Source: Branchipolynoe longqiensis
Lineage: Eukaryota; Annelida; Polychaeta; Phyllodocida; Polynoidae
DNA: 64,000 nucleotides
Reading direction: 5' to 3'
NCBI GenBank assembly: GCA_030323885.1
Contig: CM059198.1
Coordinates: 7,958,086 to 8,022,085, forward strand
The position numbers and the translations under genes were made by a program. The notes under the pieces were generated by a model. The model searched no databases and was not told the origin of the DNA. It saw only the letters and a program-made list of their open reading frames with translations. Positions 1-64,000 of the stretch are shown here, piece by piece; the first letter of the stretch is position 1; every line of letters begins with the position of its first letter.

Positions 1-1700
1 GGAGCTGTTCACCTGAAATCAACAGATGGAACGGAGACCTTTTCCGACAGCAAGAGAGTTGTGGCAAGATGGAGCGAACACTTCCAGAAGCTACTCAACG
101 TCCCTGGTGACATAGATCACGAAGCTCTGAACAACATCCAGCAGCGCATTACCAAAACATGCCTCGATGAGATTCCAACCATGGATGAGATGGCTAGAGC
201 AATCGCCAGCCTGAAAGATGGCAAAGCACCTGGGGGTGATGGAATTCCTGCCGAGGTATGGAAGCATGGAGGAGACAATCTGCTCAAAAGACTGCACCAA
301 CTAATCACCAATGCCTGGGAGGAGGGTTCTGTACCCCAAGCATGGAAGGATGCCAGCATTGTAACCATCTACAAGAAAGGTGATCGAACAGACTGTGGGA
401 ACTATAGAGGAATCTCTCTTCTTTCCATAGCAGGGAAGATCTTCGCCAGGATCCTACTCAACAGACTATCTATTCACATAACACCTGGTGTAGTTCCAGA
501 GTCACAGTGTGGCTTCAGAGGTAACCGGAGCACTGTGGATATGATATTTTGTCTCCGACAGCTACAAGAAAAGTGCATTGAGCAGGACCGACCACTGTAC
601 ATGGTATTTGTCGATTTCACTAAGGCATTTGATACAGTCGGGAGGACCGGGCTATGGCAGCTACTGAGGAAGTACGGATGCCCAGAGAAGTTCACAACTA
701 TGATCGAGGCTCTACATACAGGAATGATGGCGAACGTTAGTGCTGGAGGGGAAGTCTCGGAATCGTTCGGGGTTACCAATGGGGTCAAGCAAGGTTGTGT
801 ACTGGCCCCCACGCTCTTCTCCATCTTCCTATCAGCAATGCTAGACGAGGCTTTCCGAGACATGGGGGATGGCATCTATATACAGTCCAGACAGAGCGCT
901 GACCTATTCAATGTTGCACACTTCAGAGCGAAGACCAAGACTACTCAGATACTGGTGAGAGAGCTACTATTCGCAGATGACAGTGCACTGGTTGCTCACT
1001 TCTGCATCAAAGAAGTTTGGCCTGAAAATTAACATCAAGAAGACGGAGGTGCTGTACCAACCCAACTCTACAAGAACCCGAGAGGAGGAGATCATGGTTG
1101 ACGGAAACAAGCTGAACTCTGTTCCGGAATTCACCTATCTCGGATGCACAATATCACAGTGATGGACGCATTGATGCTGAGATACAGAGGAGGATGGCCA
1201 AGGCTAGCGCATCTTTCGGCCGACTACGCCAGAGACTCTGGAACAACCACCATGTGTCCATTCGGGTCAAAGGTAAGATCTACCGCGCAATCGTGCTATC
1301 CACCCTACTATACGGAGCCGAGGCCTGGACAGTGTACAGACAGCAGGTGAAAAAGCTGCATGCCTTCATGATGCGACATCTGCGTTCAATCATGAGGCTA
1401 ACCTGGAAGGACAAAGTGACGAATAAGGAAATACTCGAACGGATGGGGCTGCCCTCTATGGAAGATCTTCTGATCAAAAAGAATCTCCGGTGGACTGGAC
1501 ACCTCATGAGGATGTCATCAGACAGGCTACCAAAGCAGATCCTCTATTCTCAACTGTCTTTTGGCTACAGAAAGAGAGGGCGCCCCCGTCTCCGGTTCAA
1601 AGATACCATCAAGAGAAACCTGAAGCTGAGAGACATTAAGACCGACTCATGGACACAACTCTCACAGCAGAGAGCTAAATGGAGAGCGGCAGTCAAGTAA
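1..1700 (+). pseudogene. LINE (non-LTR retrotransposon) ORF2 reverse transcriptase, frameshifted, 5' end outside window
   Basis: Open from base 1 in frame 1 to 1032, so the 5' part (endonuclease expected) lies outside the window. Reverse transcriptase blocks are readable in order: KAPGGDGIPAE, NYRGISLLS, FVDFTKAFD (motif A), GVKQGCVLAPTLFS (motif B) and FADDSAL (motif C with the catalytic DD). A small deletion near 990-1010 moves the frame (next block FGLKINIKKTEV, about 1010-1160), and an indel near 1160 moves it again. The third frame carries DGRIDAEIQRRM, YGAEAWTVYR, RWTGHLMRM and RGRPRLRFKDTIKRNLK and ends in TAA at 1698-1700. All three frames are used in turn, so the copy is dead. The RT sequence and short-repeat tail resemble RTE/Jockey-type LINEs; the clade is not settled. 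Confidence 0.93.
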
Positions 1701-1760
1701 TGAAAGCAGTCTTTGTCGCATCGCGACCGACAGCATGATGATGATGATGATGACCATGAT
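1681..1760 (+). mobile_element. LINE 3' end with (GAT)n tail
   Basis: Follows the last ORF2 codons directly: a short 3' UTR (TCGCATCGCGACCGACAGCA) ends in tandem GAT triplets, the kind of simple-repeat tail seen in RTE-like LINEs. Nearly the same ~70 bp ends the family D repeats near 9007, 22375, 42530 and 57070. Confidence 0.85.
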
Positions 1761-2765
1761 GATGTGGCATCCTGGTGTGGTTGCATGGTGGTGTGGTGGT
1801 GTGTTGTCGTGGTGGCATGGTGGCGTGGTGGCATGGTGGTGTGGTGGTGTGGTGGTGTAGTGTCATTGTGGCATGGTGGAGTGGTGGCATGGTGACATGG
1901 TGACATGGTGGCATGGTGGCATGGTGGCATGCTGGCATGGTGGTGTGGTGGCGTGGTGGCGTGGTGGTGTAGTGGTGCGGTGGTGTGGCGGTGTGGTGGC
2001 GTGGTGGCATGGTGGCATGGTGCCATGGTGGCATTGTGGCTTTGTGGCGTGGCGGTGTGGTGGCATGGTGGCGTGGTGGCATGGTGTCGTGGTGGCGTGG
2101 CGGTGTGGGGGTGTGGTGGTGTGGTGGCGCGGTGGGGTGGTGGCGATGTGACATGGTGGCTCTGTGACGTGGTGGCTCTGTGGCGCAATGGTGTGGTGGC
2201 ATGGTTGTGTGGTGGTGCGGTGGTGTGGTGGCACTGTGGCGTCGTGGCATGGTGGTGCAGTGGCAACGTGGTGTGGAGGAATGGTTGTGTGGTGGCGCAT
2301 TATCACAGTGGCATGGTGGTGTGGTGGTTCTGTGGCGCGGTGGCATGGTTGCACTGTGACACGGTGACACTGTGGCATGGTGGCGTGGTGGTGTGGTGGC
2401 CCAGTGATGTTATGGTGTGGTAGTGTGGTGGTGTGGTGGCACTGTGATGCGGTGGTGCTGTGATGTGGTGGCATGGTGGCATGGTGATGTGGTGGCGCTG
2501 TAACATGGTGGTGTGGTGGTGCTGTGATGTGGTGGCACTGTGATGCGGTGGTGTGGTGGTGTGGTGCGTAGTGGCATGGTGGTGTGGTGGCGCTGTGATG
2601 CGGGGGCAATGTGACATGGTGGCGTGGTGGCATGGTGGCACTGTGATGCGGTAGCATGGTGGCGCTATGATGCGGTCACGTGGTGGTGCTGTGACGTGGT
2701 GGCGCTGTGACGTGGTGGCGTGGAGCGGTTGTATCGCGGTGACACGGTGTTGCTGTGTCGTGGTG
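1760..2765. repeat. GT-rich minisatellite, GTGGTGGCATGG type
   Basis: About 1 kb of degenerate 6-12 bp units (TGGTGTGGTGGCATGGTGGC). It begins immediately after the LINE (GAT)n tail. Long His/Thr/Pro reading frames on the minus strand are by-products of the repeat. Confidence 0.9.
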
Positions 2766-2774
2766 GACGAATCT

Positions 2775-3068
2775 GCAGAGCATACGCGAGATCGGGAGTT
2801 CGGTTCCCAGTCAAGTCAAAGCAGTGTCTTACAAAATTTATCCATGTCGCTTCCTAGCCTGGCGCTCCGCATTATTAGGATAGGACAAGGACTGGTTAGC
2901 TCAGTGTCAGGATAATGTGACTGAGTGGGATATTGGGTCATGGTGTCGGTGGCTTGATTTCCGAGTGGGGTAGCACTATAAAGTCACCATGAGTGTGCAC
3001 TGTCACAAGTCGGTACCCATCCTGATATACCCCAGATTTTGTAAAACTCCAACAGGCAATCAACCATC
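2775..3068 (+). mobile_element. SINE-A copy
   Basis: Typical SINE-A body: CTTCCTAGCCTGGCGCTC, then a GGATAGGACAAGGACTGGTT block, GACTGAGTGGGATATTGGGT, CACTATAAAGTCACCATGAG, and the 3' end CCATCCTGATAT...GTAAAACTCCAACA. The 5' side keeps only the box-B-like GAGTTCGGTTCCCAGTC part of the tRNA-like head. About 25 full or partial copies of this family occur in the window. Confidence 0.85.
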
Positions 3069-3185
3069 TCGCAGAGTTGAATACAATTGCAGCACGTGAC
3101 AAAGCTGATTGGGATCGGATGGCCACTGTACTTAACAAGTGCAAGGGATTGTGGGAAGGTTCAGCGTGTTGGGGCTGAAACTGGT

Positions 3186-3577
3186 AGCAGCTTGATAGTG
3201 TCATGTGGGTGGTGCAAATGGGAAATAGTGCGCCTAGTGTGGGAGTCGAACCCACGTCACTTGCATTCCGCGCTCATAGCAGCTTGATAGTGTCGTGGGG
3301 GGGGGGTGATGTAAATAGGAAATATTGCGCCTAGAGCGGGAATCGAACCCACGTCTCTTGCATTCCGCGCTCATAGCAGCTTGATAGTGTCGTGGGGGTG
3401 ATGTAAATAGGAAATATTGCGCCTAGAGCGGGAATCGAACCCACGTCTCTTGCATTCCGCGCTCATAGCAGCTTGATAGTGTTGTGGGGGGGGGGGTGAT
3501 GTAAATATGAAACATTGCACCTAGACCTGGAATCGAACCCACGTCTCTTGCATTCCGCGCTCATAGCAGCTTGATAG
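3186..3577 (-). repeat. ~95-bp tandem amplification of a TRIM LTR end plus flank
   Basis: AGCAGCTTGATAG recurs at 3186, 3278, 3375, 3467 and 3565 (spacing 92, 97, 92, 98). Each unit joins that flank to the inner part of a TRIM LTR (reverse strand: GGGTGATGTAAATAGGAAAT, box-B-like ATCGAACCCACG, TTGCATTCCGCGCTCA). The last unit is continuous with the TRIM copy at 3578. Confidence 0.8.
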
Positions 3578-4062
3578 TGTCATGGGGGGGTGATGTAAAT
3601 AGGAAATATTGCACCTAGAGCGGGAATCGAATCCACATCTCTTGCATTCCGTGCTAACCATTACAACACCTAGGCTCCCTGATGTCACCACCTTATCCAT
3701 GCCTAGCTGGCCATGCGGACCCTTGCCTGAGAGGTTAGTGCAGACTACTAGACACATCGTCCTGGAATTGTAAGGGCTTTAAATGGTCATTTAATGCTTA
3801 CAATTACATACATACGGGCAATGCACTTGCATATACATATATACACAGGGTAGATTCAATGATCATACAGTGTGTAGCTTGTACAGGATCCTGGTCTCGG
3901 CAACCAGTGTCATGGGGGGAAATATTGCGCCTACAGCGGGAATCAAAACCACATTTCTTGGATTCCAGACCGGTGTCCTGACCATTACACTACCTAGGTT
4001 TCTTGATGTCACCACCCTACCTACTCCTAGCTGGCTATGTGGGTCATTGTCAGATGAGTACA
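3578..4062 (-). mobile_element. TRIM (miniature LTR-type element) with tRNA-like LTRs, degraded
   Basis: Two direct LTR units (about 3578-3753 and 3908-4062) flank a ~150-bp internal part. On the minus strand the internal part starts one base after the upstream LTR with TGGTTGCCGAGACCAGG, one base off the family's primer-binding-site consensus. The LTR at 3908-4062 is shortened by small deletions. Confidence 0.75.
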
Positions 4063-4084
4063 TAGTGAGGCGCTATAGCTTGAG

Positions 4085-5180
4085 GAGGGGAGGGGGTTAG
4101 GTACTAGGAGTAGTGGGTGTGGGAAGGGGAGGGGGATTGGCACTAGGATTAGGGGGGTGTGGGGAGGGGTGGGGGATAGGCACTAGGAAGTAGGGGGTAT
4201 GGGGAGGGGTGGGGATTTGCACTAGGAGTAAGGGTGTGGGGGAGGGGTGGGGATATTTGCACTCGAAGTGGGGCATGTGGAGGGCGTGGGGGGATTGGCA
4301 CTAGGAGTAGGAGGTATGGGGAGGGTTGGGGGTTGGCACTAGGAGTAGGTGGTGTGGGGAGGGGTGGGGGGATTGGCACTAGGAGTAGAGGGTGTGGGAA
4401 GGGGAGGGGGATTGGCACGAGACGTAGGGGGTGTGGGAAGGGGAGGGGGATTGGCATTAGGAGTAGAGGGTATGGGGAGGGGTGTGGGATTGGCACTAGG
4501 AGTAGGGGGTGGATGGAGGGTGGGGGGATTGGCACTACGTGTAGGGGGTATGGGGAGGGGAGGGGGGATTGGCACTAGGAGTAAGGGGAATGGGGAGGGG
4601 TGGGGGTATTGGAAAGGAAAAGGAGACCTGGAAAGTGGGCCATAGGGAGGCGAAGTGAGGTGAGAGGGGTGGTGGAGGGAAAGTGGAGTGGGAAGAGAGG
4701 GCGGTGTGGAGGGAGAGGAGGTAGGGAGGTTGGGGAGTGGTGAGATGGAAGTGGTGAGAGAAGAGAACTCAGAAGAGAGGAATTGGGAATGGAGGGGAAG
4801 TTGGGGAGATGGGAAGGTAGGGAGGGAGGGAAGTGGGGGGAAATGGGAGGTTGGAGGCTGGGGAGGCAGGGAGAAAGTGGAAGTCGGAAGAAAGGATGTG
4901 TGAGGGAGGGGATGTGGGGGAGAGGGGGAGGGAGGAGGTGGGAAGAGAAGGGAGGTGAGGAGAGGAGGGTGGTGGGGAGAGGAAGGAGGTGGGGAGAGAG
5001 GGGGTATTAGGAGAGGCGTAGGGGGGAATGATAGGAGGTTGGTAGAGAGCAAAGGTAGGGAAGTGGGGAGGTGGGAGAGGTGTGGAGGTGGCGGAGGTGT
5101 GGGGGGGGGGCGGGGAGGTGGGGTAGGTGTGAAGATGGACAGGTGGGAAGTGGGGAGAGAAGGGGAAGGATGAAGAGTGA
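4085..5180. repeat. G-rich minisatellite, about 39-bp units, then purine-only tract
   Basis: 4090-4620 repeats a unit built on ATTGGCACTAGGAGTAGGGG and GGTATGGGGAGGGGTGGGGG. 4620-5175 degenerates to GGGAGG/GGAAG purine sequence, with a G9CG4 run near 5101-5115. Strong quadruplex potential on the plus strand. No gene seen. Confidence 0.9.
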
Positions 5181-5278
5181 CAGTGGTCAGGTGCCGGTTA
5201 TTTTATATCCAGTAAATGAATGTTTAGTAAATGATGCCGCCTGCAATACGACACTGATATAATATGTGTGTGGGTTTG

Positions 5279-5635
5279 TTTGTTGTTGTTTTACATTCTA
5301 GCAACATCTAAGGTCATATCAGGGTGCATACCGACTTGTGACAGTGCGCACTCATGGCGACTTTATGGTGCTTTACCACTGGAAGACCAGGCCACCAGCA
5401 TCATGACCTGATATCCCACTCAGTCACATTATCCTGAAACTGAGCCATCCAGTCCTTGCCCTATCGTAATAATGTGGAGTGCCTGGCTAGGAAGGGCCAA
5501 GTGTCAATTTGTAAGTCATTGGTTTGACTAGACCAGGGTTTGAAACCACGAAACCCATGAACCTATTGGTTTGGATCCCCCAAGCTCCCAAAACAGGAGA
5601 CGGACGGTCACCTCATTAGGGCACCCTGTCTGGGC
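5279..5635 (-). mobile_element. SINE-A copy with tRNA-like head remnant
   Basis: Reverse-strand SINE-A. It begins with the tail TTTACATTCTAGCAACATCT, passes through GCGACTTTATGGTGC, CCCACTCAGTCACATTATCC and TGCCTGGCTAGGAAG, and ends near 5635 in a decayed tRNA-like head. Confidence 0.85.
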
Positions 5636-5652
5636 AAGTGTATGCGTATATA

Positions 5653-5820
5653 CAGTAAAACTTTCCTAACCGACCACCTCCACAGACCGACCACTCCCCT
5701 ATACCGATCGCTTTATTTGGCTCTCAACAATACCATCGTAACCATATTCTAACTCCATAAACCGACCACCTCCGTAAATCGACCGGTTCCAATGTCAGTC
5801 GATTTAGAGAGGTTTTACTG
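5653..5820. mobile_element. pogo/Tigger-type MITE
   Basis: Inverted ends CAGTAAAACTTTCCTAACCG and, reversed, CAGTAAAACCTCTCTAAATC are flanked by TA on both sides (5651-5652, 5821-5822). CAGT termini and a TA target are typical of pogo/Tigger elements. 168 bp, non-coding. Confidence 0.8.
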
Positions 5821-5829
5821 TATACATAA

Positions 5830-6025
5830 ACCGGGGAGCTGCCCGGGACCGGAAGTGGTCGGATGTTCATGAGCCGCTGAAAGCGACGCGGCGATAATTC
5901 ACGCTGACCGCGGCGCATTGTTCAGAACGAGGCGACCGCGGGAGGTGTTTCGCTGCCGCTGATTGGTCGAGAGTGGAAGGGACCCGGGAAAGAAGCCGGA
6001 CGGAGCCTAGGGGAGCAACGGGTGG
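5830..6025. other. Single-copy CpG-rich stretch
   Basis: Dense in CpG (GAAAGCGACGCGGCGATAAT, GACCGCGGCGCATTG) and carries GCTGATTGGTCGA, an inverted CCAAT-type motif. It looks unlike its repeat neighbours and could be an old promoter fragment, but no transcript or coding exon is evident next to it. Confidence 0.3.
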
Positions 6026-6990
6026 GGGAGGGAGAGAATGTGGGTGGGGTTTGAGGATGGTGGGAGTGGTGTGAGGGTGGTGGAGGAGATGGTGATGGTG
6101 ATGGGAATGGTGGTGGTGGGGTCTGGCCATGGTAGGAGGTGGTTGTATTGTTGGTGGTGGTGGGTGTGGAGGTAATGATGTGAATGATGGTGGTGGTCTG
6201 GGCATGGTACTGGTGGTTGTATTGGGGGTAGTGGTGGTGGTGGTGGAGGTAACTGGGCATGGTACTGGTAGTTGTATTGGTGGTGGTGGTGGTGGTGGAG
6301 GTAACTGGGCATGGTACTGGTAGTTGTATTCGTGGTGGTGGTGGTGGTGGTGGTGGAGGTAACTGGGCATGGTGCTGGTAGTTGTACAGGTGGTGGTGGA
6401 GGTGGAGGTAATTATGGGAATGGTAGTGGTGGTCTGGGCATGGAAGGTGGTGGTTGTATTGTTGTTGGTGGTGGTGGTTGTTTTGGTTGTGGAGGTAATG
6501 ATGGGAATGGTTCTGGCGGTCTGGGCATGGTACTGGTGGTTGTATTGGTGGTGGTGGTGGAGGTAATGATGATGGGAATGGTGGGGTTGCGGGTGGTGTT
6601 GAGAGTGATGATGGGAGACTGTGGCGTGGTGGTGTGGGAGCTGGGTGTGGTGATGGGAGTGGTGGTCGGGGTGGGGGTAGTGTTGGCGGTGGGGGTGAAG
6701 ATGGGAGTGGTGGGGGGTGGGGGGTGTTGAGAGTGATGATGGAAGAGAGTGGCGTAGTGCTGATGAAGCTGGGGGTGATGATGAGAGTGGTGGTCGGGGT
6801 GAGGGTAGGGTTGGCGGTGGGGGTGAAGATGGGGGTGCTAGGGGTCGGGTTTTTTTTGAGAGTGATGATGGGAGTGGTGGGGGTCGGGGGCGGTGTTGAG
6901 AGTGATGATGGGAGATGTTGACGTAGTGGTGTGGGAGAATGGTCTGAAGATGGGGCTGGTGGGGCTGGTGGTGGTAGTAGTGTTGGCGGT
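6025..6990. repeat. GGT-rich minisatellite, two unit types
   Basis: 6180-6570 repeats units of about 60 bp (AACTGGGCATGGTACTGGTA with GTTGTATTGGTGGTGGTGG). 6590-6990 repeats GAGAGTGATGATGGGAG with GTGGTCGGGGTGGGGGT. Gly/Val plus-strand and Thr/His/Pro minus-strand frames are artefacts. Confidence 0.9.
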
Positions 6991-7029
6991 GGGTCTTGGG
7001 GTAGGGATCGGCTGGAAGATGGCGCTGGC

Positions 7030-7225
7030 AGTGTGACTGTGAGTGATAGGTTTTTCAAACATTTATTCATAGAGCTTATCCAGGGTAGTATGGGGGTCGG
7101 GGAGGTGGAGGGCCGGGCCTGGAGTCTACCCATTGTTGCCGGCCCTGGTAGCCCATCCTCCCGGCACCCGGTCACCCAGCGCTTCCCGGAGGGAGGTGCT
7201 TGTGGACCAAGTGGGTTCAGAGTAC
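7030..7225 (-). other. Possible retroelement 3' end
   Basis: On the minus strand, GGATAAGCTCTATGAATAAA follows a GC-rich segment and contains AATAAA, similar in style to L2/CR1-type LINE or SINE tails. No second copy is in the window, so this is tentative. Confidence 0.3.
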
Positions 7226-7248
7226 AATATTATAGGTACATTAGTTGA

Positions 7249-7632
7249 TTAAAGTTGCATAGTCCCATGGTTTTGTGTTTTTCTTGTTCTGAGATAAATA
7301 TATTATGTTGATCGTTATTAATCTATATTAATCTATATTAATCTATATTAATTAACCTCGAAGTAACTTTTGTTTTAAATGATTAACGTTTTGAGATATT
7401 TGAAGTGCAAATATGCTCAAATAATTCTGGCAAACACGCGAAAGGTCTGACACCATATACTTCTGCCGAAATAGGTTTGATTAAATTGCCTCAATATTCC
7501 ATTATATGTGGCAACAAATGCTTAATGAGGGCACCAGTATCTACCTCTACGTTACACATCTAACAATCAAATCTAGGTCAGTATTTGTTGGTTTTGAAAA
7601 TGTTATGCTTTCATCGGACTATGCAGCTTTCA
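7249..7632. mobile_element. MITE-3 copy (AGYTGCATAGTCYGATG termini)
   Basis: Left end TTAAAGTTGCATAGTCCCAT, right end CATCGGACTATGCAGCTTTC. It contains three tandem copies of ATCTATATTA. Other MITE-3 copies: 13195, 26854, 32540. TAA next to the ends suggests a TWA-type target. Confidence 0.8.
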
Positions 7633-7641
7633 GCAGAGTAA

Positions 7642-8136
7642 AGCCCCAGTCACACAGACCCGGATCAGAGGCCGGACGAGACCCGGACCATCATCCGGGG
7701 TGGTCCGTGGCAATCCAGGGTGATATGTGGCTTGTCCATGGCTCGTCCGTTGTGATTCAGCATGATCCGGCGTGATCCGGCATGATCGGTGTCTGGTCTG
7801 GGGTAACCCCGGATGTTTTAAAATGTATAAAACATCGGGGCGGTTCGGGGCATCCGGGCTCAATCCGGCATGGTAGTAGTAGTAGTAGTAGTAGTAGTAG
7901 CGAAACAGCCCATGGACCACCCCCAGACAGCCGGGACAGGCCCTGGTTCACCCCTGGACTACCGGGACCACCCAGGACCACCCGCGGATCGCACCGGCCG
8001 GGTACGTGTGACTGCGAGGCAAACAACGACGAAAATAGAGATTTTATCAGGGGCTGTCCGGGACAGTCCAGGCGACTGGTCCGGGGTTGGTCCAGCTCAA
8101 AATCCGGGGCTCATCCGGGTAGGTGTGACTGGGGCT
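7642..8136. mobile_element. Harbinger-like MITE, CCGG-motif family
   Basis: Ends AGCCCCAGTCACAC and GTGTGACTGGGGCT are perfect inverted repeats, flanked by TAA duplications (7639-7641, 8137-8139). The interior is packed with GGAC/ATCCGG/CCCGG words in both orientations plus a (GTA)n run at about 7870-7900. 495 bp, no coding capacity. Confidence 0.88.
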
Positions 8137-8284
8137 TAAATTTCAATAGCGGACAATTGGTCTTCCTTATTCCATTGCGCCTTGCCTTCTCCTAGTAATG
8201 GCAATTGCCAGGATAGGTAGCAACAAGTATAAACTTCACCCATTCTCCTTCCTTTCCATGTCTGCATCTCTCCTGTATCGTTAA

Positions 8285-8905
8285 AGCCCCACTCACACAT
8301 ACCCGGACGAGCCCCGGATTTTTAGCCGGACCACCCCCGGACCAGTCCCCAGGACTGTCCCGGAGAGCCCAGAATAAAATCGCTATTTTTGGTAAATTTG
8401 GCCTTGCTCTCACACCTACCCAGACAAGCCATGGTCTACCCACGGACCACAGCATGGGCAACCCGTGGACTACTCGGTGTAGCCACGGATTAGTCCCGGA
8501 TCAGTCCCGGACAACCCCGGACGATCCCCGGACGACCACCAGACTACTCCCAGATAGCCCGGAGTATAAAATGACCCGGACTGCTCCGGACGAGACACGG
8601 ACGACCCCCGGACAACACATGGACTACCCGGATGAGTCACGGATCACACACGGATGATGCCGGTTAACCCCGGATTGCAATATTCCCCGTATTGGCCCAG
8701 ATCACCCCGGTTGTTGTAAACATTTTAAAACATCCGTGGCGGACCATGGATGAGGCCGGACCAGCCAAGGATCACCAAGGATCCCCAAGGATCCCCAAGG
8801 ACCAGCCATGGATGAGCCACGGATCACACTGAATCGCCACGGACCACGCCGGATCACTGTCCGGTGCTCATCCGGCCCCTCATCCGGGTAGGTGTGTCCT
8901 AGGCT
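8285..8905. mobile_element. Harbinger-like MITE, CCGG-motif family, second copy
   Basis: Ends AGCCCCACTCACAC and GTGTGTCCTAGGCT, flanked by TAA (8282-8284) and TCA (8906-8908), one mismatch. The interior repeats CCCGGAC, CACGGAT and ACCCCGG. A sequence at 8408-8420 (CTCTCACACCTAC) resembles another terminus, so this copy may be composite. Confidence 0.8.
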
Positions 8906-9004
8906 TCACCCTATAGCACCCACACACACTCTTCTTCAAATTGCAAAAGCTCTGTACTTTAAATCCTGATGCCTTCCTTTGAACAGTTTTCCTTTACCCC
9001 AACT

Positions 9005-9410
9005 GACTCATCATCATCATAGTGCTGTTGGTCGTGATGCGACAAAGACTGCTTTCATTAATTTCATGAAAGCTGCCTGCAAAAGTGTTGAAGTACTGCT
9101 GGCTTTTGCAAGTTACCAGCGGCACTCTCTCGGGGAGCAAATAGAGGTCTCACACCGGCAAGAACATGTCCAGACAGGCGGAAAACTATTTATCCCTGCA
9201 CTGGCTGGTCGGGAGATGATGGGAGTTTCATACATCAACCGCCCTTAATGCTGCCACAGTGACATGGTTTTCTGTTTAGGGTTTGCTCCCTTAACCTTCG
9301 GTTCTGTCAAGAACCTGTCCCACAAGGCAGTGCTTTAGAACTCTGCAGTGCAGGGGCGTCAAACTCCCTGAGCTATTGCAATACCTGCAGTACCCATGTA
9401 CTGACTCACA
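9005..9410 (-). mobile_element. Family D non-autonomous repeat sharing LINE tail
   Basis: Reverse orientation: (ATC)n then GTCGTGATGCGACAAAGACT match the tail of the LINE at 1700. The body has GAAAGCTGCCTGCAAAAGTG, CACCGGCAAGAACATGTC, GGTTTGCTCCCTTA and AACTCCCTGAGC. It lacks the CTGCCGCTCTCC segment kept in other copies. Confidence 0.85.
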
Positions 9411-9429
9411 CCCACATATATAGCTAGGC

Positions 9430-9470
9430 TAGAAAGCGACAAGTATCAATTTTGGTAGAGTCAAACTAAT
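9430..9470 (-). mobile_element. SINE-A fragment
   Basis: GCTAGGAAGCGACAAGTATCAATTTTG-type SINE-A sequence (here GCTAGAAAGCGACAAGTATC), cut off by the foldback element. Confidence 0.6.
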
Positions 9471-10199
9471 CAGGGCCCGTATGCAGGAGTCGGTGGTATT
9501 CGGGGGTAGCAAGCCAAAATGGTGGTAGGAGACAATTTCCCGGGTAGGGGCGAAAAATGGTATGCACGAGGTGGTGATAGGCCTAACACCAAAAGCTTAA
9601 CCGGGGTTACCCTACCCCTGATAAATAGGAGGTATAGCGAGTTCATTAGGCCCAAATCTATTCGATGCTGTCATATTTAACAGAATTACATACGCAATAA
9701 GTGAAATTTCATGAAATTAACCCTAAATTCGAAGCAATATTAACACTGCCGCCACAACGGCAGCGATATTAATATTTATATTTTCGAATCGACAAACGTA
9801 AAGTAAACAAATCGCCGCCACCACCGTATCGATGTCTCTTTCCATACTGGCGGCGGCGGCGGTTGCTTGCATTCGTCGATTCGAAAATATTAATATTGCT
9901 GCCGTTGTGGTGGCAGCATTAATATTGCTTCGAATTTAGGGTAAATTTCATGAAATATCACGTATTGCATATGTAATTCTGTTAAATATGATAGCATTTA
10001 ATAGATTTGAGCCTAATATATGACTACAAACGCAGAGGGATTTCCTAAATCTATAAATAACTGCACATGTAGCTATAATCAAAGTGCTACGCGCTCCTGC
10101 ATACCACTTGACACAGTTCCTGACATCGGCGATAGCTACCCGGTAATAGGCTGTAACACCAAAACCCGCTACCACCGACTCCTGCATACAGGCCCAGTT
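9471..10199. mobile_element. Foldback (long inverted repeat) element
   Basis: Outer ends GGGCCCGTATGCAGGAGTCG and, reversed, GGGCCTGTATGCAGGAGTCG. The arms continue inward: TCATATTTAACAGAATTACA against TGTAATTCTGTTAAATATGA, CCCTAAATTCGAAGCAATAT against ATATTGCTTCGAATTTAGGG, TTTTCGAATCGAC against GTCGATTCGAAAA. The loop holds GGCGGCGGCGGCGG. The outer end resembles Harbinger termini; the flanks are TAA and TTA. Confidence 0.82.
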
Positions 10200-10202
10200 A
10201 TA

Positions 10203-10440
10203 CAGTTATACTTGTCGTTTCCTAGCCAGGCCCTCGGCATTATTAGGATAGAGCAAGGACTCGTTACCTCAGTGCCAATATAATCTGACTGAGTGAGATA
10301 TCAAATCATAGTACAATCGGCTTGATCTCCCAGTGTGGCAGCTCTATAAAGTATCCATGAGTGCACACTCTCACCAATAGCTACCCGTCCTGAGATGACC
10401 TCAGATGTTGCCAGGACGTAAAATGCCAACCAACCAACCA
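10203..10440 (+). mobile_element. SINE-A copy, 5' truncated
   Basis: TTGTCGTTTCCTAGCCAGGC, ATTAGGATAGAGCAAGGACT, GACTGAGTGAGATATC, TCTATAAAGTATCCATGAGT, GTTGCCAGGACGTAAAATGC. Confidence 0.8.
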
Positions 10441-10506
10441 TATATAGCTAGTTTCCAAACTCGGACCGTATAGAAAATATATAACTATTTTGTTTCTAAT
10501 TGTATA

Positions 10507-10687
10507 TGTCGTGGGGGTGATGAAAATGGGAAATATTGCACCGAGAGCGGGACTCAAACCCACATCTCTTTGCATTCCGTGTCAGTGTGCTAACCATTAC
10601 ACCACCTAGGGTCCCTGCTATCACCACACTACCCACGCCTACCTGTCTATGTGCTTACTTGCCTGAAAGTCAGTTCAGACTACTACA
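10507..10687 (-). mobile_element. Solo LTR of the TRIM family
   Basis: A single 181-bp LTR unit (minus strand starts TGTAGTAGTCTGAACTGACT and ends CCCCCACGACA), with its tRNA-like cassette. The left flank is TATA (10503-10506). The right TATA is interrupted by the MITE at 10691; removing that MITE with its ATAT duplication restores ACA|TATA|TG. An isolated unit with its own target duplication is what LTR-LTR recombination leaves. Confidence 0.85.
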
Positions 10688-10690
10688 TAT

Positions 10691-10944
10691 GAGCCTGTCT
10701 CAAAAGGTGATAACTCTTTTTTTGTTGTCCATTGTAAGGATTGACACAAAACAGCACAGAAACAGTTACACTGAAAACACAAGGACATTTGCTTCAAATC
10801 AATATGTATTCTATTGGGATCATGAAACACCATGTACAAAACAAATCAGTTTATCCTGAGCAAATGCATAAGCAGATAATATGTTAATCATTACAATGGA
10901 CAAAGTTTTGTCCCATATTGCTTAGCACCTTTTGAGACTGTCTC
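10691..10944. mobile_element. MITE-P copy (GAGCCTGTCTC termini)
   Basis: Ends GAGCCTGTCTCAAAAGGTG and, reversed, GAGACTGTCTCAAAAGGTG; ATAT on both sides (10687-10690, 10945-10948). The interior has AACAGCACAGAAACAGTTAC and TTTATCCTGAGCAAATGCAT, as in copies at 26930, 47681 and 58873. Confidence 0.88.
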
Positions 10945-10948
10945 ATAT

Positions 10949-11159
10949 ATGTTTGTTGGGTAGTTTGTTGCAACATGTAAAACTAGTGTAATTCCCTCAC
11001 AGTTACAGGCAGTCTTTGGCTAATGGCATGTCATGTCTTAGTGCATACATAGCACATGGTACCATGCCAATAGTCACACCGTTATTATGATTTTATGGAT
11101 TATACATTCGCGGAACATAGTAAAAGCCATATATTACCTACTATTTATGTGAGATGGTG
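10949..11159. other. Unassigned sequence
   Basis: No repeat partner, reading frame or RNA motif recognised here. Confidence 0.5.
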
Positions 11160-11695
11160 CCACACGGTCAGGCTCCCGGTGTAAAGATTTCAAATTCCCC
11201 CCTGATTCAAGTTCCCCCCTGGAACTTGAAAACATTTTCAAATTCATCCCAGGGGAATTTGAAAACATTTTCAAGTTCCCTCCCTCGTTTTAACTTTCCC
11301 TCCCCCCATTTTTGGGGAATTTTCTTAATTTTTGTTATTTGTTGTTATTTTTCATGACAAATATAATAATACACAAAGAATAGCATAATAGAAATTATTA
11401 CTAGTACAATAAAACATAGTTCACCCCAAATGACACAAAAGTCTCCAAGATGGCTAAGAAAACAAATAGTATATGTCTGAATTTTAAAACGTTTTTTAAA
11501 GTTGTTTAAGCAATTTTAAATTCCCGGAGGGGGGAATTTGAAAATAGGGGGAGGAATCCGAAAATTGTTTTTAATTTACCCCCCGGGAATCTGAAAAAGT
11601 GCAGGGAAATTAAAACCGTTTTCAGATTCCCCCAGGGGAACTTGAAAAGGAGGGAAATTGAAATCATTACACCGGCGGTCCCGCGCAATGTAACC
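11160..11695. mobile_element. TIR element with CCCC/AAATTC interior
   Basis: Left CTCCCGGTGTAAAGATTTCA and right (reversed) CGCCGGTGTAATGATTTCAA are inverted ends. Next to them lie repeated AATTCCCCCCTG, GGGGAATTTGAAAA and ACATTTTCAAGTTCC words that mirror each other across the AT-rich centre. Non-coding. Confidence 0.75.
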
Positions 11696-11769
11696 TTCGA
11701 CCCTAGAGGTTTTCTGCATTTAACCACCATATTTATTGGCATAATACCGGATGTGTGGAAGGCCGGGAA

Positions 11770-11979
11770 GTTGAATCCAGTCAAGTCAAAACCAATGACT
11801 TACTGACTTACAAAATTGATATTTGTCGCTACCTAGCCTGGCGCGTGTCCTTAGTAGGATAGGGTAAAAACTAGTTAACTCAGTATCGGAATAATATTAC
11901 TGAGTGGAAAATCAGATCATGGTGCCGGCAGCCTGGTCTCCCAGTGGTGCAGCGGTATAATGTCACCATGACTGCATAC
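11770..11979 (+). mobile_element. SINE-A, 5' part, split by TRIM insertion
   Basis: GAATCCAGTCAAGTCAAAAC, TCGCTACCTAGCCTGGCGC, TACTGAGTGGAAAATC and GTATAATGTCACCATGACTG, ending at the TRIM's ATAC duplication. The SINE resumes at 12487. Confidence 0.82.
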
Positions 11980-12482
11980 TGTCGTGGGGGTGATGAAAAT
12001 GGGAAATACTGCGCCTAGAGCGGGACTCGAACCCACATCTCTTTGCATTCCGGGCCAGTGTGCTAACCATTACACCACCTAGGCTCCCTGATATCAACAC
12101 ACTCCCCACGCCTACCTGTCTATGTGGTTACTTGCCTGAGAGGTCAGTGCAGACCACTACACTCGTCCCCCTGGAATTGTAAGTCTTGTAATGCTTACAA
12201 TTACATACATACAGGCAATGCACTTACACATACATACACCGGGTAGGTTCAACAACCATACAGCGCAAAGCTTGTACAGGATCCTGATCACGGCAACCAG
12301 TGTCGTGGGGGTGATGAAAATGGGAAATACTGCACCTAGAGCGGGACCCGAACCCACATCCCCTTGCACCCCGGGCCAGTGTGCTAACCATTACACCACC
12401 TAGGCTCCCGGATATCAACACACTCCCCACGCCTACCTATCTATGTGGTTACTTGCCTGAGAGGTCAATGCAGACCACTACA
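11980..12482 (-). mobile_element. TRIM, complete, with tRNA-like LTRs
   Basis: 503 bp, flanked by ATAC on both sides (11976-11979, 12483-12486). The two LTRs (11980-12161, 12301-12482) are each 182 bp, start TG and end CA when read on the minus strand. Internal region 12162-12300: the primer-binding site TGGTTGCCGTGATCAGG lies one base inside the 5' LTR (minus-strand end at 12299), and the purine tract CCAGGGGGACGAG abuts the 3' LTR. Each LTR holds a tRNA-like cassette with box A (TGGTGTAATGG) and box B (GGTTCGAGTCC or close). It sits inside a SINE-A copy. Confidence 0.9.
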
Positions 12483-12486
12483 ATAC

Positions 12487-12560
12487 TATCAAATGTTGGT
12501 ACCTGTCATTATATGACTGTAAATGTTGCTAGGATGTAAAACTTAAACAAGCACATTTTT
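12487..12560 (+). mobile_element. SINE-A, 3' part, after TRIM insertion
   Basis: GTTGGTACCTGTCATTATAT, then ATGTTGCTAGGATGTAAAAC, the SINE-A 3' end, in register with 11979. Confidence 0.75.
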
Positions 12561-12732
12561 GTTATAACTGATTTTTTTGTATCGCTGTGCATACATATGC
12601 GTGTGTGTAGTGTCAGCTGGTGCCCAGTGGGGCGTGACCGATAAGCACACACATGGCGCCATGAGGCGATAAGCCAGGGTAGTTCATGCATAGTCCACTA
12701 TGCCAGGTTGTACAGTAGGAGGAATGACAATA

Positions 12733-12974
12733 TGAAGAGTTCACGCACAAATCCATATAGACGCCAATCCAACAATGTGGTTTAAATACCAGATGTTTAC
12801 CTGAACATGAATTCAATTCTCACTAATTCCACTTTTCATATAATCACATGCTCATGGAGCACTGAACAAAATGGAAGGAGTCTAACAAAATTAAATTGTT
12901 GATGGTTTGATTCCAATGTTTATCTCCATTTTTGGGTTGACTTTTACATGGTTTTGTGCCCTGAACTCTTCATA
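12733..12974. mobile_element. TA-flanked MITE (TGAAGAGTTCAGGCRC termini)
   Basis: Left TGAAGAGTTCACGCACAAAT, right (reversed) TGAAGAGTTCAGGGCACAAA, with TA at both edges. The interior has ATTCTCACTAATTCCACTTT and TAATCACATGCTCATGGAGC, matching the copies at 39139, 41519 and 56369. A TA target fits Tc1/mariner-like elements. Confidence 0.85.
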
Positions 12975-13194
12975 TAACGACAACAATAAGGTGTATCATA
13001 TATATTGTTTACCATTTTATCTAAGTCCACACTGGCTTCATCTAAGATTGTAAACATAGAACACAATCTGGAACCAAAAAAAAAGAGGAGCTTGCAAACA
13101 AGGTGCGGGGGATATGACATTATAAGTAGTTTTAAATTGCATTGCTAGGAACTGAACATTCTAAGCGGATTTAATGTCTTATAAGTCACTCTGA
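12975..13194. other. Unassigned sequence
   Basis: AT-rich, with an A9 run. No feature recognised. Confidence 0.5.
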
Positions 13195-13557
13195 ATTAAA
13201 GCTGCATAATCCGATGAAGTGTACACCTTTCAAAGCCGAAGCACTCACCTTGAGTTGATTCTACATATCTAACTTAGATAGTGATGCACTTATTAACCAT
13301 GTTGTTGCCGCATAGAAGGAAATAATCGTGAGTCAATTTAATAAAACCTCAAACTGAATAAGCCTGTGGTGTGTGGGTTTAGGCATGCATACCAACATTT
13401 AATTTGGGATGTTTGCACTTCAAATATTTATCTCAGAACTTAGCCACTTAAAATAAAAGTTACTTCAAGCTAAAGTAAGGTAGATTATGAAAATCAATTT
13501 AAAATATTTATCTCAGAAAATTACAGAAACTCAAAACATTTGGACCATGCAACTTTA
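13195..13557. mobile_element. MITE-3 copy
   Basis: Ends AAAGCTGCATAATCCGATGA and CATGCAACTTTAA. The interior carries TGATTCTACATATCTAACTT and the uninterrupted sequence that is the empty site for the nested insertion at 26930. Confidence 0.82.
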
Positions 13558-13569
13558 AGTAGTGCACAT

Positions 13570-13835
13570 AACTGAGGAGCATTCCGTTCCAACCAGCGGT
13601 CCACAAGTGGTTCATCAAAGGATGTGGTATGTGCTGTCCTCTCGGTCGAAAAATGCATATAAAAGACCCCTTGCTGCTTATCGGAAAGAGTAGCCTATGT
13701 GACAGCGGCGGGTTTCCTCCAAAGAAATCTGTCGGAATAACCATAAGTTTGATGTTGAACAGCGGATGATAAAAATCAATGTGCTCTAGAGGCGTTATTA
13801 AATAAAACAGACTTTCTTGAAGTTGGTTATAAGGC
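13570..13835 (-). mobile_element. Repeat family C copy
   Basis: Reverse complement of the family at 19403 and 29271: TATAAAAGACCCCTTGCTGC, TTTCCTCCAAAGAAAT, GTGCTCTAGAGGCGTTATTA, and a distal CCAACCAGCGGTCCACAAGT. Confidence 0.8.
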
Positions 13836-13984
13836 ACCGCCACTGCAAAACATTCTGGGTGTCTGGTGACCCAACGGCAGACTGAGCTCAAGATTTCCAT
13901 CATTTCAGATAATTAACCTACTCACACACTAAACTGTAATCCGTTACTAAATGTCTGTCTATGCTAAATGGTTCATTGTCAGTT

Positions 13985-14300
13985 GAGTTTCACCGAATGG
14001 GATGACCTACTGAATTGAGCCTCCGTCCTCTGTTTTGGTAGATCGTGGGATTCGAGCCCACGGGTTCGACCCTTGGTCGAGGCAAACCGATGGACTTACA
14101 AATTTATACTTGTTGCTTCCTAGCCTGACACTAGGCATGATTAGGAGAGGGCAAGGACTGGTTGGCTCAGTGTCAGGATAATGTAACTGAGTGGGATATC
14201 AGGTCATGGTGCTGGCATTCTGGTTTCCCAGTGGGGCAGAACTATAAAGTCACCATGAGTGCGCACTGTTACAAGTCAGTACCCATCCTAAAATGTGTGG
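13985..14300 (+). mobile_element. SINE-A copy with tRNA-like head
   Basis: The head (GATCGTGGGATTCGAGCCCA plus GGTTCGACCCTTGG) is followed by TTGCTTCCTAGCCTGACACT, TGTCAGGATAATGTAACTGA and CCCAGTGGGGCAGAACTATA. Confidence 0.8.
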
Positions 14301-14332
14301 GTTATTGGGTAATGGTTCTGGTGGAATGGCAT

Positions 14333-14545
14333 TCCAATTGTGAAGCACTATCAATCCATCTTTATTGTAAACTGTACAGTATCACAAGTGGACATGCGTC
14401 TTGGGATGACCCTCATATACGGAAGTAATACCCCAATCATTCCAATGGGGAGCTTTCATGAGCCAGTTCTTTCGCTATTCACTTGGTGGCAGCACGCATT
14501 CCCGGTTCAAGTTGGCCATCGTGGTTGGATAGAAGCATGTAGGTG
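14333..14545. repeat. Left flank of the inverted minisatellite, with direct-repeat partner at 15574
   Basis: ATTGTGAAGCACTATCAA and ACAAGTGGACATGCGTCTTG match 15574-15652 in the same orientation. TGGTTGGATAGAAGCA (14523-14538) is the inverse of TGCTTCTATCCAACCA near 15490-15505. Confidence 0.75.
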
Positions 14546-15260
14546 AGAGTGTATGTTTGTGGTGTAGGTGTGTGGTGGGGGTTTAGGGATGTGGTGGGTG
14601 TGGTAACATTACAGTGGGGGTGTAGGTATGTGTGTGGTGGGGTGTAGGTGTGTGTTGGGTGTGTGGTGAGGGTTTAGGGGTGTGTAGGATTGTGCAGGTG
14701 TGTGGTGAGGGTTTAGGGATGTGGTGGGGGTGTAGGTGTGTGGTGTGTGTGTGTGGTTGGGGTGTAGGTGTGTGTTGGGTGTGTGGTGAGGGTTTAGGGG
14801 TGTGGAGGGGGTGTAGGTGTGTGGTGGGGGTTTAGTGATGTGGTGTGTGGGTGTGGTCGGGGTGTAGGTGTGTGGTGAGGGTTATCGGTGTGGCGGGGGT
14901 GTACGTGTGTGGGGATGGCTTAGTGGTGTGGTGGGGGTGTAGGTGTGTGGGGGGGGGGGTGTAGTTGTGTGGTGAGGGTGTAGGTGTGTGGTGAGGGTTT
15001 ATGGATGTGGTGGTGGTGTAGGTGTGTGGTGAGGGTTTAGCTGTGTGGTATGTGTTTGGTGGTGTATGTGTCTGGTGGGGTTTGGTGGGGTGTAAGTGTG
15101 TGGTTTAGGTGCAGGTGTGTGTGGTGAGGGTGTATGTGTGTGGTGGGGGTGTATGTGTGTGGTGGGGGTATAGGTGTGTGTAATGTGGTGTGTCATGGGG
15201 GTTTAGGGCTGTGACTGGGGTGTAGGTGTCTGGTGGGGGTTTAGGGATGCTAAAGATTGT
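14545..15260. repeat. GT-rich minisatellite, left arm
   Basis: Units of roughly 35-40 bp built from GGGTGTAGGTGTGTGGTG and AGGGTTTAGGGATGTGGTG. Its reverse complement forms the right arm from 15285. Confidence 0.9.
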
Positions 15261-15284
15261 GAGGTGCCACTCTGCAAGTGCAAG

Positions 15285-15470
15285 ACACACCTACACCTCC
15301 AACACAAACCACCTACACCCCATGTCATCAACCCCACCACACACACCTACAACCCCACCACACACACCTACACCCCCACCACATCCCTAAGCCCCTACCA
15401 CATCCCTAAGCCCCCACCACACACCCCTAAATCCCTATGCACCCCCACCGCACACACCCAAATCCTCACA
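15285..15470. repeat. CA-rich minisatellite, right (inverted) arm
   Basis: CACACACCTACACCCCCACC and CATCCCTAAGCCCCCACCAC are the inverse of the left-arm units. The switch occurs across about 25 bp of non-repeat sequence (GATTGTGAGGTGCCACTCTG). Confidence 0.88.
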
Positions 15471-15790
15471 CTTGATAGTAGAAGGAACTGCTTCTATCCA
15501 ACCAAAGCATTACAAGGACCGGCCGGCTTGGTGCCTCATCTGACGAGAGACTCATGCAAACTGAAAGGTCCCATTGTGAAGCACTATCAAACCTCCATTA
15601 AGCTAAGCTATGCAAAATCACAAATGGTCACCCGTCTTGGGTTGACCCTCACAAGTTGCAAGGAAGTGAGACCCGGAATCAATCAATGCAAGGAGCTCAA
15701 TCAGCTCTCCCTCACGCTGATTCTTTAAGCGGACACAAACACCCCCTAGTTATTTCTGGGTAAAGGCGAGATCTTTTCCTTTTTTACTTT
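15471..15790. other. Right flank of inverted minisatellite
   Basis: Contains the inverted TGCTTCTATCCAACC copy and the direct repeat of the left flank (15574-15652). No gene seen. Confidence 0.6.
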
Positions 15791-15829
15791 TGTCGACGAG
15801 GCTCCTGAATCTCTCTCGACCTCCCCGAC

Positions 15830-16000
15830 CCCAACATACCCCCACCCCAACACACTCCCACCCCAACACACTCCCACCCCAACACCCCCCTACCCCAACA
15901 CAGCCCCACCCCAAAACACTCCCACCCCAACACACCCCACCCCAACACACCCCCAACCCCAACACACCCCCACCCCAACACACCCCATCCGTACTCGCCC
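15830..16000. repeat. C-rich minisatellite, about 16-bp units
   Basis: CACACTCCCACCCCAA repeated with small length changes. Confidence 0.9.
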
Positions 16001-16039
16001 TCGGCCGGCAACCCCTCGCTTCCTTCCCCCCAATCACCG

Positions 16040-16400
16040 CTCAACGTCGCCGCCCCGCCGCCCCGCCGCCCCGCCGCCCCGCCGTCCCCGCCGTCCCCGC
16101 CGCCCCGCCGTCCCGCCGTCCCGCCGTCCCGCCGTCCCGCCGTCCCGCCGTCCCGCCGTCCCGCCGTCCCGCCGTCCCGCCGTCCCGCCGTCCCGCCGTC
16201 CCGCCGTCCCGCCGTCCCGCCGTCCCGCCGTCCCGCCGTCCCGCCGTCCCGCCGTCCCGCCGTCCCGCCGTCCCGCCGTCCCGCCGTCCCGCCGTCCCGC
16301 CGTCCCGCCGTCCCGCCGTCCCGCCGTCCCGCCGTCCCGCCGTCCCGCCGTCCCGCCGTCCCGCCGTCCCGCCGTCCCGCCGTTCCGCCGTCTGGCCGCC
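16040..16400. repeat. 8-bp minisatellite CCCGCCGT
   Basis: About 36 near-perfect copies between 16095 and 16385, framed by degenerate CCCGCCGC units. Because 8 is not a multiple of 3 and the unit makes no stop codon, the array is open in several frames on both strands, which explains the long Arg/Pro/Ser and Arg/Gly/Thr frames. Confidence 0.95.
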
Positions 16401-16860
16401 CCGCCGTTCTGCCGTCTGGGCTTCCTGATGCCCCACCGTCCCGCCGCCCCACCGTCTCGCCATCTCGCCGTCTCGCGGTCCCTACCGTCCCGCCGCCCCA
16501 CCGCTGTCCCGCACCCCGTTGATGCTCACCCCCCACGTAACCCCAGTAATGCCTCTGTCTCCCCGGCCTTGGGCTTTCCTCGCCCCTCCTGCCGGTTCTG
16601 CTCCCCCCACCCCTTCCCCCTGACCCACCTCCTGCCCTCCGTCTGCCCCCCCATTTTCCGCACACCCTCTGCTACCCACCGCCACCCCACCCCATCCCGC
16701 TCACCGCGCCGCCCCCCGCCGGCCCCTTCCCCACACCGCTCCGCCCCTCCCCACACCATCACCACCATCATCACTTTCTTTCCCCACCACCGACCACAAC
16801 CTCCCTCATACCACCACCACAAACACCCCTCCCCATCCCCTCACTTTGCACCTCTCCAAT
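16400..16860. repeat. C-rich low-complexity tract
   Basis: Degenerate continuation (CCCACCGTCTCGCC) passing into CCCCTCCCC/ACCACCACC sequence. Frames here are compositional. Confidence 0.75.
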
Positions 16861-16895
16861 ACCCAGCGTCTTCAGATTCAGATCCAGCCTGTGTC

Positions 16896-16909
16896 CCACC
16901 AGGGGGCGT
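16896..16909 (+). promoter_or_regulatory. CTCF-like motif, forward
   Basis: CCACCAGGGGGCGT fits the bilaterian CTCF core (CCASYAGRKGGCRS) at 13 of 14 positions. It lies in single-copy sequence 44 bp from an opposed second motif. Confidence 0.5.
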
Positions 16910-16952
16910 ACACGACCGTGACCGTGTCGTCACCGTGCTCCACCGCCCCTGG

Positions 16953-16966
16953 GTGCCCCCTAGCGG
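16953..16966 (-). promoter_or_regulatory. CTCF-like motif, reverse
   Basis: The minus strand reads CCGCTAGGGGGCAC, 13 of 14 to the CTCF core. With 16896 it makes a convergent pair. Confidence 0.5.
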
Positions 16967-17039
16967 CGATCAATGACACCTCCCCACAGAAGCTGCCGTC
17001 ACTGATCAGGCGAATGACGTAACACCCAGCAACTGGGGA

Positions 17040-17225
17040 GGAGGAGGGGGGCGGGGTAGGATGGTGGGAGAAGCATCTGGTGGCGGAAGGATTCCCTCCA
17101 CTCCCCCATCTTAGGCAGTGCTTAGGTGAACCCGTCAACTCCGCGATGGGGAATATAGTCCTGTGGCAGGAATCCATTGGAAATAACACTGCTCTCTCCC
17201 CTAGTCGAATCACCAGACGTAGTGG
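17040..17225. repeat. Direct repeat, copy 1 of 2
   Basis: GGTGGCGGAAGGATT, AGTGCTTAGGTGAAC, CAGGAATCCATTGGAAATAA and CTCTCTCCCCTAGT recur in the same order at 17785-17960. Confidence 0.85.
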
Positions 17226-17234
17226 CCGAATCGA

Positions 17235-17325
17235 TTGGTTGGTTTGTTGTTGGAGTCTTATGTCCTGGCAACATCTAAGGTCATATCAAGACGGGTACCA
17301 ACTTGCCCTGGTGCTTCCTACATGG
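17235..17325 (-). mobile_element. SINE-A fragment (tail side)
   Basis: TGTCCTGGCAACATCTAAGG, TCATATCAAGACGGGTACCA. Confidence 0.8.
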
Positions 17326-17565
17326 GTTGTCAATGGGCGAGGTGGGCACAGCTGGGCAGGGGCTCCAGGTGGGCTCTGAAGTGGGCATGAGATGGGCCCC
17401 ACATGGGCTAGATTCCCAGCTTTATACAAGCAAATCATATTTTGTCTAAGATTTAGTGAACATATTCAATAACTTGGAGCCTGTGGCCAAATTTAGTATG
17501 GCCCCAGATGGGCTGCCCATGTGGGGCCCACCCAGGGCTCAGCTGGGAATGCTGGCTGGGCTCAC
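17325..17565. mobile_element. TGGGC-rich inverted-repeat segment inside SINE-A
   Basis: TGGGCCCCACATGGGC (about 17393) and its inverse GCCCATGTGGGGCCCA (about 17515) flank an AT-rich core. TGGGC words recur throughout. It looks like another short-motif MITE, but the ends were not defined. Confidence 0.5.
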
Positions 17566-17775
17566 ATCCCAATCAGTCACATTATCCTGATGGTGAGCCA
17601 AAGAGTCCTTGCCTTATCCTAATAATGCAGAGCGCCTGGCTAGGAAGTGACTAGTATCAAGTTAAGTCAATGCTTTGATTCAAGAAGGGTTCAAACCAAT
17701 GCGTTTGAATCCCATGATCTACTAAAATAGCAGACGGACGCTCAACTCATTCGGCCATCGCGTCTGGGGGTGGTG
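17565..17775 (-). mobile_element. SINE-A fragment (head side)
   Basis: CAATCAGTCACATTATCCTG, GCGCCTGGCTAGGAAGTGAC and the tRNA-like head remnant AATCCCATGATCTACTAAAA. Confidence 0.8.
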
Positions 17776-17784
17776 GGATGTGGG

Positions 17785-17960
17785 CGGAGGGGTGAGAGCT
17801 GAGTGGTAGGAGAAGGGTCGGGTGGCGGAAGGATTCACACCCTCCCCCTTTGGGGAGTGCTTAGGTCAACGCGACAACTCCACGATGGGGATAATAGTCA
17901 TGTGCAGGAATCCATTGGAAATAACAATACTCTCTCCCCTAGTGGCCCCACCGGGCGGGG
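17785..17960. repeat. Direct repeat, copy 2 of 2
   Basis: Partner of 17040-17225, about 745 bp downstream. Each copy leads into a tRNA-like SINE head (GCCGAATCG). Confidence 0.85.
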
Positions 17961-18275
17961 TAGCCGAATCGCTATCGGTAGAGCGCAGGCTTCTCGTACC
18001 GAAAGTTGCGAGTTCGAATCCCCAGCCGAATCAAAGCGATGACTTGGGACTTGTCGCTACGTAACCTGGCGCTCAGCATTAATAGGATAGGACAAGGACT
18101 GCTTAGTACAGGATTAGGATAATGTGACTGTGAGGGATATCTGGTCATGGTGCCAGCGGCCTAGTTTCCCAGTGGGGCAGCACTATAAAGTCGCCATAAG
18201 TGCGCACTGTCAGACGTCTGCCCCGGTGCTGATTTGACCTGAAATGTTGCTAGGACGTAAAACAACGACAAACAA
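17953..18275 (+). mobile_element. SINE-A, near full length
   Basis: tRNA-like head TAGCCGAATCGCTATCGGTA with box-B-like GCGAGTTCGAATCCCC, then the complete body and tail (ATGTTGCTAGGACGTAAAAC, AACGACAAACAAACGAAC). Not a functional tRNA gene. Confidence 0.88.
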
Positions 18276-18540
18276 ACGAACCCTAGCGGCATCAGCATCT
18301 CGTTCAGCATATTGAATCCAAATATTGGTGATTATTTTTGTCTCCCCTTTCTTGTTGTCTCGTATCTCACTGCGTGAGGGCGTGAATGGACGAGGAGCCG
18401 TAGGCGGTTTTGCAGAGCCCTTAAGAATTGAATGGGAAAATCCCAAACCTTTTGGTTCGCATTTAACAAAAAAAAACACAAAAAAAAACAATGACTGCAC
18501 AATATTGTTATCCCCTTGCTGAATGCTTCTATTATCGCCC
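18276..18540. other. Unassigned sequence with A-rich tract
   Basis: AAAAAAAACACAAAAAAAAA at about 18470. No gene seen. Confidence 0.45.
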
Positions 18541-18589
18541 ACACCCACTGACCATTCGCTGTCATTATGTTGCATTATCTCACATTATC

Positions 18590-18930
18590 TTGTATTATCT
18601 CACACTGTTGCCCCTATCTCTCCTTTCTCTCGCATTATCTCGCATTATCGCCCTATCTCTCCTTTCTCTCGTATTATCTTGCATTATCGCCCCTATCTCC
18701 CCTGTCACTCCCATTATTTTGCATTATCACCCTATCTCTCCTATCTCTCGCATTATCTCACATTATCGCCCCTATGTCTCCTTTCTCTCCCATTATTTCG
18801 CAGTATCACCCCTATCTCCCCTATCTCTCCTTTCTCTCCCATTATTTTGCATTATCACCTCTATCTCGCCTTTCTCTCGCATTATCTCACATTATCGCCC
18901 GTAGCTCTCCTTTTCGTAACTCAGCGAATA
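18590..18930. repeat. Pyrimidine minisatellite, about 39-bp units
   Basis: CGCATTATCTCGCATTATCG with CCCCTATCTCTCCTTTCTCT repeated about nine times. Confidence 0.9.
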
Positions 18931-19198
18931 TACAGCGTTCACTCTCCAGTCCTTTCCGTGACTCTCAAATATATGCAAGCAGATTGCAATCGTTGTTGGT
19001 GTGTTTATTTTAGCATTTTACATCGTTTGTTTTCTTTGTTTTGTTGTGGGGTGGTTTTTTGTTCACGAATTCAGATTAGCTGAGGGAACTGCATGACAGG
19101 TGACAATTCACTGCCTCCCCAGATTCTATCACCTTCTCTGTCCGATGGGACGGATTAGCCCAGCGACAGCGACAGCCGGATTTATGTCCACTGTATAC

Positions 19199-19402
19199 TC
19201 AGAGAGACGCAGCAGACGCTGTGGTCCAACCGATAGAGTGCAGGTCTACCATGCGGAAGGTCGGGAGTTCAATTCCCATTGAGTCAAGCCGATGACTTAC
19301 CAAATTGATACTTGCTGCTTCCTAGTCTGGCGCTCGGCAATAATAGGACAGGGCAACGGCCAGTTAGCTCAGTGCCAGGACAATGTGACTTGAGTGGGAT
19401 AT
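19199..19402 (+). mobile_element. SINE-A, 5' part, split by family C insertion
   Basis: tRNA-like head (TGGTCCAACCGATAGAGTGC, GGGAGTTCAATTCCC) and body up to TGAGTGGGATAT (19391-19402), where a family C copy has inserted. Confidence 0.88.
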
Positions 19403-19670
19403 CAAAATTATGGTTTCTTTTATTTAATGACGCCTCTAGAGCTTATTTGTTTTCATATCATCCGCAATTGGACATTAAAGATATGGTCATTCTGACATAT
19501 GTTGTTAGTGGAAACCCTCTGCCAACACATAGGGTACTCTTTCCGATAAGCATCAAGGGGTCTGTTATATGCACTTTCCCACAGACAGCACAGCACATAC
19601 AACAGCCTTTGATGAACCAGTTGTGGACCACTGGTTGGAACGGAAACTAACCCAAATTGCTTTTCATTGC
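19403..19670 (+). mobile_element. Repeat family C copy with 12-bp target duplication
   Basis: 268 bp with TCTTTTATTTAATGACGCCT, TATATGCACTTTCCCACAGA and GACCACTGGTTGGAACGG. It is bounded by TGAGTGGGATAT at 19391-19402 and 19671-19682. A 12-bp duplication points to LINE-type target-primed insertion. Confidence 0.88.
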
Positions 19671-19830
19671 TGAGTGGGATATTAGGTCATGGTGCTGGTG
19701 ACCTAGTCTACCAGTAGGGATTCACTATGAAGTCGCCATCAGTGCACACTGTCACAAGGCGGTACCCGTCCTTATATGAATGAGCTTAGGTGTTGCTAGG
19801 ACGTAAAACTCCAACAACCAGCCACCCAGA
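19671..19830 (+). mobile_element. SINE-A, 3' part
   Basis: Resumes with TGAGTGGGATATTAGGTCAT and runs to GTTGCTAGGACGTAAAACTC. Confidence 0.88.
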
Positions 19831-19997
19831 GAGACTTGTTGCAAGGCGTATGGCCTGCATTTAGGTTTAGAATAAGGGACAGCAAGTACAACAACAAAAC
19901 ACAGAAAATGGAAGAAAAGGGCAGGCGGTGACAGAGCAGTGACAGAGCAGACGACATTTCCATAAAGTGCCATTCCCGGCACCATCGCTCAATCAAT

Positions 19998-20215
19998 CAA
20001 TCAATGGGCGCCATCTTCTCGAAGAAGGTTGGCTGCAATGGACCTCCATCTGTTCCTGTCATTCGTTCCTCTCACGCATTCCGCATAGCTCATTGCTGTC
20101 CACTCAGTGATGCTGTCCATCCATGTTGTTCTCCTTCTCCCTCTTGGTCTTTTCCCTTCTATCTTCCCTTCCAGTATTCTTCTCTGTGATTCCTGGTGTC
20201 GTATCACCATTGCTA
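19998..20215 (-). pseudogene. 5'-truncated second LINE, ORF2 C-terminus with (ATTG)n tail
   Basis: The minus strand encodes GKRPRGRRRTTWMDSI, EWTAMSYAECVRGTNDRN and RWRSIAANLLREDGAH, the usual C-terminal block of a non-LTR reverse transcriptase ORF. The stop is followed at once by (ATTG)n at 19992-20004. Only about 70 codons remain. Tail and protein differ from the LINE at 1-1700, so it is a separate family. Confidence 0.82.
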
Positions 20216-20700
20216 CAGCTAATAAATATCCCTAAGAGGAATGGTTCTGCCACAGAAATACAAAAAAAAATGCAAAGGGAACTAAGAAGAACGAATAAAG
20301 ACGCACACAAAAGATGACCACTGCAACTACTCCAAAATCCCAGGCACACCATAATACAAAAATATAGACAGAAATGCTACGCCATTCCATACCTTCGCAA
20401 TTATCTTCTAAATAAGGCATGTCAGGCCAGGCAGTGGGTTGTTGGGTTGTTTTCTTGTGTTTTTGGTTCTTTTTCTTTGTTGCTCATGTGGACTCAATTT
20501 TCTCACAATCAAATTTCACTAACATTTGCTGTGATTTGTAAATGGGAATGGGGTGTGGTTTTGCTGTGTTGGTACAGGACTGTCTCTCATGTAGATCTAT
20601 GTGGTTCTTATATTCCACGTGATGTATTGGACAAGAAGAGTTGGCTTTGAAATGTTAGAACATATCCACTGACCTAATGGTGTTTAGTTTCGCTAATTTG
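20216..20700. other. Unassigned sequence
   Basis: No repeat partner or convincing reading frame. A CACGTGATG stretch near 20617 is unremarkable. Confidence 0.5.
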
Positions 20701-20704
20701 TGTT

Positions 20705-21370
20705 TGATGAATGTAATAAATATAAATATCATAAATATAAATATGATAATATAAATATGATAAATATGAATATGATAAATATGAATATAATAAATATAAA
20801 TATATTAAATATACATATAATAATATAGATATAATAAATATAAATATAATACAGATAATACAATAAATATGCATGTATTATATATAATGTATAAGTATTA
20901 TACATATACTATAATAATATACATTTAAAAATATATAAATATACTATATATAACTGTAATATATATATAAATATAATAGATATAAATATAATATATATAA
21001 ATATAATATATATATAAATTAAATATATGTAACAATAATGTGTATACATATAATATATGTACATATAATATATATACATATAAATATATAAATATAAGTA
21101 TATACATACCATACATATACATTATTACAATATATATATATATATTAATACATAAAATATGTACCTAAACTATTATAAATAGAAATATAATACATACAAT
21201 TATAATACATATACATATAATATATATAAGTATAATACATATAATTATAATAAATATAACTATAATAAATAGAAATATAATAACTATACTTATAATACAT
21301 AAAAACATAATACATAACAATATAATAAATATAATTATAATAAATAGAAACATAATAAATGGACATATAA
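20705..21370. repeat. AT-rich (ATAAATATAAT)n minisatellite
   Basis: Roughly 660 bp of ATAAATATAAATATAAT-like units with only occasional C or G. Ile/Tyr-rich frames are artefacts. Confidence 0.93.
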
Positions 21371-21439
21371 AACTCGCTGTGATTAGTGCCTTTGCTGCTG
21401 AAACGGGGTTAAGCAGGGTATAACTTTTCGAGGGTCTGA

Positions 21440-21705
21440 CTTTTTTCGAGGTCCGACTCCTAATCTGAAGGTTGTTGGTTCGATTCCCTCTGCCTCCACT
21501 TCTGCCAATTTGGATTTCCACCGCAGCGTGTAAGTTACAGCATCATCAAAGGCTGGTTGCTGCCATAAAAGTATAACTATAAGCTTGGGTTTTCTATCGA
21601 CAAACTGTCTAATGGTGAAAATAAATCTATTCAGACTTATTCATGATAGTCAGTATACATCTTCAAGAAGAAAAAAAACATTCACTATTAACTAACTCGA
21701 TAAGT
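21440..21705 (+). mobile_element. SINE-E copy (tRNA-like head)
   Basis: CTAATCTGAAGGTTGTTGGT followed by TTCGATTCC gives a box-B-like site. The body TACAGCATCATCAAAGGC, TTTCTATCGACAAACTGTC and TGGTGAAAATAAATC recurs at 52690-52880. Confidence 0.7.
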
Positions 21706-21789
21706 ATAATATTTTGGTTGTTATTATCTGTACATGAGGTTATTAGAGATCACAGTGGCCTTCAACACTAAAGGCACACTGACAGCATT

Positions 21790-22125
21790 CCGGTGCGTCG
21801 GACCGGACGCCGTGTCCGAATCGGTAGAGTGCAGACTTCCCGTGCGGGAGGTCGGGAGTTCGAATCGCAGCCCAGACAAATCAAATGACTTACAAAATTG
21901 ATATTTGTTGCTGCATAACCTGGCGCATCACATAACTAGGATAGGACAAGGACTAGCTTACCTCAGTGTCAGGATATTGTGACTTGAGTGGCAAGTTGAG
22001 TCATGGCGCCAGTGGCCTGGTCTCCCGGTTGGGCAGCACTATAAAGTCACCATGAGTATGCACTGTCACAATTCAGTACCTAACCTGATATGACCCTAGA
22101 TATCGCAATTATGTAAAATCACAAA
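21790..22125 (+). mobile_element. SINE-A, near full length
   Basis: Head CGTGTCCGAATCGGTAGAGT and GGGAGTTCGAATCGC, then the standard body and tail ATGTAAAATCACAAAGAAAT. The head has recognisable box A and B motifs, consistent with a tRNA origin. Confidence 0.88.
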
Positions 22126-22371
22126 GAAATAAGCCGGCTTTAAAAGGTTGTGGGTTCGATCACCGGCCGAGTCAAATCAAGTCTGAGGTTGTTGCTATGA
22201 GTTCAATGGGATGTCGGGCTGCGTTGGAAACCACCTGAGGGGGTAGTAATTGAGCAAGACTGACACAGCAGGTAATATCTAGTTGGCATTCTTGTTAATT
22301 ATATGTTACCTGGATGTCGTGTACAGATCATCATTATCATTTTCAAAGTCTTATCTAGGCTAGAGATACTT
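22126..22371. other. SINE-like fragment and unassigned sequence
   Basis: GTTGTGGGTTCGATCACCGG and GAGTCAAATCAAG are a tRNA-like head piece. The rest has no partner. Confidence 0.45.
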
Positions 22372-22795
22372 CATCATCATCATCATCATGCTGTCGGTCA
22401 TGATGCGTCAAAGACTGGTTTCATTACTTGACTGCCGCTCTCCATTTACATTTCATGAAAGCTGCCTGCAAAAGTGTTGAAGTGCTGCTGGCTTTTGCAA
22501 CTTACCAACGGCACTCTCTTTGGGGGCAAATAGAGGTTTCGCACCGGCAAGAACATGTCAAGACAGTCGCAAAACTATTTGTCCCTGCAGTGGCGGGTCG
22601 GGAGATTTTGGGAGTTCCATACATCAACCGCCCTTAATGCTGCCACACTGACATGGTTTTCTGTTTAGGGTTTGCTCCCTTAGCCTTCGGTTCTGTCAAG
22701 AACCTGTACCACAAGGCAGTGGTTTACAACTCTGCAGGGCACGGGCGTCAAACTCCCTGAGGTATTGCTATACCTGCAATACCTGCATACCCAGA
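22372..22795 (-). mobile_element. Family D non-autonomous repeat
   Basis: (ATC)n, then GTCATGATGCGTCAAAGACT, then TTGACTGCCGCTCTCCATTT: the inverse of the LINE end including its last ORF2 codons. The full family body follows to AACTCCCTGAGGTATTGCTA. Confidence 0.87.
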
Positions 22796-22974
22796 GATAC
22801 TTAGTCATCCCAATTCATTACAGTGTGTACGGTGGGTGGGGTGTTGGTTAATAGTTTTAAAATTGTCCTCCTTGGCTGCTCCGGTTGAATTCACCAACCC
22901 CTTGCTACTGCGGTAGTTTGTTACCTTACGAGGGTTACTGCCTGCAGAACTGCTGCAACATAGAAAGGCCCCAA

Positions 22975-23125
22975 TAAATCGGTCGGGAGTTCGGCGGTCT
23001 AATTTACCAGTGGGGCAGCACTATAAAGTCGGCATAAGTGTGCACTGTCAGAAGTCGGTACCCGTCCTGATATGACCTTAAATGTTGCCGGGATGTAAAT
23101 CTCCAACAATCAAACAATCCTGCCG
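22975..23125 (+). mobile_element. SINE-A with internal deletion
   Basis: Head remnant GGTCGGGAGTTCGGCGG is joined directly to TTACCAGTGGGGCAGCACTA and the 3' tail, losing about 120 bp of body. Confidence 0.78.
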
Positions 23126-23330
23126 CCCGACACCACGCCACGCTATTTCATGGCGCACCATGCCACGCCCTGCCACGCCCTGCCATGCCGTGCCACCGTG
23201 CAGTGCCTTGCTTTGCTACTCCTCGCTATGCCACACTATTGCATTCCATGCCACATTACACCATTCCCGGCCATGCCGTGTCACGTGACACTACGCATGA
23301 CATGCCGCGCCAGACCGCAGACCGGCCCGA
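23125..23330. repeat. CCACGCC/TGCCATGCC low-complexity tract
   Basis: Short degenerate 5-10 bp units (TGCCACGCCC, CATGCCGTGC). Confidence 0.7.
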
Positions 23331-23469
23331 TGGGGCAAGTCGGTGGCGAGGGGCGGGGAGCGGGGGAGAGGAGTGGGAGGTGGTTGGGGGAGCGGGGGGA
23401 AGGAAGGAGGGATGACAGTGGCTGGAAGGTGGAGAGGGGGTGAGAAACAGGATATAGGATTGGCAGTAA

Positions 23470-24360
23470 GGGTGGGAGGGTGGGAGTGTCGAAGGGTGGG
23501 TCGGATGGTGGGTGGGTCGGATGGTGGGTGGGTCGGAGGGTGGGTGGGTCGGAGGGTGGGTGGGTCGGATGGTGGGTGGGTCGGATGGTGGGTGGGTCGG
23601 ATGGTGGGTGGGTCAGATGGTGGGTGGGTCAGATGGTGGGTGGGTCGGAGGGTGGGTGGGTCGGAGGGTGGGTGGGTCGGATGCAGGCTGGGTCGGATGG
23701 AGGGTGGGTCGGATGGTGGGTGGGTCGGATGGAGGGTGGGTCGGAGGGTGGGTGGGTCGGAGGGTGGGTGGGTCGGATTGTGGGTGGGTCGGATGGTGGG
23801 TGGGTCGGATGGAGGGTGGGTCGGATGGTGGGTGGGTCGGATGGTGGGTCGGTCGGAGGGTGGGTGGGTCGGATGGTGGGTGGGTCGGAGGGTGGGTGGG
23901 TCGGAGGGTGGGTGGGTCGGATGGTGGGTGGGTCAGAGGGTGGGTGGGTCGGATGGTGGGTGGGTCGGATGGAGGGTGGGTCGGATGGTGGGTGGGTCGG
24001 AGGGTGGGTGGGTCGGATGGTGGGTGGGTCGGAGGGTATGTGGGTCGGAGGGTGGGTGGGTCGGATGGTGGGTGGGTCGGATGGTGGGTGGGTCGGAGGG
24101 TGGGTGGGTCGGAGGGTGGGTGGGTCGGTTGGTGGGTGGGTCGGAGGGTGGGTGGGTCAGATGGTGGGTGGGTCGGAGGGTGGGTGGGTCAGATGGTGGG
24201 TGGGTCGGAGGGTGGGTGGGTCGGATGGTGGGTGGGTCGGAGGGTGGGTGGGTCAGATGGTGGGTGGGTCGGAGGGTGGGTGGGTCAGATGGTGGGTGGG
24301 TCGGATGGTGGGTGGGACGTATGGTGGGTGGGTCGGATGGTGGGTGGGTCGGAGGGTGAG
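23470..24360. repeat. 16-bp minisatellite CGGATGGTGGGTGGGT
   Basis: About 55 units in strict 16-bp register, with CGGAGGG and CAGATGG variants. All three plus-strand frames stay open because the unit has no stop codon, so the WVGRMVGGSDGG-type frames are artefacts. Confidence 0.95.
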
Positions 24361-24429
24361 GAATGCTGGGAATGTTGGGTGTCTGAGGAGGGTTGTCTGT
24401 GGTTATAGTGGTGTAGGTTTGTGAGGGCA

Positions 24430-25375
24430 GTGAGGCGAGTGGGAGGCAGCGGCAGAAAGCGGGAGAGAGAGGAGTGGGAGGTGGGAGGCGGGAGAGAGTT
24501 GTGGGTGGCGGGAGAGAGGAGTAGGAAGAGGGAGGCGGGAGGCGGGAGGCGGGAGAGATGAGTGTGAGGTGGGAGACGGGAGAGAGGAGTGGGAGGTGGG
24601 AGGCGGGAGAGAGGAGTGGGAGGTGGGAGGCGGGAGAGAGGAGTGGGTGGCGGGGGAGAGGAGTGGGACGCGGGAGGCGGGAGAGAGGAGTGGGAGGTGG
24701 GAGGCGGGGGAGAGAGGAGTGGGTGGCGGGAGAGAGGAGTAGGAAGAGGGAGGCGGGAGGCGGGAGGCGGGAGAGATGAGTGTGAGGTGGGAGACGGGAG
24801 AGAGGAGTGGGATGTGGGAGACGGGAGAGAGGAGTGGGAGGTGGGAGGCGGGAGAGAGGAGTGGGAGGTGGGAGGCGGGAGAGAGGAGTGGGTGGCGGGA
24901 GAGAGGAGTAGGAAGGGGAGGCGGGAGGTGGGAGGCGGGAGAGAGGAGTGGGATGTGGGAGGCGGGAGAGAGGAGTGGGAGGTGGGAGGCGGGAGAGAGG
25001 AGTGGGAGGTGGGAGGCGGGAGAGAGGAGTTGGAGGCGGGAGAGCGGAGTAGGAAGAGGGAGGCGGGAGGTGGGAGGCGGGAGAGAGGAGTGGGATGTGG
25101 GAGGCGGGAGACAGGATTTGGAGGCGGAAGGCGGGAGAGAGGAGTAGGAGGTGGGAGGCGGGGGAGAGGAGTGGGAAGCGGGAGGCGGAAGGCGGGAGGC
25201 AGGCGGCGGGAGGCGGGAGGCGGGAGGCGGGAGAGATGAGTTGGAGGCAGGAGGCGGGAGAGAGGATTTGGTGGCGGGAGAGAGCAGTGGGAGGCGGGAG
25301 GCGGAAGAGATGAGTGGGAGGCGCGAGGCGGGAGAGAGCAGTGGCAGGCGGGAGACTGGTGGGTGAGGAGGGGAG
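24430..25375. repeat. 27-bp purine minisatellite
   Basis: GGGAGGTGGGAGGCGGGAGA plus GAGGAGT, repeated about 35 times with blocks GTGGCGGGAGAGAGGAGTAG recurring at larger intervals. G-rich on the plus strand. Confidence 0.93.
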
Positions 25376-25379
25376 GGTC

Positions 25380-26500
25380 ACCTTTCTGGACTACACCGCT
25401 TGCACACCAGCTGGCAATGATGTCGGGTTGTTTGGCCTTCTGAACCAATAACAGAGCAGTACCCACATCACCTGACAGTACCCATATGTACCCGTGATAG
25501 TTGTGTGAGGAGACGGTGTTGGGACAGGGTGACCGTATCACGTGACACAGACACGGGGTCGCTAGTTTGTACTTGTAGGCACATACATGATTCTGGTTAT
25601 ATATTAATGTATCAGTGTCTCTTAGTATTTGTGATGTATGAGTGTTATGCAAGTATAAAAGCACGGGATGTAATTATATTATTGTGGTATATAAAGATAT
25701 TATATGAATATTATTTAATGGAGACCTATAGCTTTCATCCCGAAATGCTCAGTCGCAGTGGCCTGGGCAACTCCGGTTTGCACTCTGGATGGGTGTATGT
25801 GACCAGGCGCATGTATGTATATATATATATATATGTACAGGTTAGTCGTGCCTCAATGGGATGTAAATAGACATAGTGGTGATGGCAGGTCTGGGTGTGA
25901 TTGCACTCAGGGCCTACCCTCTCTGCTGGGATAGGGATCACCACACTCAAAGGTCAAGGTTAGTGGCTGCCCACCACCACCGAGCCATACAGCTTGGTGG
26001 TGGTGGGCAGACCACTGGTATCCATGGGGACCAGGAATGCTGGATCCCTATTGGTAGGGTCAAGAATGCTTGTTTCCCATTTGGGGAAAGGGGTGGGGTG
26101 GTAATCTTAAATGAACCAAATGTAACCATATAAATAATGGGCCAGAGGGCTGGACTCTCTCTTCTTCTTTACACTTTATACTATTCCTTTTCTTTGTCTG
26201 TATTGATTTCACCATATCCTGCCTACACAGCCACAGATTCATGCGTTAGCTTTTACAATTCGGTATGCGTTGCATATTATTTGATGCTGTGAATTGCCAT
26301 TAAAAGGCGATCGTTATAACGTCTTTGAACAAATACCAGTGTCATGCTAAATTAGGCTTCAGTTTATTGAATGACCTTTGAATTAAGGCATTCTGGGTCT
26401 AATGAATCATCGGGCTAGATCAGCACTCGCTTTACATCGGGAAATATTATAACAGGGTTTTGCTGTATGTAGTAGTATATATATATTTAGTATATAATCT
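25380..26500. other. Unassigned sequence with one strong hairpin
   Basis: About 1.1 kb without a repeat partner. At 25973-26013, CTGCCCACCACCACCGAGC and AGCTTGGTGGTGGTGGGCAG form a stem. (AT)n lies at 25818-25835. No gene recognised. Confidence 0.5.
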
Positions 26501-26504
26501 TTGT

Positions 26505-26830
26505 TTACTTATTGGAGTTTTATCTCCTGGTAATATATAAGGTCATACCAAGATGGGTACCGATTTGTACCAGTGCACACTCATGGCAACTTTATAGTCC
26601 TGTTCCACTCGGATACCAGGCCACCAGCACAATGCCTAGATTGTCCCACTCATTCACATTACCCTGATACTGAGCTGACCAGTCCTTGCCCAGTTCTAGT
26701 ATTGCCGAGCGCCAGAAAATGTAGTGACAAGTATCAATTCTGTAAGTCTTCGGTTTGACTCGGCCATGATTCAATCTCGCGAACCTTCCACATGGGCACC
26801 CTGCGCTCTATCGATTTAGCCACCACTTCC
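26505..26830 (-). mobile_element. SINE-A, near full length
   Basis: TTTATCTCCTGGTAATATAT, CATGGCAACTTTATAGTCC, CCACTCATTCACATTACCC and the head ATTCAATCTCGCGAACCTTC, CTCTATCGATTTAGCCACC. Confidence 0.87.
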
Positions 26831-26853
26831 TGTATATATTCATAATCGATTCC

Positions 26854-27421
26854 TTAAAGATGCATAGTCTGATGAAAACATCAAATTGTCCAAACCAAAA
26901 CAGTTATGTAGATTTGATTCTACATATCTGAGACTGTCTCAAAAGGTGCTAAGCAATATGGGACAAAACTTTGTCCATTGTAATGATCAACATACTAGCT
27001 ACTTATGCATTTGCTCAGGATAAACCGATAAATTTTTTTACATGGTGCTTCATAATCCCAATAGAATACATATTGATTTGAAGCAAATGTCCTTGTGTTT
27101 TCAGTGTAACCGTTTCTGTGCTTTTTTGTGTCAATCATTACTATCGACAACAAATCGAAGAGTTAGCACCTTTTGAGACAGGCTCATCTAGCTTAGATAC
27201 TGGGGAACTTATTATTAAGCATTTATGACCACATAGAAGGGAATACTGAAGCAATTTCATAGAACTTGTTACCGCAGAAGCCTATGGTGTCAGAATTTTG
27301 GTGTGCTTGCCAACATTATTTTTGCAAGGTTGCGCTTCAAATATCTCAAAAGTTAGCCATTTAAAATAGAATTCCTTCAAACTGAAGTAACATAGATTGT
27401 AATGATCAACATAATATATTG
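26854..27421. mobile_element. MITE-3 copy carrying a nested MITE-P
   Basis: Left end TTAAAGATGCATAGTCTGAT. The body is split at ACATATCT (26929) and resumes at ATCTAGCTTAGATACT. The right end decays near TAACATAGATTGTAATGATC. Confidence 0.85.
26930..27185. mobile_element. MITE-P, nested in MITE-3, 4-bp duplication
   Basis: Ends GAGACTGTCTCAAAAGGTG and (reversed) GAGCCTGTCTCAAAAGGTG; ATCT at 26926-26929 and 27186-27189. The uninterrupted MITE-3 copy at 13260 (CATATCTAACTTAG) shows one ATCT. Confidence 0.92.
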
Positions 27422-27424
27422 GGA

Positions 27425-27715
27425 GATCGGGGGATCCGAAACCATGAGTTAGTGAGTTTAAACCTTGGTCGAGTGAAAGAAATGACTTAAAAATGGATAC
27501 TTGTCACATCCTAGCTTGGCGCTCGGCATTGTTAGGATAGGACAAGGACTGGTTGGCTCAGTGCCAGGATAATGTGACTGAGTGGGATATCAGGTCATGG
27601 TGGTGGTGGCATTATATAGTTGCCATGAGTCCGCACTGTCACATGTCGGTACCCATCCTGATATGACCTTAGATGTTGCTGAGATGTAAAACCACACCAA
27701 ACAAACAATGTAGTA
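27425..27715 (+). mobile_element. SINE-A copy
   Basis: GGATCCGAAACCATGAGTTA head remnant, TCACATCCTAGCTTGGCGCT, CCAGGATAATGTGACTGAGT, and tail GTTGCTGAGATGTAAAACC. It has a short deletion around the CCCAGTGGGGCAG block. Confidence 0.83.
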
Positions 27716-28330
27716 AAAGTTGTGCTGATGTTTATTCTTCTTGATCTACTCATACATATTACTTACTGCGTAAGGCAGTGTATCCATAGACTGTTCCCTT
27801 TTGGCATGTTCCCCTGTTCTGTGTTCGCTTGTCACCTTGTGACGCACCACACACACACACACACACACATGTTCCCGGTCAGTACATCACATGTACCGTG
27901 CAGAAGGTCCCTGGGTCCAACCTATGGAAATTGCCACTAAGCAAAACGCAGGTTCATTGCATATGTGGCGTGTCAGCAGGTCAAAAGCAAACACGGCAAA
28001 CAAGGGAACACGCCGCAAGGGAACAATATATATATACATACATGGCCTAAGATATACGCTGGGAAGGAGGAAGCCAGTCAATTACTCCTCCCGACAATAA
28101 GTGGAATAAGCAATTAGGACATCCCTCTGAAGATGCAACAGTGAACACTCAGACTTGTCACAAAAGCAGTTCCGACAGGTTTTTCTTCCTATTGTTGAAA
28201 TTGCTGACGTCAGCATGTCCATCGCTCGGCATGCTGACACCTCATCAGGAAGAGAGCAACACCTCGATTAGTTTTCTCAATTAATTATTTAGCTGCAATT
28301 TAGGTACAGAAGTCGACTTCAGCGCCTTCA
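27715..28330. other. Unassigned sequence with (CA)n
   Basis: (CA)11 at 27848-27869. Otherwise no partner or convincing frame. Confidence 0.5.
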
Positions 28331-28334
28331 ATAA

Positions 28335-29275
28335 GACCGGGTGGTGGGGGTGGGGGTGTCTGGGCGATGTAGGTGGGGGTGGGTGGGAGATGGGGGTGGG
28401 GGTGGGTGGGAGATGGGGGTGGGGGTGGGAGATGGGGGTGGGAGTGGGTGGGAGATGGGGGTAGGGGTGGGAGATGGGGGTGGGTGGGTGGGAGATGAGG
28501 GTGGGGGTGGAGGTGGGTGGGAGATGGTGGTGGGGGTGGGTGGGAGATGATGGGGGTAGGGGTGGGTGGGACATGTAGGTGTGGTGGGTGGGAGATGGGG
28601 GTGGGGGTGGGTGGGAGATGAGGGTGGGGTGGGTGGGAGGTGGGGGTGGGGGGTGGGTGGGGGATGTAGGTGGGGTGGGTGGGATATGGGGATGGGGGTG
28701 GGTGGGAGATGGGGGTGGGAGTGGGTGGGAGATGGGGGTGGGGGTGGGTGGGAGATGTTGGTGGGGTGGGTGGGATATGGGGATGGGGGTGGGTGGGAGA
28801 TGGGGGTGGGAGTGGGTGGGAGATGGGGGTGGGGTTATGTGGGAGATGGGGTTGGGGGTGGGTGGGAGATGGGGGTTGGGGTGGCATATGAGGGTGGGGT
28901 GGCTGGGAGATGTAGGTGGGGTGGGTGGGAGATGGGGGTGGGGGTGGGTGGGAGATGGGGGTGGGGTGGGTGGGAGATGGGGTGGGGTGGGTGGGAGATG
29001 GGGGTGGGGGGGTGGGAGATGTAGGAGGGGTGTGTGGGAGATGGGGGTGGGTGTGGGAGATGGGGTGGGGGTGGGTGGGAGATGGGGGGGTGGGAGATGG
29101 GGGTGGGGGTGGGTGGGAGATGAGGGGTGGATGGGGTCGGTGGGAGATGAGGGTGGGGGTGGGTGGGACATGTAGGTGGGGTGGGTGGGAGATGGGGGTC
29201 GGGGTGGGTGGGACATGTAGGTGTGGTGGGTGGGAGATGGGGGTGGGGGTGGGGGTGGGGGTGGGGGTCGGCTAT
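28335..29275. repeat. G-rich minisatellite GGGAGATGGGGGTGGGGGTGGGT
   Basis: Approximately 23-bp units with ACATGTAGGTGTGGT variants, strongly G-rich on the plus strand. Pro/His frames on the minus strand are artefacts. Its right edge cuts into a family C unit. Confidence 0.93.
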
Positions 29276-29964
29276 TGGACGTCAAACATATGGTCAATTC
29301 TGATATATTTCTTGGGAGGAAAGCCACTGCCGCCACATAAGCTGCTCTTTCCAATAAGCACCAAGGTGTCTATTATATGCACTCTCCCACAGACAGTATG
29401 TGCAACTACTGCTGGGAGACAGTACATCAGCACTGGCAGCACATTATTAAATAAAAAAACTAAAGCTTGTTTTATTTAATGACTCCTCTAGAGCGCATTG
29501 ATTTTTATCATCGGCTATTGGATGTCAAACATATGGTCATTCTGATATATTTCTTTGGAGGAAAGCCACTACCACCAAATAGGATACTCTTTGCAATAAG
29601 CATCAAGGGGTATTTTATATGCACTTTCCCACAGACAGTATGTGCGACTACTGCTGGGAGACAGTACATCAGCACACACTGGCAGCGCATTATTTAAAAA
29701 AACCACTAAAGCTTCTTTTATTTAACGATACCTCTAGAGGACATTGATTTTTATCATTGGTTATTGGACGCCAAACATATGGTCAATTCTGACATATTTC
29801 TTTGGAGGAAAGCCACTGCTGCCACATAGGCTGCTCTTTCCAATAAGCAGCAAGGGTCTTTTATATGCACTTTCCCACAGCCACTATATGTGACTACTGC
29901 TGGGAGACAGTACATCAGCACTGGCAGCGCATTATTAAATAACAAAACTAAAGCTTGTTTTATT
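29271..29964 (+). mobile_element. Family C, three head-to-tail units plus start of a fourth
   Basis: GGCTATTGGACGTCAAACAT recurs with spacing of about 240-250 bp. TTTTATTTAATGACTCCTCT recurs at 29467 and 29717, and a fourth start (TTTTATTTAA) is broken by the Harbinger-like MITE at 29968, after which CGACGCCTGTGAG continues. Confidence 0.85.
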
Positions 29965-29967
29965 TAA

Positions 29968-30637
29968 TGGCCCTGTCACACTACGACGTAACGACGTCGG
30001 CGTAGGGAGAACGTGAAGAACGTTGAACTTCTCGGCATAGTATGCAAATTTGGGCACAAGTTGAACGTGGATACATCATAGTGGACGAGAGAGTAACGGT
30101 GGTAAAGCGTAGTGATTGCGTCATTCAACGAGAGAGGACAACGTCTTTACGTTCACGGAACGTTATGAACGTTATTCCATCGCCAGAAGAACGTTACGTG
30201 GCGTTACCTACGTCATGATACGTTGAACGTACGTTGAATGCACGTTCTTCTGACGTTCTCCTGACGTTCTCCTGATGTTCTCCTGACGTTCCCATTGCGG
30301 CATGTGGGCATTTGCACTCGGTTTAATGTGGGTCAACGTAGTGGAACGTAGTTGAACGTAGTGAGCAGCGTTGGATAAACGTCCGTTTAACGTCATTGAC
30401 GTTCACTGAACGTGAACAGAACGTACGGCGAACGTAAACCATGACGTTCGATCTACGTCGACATTTTTGAACATGTCCAAAACCTCGAAGTAACTCGACA
30501 TAACACGACGTAATGTGACGTAGCTCGACGTCATTCTAACGTCATTCTGACGTCATCATGACGTAACCCAACGTACTGACGAAAAATGGCCACGTTAGGC
30601 TCACGTTGGCGCGTTACGTTGTAGTGTGACAGGGGTA
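29968..30637 (+). mobile_element. Harbinger-like MITE, ACGTT-motif family, copy 1
   Basis: Ends TGGCCCTGTCACACTACGAC and (reversed) TACCCCTGTCACACTACAAC. TAA is duplicated at 29965-29967 and 30638-30640. The interior is saturated with AACGT/ACGTT words, GTTCTCCTGACGTTCTCCTG and GAACGTAGT. 670 bp, no coding capacity. Confidence 0.92.
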
Positions 30638-30763
30638 TAACGACGCCTGTGAGATAAATACACTTTTAAGTATTACTAACAACTCATTCAAGACAAGAAA
30701 CCACAAACTCGTGACTAAAGCTGTTCAGCGTTGACAAAAGTGATATCATGAACTTATATGTTA

Positions 30764-31476
30764 AGGCCCTGTCACACTATGACGTAATGACGTCAACGTA
30801 GGGAGAACGTGAAGAACGTTGAACTTCTCGGCGTAGTATGCAAATTTGGGCACAAGTTGAACGTGGATGCAGCGTAGTGGACGAGAGCGTAACGTTGGTA
30901 AAGCATAGTGATACCATCATTCAATGAGAGAGGACAACGTCATTACGCTCACGGAATGTTATGAACATTATTCCATTGCCAGAAGAATGTTATGTGACGT
31001 TATATACGTCATGAGACATTGAACATATGTTGAATGCACATTCTCCTGACGTTCTCCTGACATTCTCCTGACGTTCTCCTGACGTTCTCCTGACGTTCTC
31101 CTGACGTTCTCCTGTCATTCCCATTACGCCACGTAGGCATTTGCACTCGGTTTAATGTGGGTCAACCTAGTGGAACGTAGTTGAACATAGTGAGCATCAT
31201 TGGAATAACGTCCATTTAACGTCATTGACGTTCACTGAACATGAACAGAACGTACGGCGAACGTAAACCCTTACGTTCGAGCTACGTCAAACGTTTTGAA
31301 CATGTCGAAAGCCTTGACGTAACTCGACGTAACACGACGTAATGTGACATAGCTCGATGTCATTCGAACGTCATCCTGACGTAATCATAACGTAACCCAA
31401 TGTACGTCAACGTAATGACGAAAAATGACCACATTAGGCTCACGTTGGCTCGTTACATCGTAGTGTGACAGGGGTA
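30764..31476 (+). mobile_element. Harbinger-like MITE, ACGTT-motif family, copy 2
   Basis: Same family and orientation 126 bp downstream. TTA duplicated at 30761-30763 and 31477-31479. It has a longer run of TTCTCCTGACG units. Confidence 0.92.
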
Positions 31477-31479
31477 TTA

Positions 31480-32390
31480 TGGATAGGGTAAATAAACCTT
31501 CTTTCATATTAATCCCAACAAAACAGACCAATAAAACAACTTGAACAAGAAAAAATACGTGAATAAAAATTCCTAATCCACAGACTGAAGTCATGACAGG
31601 ATGACCTTTGATCCCATTGACCTTCGCTTCCTTCTAGAGGTCAGTGTCCCCTGTGGATGCCGCTAGGTGGCGCATTGGTGGCGCATTGGGTCTTGGGGTA
31701 AATCAGGGTATTTTATAGATACAATATTCACCCTGTACTGCTGCAGTAGGGGTGCAAACCAACCTTATGTAAAAGCTGGCGAAGATGCGGGTCAAAGAAT
31801 TGAGAGCCTAATTTTACAATCTAAGAAGCAACAATTATTCTTTACATATGTCTTATTGATAGCCCAATACCTTTGCGTTGAAAAATATAATATAATATAT
31901 AGTTTAATAAGATTTAAAAGTGAAATCGACGGCGTTCTGCGGCCGCCATCTTGTCTTTTTGCATTCTCTCCCATTTCACCAACTCTGTGCCTATATGCAT
32001 AATATGGGTAGCCATTTGATACTGGAGCCACATACTGGAGCCTCACTTCCATACTAACGCTATTTTCGCCCGTATTTATATAAGGCTGGTCTTCACCTGT
32101 GTACTACAAGTACCGGGTGAATCTTTTATCTAGGTATTTTACAGCATAAATGGGCCTCATTTTCGGCATTATGTAGAAGTGGCGCAGTGTGCACATAAAC
32201 ATGTCGACCGGATGTATCCTCCTGGGCATGCGCAGACGACATACGATGTGGCTTATACTTTACCTCAACCACATTGTGTGTTTGTTATTAAAGCATGGAA
32301 GTGACCGAAGCAAGGTATCACAAAGGGATCACTGAGGTGCAGTGTAAGTCTTATGTAATGGGAGTGCTCAATGGATGGAGGTTGGATGGA
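31480..32390. other. Unassigned, AT-moderate sequence
   Basis: About 900 bp with no repeat partner in the window and no persuasive reading frame. It includes a CTCF-like motif at 31660. Possibly true single-copy DNA. Confidence 0.5.
31660..31673 (+). promoter_or_regulatory. CTCF-like motif
   Basis: CCGCTAGGTGGCGC fits the CTCF core at 13 of 14 positions, in single-copy sequence. Confidence 0.45.
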
Positions 32391-32514
32391 GGTTGGAGTT
32401 GTACGTCTTGGCAACGTTTAAGGTGATATCAGGGCGACTCTATGGATGGAGCAGCCATTGTCCGTGTGTGAGCGTGGGATCCTCGGCTGAGATGTTGTAT
32501 CTCAGCGTTTGTTT

Positions 32515-33085
32515 ATTGTGGTTTTACATCCTGGCAACATTTAGAGTTGGGTAGTCCGATGGTTTTGAGTTTCTGTAAATTTTTGAAACAAAATATATCA
32601 AATTGATCGTGAAAATCAATGTGTATTTAGTTTGAAATAGTTTTTTTCAAAGTAATAACTTGTGAGGTGTTTGAAGTGAAAACATGCCAAATTAATTTTG
32701 GCCACCATGCCAACGAATTTGACCCTCTTAGCTTCTGGAGTAAAAGGCTCTATTAAATTAGCCCAGTGTTCCCTTATAGGTGGCAAACAAATGATAACAA
32801 GTGCATCTGTATTTAGCTTAGATGTGGTTAATCAATTCTAGATAATTATGTTGGTTTGGAAAATTGTGCGCTTTATCGGACTATACATATTTAAGTTCAT
32901 ATCAGGACGGGTCTGACTTGTGGCAGAGTACACTCATTGTGACTTTATAGTGCTGACACACTGGGTGATCAAATCGCTGGCACTATATACATGTTTTGTT
33001 ACTCAGTCACATTAGCTTGATAGTGAGCTAACCAGTTTTTGCCCTATCCTAATAATGCCTGGCGCCTTGTTCGGTAGCGCAAAGA
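32515..33085 (-). mobile_element. SINE-A split by MITE-3
   Basis: TTTACATCCTGGCAACATTT (up to ~32540) continues at TCATATCAGGACGGGTCTGA (32898) to TCCTAATAATGCCTGGCGCC (~33065). Another SINE-A tail scrap lies at 32390-32440. Confidence 0.82.
32540..32895. mobile_element. MITE-3 copy inside SINE-A
   Basis: Ends GGGTAGTCCGATGG and TTATCGGACTATACATAT. The interior has AAATTAATTTTGGCCACCAT and AAATTAGCCCAGTGTTCCCT, as in the copy at 7249. Confidence 0.8.
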
Positions 33086-33386
33086 CCCTATAATACTAAG
33101 ACGGTTCACTCAGCCTGTACTGTGTAATCAAAATGATCAAACCAACCACTTGGTGCGCTGGCTGTTCTCTTGGTTAAACAGGTGCTATATTATATGTATA
33201 CATGTGTAGTGGTCTGCACTGACCTCTCAGGCAAGGAGCTGCATAGACAGGTAGGCGTGGGTAGTGTGTTGATATCAGGGAACCTAGGTGGTGTATGTGT
33301 TAGCACACTGGCCTGGAATGCAAAGAGATGTGGGTTCGAGTCCCACTCTATGTGCAATATTTCCCATTTTCACCACCCCCATGACA

Positions 33387-33405
33387 CTGGTTCCCATGAC
33401 CAGGA
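33387..33405 (+). promoter_or_regulatory. Primer-binding site of TRIM (tRNA-His type)
   Basis: Consensus over copies is TGGTTGCCGTGACCAGGAT. From memory, invertebrate tRNA-His ends ...CCTGGTCACGGCACCA, whose complement is TGGTGCCGTGACCAGG. The copy at 39701 reads TGGTGCCGTGACC without the extra T. Confidence 0.7.
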
Positions 33406-33605
33406 TTCTGTACAAGCTACGCGTTGGATAGTTGTTGAACCTACCCTGCGTATGTAAGGGCGTTCGTTGCCTTGCCTGTGTGTATGTAATTGTAAGCATA
33501 AAAAGACTTACAATTCCAGGGGGACGAGTGTAGTGGTCTGCACTGACCTCTCAGGCAAGGAGCCACATAGACAGGTAGGCATGGGTAGTGTGTTGATATC
33601 AGGGA

Positions 33606-33677
33606 GCCTAGGTGGTGTAATGGTTAGCACACTGGCCCAGAATGCAAAGAGATGTGGGTTCGAGTTCCGCTCTAGGC
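33606..33677 (+). promoter_or_regulatory. tRNA-like Pol III promoter cassette inside the TRIM LTR
   Basis: 72 nt with a 7-bp acceptor stem (GCCTAGG with TCTAGGC), a 4-bp D stem (GTGT with ACAC) and a T arm around GGTTCGAG. Box A TGGTGTAATGG is 33613-33623. The D arm resembles tRNA-Gln. The anticodon arm does not pair, so it is not a tRNA gene. The 5' LTR has an exact box B, GGTTCGAGTCC, at 33333-33343. Confidence 0.8.
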
Positions 33678-33714
33678 ACAATATTTCCCATTTTCACCAC
33701 CCCCACGACACATG

Positions 33715-34055
33715 TATATATGAATGTGAAAGCTGTGTGATGATGCTGATGCTGATGATGATGCTGATGATGATGTATATTTGTTCATAGCAATTTCATA
33801 TTGATGTGTATTCATACTTACCTATCTCATGTATAATATAATTGTATGTGTTTACATGTGAAACACCAACCAGCAGGTGGGCCGATCAAACCCACCACAA
33901 GGTGGCACTGCAAGATTTACAGTACCATGGGAGAGATAGGGAGTGAGCTGTCTTAGTATTATAGGGTCTTTGGGCAGCAACAAGTATCAATTTTGTAAGT
34001 CCTTGGTTTGACTCGGCTGGGACTGGAAGTCCTGACCATCTGCACGGAAGGCCTG
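33715..34055. other. GATGCT microsatellite and SINE-A scrap
   Basis: (GATGATGCT)n at 33738-33772. GCAACAAGTATCAATTTTGT (about 33975) is a SINE-A fragment in reverse. Remainder unassigned. Confidence 0.55.
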
Positions 34056-34058
34056 CAC

Positions 34059-34172
34059 CACATAGACTAGATGCCTTAGCCTGGGAACCATTATTGTTGC
34101 CCTTCTCTGGATATTTTCTGGTATGCTCTAGTCCCTCTTGTACAGTGGAGACCATATCCCAGTCTTTCTAGG
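34059..34172 (-). pseudogene. CR1/Jockey-like LINE fragment (RT C-terminal part)
   Basis: The minus strand reads GIWSPLYKRD, a stop, then ENIQRRATIMVPRLRHLVYV. This matches the common VWSP...IE.VQRRATK.V..LR.L.Y block of CR1/Jockey-type reverse transcriptases. About 35 codons survive. Confidence 0.65.
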
Positions 34173-34174
34173 TG

Positions 34175-34611
34175 TGTGCCGTATATACCCGAATATAAGT
34201 CGAGGAAATTTACCACCATCAAAATCTCCTATTCTGAGGTCATCTTATACTTCCGATACCCCCTGAAGGAACTCTTTTTGATGGACATCACTGAGTGATA
34301 ATAGTTATGTAGCCACCTCGTTACCCCAGTCACCTCCACGCTCAAGAACCACTACTCAACTATTCCCACAGTGATCACTGGAGGTCTGACCTATGTCCTG
34401 CAGGCCCTAGATGAGAGCCTGAATCGCTCGCTCAAATCAAGAATCATGGAACAGTGGATCTTCTGGATGGCTAGTTGTAGCGCTGAGCATACATACCGAG
34501 CATACATACATAGCGCTGAGCATACATAAGTCTCGCAACTTTAAAGGCATATCCCTGTCCAAGGTCTCCCAGCGGGTCAAGACAGCCTGGGATGACATCC
34601 CTGAAGCCTGA
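34175..34611 (+). pseudogene. pogo/Tigger-type DDE transposase fossil
   Basis: GTATATACCCGAATATAAGT at 34181 resembles a pogo-type terminal region. From 34329 one frame reads IPTVITGGLTYVLQALDESL followed by NRSLKSRIMEQWIFWMAS, the well-conserved IPGGLT..LQPLDV..NKPFK segment of Tigger/pogo DDE proteins. After a small tandem duplication (GCGCTGAGCATACATA) another frame gives RNFKGISLSKVSQRVKTAWD and DIPEA, then a stop at 34609-34611. Most of the protein, including the first two acidic catalytic positions, is missing. Confidence 0.75.
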
Positions 34612-34965
34612 CCTATAGTGAGCATAGGACTAATTCTAGATATCTCCGTAAAAAATACCCCTAAACTTTCCTCAAAGTTGACGTATAGTTGCGTATATAA
34701 ATGGGACGTATTGCTGTCCTATATAGTTATTGACCTATAAAGCTACAGTGCTATTATATACTGTCGGGGACCCTAGCCTTCAGTGCCTTACTGTATATAC
34801 TAGGTAGTTTCACCGTCAATAACCATTACTGCTGACTTGTCCTCAGAGTTACACCTTTCTGTAACGCCAGGCACCATGCTTGGAGTAGGACATAAACAAC
34901 ACGTAGAAAATAGATAGTGTCGCCAACGACGCTTCAAAGATATCAAATGCCATGCCTTGGTGTTT
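34612..34965. other. Unassigned sequence
   Basis: May be the rest of the pogo-like element (a 3' part and right TIR would be expected here), but no matching inverted end was found. Confidence 0.4.
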
Positions 34966-34969
34966 GTTA

Positions 34970-35285
34970 GTCGTTAGAGGTTTACGTCCTGGCAACATCT
35001 ACGGGCATATCAGGATGGGTACCGACTTGTGACGGTGCACACTTATGGTGACTTAATAATGCTTCCCCACTGTGAGGCCAAGCTGCTACCACCATGACCC
35101 GATATCCCACTTAGTCACCATCCTTGCCCTATCCTAATAATGCCAAGTGCCTGGCTAGGAATCAAAAAGTATAAATTTTGTATGTCATTGATTTGACTAG
35201 ACGAGGATTCAAACCGGCGGGTTCTCAATCCTACGATCTATCAAAATCGGAGACAGATGCTCAACTCATTCGGCCATCCCGTCTA
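34970..35285 (-). mobile_element. SINE-A, near full length
   Basis: TTTACGTCCTGGCAACATCT, CACTTAGTCACCATCCTTGC, AAGTGCCTGGCTAGGAATCA and head AATCCTACGATCTATCAAAA. Confidence 0.87.
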
Positions 35286-35415
35286 ATCGCCATGCCATAG
35301 TTGGACTCAACCCCAAATTCTGTTGTTCTAAGGTAAGTGTCCAAAATATTGGACTGTCTAGTCTGCCTGATATACTCACCATCCATCTACTTGTATATAT
35401 ATATATATATATATA

Positions 35416-35813
35416 TGTAGTGGTCTGCACTGCCCTCTAAGGCAAGGAGCCCCATAGACGGTAGGCATGTGTAGTATGGTGATATCAGCGAGCCTAGGTG
35501 GTGCAATCATTAGCACACTGGCCAGCAATGCAAAAAGATGTGGGTTCGAGTCCCGCTCTAGGCACAATATTTCCCATTGTCATCACCCCCATGACACTGG
35601 TTGCCATGACCATGATCCTGTACAAGCTACGCGCTGTATAGTTGTTGAACCTACCCTGTGTATGTAAAGGTAAGTGCATTGTCTATATGTATGTAATTGT
35701 AAGAATTAAAAGACTTACAATCTCTGGGTGATGAGTGTAGTGGTCTGCACTGATCTCTCAGGCAAGGAGTCGCATAGACGCAATATTTCCCCATTTTCAT
35801 CACCCCCACAACA
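35416..35813 (+). mobile_element. TRIM with 3' LTR that lost the tRNA-like cassette
   Basis: TATA at 35412-35415 and 35814-35817 inside an (AT)n tract. 5' LTR 35416-35596 (181 bp), internal 35597-35735, 3' LTR 35736-35813, only 78 bp: GCATAGACG is joined directly to CAATATTTCC, deleting the tRNA-like segment. Confidence 0.88.
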
Positions 35814-35819
35814 TATATA

Positions 35820-36720
35820 TTTAACCGTCTGGCTATTCCACCCCCGCTTAAGGCGAGCCTAACGTGTTAATATAATTAATTGTTTCCATGTGAATTTCCT
35901 TGGCCCGCCGCCGCCGTCGTAGCCTTACCGCCCGCCTGCGCGTATTCCGTCGTCGGTGTCCGTCCCGTACTATAGGCGCCAGCCAGAGTATCGTCTAAAT
36001 ACTAGATTTGCCACCGTGCGCATTTATCGGCCTAAAGTGTATTTACATTAGGTTATTTCAACTACTGGCTGCCTCCTTCGTCGTTAGAGATATTATGAAT
36101 GTTACTAAATGAATCCGAATATGCGCAGTCCAGCGCGAGTTGCTGCCGCTGTCACTACTGTTTACTTTATCTTATGTGTCGTGGTTCTAGCCGAAAAGTA
36201 ACACTACGTTAATTCCGTAATCGCGTCAGTTATTAGATGCCCGCAGATGGGTGTATTACTTGCAGAAGGCCGACTTAGGCTTAAGGCCTCTCAGTGCATA
36301 GAAAGCAATCTAATATAGGTTCCATAGCGGTTAATCTACAATAAGACTGGAGGATAGGAAAGAATGCAAGGAACGTCCTGATTCACCTTTACAAGAGCTC
36401 ACGATTTATTCTTAACCAAAGACTAACAATGATACCAACATAAATAGTAACGCAGGTCTCCCGTTCCCTCCCGTGTGGTTTCTAGGATTTAGTTTAGAAT
36501 TTTGACCCCAAAAAGCCTAAATATCGGTGTAAAACGACGGAGCGTGTAGAAACACGTCCGCCGGGTCTGGCCCCGAACGCCCGAAACCCATCGTTGCTTA
36601 GCTAGTCGCTAAGCAACGCTTTACCACCGAGAACCCTCGCGTGCACAAGTGTTAGCAATTTGCGCGCGCGCAATTTGCGCGCGCGCAAATGGCTTAGGCG
36701 AGTAGGCACGCCCACTTCAT
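35820..36720. other. Distinct 0.9 kb segment between AT microsatellites
   Basis: Single copy in this window, CpG-containing (CCCGCCGCCGCCGTCGTAGC), bounded on both sides by TATATA. It contains a hairpin at about 36592-36618 (CGTTGCTTAGC / GCTAAGCAACG) and (GC)n at 36661-36687. It could be a solo LTR or other insertion, but ends were not proven. No coding frame. Confidence 0.4.
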
Positions 36721-36839
36721 ATATATATATACATACATATATGACTAATAATGTGGTACGGTCAAAATGCCCTTGGAAATTGAAATCTTGAAATTAGATA
36801 TCAATGACTTAAGATGTTATTCTTGTGCTCACCTAACCT

Positions 36840-36950
36840 GATGCTTAGCCTCATTAGGATAGGGCAAGGAGCAGTGTGATGAGGAAGATGAATTATCCAC
36901 GATTGAAATTTACCCATTGTTAATCAACTATTGTACTGACAATAATCCAA
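36840..36950 (+). mobile_element. SINE-A2 fragment (alternative 3' part)
   Basis: CATTAGGATAGGGCAAGGAG followed by CAGTGTGATGAGGAAGATGA and GATTGAAATTTACCCATTGT. The same alternative tail occurs at 49970, 60655 and (reversed) 57800-58140. Confidence 0.75.
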
Positions 36951-36978
36951 GCAAGTCAACATTCCATGTGAATGCTTA

Positions 36979-38015
36979 AATGCCTGTCACACTATGCCGG
37001 ATTGAGCAACAGACAGAATTTTCTAGCCCAGTGGTGTTCGGCGGGATAAGTATCAAAATGTATCAAAATGTGTCAAAATGTTGCGATATTGGGTCTAAGG
37101 CCACCAGACAAACAAACATTAAACGGACATGAAACGTACATGAACGGATAGCCAACGGACGATAAGCGGACTAAACAAACTCAAACTGGACAAGAACCTT
37201 ATACCCCTGTCACACTACGACGTAATGAGCGAACGTGAGCCTAACGTGGTGATATTTCGTCATTACGTTGATGTACGTTGGATTACGTTATGATGACATC
37301 ATAATGACGTTAGACTGATGTCGAGCTACACCATATTACGTCGTGTTACGTCGAGTTACACCAAGGTTTTGGACATGTTCAACAATTTTGACCTGAACGT
37401 AAGGGTTTACATTCGCCGTACGTTCTGTTCACGTTCAGCGAACGTCAATGACGTTAAACGGACGTTAGGCAAACGTTCCTCACTACGTTCCACTACGTTC
37501 CACTACGTTCCACTACGTTCCACTCGTTGACCCACATTAAAGCCAGTGGAAACGTCCATGCGGCGTACTGGGAAAGTCAGGAGAACGTGAGGAGAACGTC
37601 AGGAGAACGCCAGGAGAACGTGAGGAGAACGTCATGAGAACGTGCATTCAACGTACCGTTCTTCTGGCGATGGAATAACGTTCATAACGTTCCGTCAGCG
37701 TCATTACGTTGACCTCTCTCATTGAATGACGGTATCACTACGCTTTACCGACGTTACTCTCTCGTCCACTACGCTGCATCCACGTTCAACTTGTGCCCAA
37801 ATTTGCATACTACGCCGAGAAGTTCAACGTTCTTCACGTTCTCCCTACGTTGACGTCGTTACGTCGTAGTGTGACAGCCCCAATAGATGTCAATCCGGCA
37901 GCATCTGTTCCAAGTGTTGTGCATGTTCAAAACTTGCCACCATAGACGCTGGACACCACCAGACACAGAACGGAAATGCGGGATGCTGAACATATAGAAA
38001 CCGGAGATTGACGAG
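36979..38015. mobile_element. Harbinger-like MITE, CGGAC-motif family, interrupted and right-truncated
   Basis: Left end ATGCCTGTCACACTATGCCG. The body aligns with the intact copy at 45526 (TGAGCAA, GGTGGTGTTCGG, AACGGACATG, CATGTTCAAAACTTG). It is split by the ACGTT-family MITE at 37202-37882, and the right end is lost near 38015. Confidence 0.85.
37202..37882 (-). mobile_element. Harbinger-like MITE, ACGTT-motif family, copy 3, nested
   Basis: Ends TACCCCTGTCACACTACGAC and GTCGTAGTGTGACAGCCCCA, flanked by TTA and ATA (one mismatch). Inverted relative to copies 1 and 2. It lies inside the CGGAC-family MITE. Confidence 0.9.
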
Positions 38016-38600
38016 GCAATACAGCTTGGGAGTATTTATATTCTTCCGTCAAGGACAACAACAATGAGTATGATTTGGAGCGAGAAATCCTCTGGCTGGA
38101 CCCACACAAAGGCCGACCAATCATTTATTAAGTCAACATTTATAATGAAAAGAGGTGGTTACAGCAGTCTACATCCACATGTTCCCAGTCCCAGAATAAA
38201 GCAGGCCCGCATGCATGCATTTGAGCAGCGGTCCAAGTCACTCAGCAGTGCCTAACCCAGCACATAAGCAACGGTAGAGAACTAGCAACAAATACACATA
38301 GGAACAACATCAAACAAAACAGCAGTGGTAAAGTATATAACACTGCAGCCTAAATAATATTGACATAATGAATTATACATCACGTAATACTAATAATATC
38401 CACATATATAAGGCGGTGTTACCGGACGGGGTGGGAAATCGGTAGAGCGAAAGCATCCTGTACGGAAGGTCTGGAGTTTAATTTAGGAGAGCTCTATCTC
38501 CATGGGATCTAAATTCCAGTGGAATCGATTGCAATGATACAGATGAACTGTTCTTAAGATATGGCAATTGCATTAGTTATTTAATCAGTAAACAGGATAT
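38016..38600. other. Unassigned sequence
   Basis: Includes a weak tRNA-like head remnant near 38440-38475 (AATCGGTAGAGCGAAAGCAT). No gene seen. Confidence 0.45.
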
Positions 38601-38604
38601 CTTA

Positions 38605-38915
38605 TGCAAAATCTCCACCACCACCTCCACCACCCCCACCCCCACCACTACCTTCTCCACCACCACCACCGTCTTTCCCACACCCACCACCACCTCCACC
38701 ACCCCAACCACCACCTTCTCCACCACCACCACCACCTTCTTCACCACCCCCACCACCACCTCTACCACCACCTCCACCATCCCCACCACCCCTCCTCCTT
38801 CACCACCACCACCTTCTCCACCACCACAACCGCCTTCTTTACCACCCCCACCACCACCTCCACCATCCCCTCCACCACCACTTCCAGCAGTTCCACCCCC
38901 CTCACACCCTCCTAT
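38605..38915. repeat. (CCACCACCACCT)n minisatellite
   Basis: CCACCACCTTCTCCACCACC-type units. His/Pro and Gly/Val frames are artefacts. Confidence 0.92.
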
Positions 38916-39138
38916 CCCTCCAAACTGATTAAAATCAAAGTAATGCAAGTGTTTTGATTCAGGCAGCTGCTTTTGATATTATGACACCTAACGATGTCAC
39001 CCTTCCTCCCTTCAAAGAAACGTGTCACCTGCCCATGTAGCCTTGTACTCACTCACTCACATTTGGATCCGCCAAAGGAAATGTTTTTCCTGGCTCATAT
39101 TGTGTTTGAGAAACAATTTATTCAGCAGAATATACATA

Positions 39139-39372
39139 TGAAGAGTTCAGGCGCAAAACACAGTAAACACCACTCACGAAATTGAGATAAACATCAGATT
39201 TGAACATTCAAATATTTCTTTAATATTCCTATTTTTTAGTTCATTGCTCCCGAACCATGTGATCATAAGAACAGTGGAATTAGTGAGTTTTTAAAATGTT
39301 TCAAGTAAATCTCTTTTACTTAAGCTACATATTTGGATTGGCATTGACGTGGATTTGCGCCTGAACTCTTCA
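39139..39372. mobile_element. TA-flanked MITE (TGAAGAGTTCAGGCGC termini)
   Basis: TGAAGAGTTCAGGCGCAAAA and its inverse, with TA on both sides (39137-39138, 39373-39374). Best-preserved ends of the four copies. Confidence 0.9.
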
Positions 39373-39504
39373 TATGTTTTATGGCATAGCCATTGGCATT
39401 TGACTTTTGCATGGATTTTCCACCTATTATCTATCGATGTTTGATCTACCGATCAGTGAGCGATTGGTGATTATAATCGCTAATGCTGGATAGTCTAGTC
39501 TGAA

Positions 39505-40080
39505 AGATCTGTACCAGTCGGCACTGACAATTTGACATCGCAGGCAAGGAGGCGCATATACGGGTGGGTGTGGATAGGGTCATGACATCAGGGAGTCTAG
39601 ATGGTGTAATGGTTACCACACAGACCCAGAATGCAAGAGAGGTGGGCTCGATTCCCACTCTAGGTGCAATATTTCCCATTGTGATCACCCACTGCGACAC
39701 TGGTGCCGTGACCATGATCCTGTGCAAACTATGCACTGTATGGTATCGAACTCTTGTTGATTTTAGACTATTATGAATGTGAATGAATGTCAAATAGTAT
39801 GGCTGGAAGACTAGTGGTTGGGCACTGAACAAAATACCTTTATTCGCTGAATAAATGATCATTCACCCACACAAATGGTCGTTGAACCTACCCTCTGCAT
39901 GGATATGTAAGTGCATTGCCTGTATGATTGTAATTGTAATTGTAAATGTCCATTTAAAAGACTTACAATTCCAGGGGGACAAGTGTAGTAGTCTGCACTG
40001 ACCTCTCAGGCAAGGACCCACATACACAGGTGTGTGTGGATAGGGTGATGACATCAGAGAGCCTAGGTGATGAAATGATA
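39505..40080 (+). mobile_element. TRIM, old copy with internal insertion and truncated 3' LTR
   Basis: 5' LTR to 39699 (AGATGGTGTAATGGTTACCA, GCTCGATTCCCACTCTAG), primer-binding site TGGTGCCGTGACC at 39701, about 130 bp of foreign sequence at 39750-39880, purine tract AGGGGGACAAG, then 3' LTR from 39984, cut near 40080. Confidence 0.8.
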
Positions 40081-40189
40081 TCTAAGAGGGCGGGGATTCC
40101 CCAACCACAAACTAAAACGCAAACTAAAAGAGGCTAAGATGAGAAATGAATATTTACTCTTTTGTTGACTTCACTAGCCTTTGTCAGGT

Positions 40190-40520
40190 CGGCCATATGG
40201 GATGGCCAAGAGAGTTGAGCGTCCGGCTCCTGGATTGGTAGATCGTGGGATTCGAACCCACAGGATCGAACCCTAGTCAATTCAAACCATTGACTTAACA
40301 ATTGATTATTGTCGCTCCCTAGCCTGGAGCTCGGCATAATTAGGACAGGGCAAGGACTCATTGACTCATTGTCAGGATAATCACATCATGATGCTGAGCT
40401 CCCAATGGGGCATCACTAAAAAGTCACCACCATGAGTGTGCATTGTCACAAGTCGGGACACGTCCTGATATGACCTTAGATGCTCCAAGGACGTACAACT
40501 CCAGCAATCAGCCAACCAAC
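40190..40520 (+). mobile_element. SINE-A, near full length
   Basis: Head GATCGTGGGATTCGAACCCA, body CGCTCCCTAGCCTGGAGCTC, tail GATGCTCCAAGGACGTACAA. Confidence 0.86.
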
Positions 40521-40524
40521 CAAC

Positions 40525-40592
40525 ATTGTCAGGTCGTCAGGTCATCAGGTCATCAGGTCATCAGCTCATCAGGTCATCAGGTCATCAGGCCA
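40525..40592. repeat. 8-bp tandem repeat TCAGGTCA
   Basis: About eight units of TCAGGTCA directly downstream of a SINE-A tail. Confidence 0.9.
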
Positions 40593-40736
40593 TGTCGATC
40601 TGGGAGATGGAGGGGGGTGAAGGAGGAGGGCTGGTCAGCTGTCATTGAGATTAGAGTCAGGTTCCTGCTCAGAGTGAGTCAATATGTGCATGTTTGAGAA
40701 AGGACTTTGTAGCCACAACTGTCCTGAGCTACATAA

Positions 40737-41380
40737 GCCCCGCCCAGTTCACACACAGGCCATAAGTCACCTACACTAATTTGCTTCTTCTAAGTCAACT
40801 CAGATCGCGCGTGTGAAAGCTCCTCTCAGGAGAATTAGGGCTGAGTCGACTCAACTAGTTCACATCAAGTAAAGCCCTTCGCAAGGGAGATTAGATGAGG
40901 CAAACTAGCTTGAATTGGCCTAAGTGGCATGTGTGAACGCAACTGGTTTAGTTGAGGTGGCTTAAGCACATGAATGGAGACTGCTTCCTCACAGGTAATT
41001 GCTTTCGTAGTGGTTAGAACACAGGTTTGGACTGTCCTACATGCTTGGACCATCCCATTTCTTCATATATGGAGACTGTTTCCTAACAGGTAGTTGTTGT
41101 TGATAGTGGTTGGAGCACATCTTTGGACCGTCCTACTGTTCCCATCTCTTCATTAGGTATCTTGTTTGTATGCATGTACATATGGATGTACATGTGGCAT
41201 GTGGATGTATGTGTGGATGTACCTGTGGATGTATGTATATGTGGATATCCATCCGGATATGACCTTAGCTGTTGCTAGGACATAAAACAACAACAAACAA
41301 ACATCAATCTGAGCTGGTTTAATGCGTGTGTCTGAATGTGACACACTTTGAAAACTCTGTAAGTGTGAACACGCCGCTGG
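40737..41380. mobile_element. Harbinger-like MITE, CTAGTT-motif family, copy 1
   Basis: Left GCCCCGCCCAGTTCACACAC (TAA at 40734-40736), right near GTGTGAACACGCCGCTGG. Inner words GTCGACTCAACTAGTTCAC and AGGCAAACTAGCTTG match the copy at 50509. It contains two tandem ~110-bp units (GGAGACTGCTTCCTCACAGG; GGAGACTGTTTCCTAACAGG) and a SINE-A tail at 41250-41305. Confidence 0.7.
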
Positions 41381-41518
41381 TTCGACTCATGTAGGTTGGC
41401 CTGATGTGTCTAATTGATGTATTACTTTGCTTCCCTTTCTCTTCTTTTGCCGTATGTAGGCTAATAGACTGTTCATCTCTGTGAAGTATGACGCTGTAAT
41501 ACTCATGTATAGGTTTCT

Positions 41519-41762
41519 GACTAGTTCAGGCACAAATCCACGTAAACACCGATCCAAAAATGTAGTTGAAATAAAAGATGTTTACTTGTAAATAATTTTA
41601 AGACTTACTAATTCCACTTTTCTTATGATCATATAAGTTATGGAGCAATGAATTCAAAAGTAGGAATATAAATAAAATAACTTTGTGAATGTTCAAATCT
41701 GATGTTTATTAACGATTTTCGATGACCATTTACTGGGTTTTGCGAGTGAATTTTTAATATGT
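41519..41762. mobile_element. TA-flanked MITE, degenerate right end
   Basis: AGTTCAGGCACAAATCCACG at the left. The interior (ACTTACTAATTCCACTTTTC, TTATGATCATATAAG) matches 12733, 39139 and 56369. The right end GGTTTTGCGAGTGAATTTTT is eroded. Confidence 0.78.
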
Positions 41763-41854
41763 AGGAGGTAGGAAACCATCTTTGGGTGCATGTATTCAGT
41801 ATTCATTCGGGAATATTAGAGTATTCATTTCATCTACTGATATTTGTCTACTTA

Positions 41855-41954
41855 TCTATATCTATATATACATATATATATATATATCTAAATATGTCTA
41901 TCTTCATCTATATATATATGTATATCTTTATATATATATATATTTGTATATATG

Positions 41955-41990
<36 letters not shown>

Positions 41991-42078
41991 TCGATATACA
42001 TATATATTTATATCTTGATATATCTATATCTGCTTATATATATATGTCTATCTTTATCTATATATATATATATAAATA
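41855..42078. repeat. (TATATC)n/(TA)n AT-rich repeat
   Basis: TATATATCTAAATATGTCTA-type units. Confidence 0.92.
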
Positions 42079-42164
42079 AATAATTGCATTAACACTGTGC
42101 CTTAGTTACTCCTTCCCCTCCAGAATCTTCATGACAGCTTATGTTTGTGCTTATGTACATAGTT

Positions 42165-42597
42165 GATACCTGGTATGCAGGTATTGCAGGTATGGCAATA
42201 CCTCAGGGAGTTTGACGCCCCTGCCCTGCAGAGTTGTAAACCACTGCTTTGTGGTACAGGTTCTTGACAGAACCGAAGGCTAAGGGAGCAAACCCTAAAC
42301 AGAAAACCATGTCACTGTGGCAGCATTAAGGGTGGTTGATGTATGGAACTCCCAACATGTCCCGTCCAGCCACTGCAGGGACGAATATTTTTGCGCCTGT
42401 GTTGACATGTTCTTGCCGGTGTGAAACCTCTATTTGCTCCCCGAGAGACTGCTGCTGGTAACTTGCAAAATCCAGCAGCACTTCAACACTTTTGCAGGCA
42501 GCTTTCATGAAATGTACAACCACACAATGGAGAGCAGCAGTAAAGTAATGAAACCAGTATTTGTCGCATCCCGACCGACAACATGATGATGATGATG
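42165..42597 (+). mobile_element. Family D non-autonomous repeat, complete
   Basis: Starts with the hairpin GGTATTGCAGGTATGGCAATACC region, then CAGGGAGTTTGACGCCCCTG, TAAGGGAGCAAACCCTAAAC, CTTGCCGGTGTGAAACCTCT. It ends with GGAGAGCAGCAGTAAAGTAA, TTGTCGCATCCCGACCGACA and (ATG)n, matching the LINE end at 1681-1760. Confidence 0.9.
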
Positions 42598-42599
42598 AC

Positions 42600-43170
42600 T
42601 TTGTGGGTGACCCCCCTCTTAATGGTGGGACAGGTGGGCCACCCCCCACCCCCAACCGCTACCAGTGCCGCGAATACTGTCACTTGTGCACTGAATTATC
42701 ACATACATATGCATATGCATTTAATTATTATGGGGTGTATAAAATGTTATACAAGTATAGGAAGCGGTCAATACATTATATTTATCGCTCATGTTTTGTT
42801 GAATCTGTGACTTGCTCTGGGGATTTATTGTCACTATTGTGCTCCATGTGCTCCAGCCCGTGCTGCGGTCCTGGGTTGACCAATATATACTGCTGGTGAT
42901 CACGTGACTTGCCCCATTCGCCTCTGTTTTTCCTTTGTTTGTAGCCTGAACATGTATAAGTATACTGCTAATAGGCCTATGTTAATTAACAATGCCTAAT
43001 TGAAGGATCGAATCAATAGGCGTTTATACTTAATTGGCTGATTTTGTTTGTGTGGTAAATATGTTTATTCTGCTGAATAAGTCGGTTGTCAGTGCCAAAG
43101 CACTGGTCTTACAACCCTTTTTCATGTTAGGCTTATTGACACAAAAAGGTATATAGAGTAAGGTATACAA
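42600..43170. other. Unassigned sequence
   Basis: No repeat partner found. ATGCATATGCATTTAATTA is near 42708. Confidence 0.45.
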
Positions 43171-43172
43171 TG

Positions 43173-43618
43173 GGGGCGTAATCGATTAATCAACTCGGGT
43201 CACCCAAGCCACTTGTTGGCGCATGCGCACATCCTACAGACTCGAGTTGAATAAACGAATACGCTTGGGGTGGAAAAAATGGTGGCTTAATCTAAAACTT
43301 AATATTTTTTTTCAATAACCGATATAAGTACAGCAAAATAGGATTAAAAGTATTTTATGATTGTAGAAGCTGACAATCTGGGTTATTTAAATAAAGCATT
43401 AAAATAACACGTAGGTCCTGTACAGGTAGGTGTTATTCTGCAGGTACCAGCACATGTGACATCATCGCTCCTAGCAAACCCCAGCCAAGAGGTGGGTTAC
43501 TCGGGTCGGGTTGTTTTGCACACGGCACTTGTATTTCTCGACTCCACTCACGGTGTTCGATTTGAAATTCTGATGACTCGGGTGACCCGAGTCGCCCAGG
43601 TCATGTTAATCGATTACG
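43173..43618. mobile_element. TIR element with CGTAATCGATTAA termini
   Basis: Left GGGCGTAATCGATTAATCAA plus CTCGGGTCACCC; right (reversed) GGCCGTAATCGATTAACATG plus CTCGGGTCACCC. About 445 bp, non-coding. The ends look hAT-like, but a clean 8-bp duplication was not found. Confidence 0.78.
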
Positions 43619-43619
43619 G

Positions 43620-43975
43620 CCTAACTGTTGAATACACAATTTGCAGGATATAGCACAATGATGTCGATAGTTGGTGGTTTGTTGACGGCAGTCATTGGTT
43701 GACATCCTTTCGCCACGGAAAGTTTTGGGTCATCATATTAATGGATTAACACAAAGTATAGTGAAAGCTGGATGTTGGACTGTTTGCAATTTACAAACAG
43801 TTACAAGACATAAACAAGAAGCAAGAAAACCAAGATTATTACTAAAACTAAATTTTAAAGATTTGAATCAAAATAGACTAGCTTTGTCCAGCGGTGAAAA
43901 GAAGTGTTTACACATTTATCCGTTCGGAGTAGGGAAATTAAATTAATCACACTCACACAAAAGACAAAAATTAAG
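43620..43975. other. Unassigned sequence with an 83-codon frame
   Basis: The frame 43695-43946 (HHINGLTQSIVKAGCW) matches nothing I recognise. Not called as a gene. Confidence 0.35.
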
Positions 43976-44235
43976 AGGTCATATCAGCACCGGTGCCGTT
44001 GTGCGACAATGCGCATTTATGGTGGATTTATAGTGCTGTCTCACTGGGAGCAATCGGGTCGCTATCATCGACTCACTCAGTCATAGCAAATAGTGACTGA
44101 GCCAACCAAAGATTTGTTCTCTCCCCGATAGGTGGCCGCACGTATAACTTTTGGAAAGTATTTCTTTAACACGGCCAGGATCTGAACCCATGATCTTCTG
44201 CATGTGAACCCAAGTTCCTTACAAACTTGGCCTCT
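43976..44235 (-). mobile_element. SINE-A, diverged
   Basis: GGTCATATCAGCACCGGTGC, TGGTGGATTTATAGTGCTGT, CGACTCACTCAGTCATAGC. Confidence 0.7.
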
Positions 44236-44264
44236 TAGTATCGGATAATGTTGGAGACGTTGTG

Positions 44265-45115
44265 AGGGTTGGGGTGGTTGTAGGGATGGGCGTGTGTGTG
44301 GGTGGGGGTGGGGGTGGTGGTAGGTGTGGGTTGGGTTGAGGGTGAGGGTGAGGGTGGGTGTGGGTGTGGGCTGGGTGGGGGTTGGCGTGGTTGTGGGTAT
44401 GGGTGGGTGTGGATGTGGGGGTGGGGGTGGGTGTGAGCTGGGTGGGGGTGGACGTGGTGGTAGGTGTGGGTTGGAGGTGAGGGTGGGTGTGGGGGTCGGT
44501 GTGAGAGTATTTCTAGGAGTGGGGTTTGGATGTGGGTGTATGTGTGGGTGTAGTTCTGGGTGTGGGTGTGGGTGTGAGGGTATCTCTAGGGGTTGGCGTG
44601 GGGGCAGGGTTGGGTGTGGGTGTGGCTGTGGGGTGGTGTGAGGATGGGTGAGGTGTGAGTGAGGGTAGGGTGGGGTGTGAGTAGGTGAGAGGGTGGGGCT
44701 GGTACTAACCCCCCCCCCCACCACCACCACCACACACACACCTCCCAAATGTGGGTGTGAGGTAGGTGTGGGGGTGGGTGGTGGGAGTGGGAGTGAGGGT
44801 GTGGGTAGGTGTGGGAGTGGGTGTGTGGGAGCGTGTGAGTGGAGGTGGGTAGGGTGGGTGTGAGAGGGGTGTGAGGGGGGGTGAAGGTGTGAGTGAGGGT
44901 GTGTATGGAGGTGGGAATGAGGGTGGGGTTGGTAATACGCTGGTAGTGTGTGTGTGGGAGGTTGTGAGTAGGGGGGCGTGTGTGAGAGTCAGGGTGGAGG
45001 TGGGTAGGGGAGGTGTGGGATGGTGTGAGGGTGTGAGTGGGGGTGCGTATGGGGTGGGAATGAGGGTGGGGGCTAGTAATACAATGCTCACCCCCCCCCC
45101 CCCCCCCCCACCTCC
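44265..45115. repeat. GT-rich minisatellite with C-runs
   Basis: GGGTGTGGGTGTGGGGGTGG-type units, with inverted C/CA-rich islands at 44710-44745 and 45090-45112. Confidence 0.92.
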
Positions 45116-45119
45116 CCAC

Positions 45120-45520
45120 TATTTATTCAAGTTGATCAAAGAGAGTAACCAGGTGTGTCAATAAATATCAATAACTGCAACACTCAACCATCGGTACGGC
45201 ATGCGTGAGAATACCAGTAAAATGGCCTCTTCAAATAGCCCAACACCACCACAACCAACAACAACACCAGCACCACCACCGTCCCCACCACTCATCTCAC
45301 CGATACATAAAAAGCTACACATCCTACGAAACTGCACCCACAGGAGAATCAATTATGGTAGACAAAAACGATTCAAAACATTGCCACCCGACCGTGATTA
45401 CTTAATTATCATTTCAATCCCCCGTGGAGCGCCACCGAGGGCTGCGGCGACGAGCGGTACTAAATCAAGGCCGGTGGGCTCATGAGTCAACATAGTGATG
45501 TGAGCGTTGGGACAAGGATA
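45120..45520. other. Unassigned sequence
   Basis: Contains a short CCACCACAACCAACAACAAC tract. No gene recognised. Confidence 0.45.
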
Positions 45521-45525
45521 CCTTA

Positions 45526-46097
45526 GGCACCTGTCACACTTTACCGGATTGAGCAATGGACATAACCGGACAAAGAATTTTCTATTCCGGTGGTGTTCGG
45601 TATTAAAATGTACGGAAATGTGTTGAAATGTTGCGCTTTCCGCCAGACGATACGGATGCTAATCGGACAAGGTACGTACATTAACAAATACCCACTGGAC
45701 TATAACCGGACGATAACTGAATGTCTATTGGACGGACCGGACATGTACCAGACTATTCATGGACGCGCCAAAAACATATACTGACCAAATTTCCGCAACT
45801 ATGTCAACGGATTCTGCAGGAAGCAAACCAATGACGTAGTGGATGGGTACCAGACATGAACCGGACAAAAGGGACTAAACAGACTTAAAACGGACCCCAA
45901 CCATACACGTCAGTCCGGTGGTGTCTGGTCCAAGTTTTCTGCATGTTCAAAACTTGACACCGTTTTCACCGGACACCACCGGACAGCAAACGGACATGCC
46001 GGATGCGTACCGTATATAAAACGGATATTGACCTATTTCAACGGACAGTGGCCGTTTTCTGTCCGGTACCCCAATCCAGTGAGGTGTGACAGGGCCT
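45526..46097. mobile_element. Harbinger-like MITE, CGGAC-motif family, intact
   Basis: Ends GGCACCTGTCACACTTTACC and GTGTGACAGGGCCT. TTA duplicated at 45523-45525 and 46098-46100. The interior repeats CGGAC, ACCGGAC and TTGGACGG in both orientations. 572 bp. Confidence 0.9.
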
Positions 46098-46159
46098 TTA
46101 GGGGCAGGCGCTCAGGTCACATACCCATGAACATCACGTGTACTACTACATCCGAACTA

Positions 46160-46515
46160 CTACATCCTATCTTTGTTTGCTTATTGGAGTTGTACATCCT
46201 GGTAACATCTGCGGCCATATTTTCCATTGCGGGTGTGATCGGGAGATAAATTTCAGATCGAGTCAAGCTGATGACTCACACAATTGATACTTGTCGCTTC
46301 CTAGTTTGGTGCTCGGAATTAATAGGATAGGGCAAGGACTGGTTGGCTCAGTGTCAGGATAATGTGCCTGAGTGGGAAAGTGCGTTGTTGTGGGCGGCCT
46401 GAGTTCCTATTGGGGGAGCACTATGAAGTCGCCATGACTGTGTACTGCCACAAGTCGGTGCCCGTCGTGATATGAGCTTAGATGTTGCCAGGATGTAAAT
46501 CTTGAACAACCAACC
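46160..46515 (+). mobile_element. SINE-A, preceded by a reversed SINE-A scrap
   Basis: 46165-46212 is a reversed tail (TACATCCTGGTAACATCTGC). A forward copy runs from the head remnant GATCGGGAGATAAATTTCAG to the tail GATGTTGCCAGGATGTAAAT. Confidence 0.8.
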
Positions 46516-46517
46516 AA

Positions 46518-46810
46518 TCTAAGGTCATATTATGACAGGTACCAACTTGTGACAGTGCACACTTATGGCGACTTTATAGTGCTGCCCCATTGGAAGATCA
46601 GGCCACCGGCACCATGATCCGAAGATCCCACACAGCGACATTATCCTTGCACTGTGCTAATCAGTCTTGTCCTATCCTATTAATGCCGAGCACCAGGCAA
46701 TGTACCGTCAAGTATCAATGTTATAAGGCATCGGTGTTATTCAGCTGGGAGGCAAACTCCCAACCTTCCACACGGGAAGCCTGCGCTCTACGGATTAGGC
46801 CACCATGCAC
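46518..46810 (-). mobile_element. SINE-A, back to back with the preceding copy
   Basis: CTAAGGTCATATTATGACAG through TGCGCTCTACGGATTAGGCC. Tail-to-tail arrangement with 46515. Confidence 0.85.
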
Positions 46811-47100
46811 GGTATCTCTGGTATAAATCACGCAAACATTTGTTGTCGTCTGATTATGGTAAATGATGGCTTTCCTTTTCAGTCACTGAGAGTAAGAGAA
46901 GTGTTTTTAAATTGGGTGCGGTAAAACTGGCAGTGAATTAATTATTTGTCAATCCACGCCAGGTGGCGCCACGGCGGGATTAGCCTTCTCTTTGGGCGAT
47001 GCTGGCAATACAAAATGGCCGCTCGCTAATCAAACCGGAAGTGGCCTGAGGGTGGTACGGCAGCTTGTTCACGCGGTTATGTTTTAATGCCTTGTGAAAT
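46811..47100. other. Unassigned sequence
   Basis: Includes CCAGGTGGCGCC (46959), a weak CTCF-like core, and GGCCGCTCGCTAATCAAACC. No gene seen. Confidence 0.4.
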
Positions 47101-47103
47101 CCA

Positions 47104-47450
47104 TGGATGGTTGCACGCTCTTCCTCCCCCCTCCCCCTCCCCTCCCCCTCCCCTCCCCCTCCCCACCCCCCTCCCCCCTCCTACTCCTCCCTCCCCCTGC
47201 CCTCTTCTCTTCCCCCCTCCCCCTCCCCCTTCCCACTCCCCCCTCCCCCCTCCCGCCTCCCCCTTCCCACAGCGCCCCCTCCTCCCTCCCCCACCCCTGC
47301 TCCCCCCTCCCCTTCCCACTCCCCCTTCCCCCCTCCCACCTCCCCCTCCCCACAGCCCCCTCCTCCCTCCCCCACCCCTGCTCCCTCCCCCCTCCCCCTC
47401 CCACTCCCCCTACCCCCTGCCCCCGCCCCCTCCCCTGCCGGCAACCAGTG
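47104..47450. repeat. (CTCCCC)n pyrimidine tract
   Basis: CCCCCTCCCCTCCCCCTCCC with two ~95-bp direct repeats around CCTCCTCCCTCCCCCACCCC. Confidence 0.92.
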
Positions 47451-47680
47451 TTTTTATAACTCTCTCATTCCGATTGTACACCGGATGTGATGGCTGAATT
47501 GGTGACAGCACTCTGCAGTGTCCATGGATCTGTGTGTGTGTTGGAAACCAGGCCAAGTGACTAAGATAATTCTTATGTGTCGGTAGCTGGCTTTGAGTTG
47601 GAAATACATGCAGGAGGATTTGCCAAGGGAAGGTGCTACTACTGATACGAGTAGTTGTAGACACCAGCACATTCACACAT

Positions 47681-47936
47681 GAGCCTGTCTCAAAAGGTGA
47701 TAACTCTTTTTTGTTGTTGTCAATTGTAACGATTGACACAAAACAGCATAAAAACAGCTACACTGAAAACACAAGGATAATTTCTTAAAATCAATATGTA
47801 TTCTATTGGGATTATGAAACACCATGTAAAGAACAAATCAGTTTATCCTGAGCAAATTCATAAGTAGATAGTATGTTGATCATTACAATGGACATAGTGT
47901 TGTCCCATATTGCATAGCACCTTTTGAGACAGTCTC
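47681..47936. mobile_element. MITE-P copy
   Basis: GAGCCTGTCTCAAAAGGTGA to ACCTTTTGAGACAGTCTC. Flanks ACAT and ATAT differ by one base. Confidence 0.88.
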
Positions 47937-47939
47937 ATA

Positions 47940-48080
47940 TACATGACCACATACAGACATGCCCACACATACATACATATATATATATATCAACCTTGTA
48001 CAGACTTATAAACATATCCACTTAGTGGATAACCATATGTAGCCACCCATCCCTCCCCCACCCCAAACATCCAGGCCGAC
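47940..48080. other. Unassigned sequence with (AT)n
   Basis: (TA)n at 47975-47990. Nothing else recognised. Confidence 0.45.
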
Positions 48081-48084
48081 ACCT

Positions 48085-49015
48085 GCATTCACACACCCAC
48101 GGGATCCCACTCGCCTCCACCGGCCGCATCCCTCCCCCACTCCCTATCCGGGCCCCCCCCCCCGGTCCGCCTCCCTCCCCGACACCCCCTCAGGGCCCCA
48201 CCCACTTTCCTCCGGGCCGCCTCCCTCCCCGACACCCCATCCAGGCCCCACCCACTTGCCCCCGAACAGCCTCCCTCCCTGACAACCCCCTCGGACCCAC
48301 CCACTTCCCCCCGAACAGCCTTTCTCCCTGACAACCACCCCGGAGCCACCCACTTCCTCGCCTGAGCGCCTCCCTCCCCGACACGCCCCGTCCCCTCCCC
48401 CTGGCCCGCCTCCCTCCCCGGCCCGCCTCCCTCCCCGACACGTCCTCCAGGCCCCACCACCCTTCCCCCGGCCCGCCTCCCTCCCCGCCACCCCCTCTGG
48501 TCCCCATCTACCACCCCCGGTCCGCCTCACTCCCTGGGCCGCCTCCCTCCCCGACACGCATCCCTCCCCGACACGCCCTCCTGGCCCCACCTATCCCCCC
48601 GGCCCACCTACCTCCCCGGCCCGCCTCCCTCCCCGTCCCGCCTCCCTCCCCGGCCCGCCCCCGTCCCCCGGCCCGTCTCCCTCCCCATCCCGCCTCTCCC
48701 CGCCCCGTCTCCCTCCCCGGCCCGCCTCCCTCCCCGGCCCGCCTCCCTCCCCGGCCGGCCTCCTTCCCCGGCCCGCCCCCGTCCCCCGGCCCGTCTCCCT
48801 CCCCGGCCGGCCTGCCTCCCTCCCCGGCCCGCCTCCCTCCCCGCCCCATTTACCGGGTCGCCCCGCCTCCCTCCCCGACCCGCCCTCCGGGCCCCACCTA
48901 CCTCCCCCGGCCCGCCTCCCTCCCTGGCTGCCTCGCTCCCCGGCTCGCCTCCCTCCCCGACCCACCTCCCTCCCTGCCCCACTTACCTCCCCGCCCCGCC
49001 TCCCTCCGCGACACG
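48085..49015. repeat. 17-bp C-rich minisatellite CCTCCCTCCCCGGCCCG
   Basis: About 930 bp of 15-17 bp units, with GACACGCCCTC variants in the first half. The minus strand is G-rich with quadruplex potential. Confidence 0.93.
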
Positions 49016-49260
49016 CCGGGCACGTACCTGCTGCTGTTCGGATTAATGCCGCGGCAAGTAATTAGTACAAAGCGCGGGGCGCAATTATCAAGGACTGCAT
49101 TGTGGCGTCGGGCTGGGTGGGCGATAAATGGGGCAGGACTGAGCACTACTTCCGGTAGCGTTCTTACCATTAGTAAACAAGTCACCCTCGGTACTTATTC
49201 AGCGACAGGAGGCAGGAGGCAACTCAAATTAACAAAAATATTAAATTAAATTAATAATTA
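49016..49260. other. Single-copy stretch with homeodomain-type words
   Basis: GCCGCGGCAAGTAATTAGTA, GCGCAATTATCAAGGACTGC and GGGCGATAAATGGGG. Possible non-coding regulatory DNA; only the base words support this. Confidence 0.25.
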
Positions 49261-49344
49261 TAAAATACCCACTAAATTCCTCTTTTATGTTCAATTTAAA
49301 ACAGTTTGTTCCACAATTTCGAGTTGGAACGTTTCAGTGGAAGG

Positions 49345-49675
49345 GACACAGTGGCTGAATCTGTGGAGCGTACGCCTCCCGTGTGGAAGGTCGGGAGTTC
49401 AATTCCCAGTCGAGTCAAACCAATGACTTACAAAATTGATACTTGTCGCTTCCTAGCCAGGCACTCGGCGTTAATAGGATAGGTCAAGGACTGGTTGCTT
49501 TTGTATCTGGATAATGTGACCGAGTGGGATATTGGGTCATAGTTCTGGTGGCCTGGTCTCCCAGTGGGGCAGCACTATAAAGTTGCCATGAGTGCGCACT
49601 GTCACAAGTCAGTGCCCAGTCCTGTTATGACATTAGATGTTGCCAGGATATAAAACTCCAACAAACTTCTTGGGT
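49345..49675 (+). mobile_element. SINE-A, near full length
   Basis: Head AGTGGCTGAATCTGTGGAGC and GGGAGTTCAATTCCCAGTCG, complete body, tail GATGTTGCCAGGATATAAAA. Confidence 0.88.
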
Positions 49676-49679
49676 TGAT

Positions 49680-49840
49680 CCGGGGAATTCCATGACGTGC
49701 TGTCTATGGGATGGAGGATTATTTATCATGGCACATTGGTGGTTGGTGGTCTGTGGGTGGCAGTCATTGGTGGACATCCTCTCGATGCAGTTGGATTAAA
49801 ACCATCGCCACTGCAGCGTCTCCTTTCTAGTAACCACGGT
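49680..49840. other. Unassigned sequence
   Basis: GGCAGTCATTGGTGGACATCCT also occurs near 43687 (GGCAGTCATTGGTTGACATCC), so this is probably an old shared repeat. Confidence 0.4.
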
Positions 49841-50065
49841 TGGTTGGTTGTTGGAGTGTTACATCCTGGCAACATGTAACATCACATCCGGAATCCCGGT
49901 CGAGTCATGCCAATGACTTAAAAATTGAAACCTGTCGCTTCCTAGCCAGGCACTTGGCATTATTAGGATATGGCAAGGCGCAGTGGAATGAGGAAGACCA
50001 ATCATCTGCAATTGAAATTTCCCCTGCTTAAATGACTAATGCACCGACAACTAAAATATCAGCAT
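49840..50065 (+). mobile_element. SINE-A2 copy
   Basis: CGGTCGAGTCATGCCAATGA, TCGCTTCCTAGCCAGGCACT, then the alternative 3' part GTGGAATGAGGAAGACCAAT and ATTGAAATTTCCCCTGCTTA. Confidence 0.78.
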
Positions 50066-50067
50066 AT

Positions 50068-50335
50068 ATACCGACTTCTCACAGAGCACGCTCATTGCAA
50101 CTTTAGAAATTAGAGTGCTGTCCCGCCAGCACCATGACCTGATATCACACTCAGTCACATTATCCTGGCACGGATCCAACCAGTCCTTGTCCTATCCGAA
50201 CGGTGCCAAGTATCTGGCTAGGAGGCAACAAATATACATTTTTAAGTCTTGGTTTAACTCGACCAGGGGTTCGAATCCCACGATCTATCAAAGCGGGAGG
50301 CGGACGCTCAACTCATTCAGCCATCCCGGCTGGTG
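50068..50335 (-). mobile_element. SINE-A copy, 3' truncated
   Basis: ATACCGACTTCTCACAGAGC, CACTCAGTCACATTATCCTG, and head CGAATCCCACGATCTATCAA. Confidence 0.8.
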
Positions 50336-50508
50336 GTAACTGCGGTTTTCACCCTACCTCATTACCCCATTTTGCTGTCAAGTGGACATGCCTGTCATAC
50401 ATGAATGAAGGTGTGACAAGTTCCTGTGCACAAATACCTCATGAGTCCATTTTAGTTGTTTTCTGTAGGAACGTCGACATACATTGAAGTATACCTAAGC
50501 GCGCCTAA

Positions 50509-51134
50509 AGCCGTGTTCACACATGGGCGCTAAGTCGCCTCAACTAGTTTGCCTTGTCTAGTTCAGCTCACATTCGCCATGTGGATGCGACGCTGAGGCA
50601 GATTTGGGCTGATTCGCCTCATCTAGTTCGCTTCAAATAAACCATGTCGTGAGGTAGTCCAGATGAACTGAACTAGCTTAAGGCGGCCCTAGTTACTAGT
50701 GTGAATGGTAGCGGCTTAGATGAGCTGGATTAAGGACGTCACACGCATGTGCAGTCGAGACCTGAGTTTGTTGACTTTCCGGGCGATCAAAAGCGCATAT
50801 TATATAATTTGGTCTATGATAGAGCTAGCTGTGCACATATATTTTTGTCATCATTTATTTTTAGGGTTTCACTGCCCAGCAGAAGTTTTGACCGTTCCAA
50901 AACAATACGATTCAGTCCATACATATCTATGTCGAACCTATGTCGAACCCACACTCTCTCACTAACCAAAACTGGCGCTGGTCAGTATGGACTTGCTCAT
51001 GTGCAGATATTGATTTCCGCTTTAAACCGCCCCAAGTACTGTGTGTGTGGACACGACACACTTTCACGCCTAGTTCACCTCATCTAGTTTGCCTTATCTA
51101 GTTCGGCCTAAAATTGAGCTGTGTGAACGCGACT
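50509..51134. mobile_element. Harbinger-like MITE, CTAGTT-motif family, intact
   Basis: Ends AGCCGTGTTCACACATGGGC and GTGTGAACGCGACT. TAA duplicated at 50506-50508 and 51135-51137. The interior repeats CTAGTTCGCCT/AACTAG words in both orientations. 626 bp. Confidence 0.88.
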
Positions 51135-51249
51135 TAAGACATGCATAGCCCATAACGATGTATCCCAACATAACGGCAAAAAATGTTGCCGTACGTTTGC
51201 GTGATGCGTCGTAATGTGACAGCCCCATATGTCTTTTTTGTTTCATAAA

Positions 51250-51705
51250 TGTTAGTGGGTAGTGTGTTGATATCAGGGAGCCTAGGTGGTGTAATGGTTA
51301 GCACACTGGCCCGGAATGCAAAGAGATGTGAGTTTGAGTCCCGCACTAGGCACAATAATTCCCATTTTCATCACCCCCCATGACACTGGTTGCTGTGACC
51401 AGGATCCTTTACAAGCTATGCACTGTATAGTTTTTTTCCTTACCCTGTGTATGTGTTAGTGCATTGCCTGTATGTATGTAATTGTAAGCATTAAAAGACT
51501 TACCATTCCAAGGGGGACGAGTGTAGTGGTCTGCACTTACCTCTCAGGCAAGTAACCACATAGACAGGTAGGCGTGGGTAATGTGTTGATATCAGGGAGC
51601 CTAGGTGATGTAATGCTTACCACACTGGCCCGGAATGCAAAGAGATGTGGGTTTGAGTCCCACTCTAGGCGCAATATATCCCATTTTCATCCCCCCCCAA
51701 CAACA
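51250..51705 (+). mobile_element. TRIM, 5'-truncated
   Basis: Partial 5' LTR to 51385 (box A TGGTGTAATGG present), primer-binding site TGGTTGCTGTGACCAGG at 51387, purine tract AAGGGGGACGAG, complete 3' LTR 51522-51705. Confidence 0.86.
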
Positions 51706-51748
51706 CTTTCATCAGACTATATAGCTTTAATAAATGCGTTGTACCTAA

Positions 51749-52374
51749 AGGTCCTGTCACACTATGACGTGACGACATCAGCATAGGGAGAACGTGAAAA
51801 ACGTCGAACTTCTCGGCGTAGTATGCAAATTTGGGCACACGTTGAACGTGGATGCAGCATAGTTGACGAGAGTGTAACATTGGTAAAGCGTAGTAATATC
51901 GCCATTCAACGAGAGAGGACAACGTAATTATGCTCACGGAACATTATGAACATTATTCCATTGCCAGAAATACATTGCTTTACGTTATGTGACATTACAT
52001 ACGTCATGACACGGTGGCGAAATGCTGAACGTACATTGGACGTACATTCGGCGTACGTTCTCCGGACATTCTCCTGATGTTCTCCTGACCTTCCCATGAT
52101 GCCGCGTGCATGTTTCCACCGGCATTAATGTGGGTCGACATAGTGGAACGTAGTAGAACGTAGTGAGCAGTGTTTGATGTTCACCGAACATGTACAGAAC
52201 GTACAGCGAATGTAAACCCTTACGTTCGAGTAACATCAAAAGTTTTGAACAGGTTCAAAACCTTGATGCGCATCTGACATCATCATAACATAACCCAACA
52301 TACGTCAACGTAATGACGAAAAGTGCCCACGTCAGGCTTACATTGGCTCGTTACGTCATAGTGTGACATGGGTA
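51749..52374 (+). mobile_element. Harbinger-like MITE, ACGTT-motif family, copy 4
   Basis: Ends AGGTCCTGTCACACTATGAC and (reversed) TACCCATGTCACACTATGAC. TAA duplicated at 51746-51748 and 52375-52377. More diverged: many ACGT words have become ACAT or GCAT. Confidence 0.9.
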
Positions 52375-52377
52375 TAA

Positions 52378-52560
52378 GGTCGATAAGTTGGATCAAATCT
52401 AGGTTAGTTAGTTTTGTTTCAGGTATGTTATACTTTCATAGGACTATGCAGCTTTAATAAGAACAGTGGTAAGTAGGATGAAATCTAACGTAAATGTTTT
52501 GGTTCCACAAATGTTATGTTTTCATTGGCCTATGCAGCTTTAATGAGGTGATTGGCACTC
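52378..52560. repeat. MITE-3 right-end fragments in tandem
   Basis: TTCATAGGACTATGCAGCTTTAAT and a second, TTCATTGGCCTATGCAGC, about 80 bp apart. A third end (TTTCATCAGACTATATAGC) is at 51712, before the inserted MITE at 51749. Confidence 0.7.
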
Positions 52561-52569
52561 AGCCGGCCA

Positions 52570-52583
52570 CCACCAGATGGCGC
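52570..52583 (+). promoter_or_regulatory. CTCF-like motif
   Basis: CCACCAGATGGCGC matches the CTCF core consensus at all 14 positions, in single-copy sequence. Confidence 0.5.
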
Positions 52584-52624
52584 CATGCAATGATCACCAT
52601 GCACAGGCACAGAGTGGCTGTTGT

Positions 52625-52880
52625 AAATCATCTCTCATCAATACAGACCTCCGAGGGTGTGTTCTAGTTCACTTTCCTCGGTATGCGTATAATTTACAGC
52701 GTCATCAAAGGCCAGTTGCTCTCATACCATGTCTATGTGGTGTGGGAGATTAAAAATCCCTTAGGTCGGTAAAAGTGTAGGCCCAGGCTTTCTATCGACA
52801 AGCTGTCCAATGGTCAAAACAAATTGATTCAAATGTATCCATGACAGGCAGTATGAGTCGTCAAGAAAAACATTGTGTAG
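52625..52880 (+). mobile_element. SINE-E copy, head missing
   Basis: TTTACAGCGTCATCAAAGGC, CTTTCTATCGACAAGCTGTC and GGTCAAAACAAATTGATTCA match 21530-21705. Confidence 0.68.
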
Positions 52881-52884
52881 CGTT

Positions 52885-53865
52885 GTATGTTTCAGTAGTT
52901 CTCCGTCATTAAGTCTATATCCATATGTGTTTCAATAGTTATCCATTATTAACGCGTATGTCTGGCTGTCTTCAATTCTAGCAGTTATCCGTCATTAAGG
53001 CTACTGTCATATATATTATGTTAATAGGTATCCATCATTATCGCATATGGCCAACTGTCATTAAGGCATATCCGGCTGTGTTCTAGTGGTTATCCGTCAT
53101 TAAGGCATATCCGGCTGTGTTCTAGCAGTTATCCGTCATTAAGGAATATCCGGCTGTGTTCTAGTAGTTATCCGTCATTAAGCCATATCCGGCTGTGTTC
53201 TAATACTTATCCATCATTAAGAAATGTACGGCTGTGTTCTAGTATTTATCCGTCATTAAGGCATATCCAGCTGCATTTTTGTTGATATCAGTTATTAAGG
53301 CATATTCGGCTGCATTCTAGCAGTTATTCATCATTAAGGAATATCTGGCTGTGTTCTAGTAGATATCTGTCATTAAGGCATATCCGGCTGTGTTCTAGTA
53401 GTTACCTGTCATTAAGAAATGTACGGCTGTGTTCTAGTGGTTATCCGTCATTAAAGCATATCCGGCTGCATTCTAGTAGTTATCCGTCATTAAGCCATAT
53501 CCGGCTGGATTCTAATAGTTATCCATCATTAAGGCATATCCGGCTGTGTTCTAGTAGTTATCCGTCATTAAGGAATATGGTCGGGTGTGTTCTAGTAGGT
53601 ATCCATCATTAAGGCATGTCCGGCTGCATCTTGTAGGTATCCGCCATGAAGGCATATCCGGATGTGTTTTAGTTGTTATCCATCATTAAGGCATATGGCC
53701 AGCATTGTTCTAGTCATTATCCGTCATTAAGGCATATCCTGCTGCATTTTAGTAGTTATCTGTTAGTAAGGCGTATCTGGCTGTGTTCTAGTAGTTATCC
53801 ATCATTAAGGCATATCCGGCTGTGTTCTAGTAGTTATTCGTGATTTAGGCATATCTGGCATATCA
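52885..53865. repeat. 39-bp minisatellite, first block
   Basis: Units TTATCCGTCATTAAGGCATA plus TCCGGCTGTGTTCTAGTAG, about 25 copies with point changes. Confidence 0.93.
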
Positions 53866-54238
53866 TCAGCGAGCGGTATCTCCGTCTGTGTGTCAGTCTC
53901 CATCTGTCCGTGAGGAGTATCTCCATCTGTGTGTCAGTCTCCATCTGTCAGTGAGGAGTATCTCCGTCTGTGTGTCAGTCTCCATCCATCAGTGAGGAGT
54001 ATATCTGTGTGTGTGTTGGTCTCCATCTGTCAGTGAGGGGTATCTCAGACTGTATGTCAGTCTCCATCTGTCAGTTAGGGGCACCTGCATGTGCATGTTA
54101 GTCTCCATTTCTCAGTGAGGAGTATCTCTGTTTGTGTGTAAGTCTCCATCTGTCATTCAGACATACACATCTCCGTCGGTGTGTCAATCTCCATCTGTCA
54201 GTGAGGGATATATCTGTATGTGTGTTAGTCTCCATCTG
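53227..54238. repeat. 1012-bp tandem duplication, copy 1
   Basis: Begins TACGGCTGTGTTCTAGTATT. It spans the end of the 39-bp array and the start of the 41-bp array. Matches 54239-55250 at a constant offset of 1012. Confidence 0.93.
53866..54238. repeat. 41-bp minisatellite, first block
   Basis: Units TCTCCATCTGTCAGTGAGG plus GGTATCTCCGTCTGTGTGTTAG. This array differs in sequence from the 39-bp one but directly adjoins it. Confidence 0.93.
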
Positions 54239-55250
54239 TACGGCTGTGTTCTAGTATTTATCCGTCATTAAGGCATATCCGGCTGCATTTTTGTTGATAT
54301 CAGTTATTAAGGCATATTCGGCTGCATTCTAGCAGTTATTCATCATTAAGGAATATCTGGCTGTGTTCTAGTAGATATCCGTCATTAAGGCATATCCGGC
54401 TGTGTTCTAGTAGTTATCTGTCATTAAGAAATGTATGGTTGTGTTCTAGTGGTTATCCATCATTAAAGCATATCCGGCTGCATTCTAGTAGTTATCCGTC
54501 ATTAAGCCATATCCGGCTGGATTCTAGTAGTTATCCATCATTAAGGCATATCCGGCTGTGTTCTAGTAGTTATCCGTCATTAAGGAATATGGTCGGGTGT
54601 GTTCTAGTAGGTATCCATCATTAAGGCATGTCCGGCTGCATCTTGTAGGTATCCGCCATGAAGGCATATCCGGATGTGTTTTAGTTGTTATCCATCATTA
54701 AGGCATATGGCCAGCATTGTTCTAGTCGTTATCCGTCATTAAGGCATATCCTGCTGCATTTTAGTAGTTATCTGTTAGTAAGGCGTATCTGGCTGTGTTC
54801 TAGTAGTTATCCATCATTAAGGCATATCCGGCTGTGTTCTAGTAGTTATTCGTGATTTAGGCATAACTGGCATATCGTCAGCGAGCGGTATCTCCGTCTG
54901 TGTGTCAGTCTCCATCTGTCCGTGAGGAGTATCTCCATCTGTGTGTCAGTCTCCATCTGTCAGTGAGGAGTATCTCCGCCTGTGTGTCAGTCTCCATCCA
55001 TCAGTGAGGAGTATATCTGTATATGTGTTGGTCTCCATCTGTCAGTGAGGGGTATCTCAGACTGTATGTCAGTCTCCATCTGTCAGTTAGGGGCACCTGC
55101 ATGTGCATGTTAGTCTCCATTTCTCAGTGAGGAGTATCTCTGTTTGTGTGTAAGTCTCCATCTGTCATTCAGACATACACATCTCCGTCGGTGTGTCAAT
55201 CTCCATCTGTCAGTGAGCGATATATCCGTATGTGTGTTAGTCTCCATCTG
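54239..55250. repeat. 1012-bp tandem duplication, copy 2
   Basis: Near-identical to copy 1 with scattered substitutions. The junction GTCTCCATCTG|TACGGCTG at 54238/54239 joins the 41-bp unit back to the 39-bp unit. Confidence 0.93.
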
Positions 55251-56150
55251 TCAGTGAGGAGTATCTCCATCTGTGTGTTAGTCTCGATCCGTCAGTGAGG
55301 AGTATTTCTGCCTGCGTGTTCGTCTCCATCTGTCAGTGAGGGGAATCTCTGTCTGCATATTAGTCTCCATCCGTCAGTGAGGGGTATCTCCGTCTGTGGT
55401 TAGTGTCCATCTGTCAGTGAGGGGTATCTCCATCTGCATGTTCATCTCCATCCATCAGTCAGGAGTATATCCGTATGTGTGTTAGTCTCCATCTGTCAGT
55501 GAGGGGTATCTCTGTATGTGTGTTAGTCTCCATCTGTCAGTGAGGGGTATCTCTGTCTGCACGTTAGTCTCCATCTGTCAGTGAGGGGTATCTCTGTCTG
55601 TGTGTTAGTCTCCATCCGTCAGTGAGGAGTATCTCCATCTGTATGTCAGCTCCATCCGTCGGTGAGGGGTATCTCCGTCTGTGTGTCAGGCTCCATCTGT
55701 CAGTGAGGAGTACCTCTGACTGTGTGTCAGTTTATATCTGTCAGTGAGGGGTATCTCCGTCTGCGTGTTAGTATCCATCCGTCAGTGAGGAGTATCTCCA
55801 TCTGTATGTCAGCTCCATCCGTCGGTGAGGGGTATCTCCGTCTGTGTGTCAGGCTCCATCTGTCAGTGAGGAGTACCTCTGACTGTGTGTCAGTTTCTAT
55901 CTGTCAGTGAGGGGTATCTCCGTCTGCGTGTTAGTCTCCATCTGTCAGTGAGGGGTACCTCTGACTGTGTGTCAGTTTCCATCTGTCAGTGAGGGGTATC
56001 TCCTTCTGCGTGTTAGTCTCCATCTGTCAGTGAGGGGTACCTTCGTCTGTGTGTCAGTCTCCATCTGTCAGTGAGGAGTATCTCTGTCTGCATGTTAGTC
56101 TCTATCTGTCAGTGAGGGGTACCTCCGTGTGCGTGTCACTCTCCATCTGT
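55251..56150. repeat. 41-bp minisatellite, continuation
   Basis: More 41-bp units, with a 163-bp higher-order repeat (GTATGTCAGCTCCATCCGTC at 55641 and 55804). Confidence 0.92.
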
Positions 56151-56368
56151 CGCCAACTTGCATGCATAATTAATCCCAGTTGATCATGTTTCCCACATCC
56201 CACACACACACATCTATTCCCAGGAAATAAGCACCAATATTAAATCATCTCTTCCTTGTTTGACTTCACTACGCTTATGCTTCCTGTCACGAAATACTGA
56301 GATCTGTTCAACTGATGCGATTACTTGGGATATTGGCATTGCCTGTGAGAATGATCTAATCCAAAATA
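56150..56368. other. Unassigned sequence
   Basis: No feature recognised. Confidence 0.45.
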
Positions 56369-56602
56369 TGAGTTCAGGCACAAATCCCTGTAAACACCAA
56401 TCCACAAATGTAGTTTAAGTAAAATATTTGTACCTGAAAATAATTTTAATTCTCACTAATTCCACTTTTCTTATGATCACATCGTTATGGAGCAATCAAC
56501 AACAAAATAGGAATACAACAAATAAATTCTTGAGGGTTTGCTTCAAATGTTTAGCTCCATTTTTAGATTGGCGTTTACGGGGTTTTGCGCCTGAACTCTT
56601 CA
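56369..56602. mobile_element. TA-flanked MITE (AGTTCAGGCRC termini)
   Basis: TGAGTTCAGGCACAAATCCC to GGTTTTGCGCCTGAACTCTTCA, TA at each edge. Interior matches 12733 and 41519. Confidence 0.87.
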
Positions 56603-56694
56603 TATGTCATTGTTTTGGTTTAACTTGCCAAATGCCTAGACTTTGACAGAATTAGGTCAAAGAGATAAAAAAACAGGGCTGAGTCTGCAGTGAT

Positions 56695-57135
56695 GGGTAT
56701 GCGGGTATTGCAGTTCCTCTGATACCTTAGGTGCTAAAATACCTCAGGGAGTTTGATGCCCCTGACTTGGAAAGTTGTAAACCATACCTCGTGGTACAGG
56801 TTCTTGATAGAACCCTAACAGAAAACCATGTTACGGTGGAAGCATTAGGAGCAGTGATTAATGGAACTCCCAACATCTCCCAACCAGCCACTACAGAGAC
56901 AAATAGTTTACGCCTATCTTGCCGTGTTCTTGCCAGTGTGAGATCTCTATTCGCTCCCCAAGCGAGTGTCGCTAGTAACTTGCAAAACCAGCAGCACTTC
57001 AAAACTTTGAAAGTAACTTTTATGAAATGTACAACCACACAAAATGACATCACTGTCATAGCAGAGAACTAAATAAAGAGCAGCGGTTAAGTAATAAAAG
57101 CAGTCTTTGTCGCATTGTGACTGACAGCGTGATGA
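56695..57135 (+). mobile_element. Family D non-autonomous repeat, diverged
   Basis: ACCTCAGGGAGTTTGATGCC, CAGGTTCTTGATAGAACC, GTGTTCTTGCCAGTGTGAGA, then GAGCAGCGGTTAAGTAATAA, TTTGTCGCATTGTGACTGAC and GATGATGATA tail. Confidence 0.85.
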
Positions 57136-57324
57136 TGATAATTGGTCTACTTTTCCATCAACCTTCCTGTTTGAATATTCATGCCAGCACGCATCATAAT
57201 TCAGGACCAGTCTGTCATTATTATGCCATATATTTTAATATAGATTTGCTAAGAGTTCTGTCTAACCCGTGTTAGCTAATTAATTCGAGACACACCCTAC
57301 CCTGTTCATGCATACATTTGCTTG

Positions 57325-57640
57325 TTTATTGTTTGTTACACTTTAACGTCCTGCCAACATTTATCGCTATATAACAATACATCCTGACTTGTGACAGTGC
57401 ACACTCATGGTGATTTTATAGTGCGGCCCTACTGGGAGACCAGGCCACTGGCACCATGACTCAATTCCCCACTCCTTAAAATCATCCTGATAATGACTCA
57501 GGCCATCCTTGTTCTATCCTAGTAATGCCAAATGCCAGGGTAGGTAGCGACAAGGATCAATTTTCTCACTGATTAGTTTGACTTGGCAGGTTTTGAACTC
57601 TGGAGCTTCCGGGCATGGGAAGGCTGCGGCTGCTGCGTTG
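57325..57640 (-). mobile_element. SINE-A copy
   Basis: TAACGTCCTGCCAACATTTA, ATGGTGATTTTATAGTGCGG, CACTCCTTAAAATCATCC, AATGCCAGGGTAGGTAGC. Confidence 0.83.
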
Positions 57641-57799
57641 GGTTCTTATTCAGCTATTAGCACTAGCCGACCTAAACTTCCGGATGATCATGTATTCACA
57701 CTATTAATTGTGTATGTGGCTATTGTGCGCGAGGTCAGTGTACTGGTTCATCTGAATACACTCATCTCTTTTGAATTTTAAGCCTTTCAAATGATTTTT

Positions 57800-58265
57800 G
57801 TTGTTGGTACATTAGTTGATTAAGCAGCAGAAATTTCAATGGGGAACGATGGCAGGGGTGTAGCTAGACCTTGAACGATGTGTACTCCTAATTTCGGCTG
57901 GTGGTTTAGGGGGCCGCTTAAGCTTAAGCTGGCGGATTTTACACATCTTAGACTTGAGTGTTCGACACTCCAGACTACTACATGCCTCCTCTCTCTCTCT
58001 CTCTATATTATGTTTAAATTTTTGTTGTTGTTGACAAAACGATGTGAACATTTTGGCGTATGCGCATACGCATAGCTATGCCCCTGGATGGGGGTTTCCT
58101 CATTCCACTGCTCCTTGCCCTATTCTAATAATGCCAAGCGACAGGCTAGGTAGTAACAAATATCAATGTTTAAGTCATTCATCTAACTCAACCAGGTAGG
58201 TTCGAATCCTACGACCTACCAAAGCGGAAGGCGGATGCACAATGCATTCGGCCATCCCGTCTGAT
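57800..58265 (-). mobile_element. SINE-A2 split by a hAT-like MITE
   Basis: Reversed alternative tail (TTGGTACATTAGTTGATTAA, AGAAATTTCAATGG) to 57852, then TTTCCTCATTCCACTGCTCC and GCCCTATTCTAATAATGCC from 58087 to the head at 58200-58260. Confidence 0.8.
57853..58086. mobile_element. hAT-like MITE (CAGGGGTGTAGCTAG termini)
   Basis: CAGGGGTGTAGCTAG and (reversed) CAGGGGCATAGCTATG. CAGGGG...AGCTA ends are typical of hAT elements. GATGG occurs at both junctions; a full 8-bp duplication is not preserved. (TC)n at about 57990-58006. Confidence 0.75.
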
Positions 58266-58404
58266 TTAGGTTGTTTAATTCTTACGTTGACATCCATGCT
58301 GACAATGTTACAGAGCAAGTGTCCTTACTATTCCCCTATCATGGGTCCCTGAAACAATTACCCTGTACAATTGATATTTGTCGTGTCCTAGAGAAGCGCA
58401 CTGA

Positions 58405-58800
58405 GGACTATCCGTCTCCTGTTTTGGTAGATCATGGGATTCGAACCCATGGGTTTGAACCCTGGTTGAGTGAAACCAATGACTTCAACATTAATACTTG
58501 TGGCTTCCTCGCCAGGCGATCGGCATTATTAGGAATAGATGTGGTGATGACTGGTTGGCTCAGTGTCAGGATAATATGACTGATTGGGATATCAGGTCAT
58601 GGTGATGGTGGCCTGGTCTCACAGTATGGAAGCACTGTTAATCTGCCATGAGTGCGCACTGTCACAAGTCAGTACATGTCCTGATATGAGCTTAGATGTT
58701 GCTAGGACGTAAAACAACAAACACACAAAACAAACAAACAAAACAAGACGGTACCCATCCTGATATGACCTTAGATGTTGCCAGGATGTAAAACCAACCG
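58405..58800 (+). mobile_element. SINE-A with duplicated tail
   Basis: Head GATCATGGGATTCGAACCCA, full body, tail GTTGCTAGGACGTAAAACAA with (AAAC)n, then a second tail ACCCATCCTGATATGACCTT...GATGTTGCCAGGATGTAAAA. Confidence 0.85.
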
Positions 58801-58872
58801 ATCACCCTGTCTTACTTAGCAATGAATGTTGCTCCTTGCCTGTGAGGTCAGTGTAGTTCCGGATATTTAAAT

Positions 58873-59128
58873 GAGCCCGTCTCCAAAGGTGCTAACTCTT
58901 CATTTTGTTGTCCATTGTAACAATTGACACAAAACAGCACAGAAACGGTTACACTGAAAACACAAGGACATTTGCTTCAAATCAACATGTGTTCTATTGG
59001 GATTATGAAACACCATGTAGAAAACAAATCAGTTTATCCTGAGCAAATGCATAAGTAGATAGTATGTTGATCAGTACAATGGACAAAGTTTTGTCCCATA
59101 TTGCTTAGCACCTTTTTGTGACAGTCTC
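58873..59128. mobile_element. MITE-P copy
   Basis: GAGCCCGTCTCCAAAGGTGC to CACCTTTTTGTGACAGTCTC. Flanks AAAT and ATAT. Confidence 0.85.
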
Positions 59129-59129
59129 A

Positions 59130-59450
59130 TATATTGACTGAGATAACAAAGACTAGTTTGTGTGTCCATAAATGGACAGCTTATTATTCGGAATGAATGA
59201 CTGCTTAAGATTATTATCGATTTGGGGTGAACTTTTTAAACCTTACTACTTAGGGAAATAGCGTGCGCTGGTGGCAAATGTGTCAGACAGATTGCTAATA
59301 GCCTGACATCGAATCGATTATAATTATCCGCTTTAATCTCTTCTTAGCTCATCAAGCACCACCACACCACCTATTGGGATCTGGCTCAGACTCACAAATC
59401 CCTCGCAGGCCCTATAGACCTATTTCATATGATGTCAGCATAGGTATTTA
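59130..59450. other. Unassigned sequence
   Basis: No repeat partner recognised. Confidence 0.45.
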
Positions 59451-59454
59451 GGTG

Positions 59455-60140
59455 AGTGCGCACACAGCTTGGCTGCAGGACGACACACTGTCACACTGCA
59501 AACTGAATGGCTATGAGCAATCTTCATACAGAAAAGGTGAAATATCTCTAAAACCAAACCACGTAGGAACAAACTGCTTGGAACACATATAGAAAACATA
59601 TTCAAAGACAAGATTATATTAAATTAATAAGGTTAGGGCTTCTGCCTTTCTATTAATTTTGAATAGAATTGATGTTTTTCAATGTGTGTATCAGCAAACT
59701 CAGTGCACTGTCAATGGCTGTGAGCAATCTTCCTATAGAAAATGTGAAATATCTCTAAAACCACACCACCTAGAAACAAACCGGTGGGCACATACATATA
59801 AAACATATTCAACGAAAAGAATATATTAAATTTATATATTAATTTTGAATAAAATTGATGTTCTGCACTGCACGTATCGGCAAACTCAATGCATAGTCAA
59901 TGGCGGTGAGCAATCTTCATACAGAAAAAGTGAAATATCTCTAAAACCACACATCCTAGAAACAAACCGCTTGGCACACATATATACAACATATTCAAAG
60001 ACAAGATTACATTAAATTCATAAGGTTACGTTTCTGTATTTCTATTAATTTTGAACAAAATGGACGTGTTCCACTGCGCGTATCGGCAAACTCAATGGCC
60101 GTGTGCCTTCATTCTGCAGCCAACGTGTGCGAGCATACAC
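59455..60140. mobile_element. TIR element built of ~190-bp tandem units
   Basis: GAGCAATCTTCATACAGAAA with GGTGAAATATCTCTAAAACC recurs near 59515, 59725 and 59911. The outer ends GTGCGCACACAGCTTGGCTGCAG and (reversed) GCTCGCACACGTTGGCTGCAG are inverted repeats. Confidence 0.7.
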
Positions 60141-60184
60141 AATGTTTATAAACATTGAAAGGGGTATATAGGTATCACACATAA

Positions 60185-60310
60185 AGATGGGGTGGCGAAA
60201 TGAGTTGAGCACACTCCTCGTGTTCTGGTAGGTCCTGGGATTCAAACCCCAGGTGATTCAAGCCAATGACTTAACAATTTATACTTGTCGCTACTTATAG
60301 CATAGTGATT
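60185..60310 (+). mobile_element. SINE-A head fragment
   Basis: GGGGTGGCGAAATGAGTTGA, GGTCCTGGGATTCAAACCCC, GATTCAAGCCAATGACTTAA, then cut within TACTTGTCGCTACTTATAG. Confidence 0.7.
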
Positions 60311-60650
60311 CAGCATTACTAGTGTAGTAGTCTGTTCATCAGCTCCACTACCACGTGGTGGCAGCAGACACTACACCGCACACCTACGCAGTTACATTGA
60401 ACTGCACTAGGTGGCAGAACGCTAGCCACCAGGCAGGGCCCTGACTGGCTCGCACACTCCTACCCACCTGTAGAGGCTATGTAGGACCTAGCGAGTTAGG
60501 GGCTGGGTCACTTGACTGTTGAAACCATGGAGAGCGAATACGTTTACCAATAAACCAGATGAAGTGTACTGTATCTGGATCTTTGCGTTCTTCCATGTAT
60601 GTGTGACAGCGAGTGCAAGACCATGGAATGGCTGACATCGGTCCTATCAC
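60311..60650. other. Unassigned sequence
   Basis: GCACTAGGTGGCAG (60404) is a weak CTCF-like match. Nothing else recognised. Confidence 0.4.
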
Positions 60651-60652
60651 AC

Positions 60653-60760
60653 TTGGATAGGGCAAGGAGCAGTTGAATGAGGAAGAGCAATTGTCGGCGA
60701 TTGAAACTGACCCTGCTTAATCAACTAATATACCAAATACCAACAACAAATCTGTTTCAG
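60653..60760 (+). mobile_element. SINE-A2 3' fragment
   Basis: GGATAGGGCAAGGAGCAGTT, GAATGAGGAAGAGCAATTGT, GATTGAAACTGACCCTGC. Confidence 0.75.
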
Positions 60761-60929
60761 CACATATACACTAAACACTGCATCGGCTGTTATGTAAATA
60801 AGGAAAGACATGACTTTGCATCGAGCGAAATTAGCGGAAGATAAGTGGAGTGATTTCACCTTGGTCGAAGCCGAAGGGCGAGGCCGATTTGAAAGGTCCA
60901 GTGAAGAGCACCACCATCACAGGATGTGT

Positions 60930-61255
60930 TTGTTTGTTGTTTTACATCCTAGCAACATCTAAGGTCATATCAGGACAGGTACCGACTTGTGACAGTATGC
61001 ACTCATTGCGATTTTATGGTACTGCCCCACTGGGAAATCAGGCCGCCGGCACCATGACCCGATATCCCACTCAGTCACATTATCCTAACACCAAGCTAAC
61101 CAGCCCTTGACCTATCCTAATAATGCCGAGCTAGGAAGCGACAGGTAAAAATGTTTATGTCATTGGTTTGAATCGACTGGGAACCAAACTCACAAACTCC
61201 CGATCTTCCGCACACGAGGCCTGTGCTCTACCGATTCGGACACTGCGCCCGGTCA
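60930..61255 (-). mobile_element. SINE-A, near full length
   Basis: TTTACATCCTAGCAACATCT, CATTGCGATTTTATGGTACT, CCCACTCAGTCACATTATCC, head CTCTACCGATTCGGACACTG. Confidence 0.87.
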
Positions 61256-61545
61256 CGGGATTTGTTATATTTGGACTTCAAGTACACACAGTCATAAAGT
61301 TAGTGTTTTTTTGTTGTAAAGTTTTCAGATGTACAAAGTTAATTTCCTATTCGCCATTAGCTAGTGATGTTATCTGCCACTCGCGTCATTCGGTGTGCAG
61401 TTTGCCTGTGGCGGAGTTGTAATTCTCTGTCGCCACATACAAATACAGAAACTAACAAATAAACGATATCGCATTGCTTTCTCCTATCCCTGCAGATTCG
61501 ATATTTAAAATCGCCAACATTCCATCCCGTCCCACCACCACCATC
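61256..61545. other. Unassigned sequence before the satellite
   Basis: No repeat partner. AAATACAGAAACTAACAAAT near 61440. Confidence 0.45.
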
Positions 61546-61547
61546 CT

Positions 61548-64000
61548 GATGTGACCTTAGATGTTGCTAGGGGGGAACACTCCAACACACAATCTAAGGG
61601 AACTCTATCGCTGTGCTCTTTCTTCCCCTTGCAGCTTTGACACAACTACTTGGTTGAGGTCCTACCTCCCGGCCCCTTCACACCACCCCTTCCTGATATG
61701 ACCTTACATGATGCTAGGACGTAAAACTCCAACAATCAAACAAACAAACATGTTACCTAGCTGTGTCCTTTGTCTGCAGCTTTGACACAGATACTTGGTT
61801 AAGGTCCTAACTCCCGGCCCCGTCACACCACCCCTTCCTGATATGACCTTACGTGATGCTAGGACATAAAACTCCAACAACCAAACAAACAAACATGTCA
61901 CCTAGCTGTGTCCTTTGTCTGCAGCTTTGACACAGATACTTGGTTAAGATCCTACCTCCCGGCCCCGTCACACCGCCCCTTCCTGATATGACCTTAAATG
62001 ATGCAAGGACGTAAAACTCCAACAACCAAACAAACAAACATGTCACCTAGCTGTGTCCTTTGTCTGCAGCTTTGACATGGATACTTGGTTGAGGTCCTAA
62101 CTCCTGCCCCCGTCACACCGCCCCTTCCTGATATGACCTTACGTGATGCTAGGACGTAAAACTCCAACAAGCAAACAAACAAACATGTCACCTAGCTGTG
62201 TCCTTTGTCTGCAGGTTTGACCCGGATACTTGGTTAAGGTCCTACCTCCCGGCCCAGTCACACCACCCCTTCCTGATATAACCTTACGTGATGCTAGGAC
62301 GTAAAACTCCAACAACCAAACAGACAAACATGTCACCTAGCTGTGTCCTTTGTCTGCAGGTTTGACCCGGATACTTGGTTAAGGTCCTACCTCCCGGCCC
62401 AGTCACACCACCCCTTCCTGATATGACCTTAAATGATGCAAGGACGTAAAACTCCAACAACCAAACAAACAAACATGTCACCTAGCTGTGTCCTTTGTCT
62501 GCAGGTTTGACCCGGATACTTGGTTAAGGTCCTACCTCCCGGCCCCGTCACACCGCCCCTTCCTGATATGACCTTAAATGATGCAAGGACATAAAACTCC
62601 AACAACCAAACAAACAAACATGTCACCTAGCTGTGTCCTTTGTCTGCAGCTTTGACACGGATACTTGGTTAAGGTCCTACCTCCCGGCCCCGTCACACCC
62701 CCCCTTCCTGATATGACCTTAAATGATGCTAGGACGTAAAACTCCAACAACCAAACAAACAAACATGTCACCTAGCTGTGTCCTTTGTCTGCAGCTTTGA
62801 CATGGATACTTGGTTAAGGTCCTACCTCCCGGCCCCGTCACACCACCCCTTCCTGATATGACCTTACGTGATGCTAGGATGTAAAACTCCAACAACCAAA
62901 CAAGCAAACATGTCACCTAGCTGTGTCCTTTGTCTGCAGCTTTGACACAGATACTTGGTTAAGGTCCTACCTCCCGGCCCTGTCACACCGCCCCTTCCTG
63001 ATATGACCTTAAATGATGCAAGGACGTAAAACTCCAACAACCAAACAAGCAAACATGTCACCTAGCTGTGTCCTTTGTCTGCAGCTTTGACACGGATACT
63101 TGGTTAAGGTCCTACCTCCCGGCCCCGTCACACCCCCCCTTCCTGATATGACCTTAAATGATGCTAGGACGTAAAACTCCAACAACCAAACAAACAAACA
63201 TGTCACCTAGCTGTGTCCTTTGTCTGCAGCTTTGACACAGATACTTGGTTAAGGTCCTACCTCCCGGCCCCGTCACACCACCACTTCCTGATATGACCTT
63301 AAATGATGCAAGGACGTAAAACTCCAACAACCAAACAAACAAACATGTCACCTAGCTGTGTCCTTTGTCTGCAGGGTTGACACAGATACTTGGTTAAGGT
63401 CCTACCTCCCGGCCCCGTCACACCACCACTTCCTGATATGACCTTACGTGATGCTAGGACGTAAAACTCCAACAACCAAACAAACAAACATGTCACCTAG
63501 CTGTGTCCTTTGTCTGCAGCTTTGACATGGATACTTGGTTAAGGTCCTACCTCCCGGCCCCGTCACACCGCCCCTTCCTGATATGACCTTACGTGATGCT
63601 AGGACGTAAAACTCCAACAACCAAACAAACAAACATGTCACCTAGCTGTGTCCTTTGTCTGCAGCTTTGACACAGATACTTGGTTAAGGTCCTACCTCCC
63701 GGCCCTGTCACACCGCCCCTTCCTGATATGACCTTACGTGATGCTAGGACGTAAAACTCCAACAACCAAACAAACAAACATGTCACCTAGCTGTGTCCTT
63801 TGTCTGCAGGTTTGACCCGGATACTTGGTTAAGGTCCTACCTCCCGGCCCCGTCACACCGCCCCTTCCTGATATGACCTTACGTGATGCTAGGACGTAAA
63901 ACTCCAACAACCAAACAAACAAACATGTCACCTAGCTGTGTGCTGTGTCTGCAGCTTTGACATGGATACTTGGTTAAGGTCCTACCTCCCGGCCCCGTCA
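61548..64000. repeat. 145-bp satellite, about 17 units, open at right edge
   Basis: Strict 145-bp period. A diverged first unit at 61548-61692 is followed by ~16 very similar units. Each unit holds CCTGATATGACCTTACGTGA, TGCTAGGACGTAAAACTCCA and ACAAACAAACA, the SINE-A 3' end, followed by TGTCACCTAGCTGTGTCC, TTTGTCTGCAGCTTTGACAC, TACTTGGTTAAGGTCCTACC and CCCGGCCCCGTCACACC. Minus-strand 65-codon frames repeating every 145 bp are by-products. Confidence 0.96.

Follow-up and report, generated by a model that had tools for sequence, protein, structure and literature searches.

A probable Helenus-type TRIM family with tRNA-like long terminal repeats in the annelid Branchipolynoe longqiensis

The element at 33205-33710 combines direct terminal repeats with a tRNA-like sequence, which raises the question of whether it belongs to the long terminal repeat (LTR) retrotransposons or to the tRNA-derived SINEs. 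We analyzed the element within a 64,000-nucleotide stretch of the Branchipolynoe longqiensis genome, hereafter the window. The family is very probably a Helenus-type TRIM, i.e., an element with tRNA-like LTRs that would be transcribed by RNA polymerase III (Pol III), primed by a host tRNA and mobilized by a helper in trans. The name Helenus was introduced by Kojima in 2024 for TRIMs with a tRNA-like LTR, a primer-binding site and a polypurine tract (PMC10886601), and the class is mentioned in a 2026 meeting report (PMC12859917). Described hosts are fungi, a plant and six animal phyla; the underlying screen was limited to elements under 1000 bp, and families reach up to 1263 bp (PMC10886601). 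The original prediction for this locus was an animal counterpart of the plant Cassandra elements with a tRNA-derived promoter. The structural part of this prediction stands, but its novelty does not, given that Helenus was published in February 2024 (PMC10886601). With this locus, a class of LTR elements that was named only recently has been recovered independently from raw sequence.

The two LTRs of the reported element are 92% identical and enclose an internal part of 142 bp (Table 1). Terminal units of 182 bp with TG...CA ends, spaced about 140 bp apart, had been predicted, and the complete copies show both. Complete repeats across the family start with TG and end with CA. The two complete copies, with 503 and 506 bp, have the length of a TRIM and apparently encode no protein. 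A 110-codon open frame (start codon not required) at 33458-33790 extends beyond the end of the element. Pfam searches on ten others among the 98 open frames listed for the window returned no domain match. Elsewhere in the window, the open frame at 1116-1700 resembles by eye the C-terminal portion of a LINE protein; a Pfam search of this frame gave no match.

Table 1. Coordinates of the reported element's parts, of further copies and of adjoining repeats, numbered along the window.
Feature	Position	Strand	Remarks
5' LTR of reported element	33205..33386	+	direct repeat, 182 bp
3' LTR of reported element	33529..33710	+	direct repeat, 182 bp
tRNA-like cassette, 5' LTR	33282..33354	+	Rfam 39.3 bits
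tRNA-like cassette, 3' LTR	33606..33678	+	Rfam 41.5 bits
Putative primer-binding site	33388..33406	+	resembles tRNA-His complement plus one extra base
Purine-rich tract AGGGGGACGAG, 5' of 3' LTR	33518..33528	+	
Left target duplication CATG	33201..33204	.	flank comparison
Right target duplication CATG	33711..33714	.	flank comparison
Complete copy	11980..12482	-	repeats 95% identical; duplication GTAT in element orientation
Solo LTR	10507..10687	-	duplication TATA with adjoining MITE set aside
MITE beside solo LTR	10690..10945		18/20 terminal inverted bases match; TA duplication
Copy, 3' LTR internally deleted	35416..35813	+	TATA/TATA inside TA repeat
More diverged copy	39510..40077	+	added internal sequence; shortened 3' LTR; no extra base in primer site
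Copy, 5' LTR truncated	51255..51702	+	
More diverged copy	3578..4077	-	first 32 bases assigned to 5' LTR look non-homologous
Tandem array, 92-bp unit, about five copies	3185..3655	-	unit = end of 3' LTR of 3578-4077 plus flank

A BLAST search with 33205-33710 against the 64-kb window recovered six more copies, which brings the family to seven. The copies at 3578-4077, 39510-40077 and 51255-51702 are additional to those predicted originally, and a 31-bp fragment of the repeat lies at 58826-58856. The doubtful 32-base start of the 5' LTR in the copy at 3578-4077 was masked in a rerun of the LTR comparisons. The 92-bp array at 3185-3655 is probably a tandem duplication that arose later, because its unit includes sequence beyond the LTR end. 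A 25-base piece of the LTR searched in viral contigs gave no match. The window also contains a 145-bp satellite at 61630-64000 (16.4 copies, 95% matches, reaching the window end), an inverted repeat at 9645-10017, whose arms of 133 bp are 91% complementary and separated by 107 bp, and extended arrays of units of 39 and 41 bp at 53057-56151.

The flanks of the insertions indicate target-site duplications of 4 bp. The predicted CATG flanks of the reported element match exactly over 4 bp on both sides. Likewise, the complete copy at 11980-12482 is flanked by GTAT on both sides in element orientation, which corresponds to the predicted ATAC on the plus strand. The predicted TATA flanks of the copy at 35416-35813 are present, though they are weak evidence because the copy is embedded in a TA repeat and has lost part of the interior of its second LTR. 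The solo LTR has raw flanks of CATA and TATA, which differ by one base; once the MITE is removed, the flanks become TATA/TATA as the original prediction had it. Exact duplications are hence seen at three of four scorable insertions in the unedited sequence and at all four with the MITE set aside, the one in the TA repeat included. The remaining three copies were left unscored, with one end missing or ambiguous. Random intervals drawn from the same window matched at all four flanking bases in 1717 of 200000 cases (0.0086).

The internal part starts and ends with the sites expected of an LTR element. All six copies with an internal part have a C after the 5' repeat, followed by TGG as in a primer-type site; the site itself is TGGT(T)GCCGTGAC-like and begins one base past the LTR. 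Human tRNA-His has a 3' end whose DNA complement starts with TGGTGCCGTGACTCGGAT (primer quoted in PMC12217144). The site matches this complement at 14-15 of 18 positions in each of the six copies, with the fifth base skipped in five, and a differing tRNA of the host may account for the mismatches that remain. The copy at 39510-40077 matches without a gap (15/18). As a control, both strands of the window were scanned, and its site at 39701 is the only ungapped match of at least 14/18. When the fifth base is left out, a rule picked after the sites had been seen, the two strands contain exactly five sites of at least 14/18, and these are the sites of the five other copies. The match makes tRNA-His a likely primer of the family, even though the extra base in five of six sites would weaken the pairing. 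A GGGGGAC-type purine tract lies 5' of the 3' repeat in four of the six copies and has decayed in the other two (35416 and 3578).

The LTRs carry a genuine tRNA-like cassette, as predicted: Rfam model RF00005 at gathering score gives eight matches in the window, and all eight fall inside repeats of this family. The cassette occupies LTR positions 78-150, with box A at 85-95 and box B at 129-139. Eleven repeats retain it with both boxes, and eight of these pass the gathering score. The cassette at 10539-10611 reaches 28.7 versus a cut-off of 29, and both cassettes of the copy at 3578-4077 had no Rfam tRNA match at E up to 0.2. The Rfam alignments show the proposed acceptor stem GCCTAGG/TCTAGGC with seven pairs, including one G-U. 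The description of the boxes as exact or near-exact holds more loosely, with TGGTGTAATGG as box A in six and GGTTCGAGTCC as box B in three of the eleven repeats. ARAGORN calls six tRNA genes in the window, four of them within these LTRs. The two calls outside the family, at 40251-40339 and 58426-58524, are without Rfam support.

The cassette probably provides the family with its promoter. Pol III would start near the cassette of the 5' LTR, at LTR position 78, and the transcript would pass through the internal part and end at the TTTT at positions 163-166 of the 3' LTR. This would place U3 at positions 1-77, R at about 78-166 (about 90 nt) and U5 at about 167-182. Reverse transcription would then be primed just past the 5' LTR by a tRNA of the host, most likely tRNA-His, and the purine tract would prime the second strand. 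The enzymes would be supplied in trans by an LTR retrotransposon, which would also make the 4-bp duplications. By analogy with animal Helenus, for which Gypsy helpers were inferred (PMC10886601), this helper might be a Gypsy element.

The positions of the T runs provide a testable map of such a transcript. In both complete copies, sense-strand runs of at least four T are confined to one place per repeat, LTR position 163. Pol III should be halted early by the run in the 5' LTR unless termination is leaky. The 5' LTRs of the copies at 35416 and 39510 have TTGT in place of TTTT, the copy at 3578-4077 lacks the T run in both LTRs, and the internal part of the copy at 51255 contains seven T in a row. 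That the TTTT acts as a leaky terminator, in a Helenus family from a host lineage unlisted in 2024, is a tentative and quite unlikely reading. Under leaky termination, most transcripts would end within the 5' LTR and yield a small tRNA-like RNA, leaving the template to be made by read-through alone. The strength of termination would then set the transposition rate and fix R.

The alternative that survives best is a TRIM transcribed by Pol II from U3, in which the tRNA-like part of the LTR is left over from a SINE and plays a passive role. LTR elements mostly rely on Pol II, and a Pol III transcript would be hindered by the TTTT that both complete copies have in the 5' LTR. In addition, boxes A and B are no better kept between copies than the remainder of the repeat. 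Among the copies in the window, changes versus the consensus amount to 12/131 in box A and 13/121 in box B, compared with 88/883 upstream, 44/558 in the remaining cassette and 27/370 in the tail. The test for better conservation of the boxes was thus negative, with no sign of selection between copies, though it is a weak test because inserted copies drift freely. Against a passive remnant, the cassette is still recognized as a tRNA at gathering score in most of the repeats that retain it, and sequence conservation around boxes A and B is reported for published Helenus LTRs (PMC10886601). We consider Pol II transcription possible but rather unlikely.

LTR copying produces two repeats that are identical at the birth of an insertion, whereas the two units of a copied dimer are separate lineages. 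The distinction bears on a dimeric tRNA SINE, spread by LINEs and with its two units simply fixed as a dimer, which would account for tRNA-like units with A and B boxes and for the short length. We compared the true pairing of 5' with 3' repeats with all 720 possible pairings. The mean difference was 0.137 for own pairs versus 0.171 for all pairings, and 2/720 pairings were as close, the true one included. The outcome was similar after masking (0.128 versus 0.161; 2/720 as close) and after dropping CG/TG/CA columns (0.121 versus 0.163; 2/720 as close). States exclusive to two LTRs numbered seven in the six own pairs versus 14 in the 60 cross pairs. All seven sit in three pairs, and the other three own pairs share none. 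After masking, the 60 cross pairs had 11 exclusive states and 6/720 pairings reached the own total.

Individual repeats show this kinship less clearly, which counts in favor of a dimer. The own partner was strictly nearest for only two of 12 paired LTRs (one tie), or three of 12 after masking (one tie), and another unit was nearer for nine (eight masked). Own partners are rarely nearest because little-changed LTRs are close to everything. The pairing test favors own pairs where nearest-neighbor counts do not because every LTR enters each pairing once, whether it is close to the consensus or distant from it. In the tree, own partners are united only for 11980-12482 (89/89) and for 39510-40077 (88/80), and no repeats are grouped by position, i.e., 5' versus 3'. 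No branch reaches the tool's starred support and eight of ten branches are open. Jointly, the kinship of LTRs within copies favors LTR copying with modest power, as single pairs often fail to stand out.

The duplications, the primer site and the purine tract weigh more for LTR copying than LTR kinship does. The duplications are accompanied by fixed CA ends at the four scored insertions, where neither the variable A-rich tails nor the 8-20-bp duplications of SINEs are found; the ends inspected have no A-rich tail. The solo unit carries its own duplication, which also argues against a fixed dimer. Together with the TG...CA ends and the pairing of units by copy, these features bear out the prediction of a TRIM-type LTR element and leave the dimeric SINE very improbable. 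The notion that the LTRs carry real tRNA genes as cargo is barely credible despite the ARAGORN calls, as the called anticodons vary (GGA twice, GGG and AGA), four of the five alignments displayed have unpaired positions in the anticodon stem while the fifth omits that arm, and a single-strand fold of 33606-33678 forms no cloverleaf and scarcely surpasses shuffled sequences (z -1.64; 15/200 equally good). The poor anticodon arm and the non-cloverleaf fold make the cassette more likely a promoter than a working tRNA.

The Helenus-type reading thus remains preferred, and the likeness is to the published description of the class. The family shows five defining features of Helenus: TRIM length without apparent coding capacity, a tRNA-derived part in both LTRs, a primer-binding site, a polypurine tract and 4-bp duplications, the last as described for animal families (PMC10886601). 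The tRNA-His-like primer site resembles some vertebrate and bivalve families, for which tRNA-His priming is described, and the solo LTR resembles those reported for fungal families (PMC10886601). The passages of that description consulted here do not mention an extra base at this site (PMC10886601). Cassandra of plants is likewise a TRIM with a Pol III-type promoter in its LTR, but its promoter derives from 5S rRNA and not from a tRNA (PMC10886601). An assignment to Cassandra was rejected, as Rfam finds tRNA in the window and no 5S rRNA, both with the gathering cut-off and with the limit relaxed to an E of 0.2. Ajax of nemerteans is a further TRIM with a small-RNA promoter in its LTR and differs in carrying part of a 5S rRNA and in having 5-bp duplications (PMC10886601). 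The tRNA-derived SINEs (SINE2) share the tRNA-like head with A and B boxes, but they have no LTRs, primer-binding site or polypurine tract and are spread by LINEs. Helenus-type elements seem to borrow a Pol III promoter much as SINEs do.
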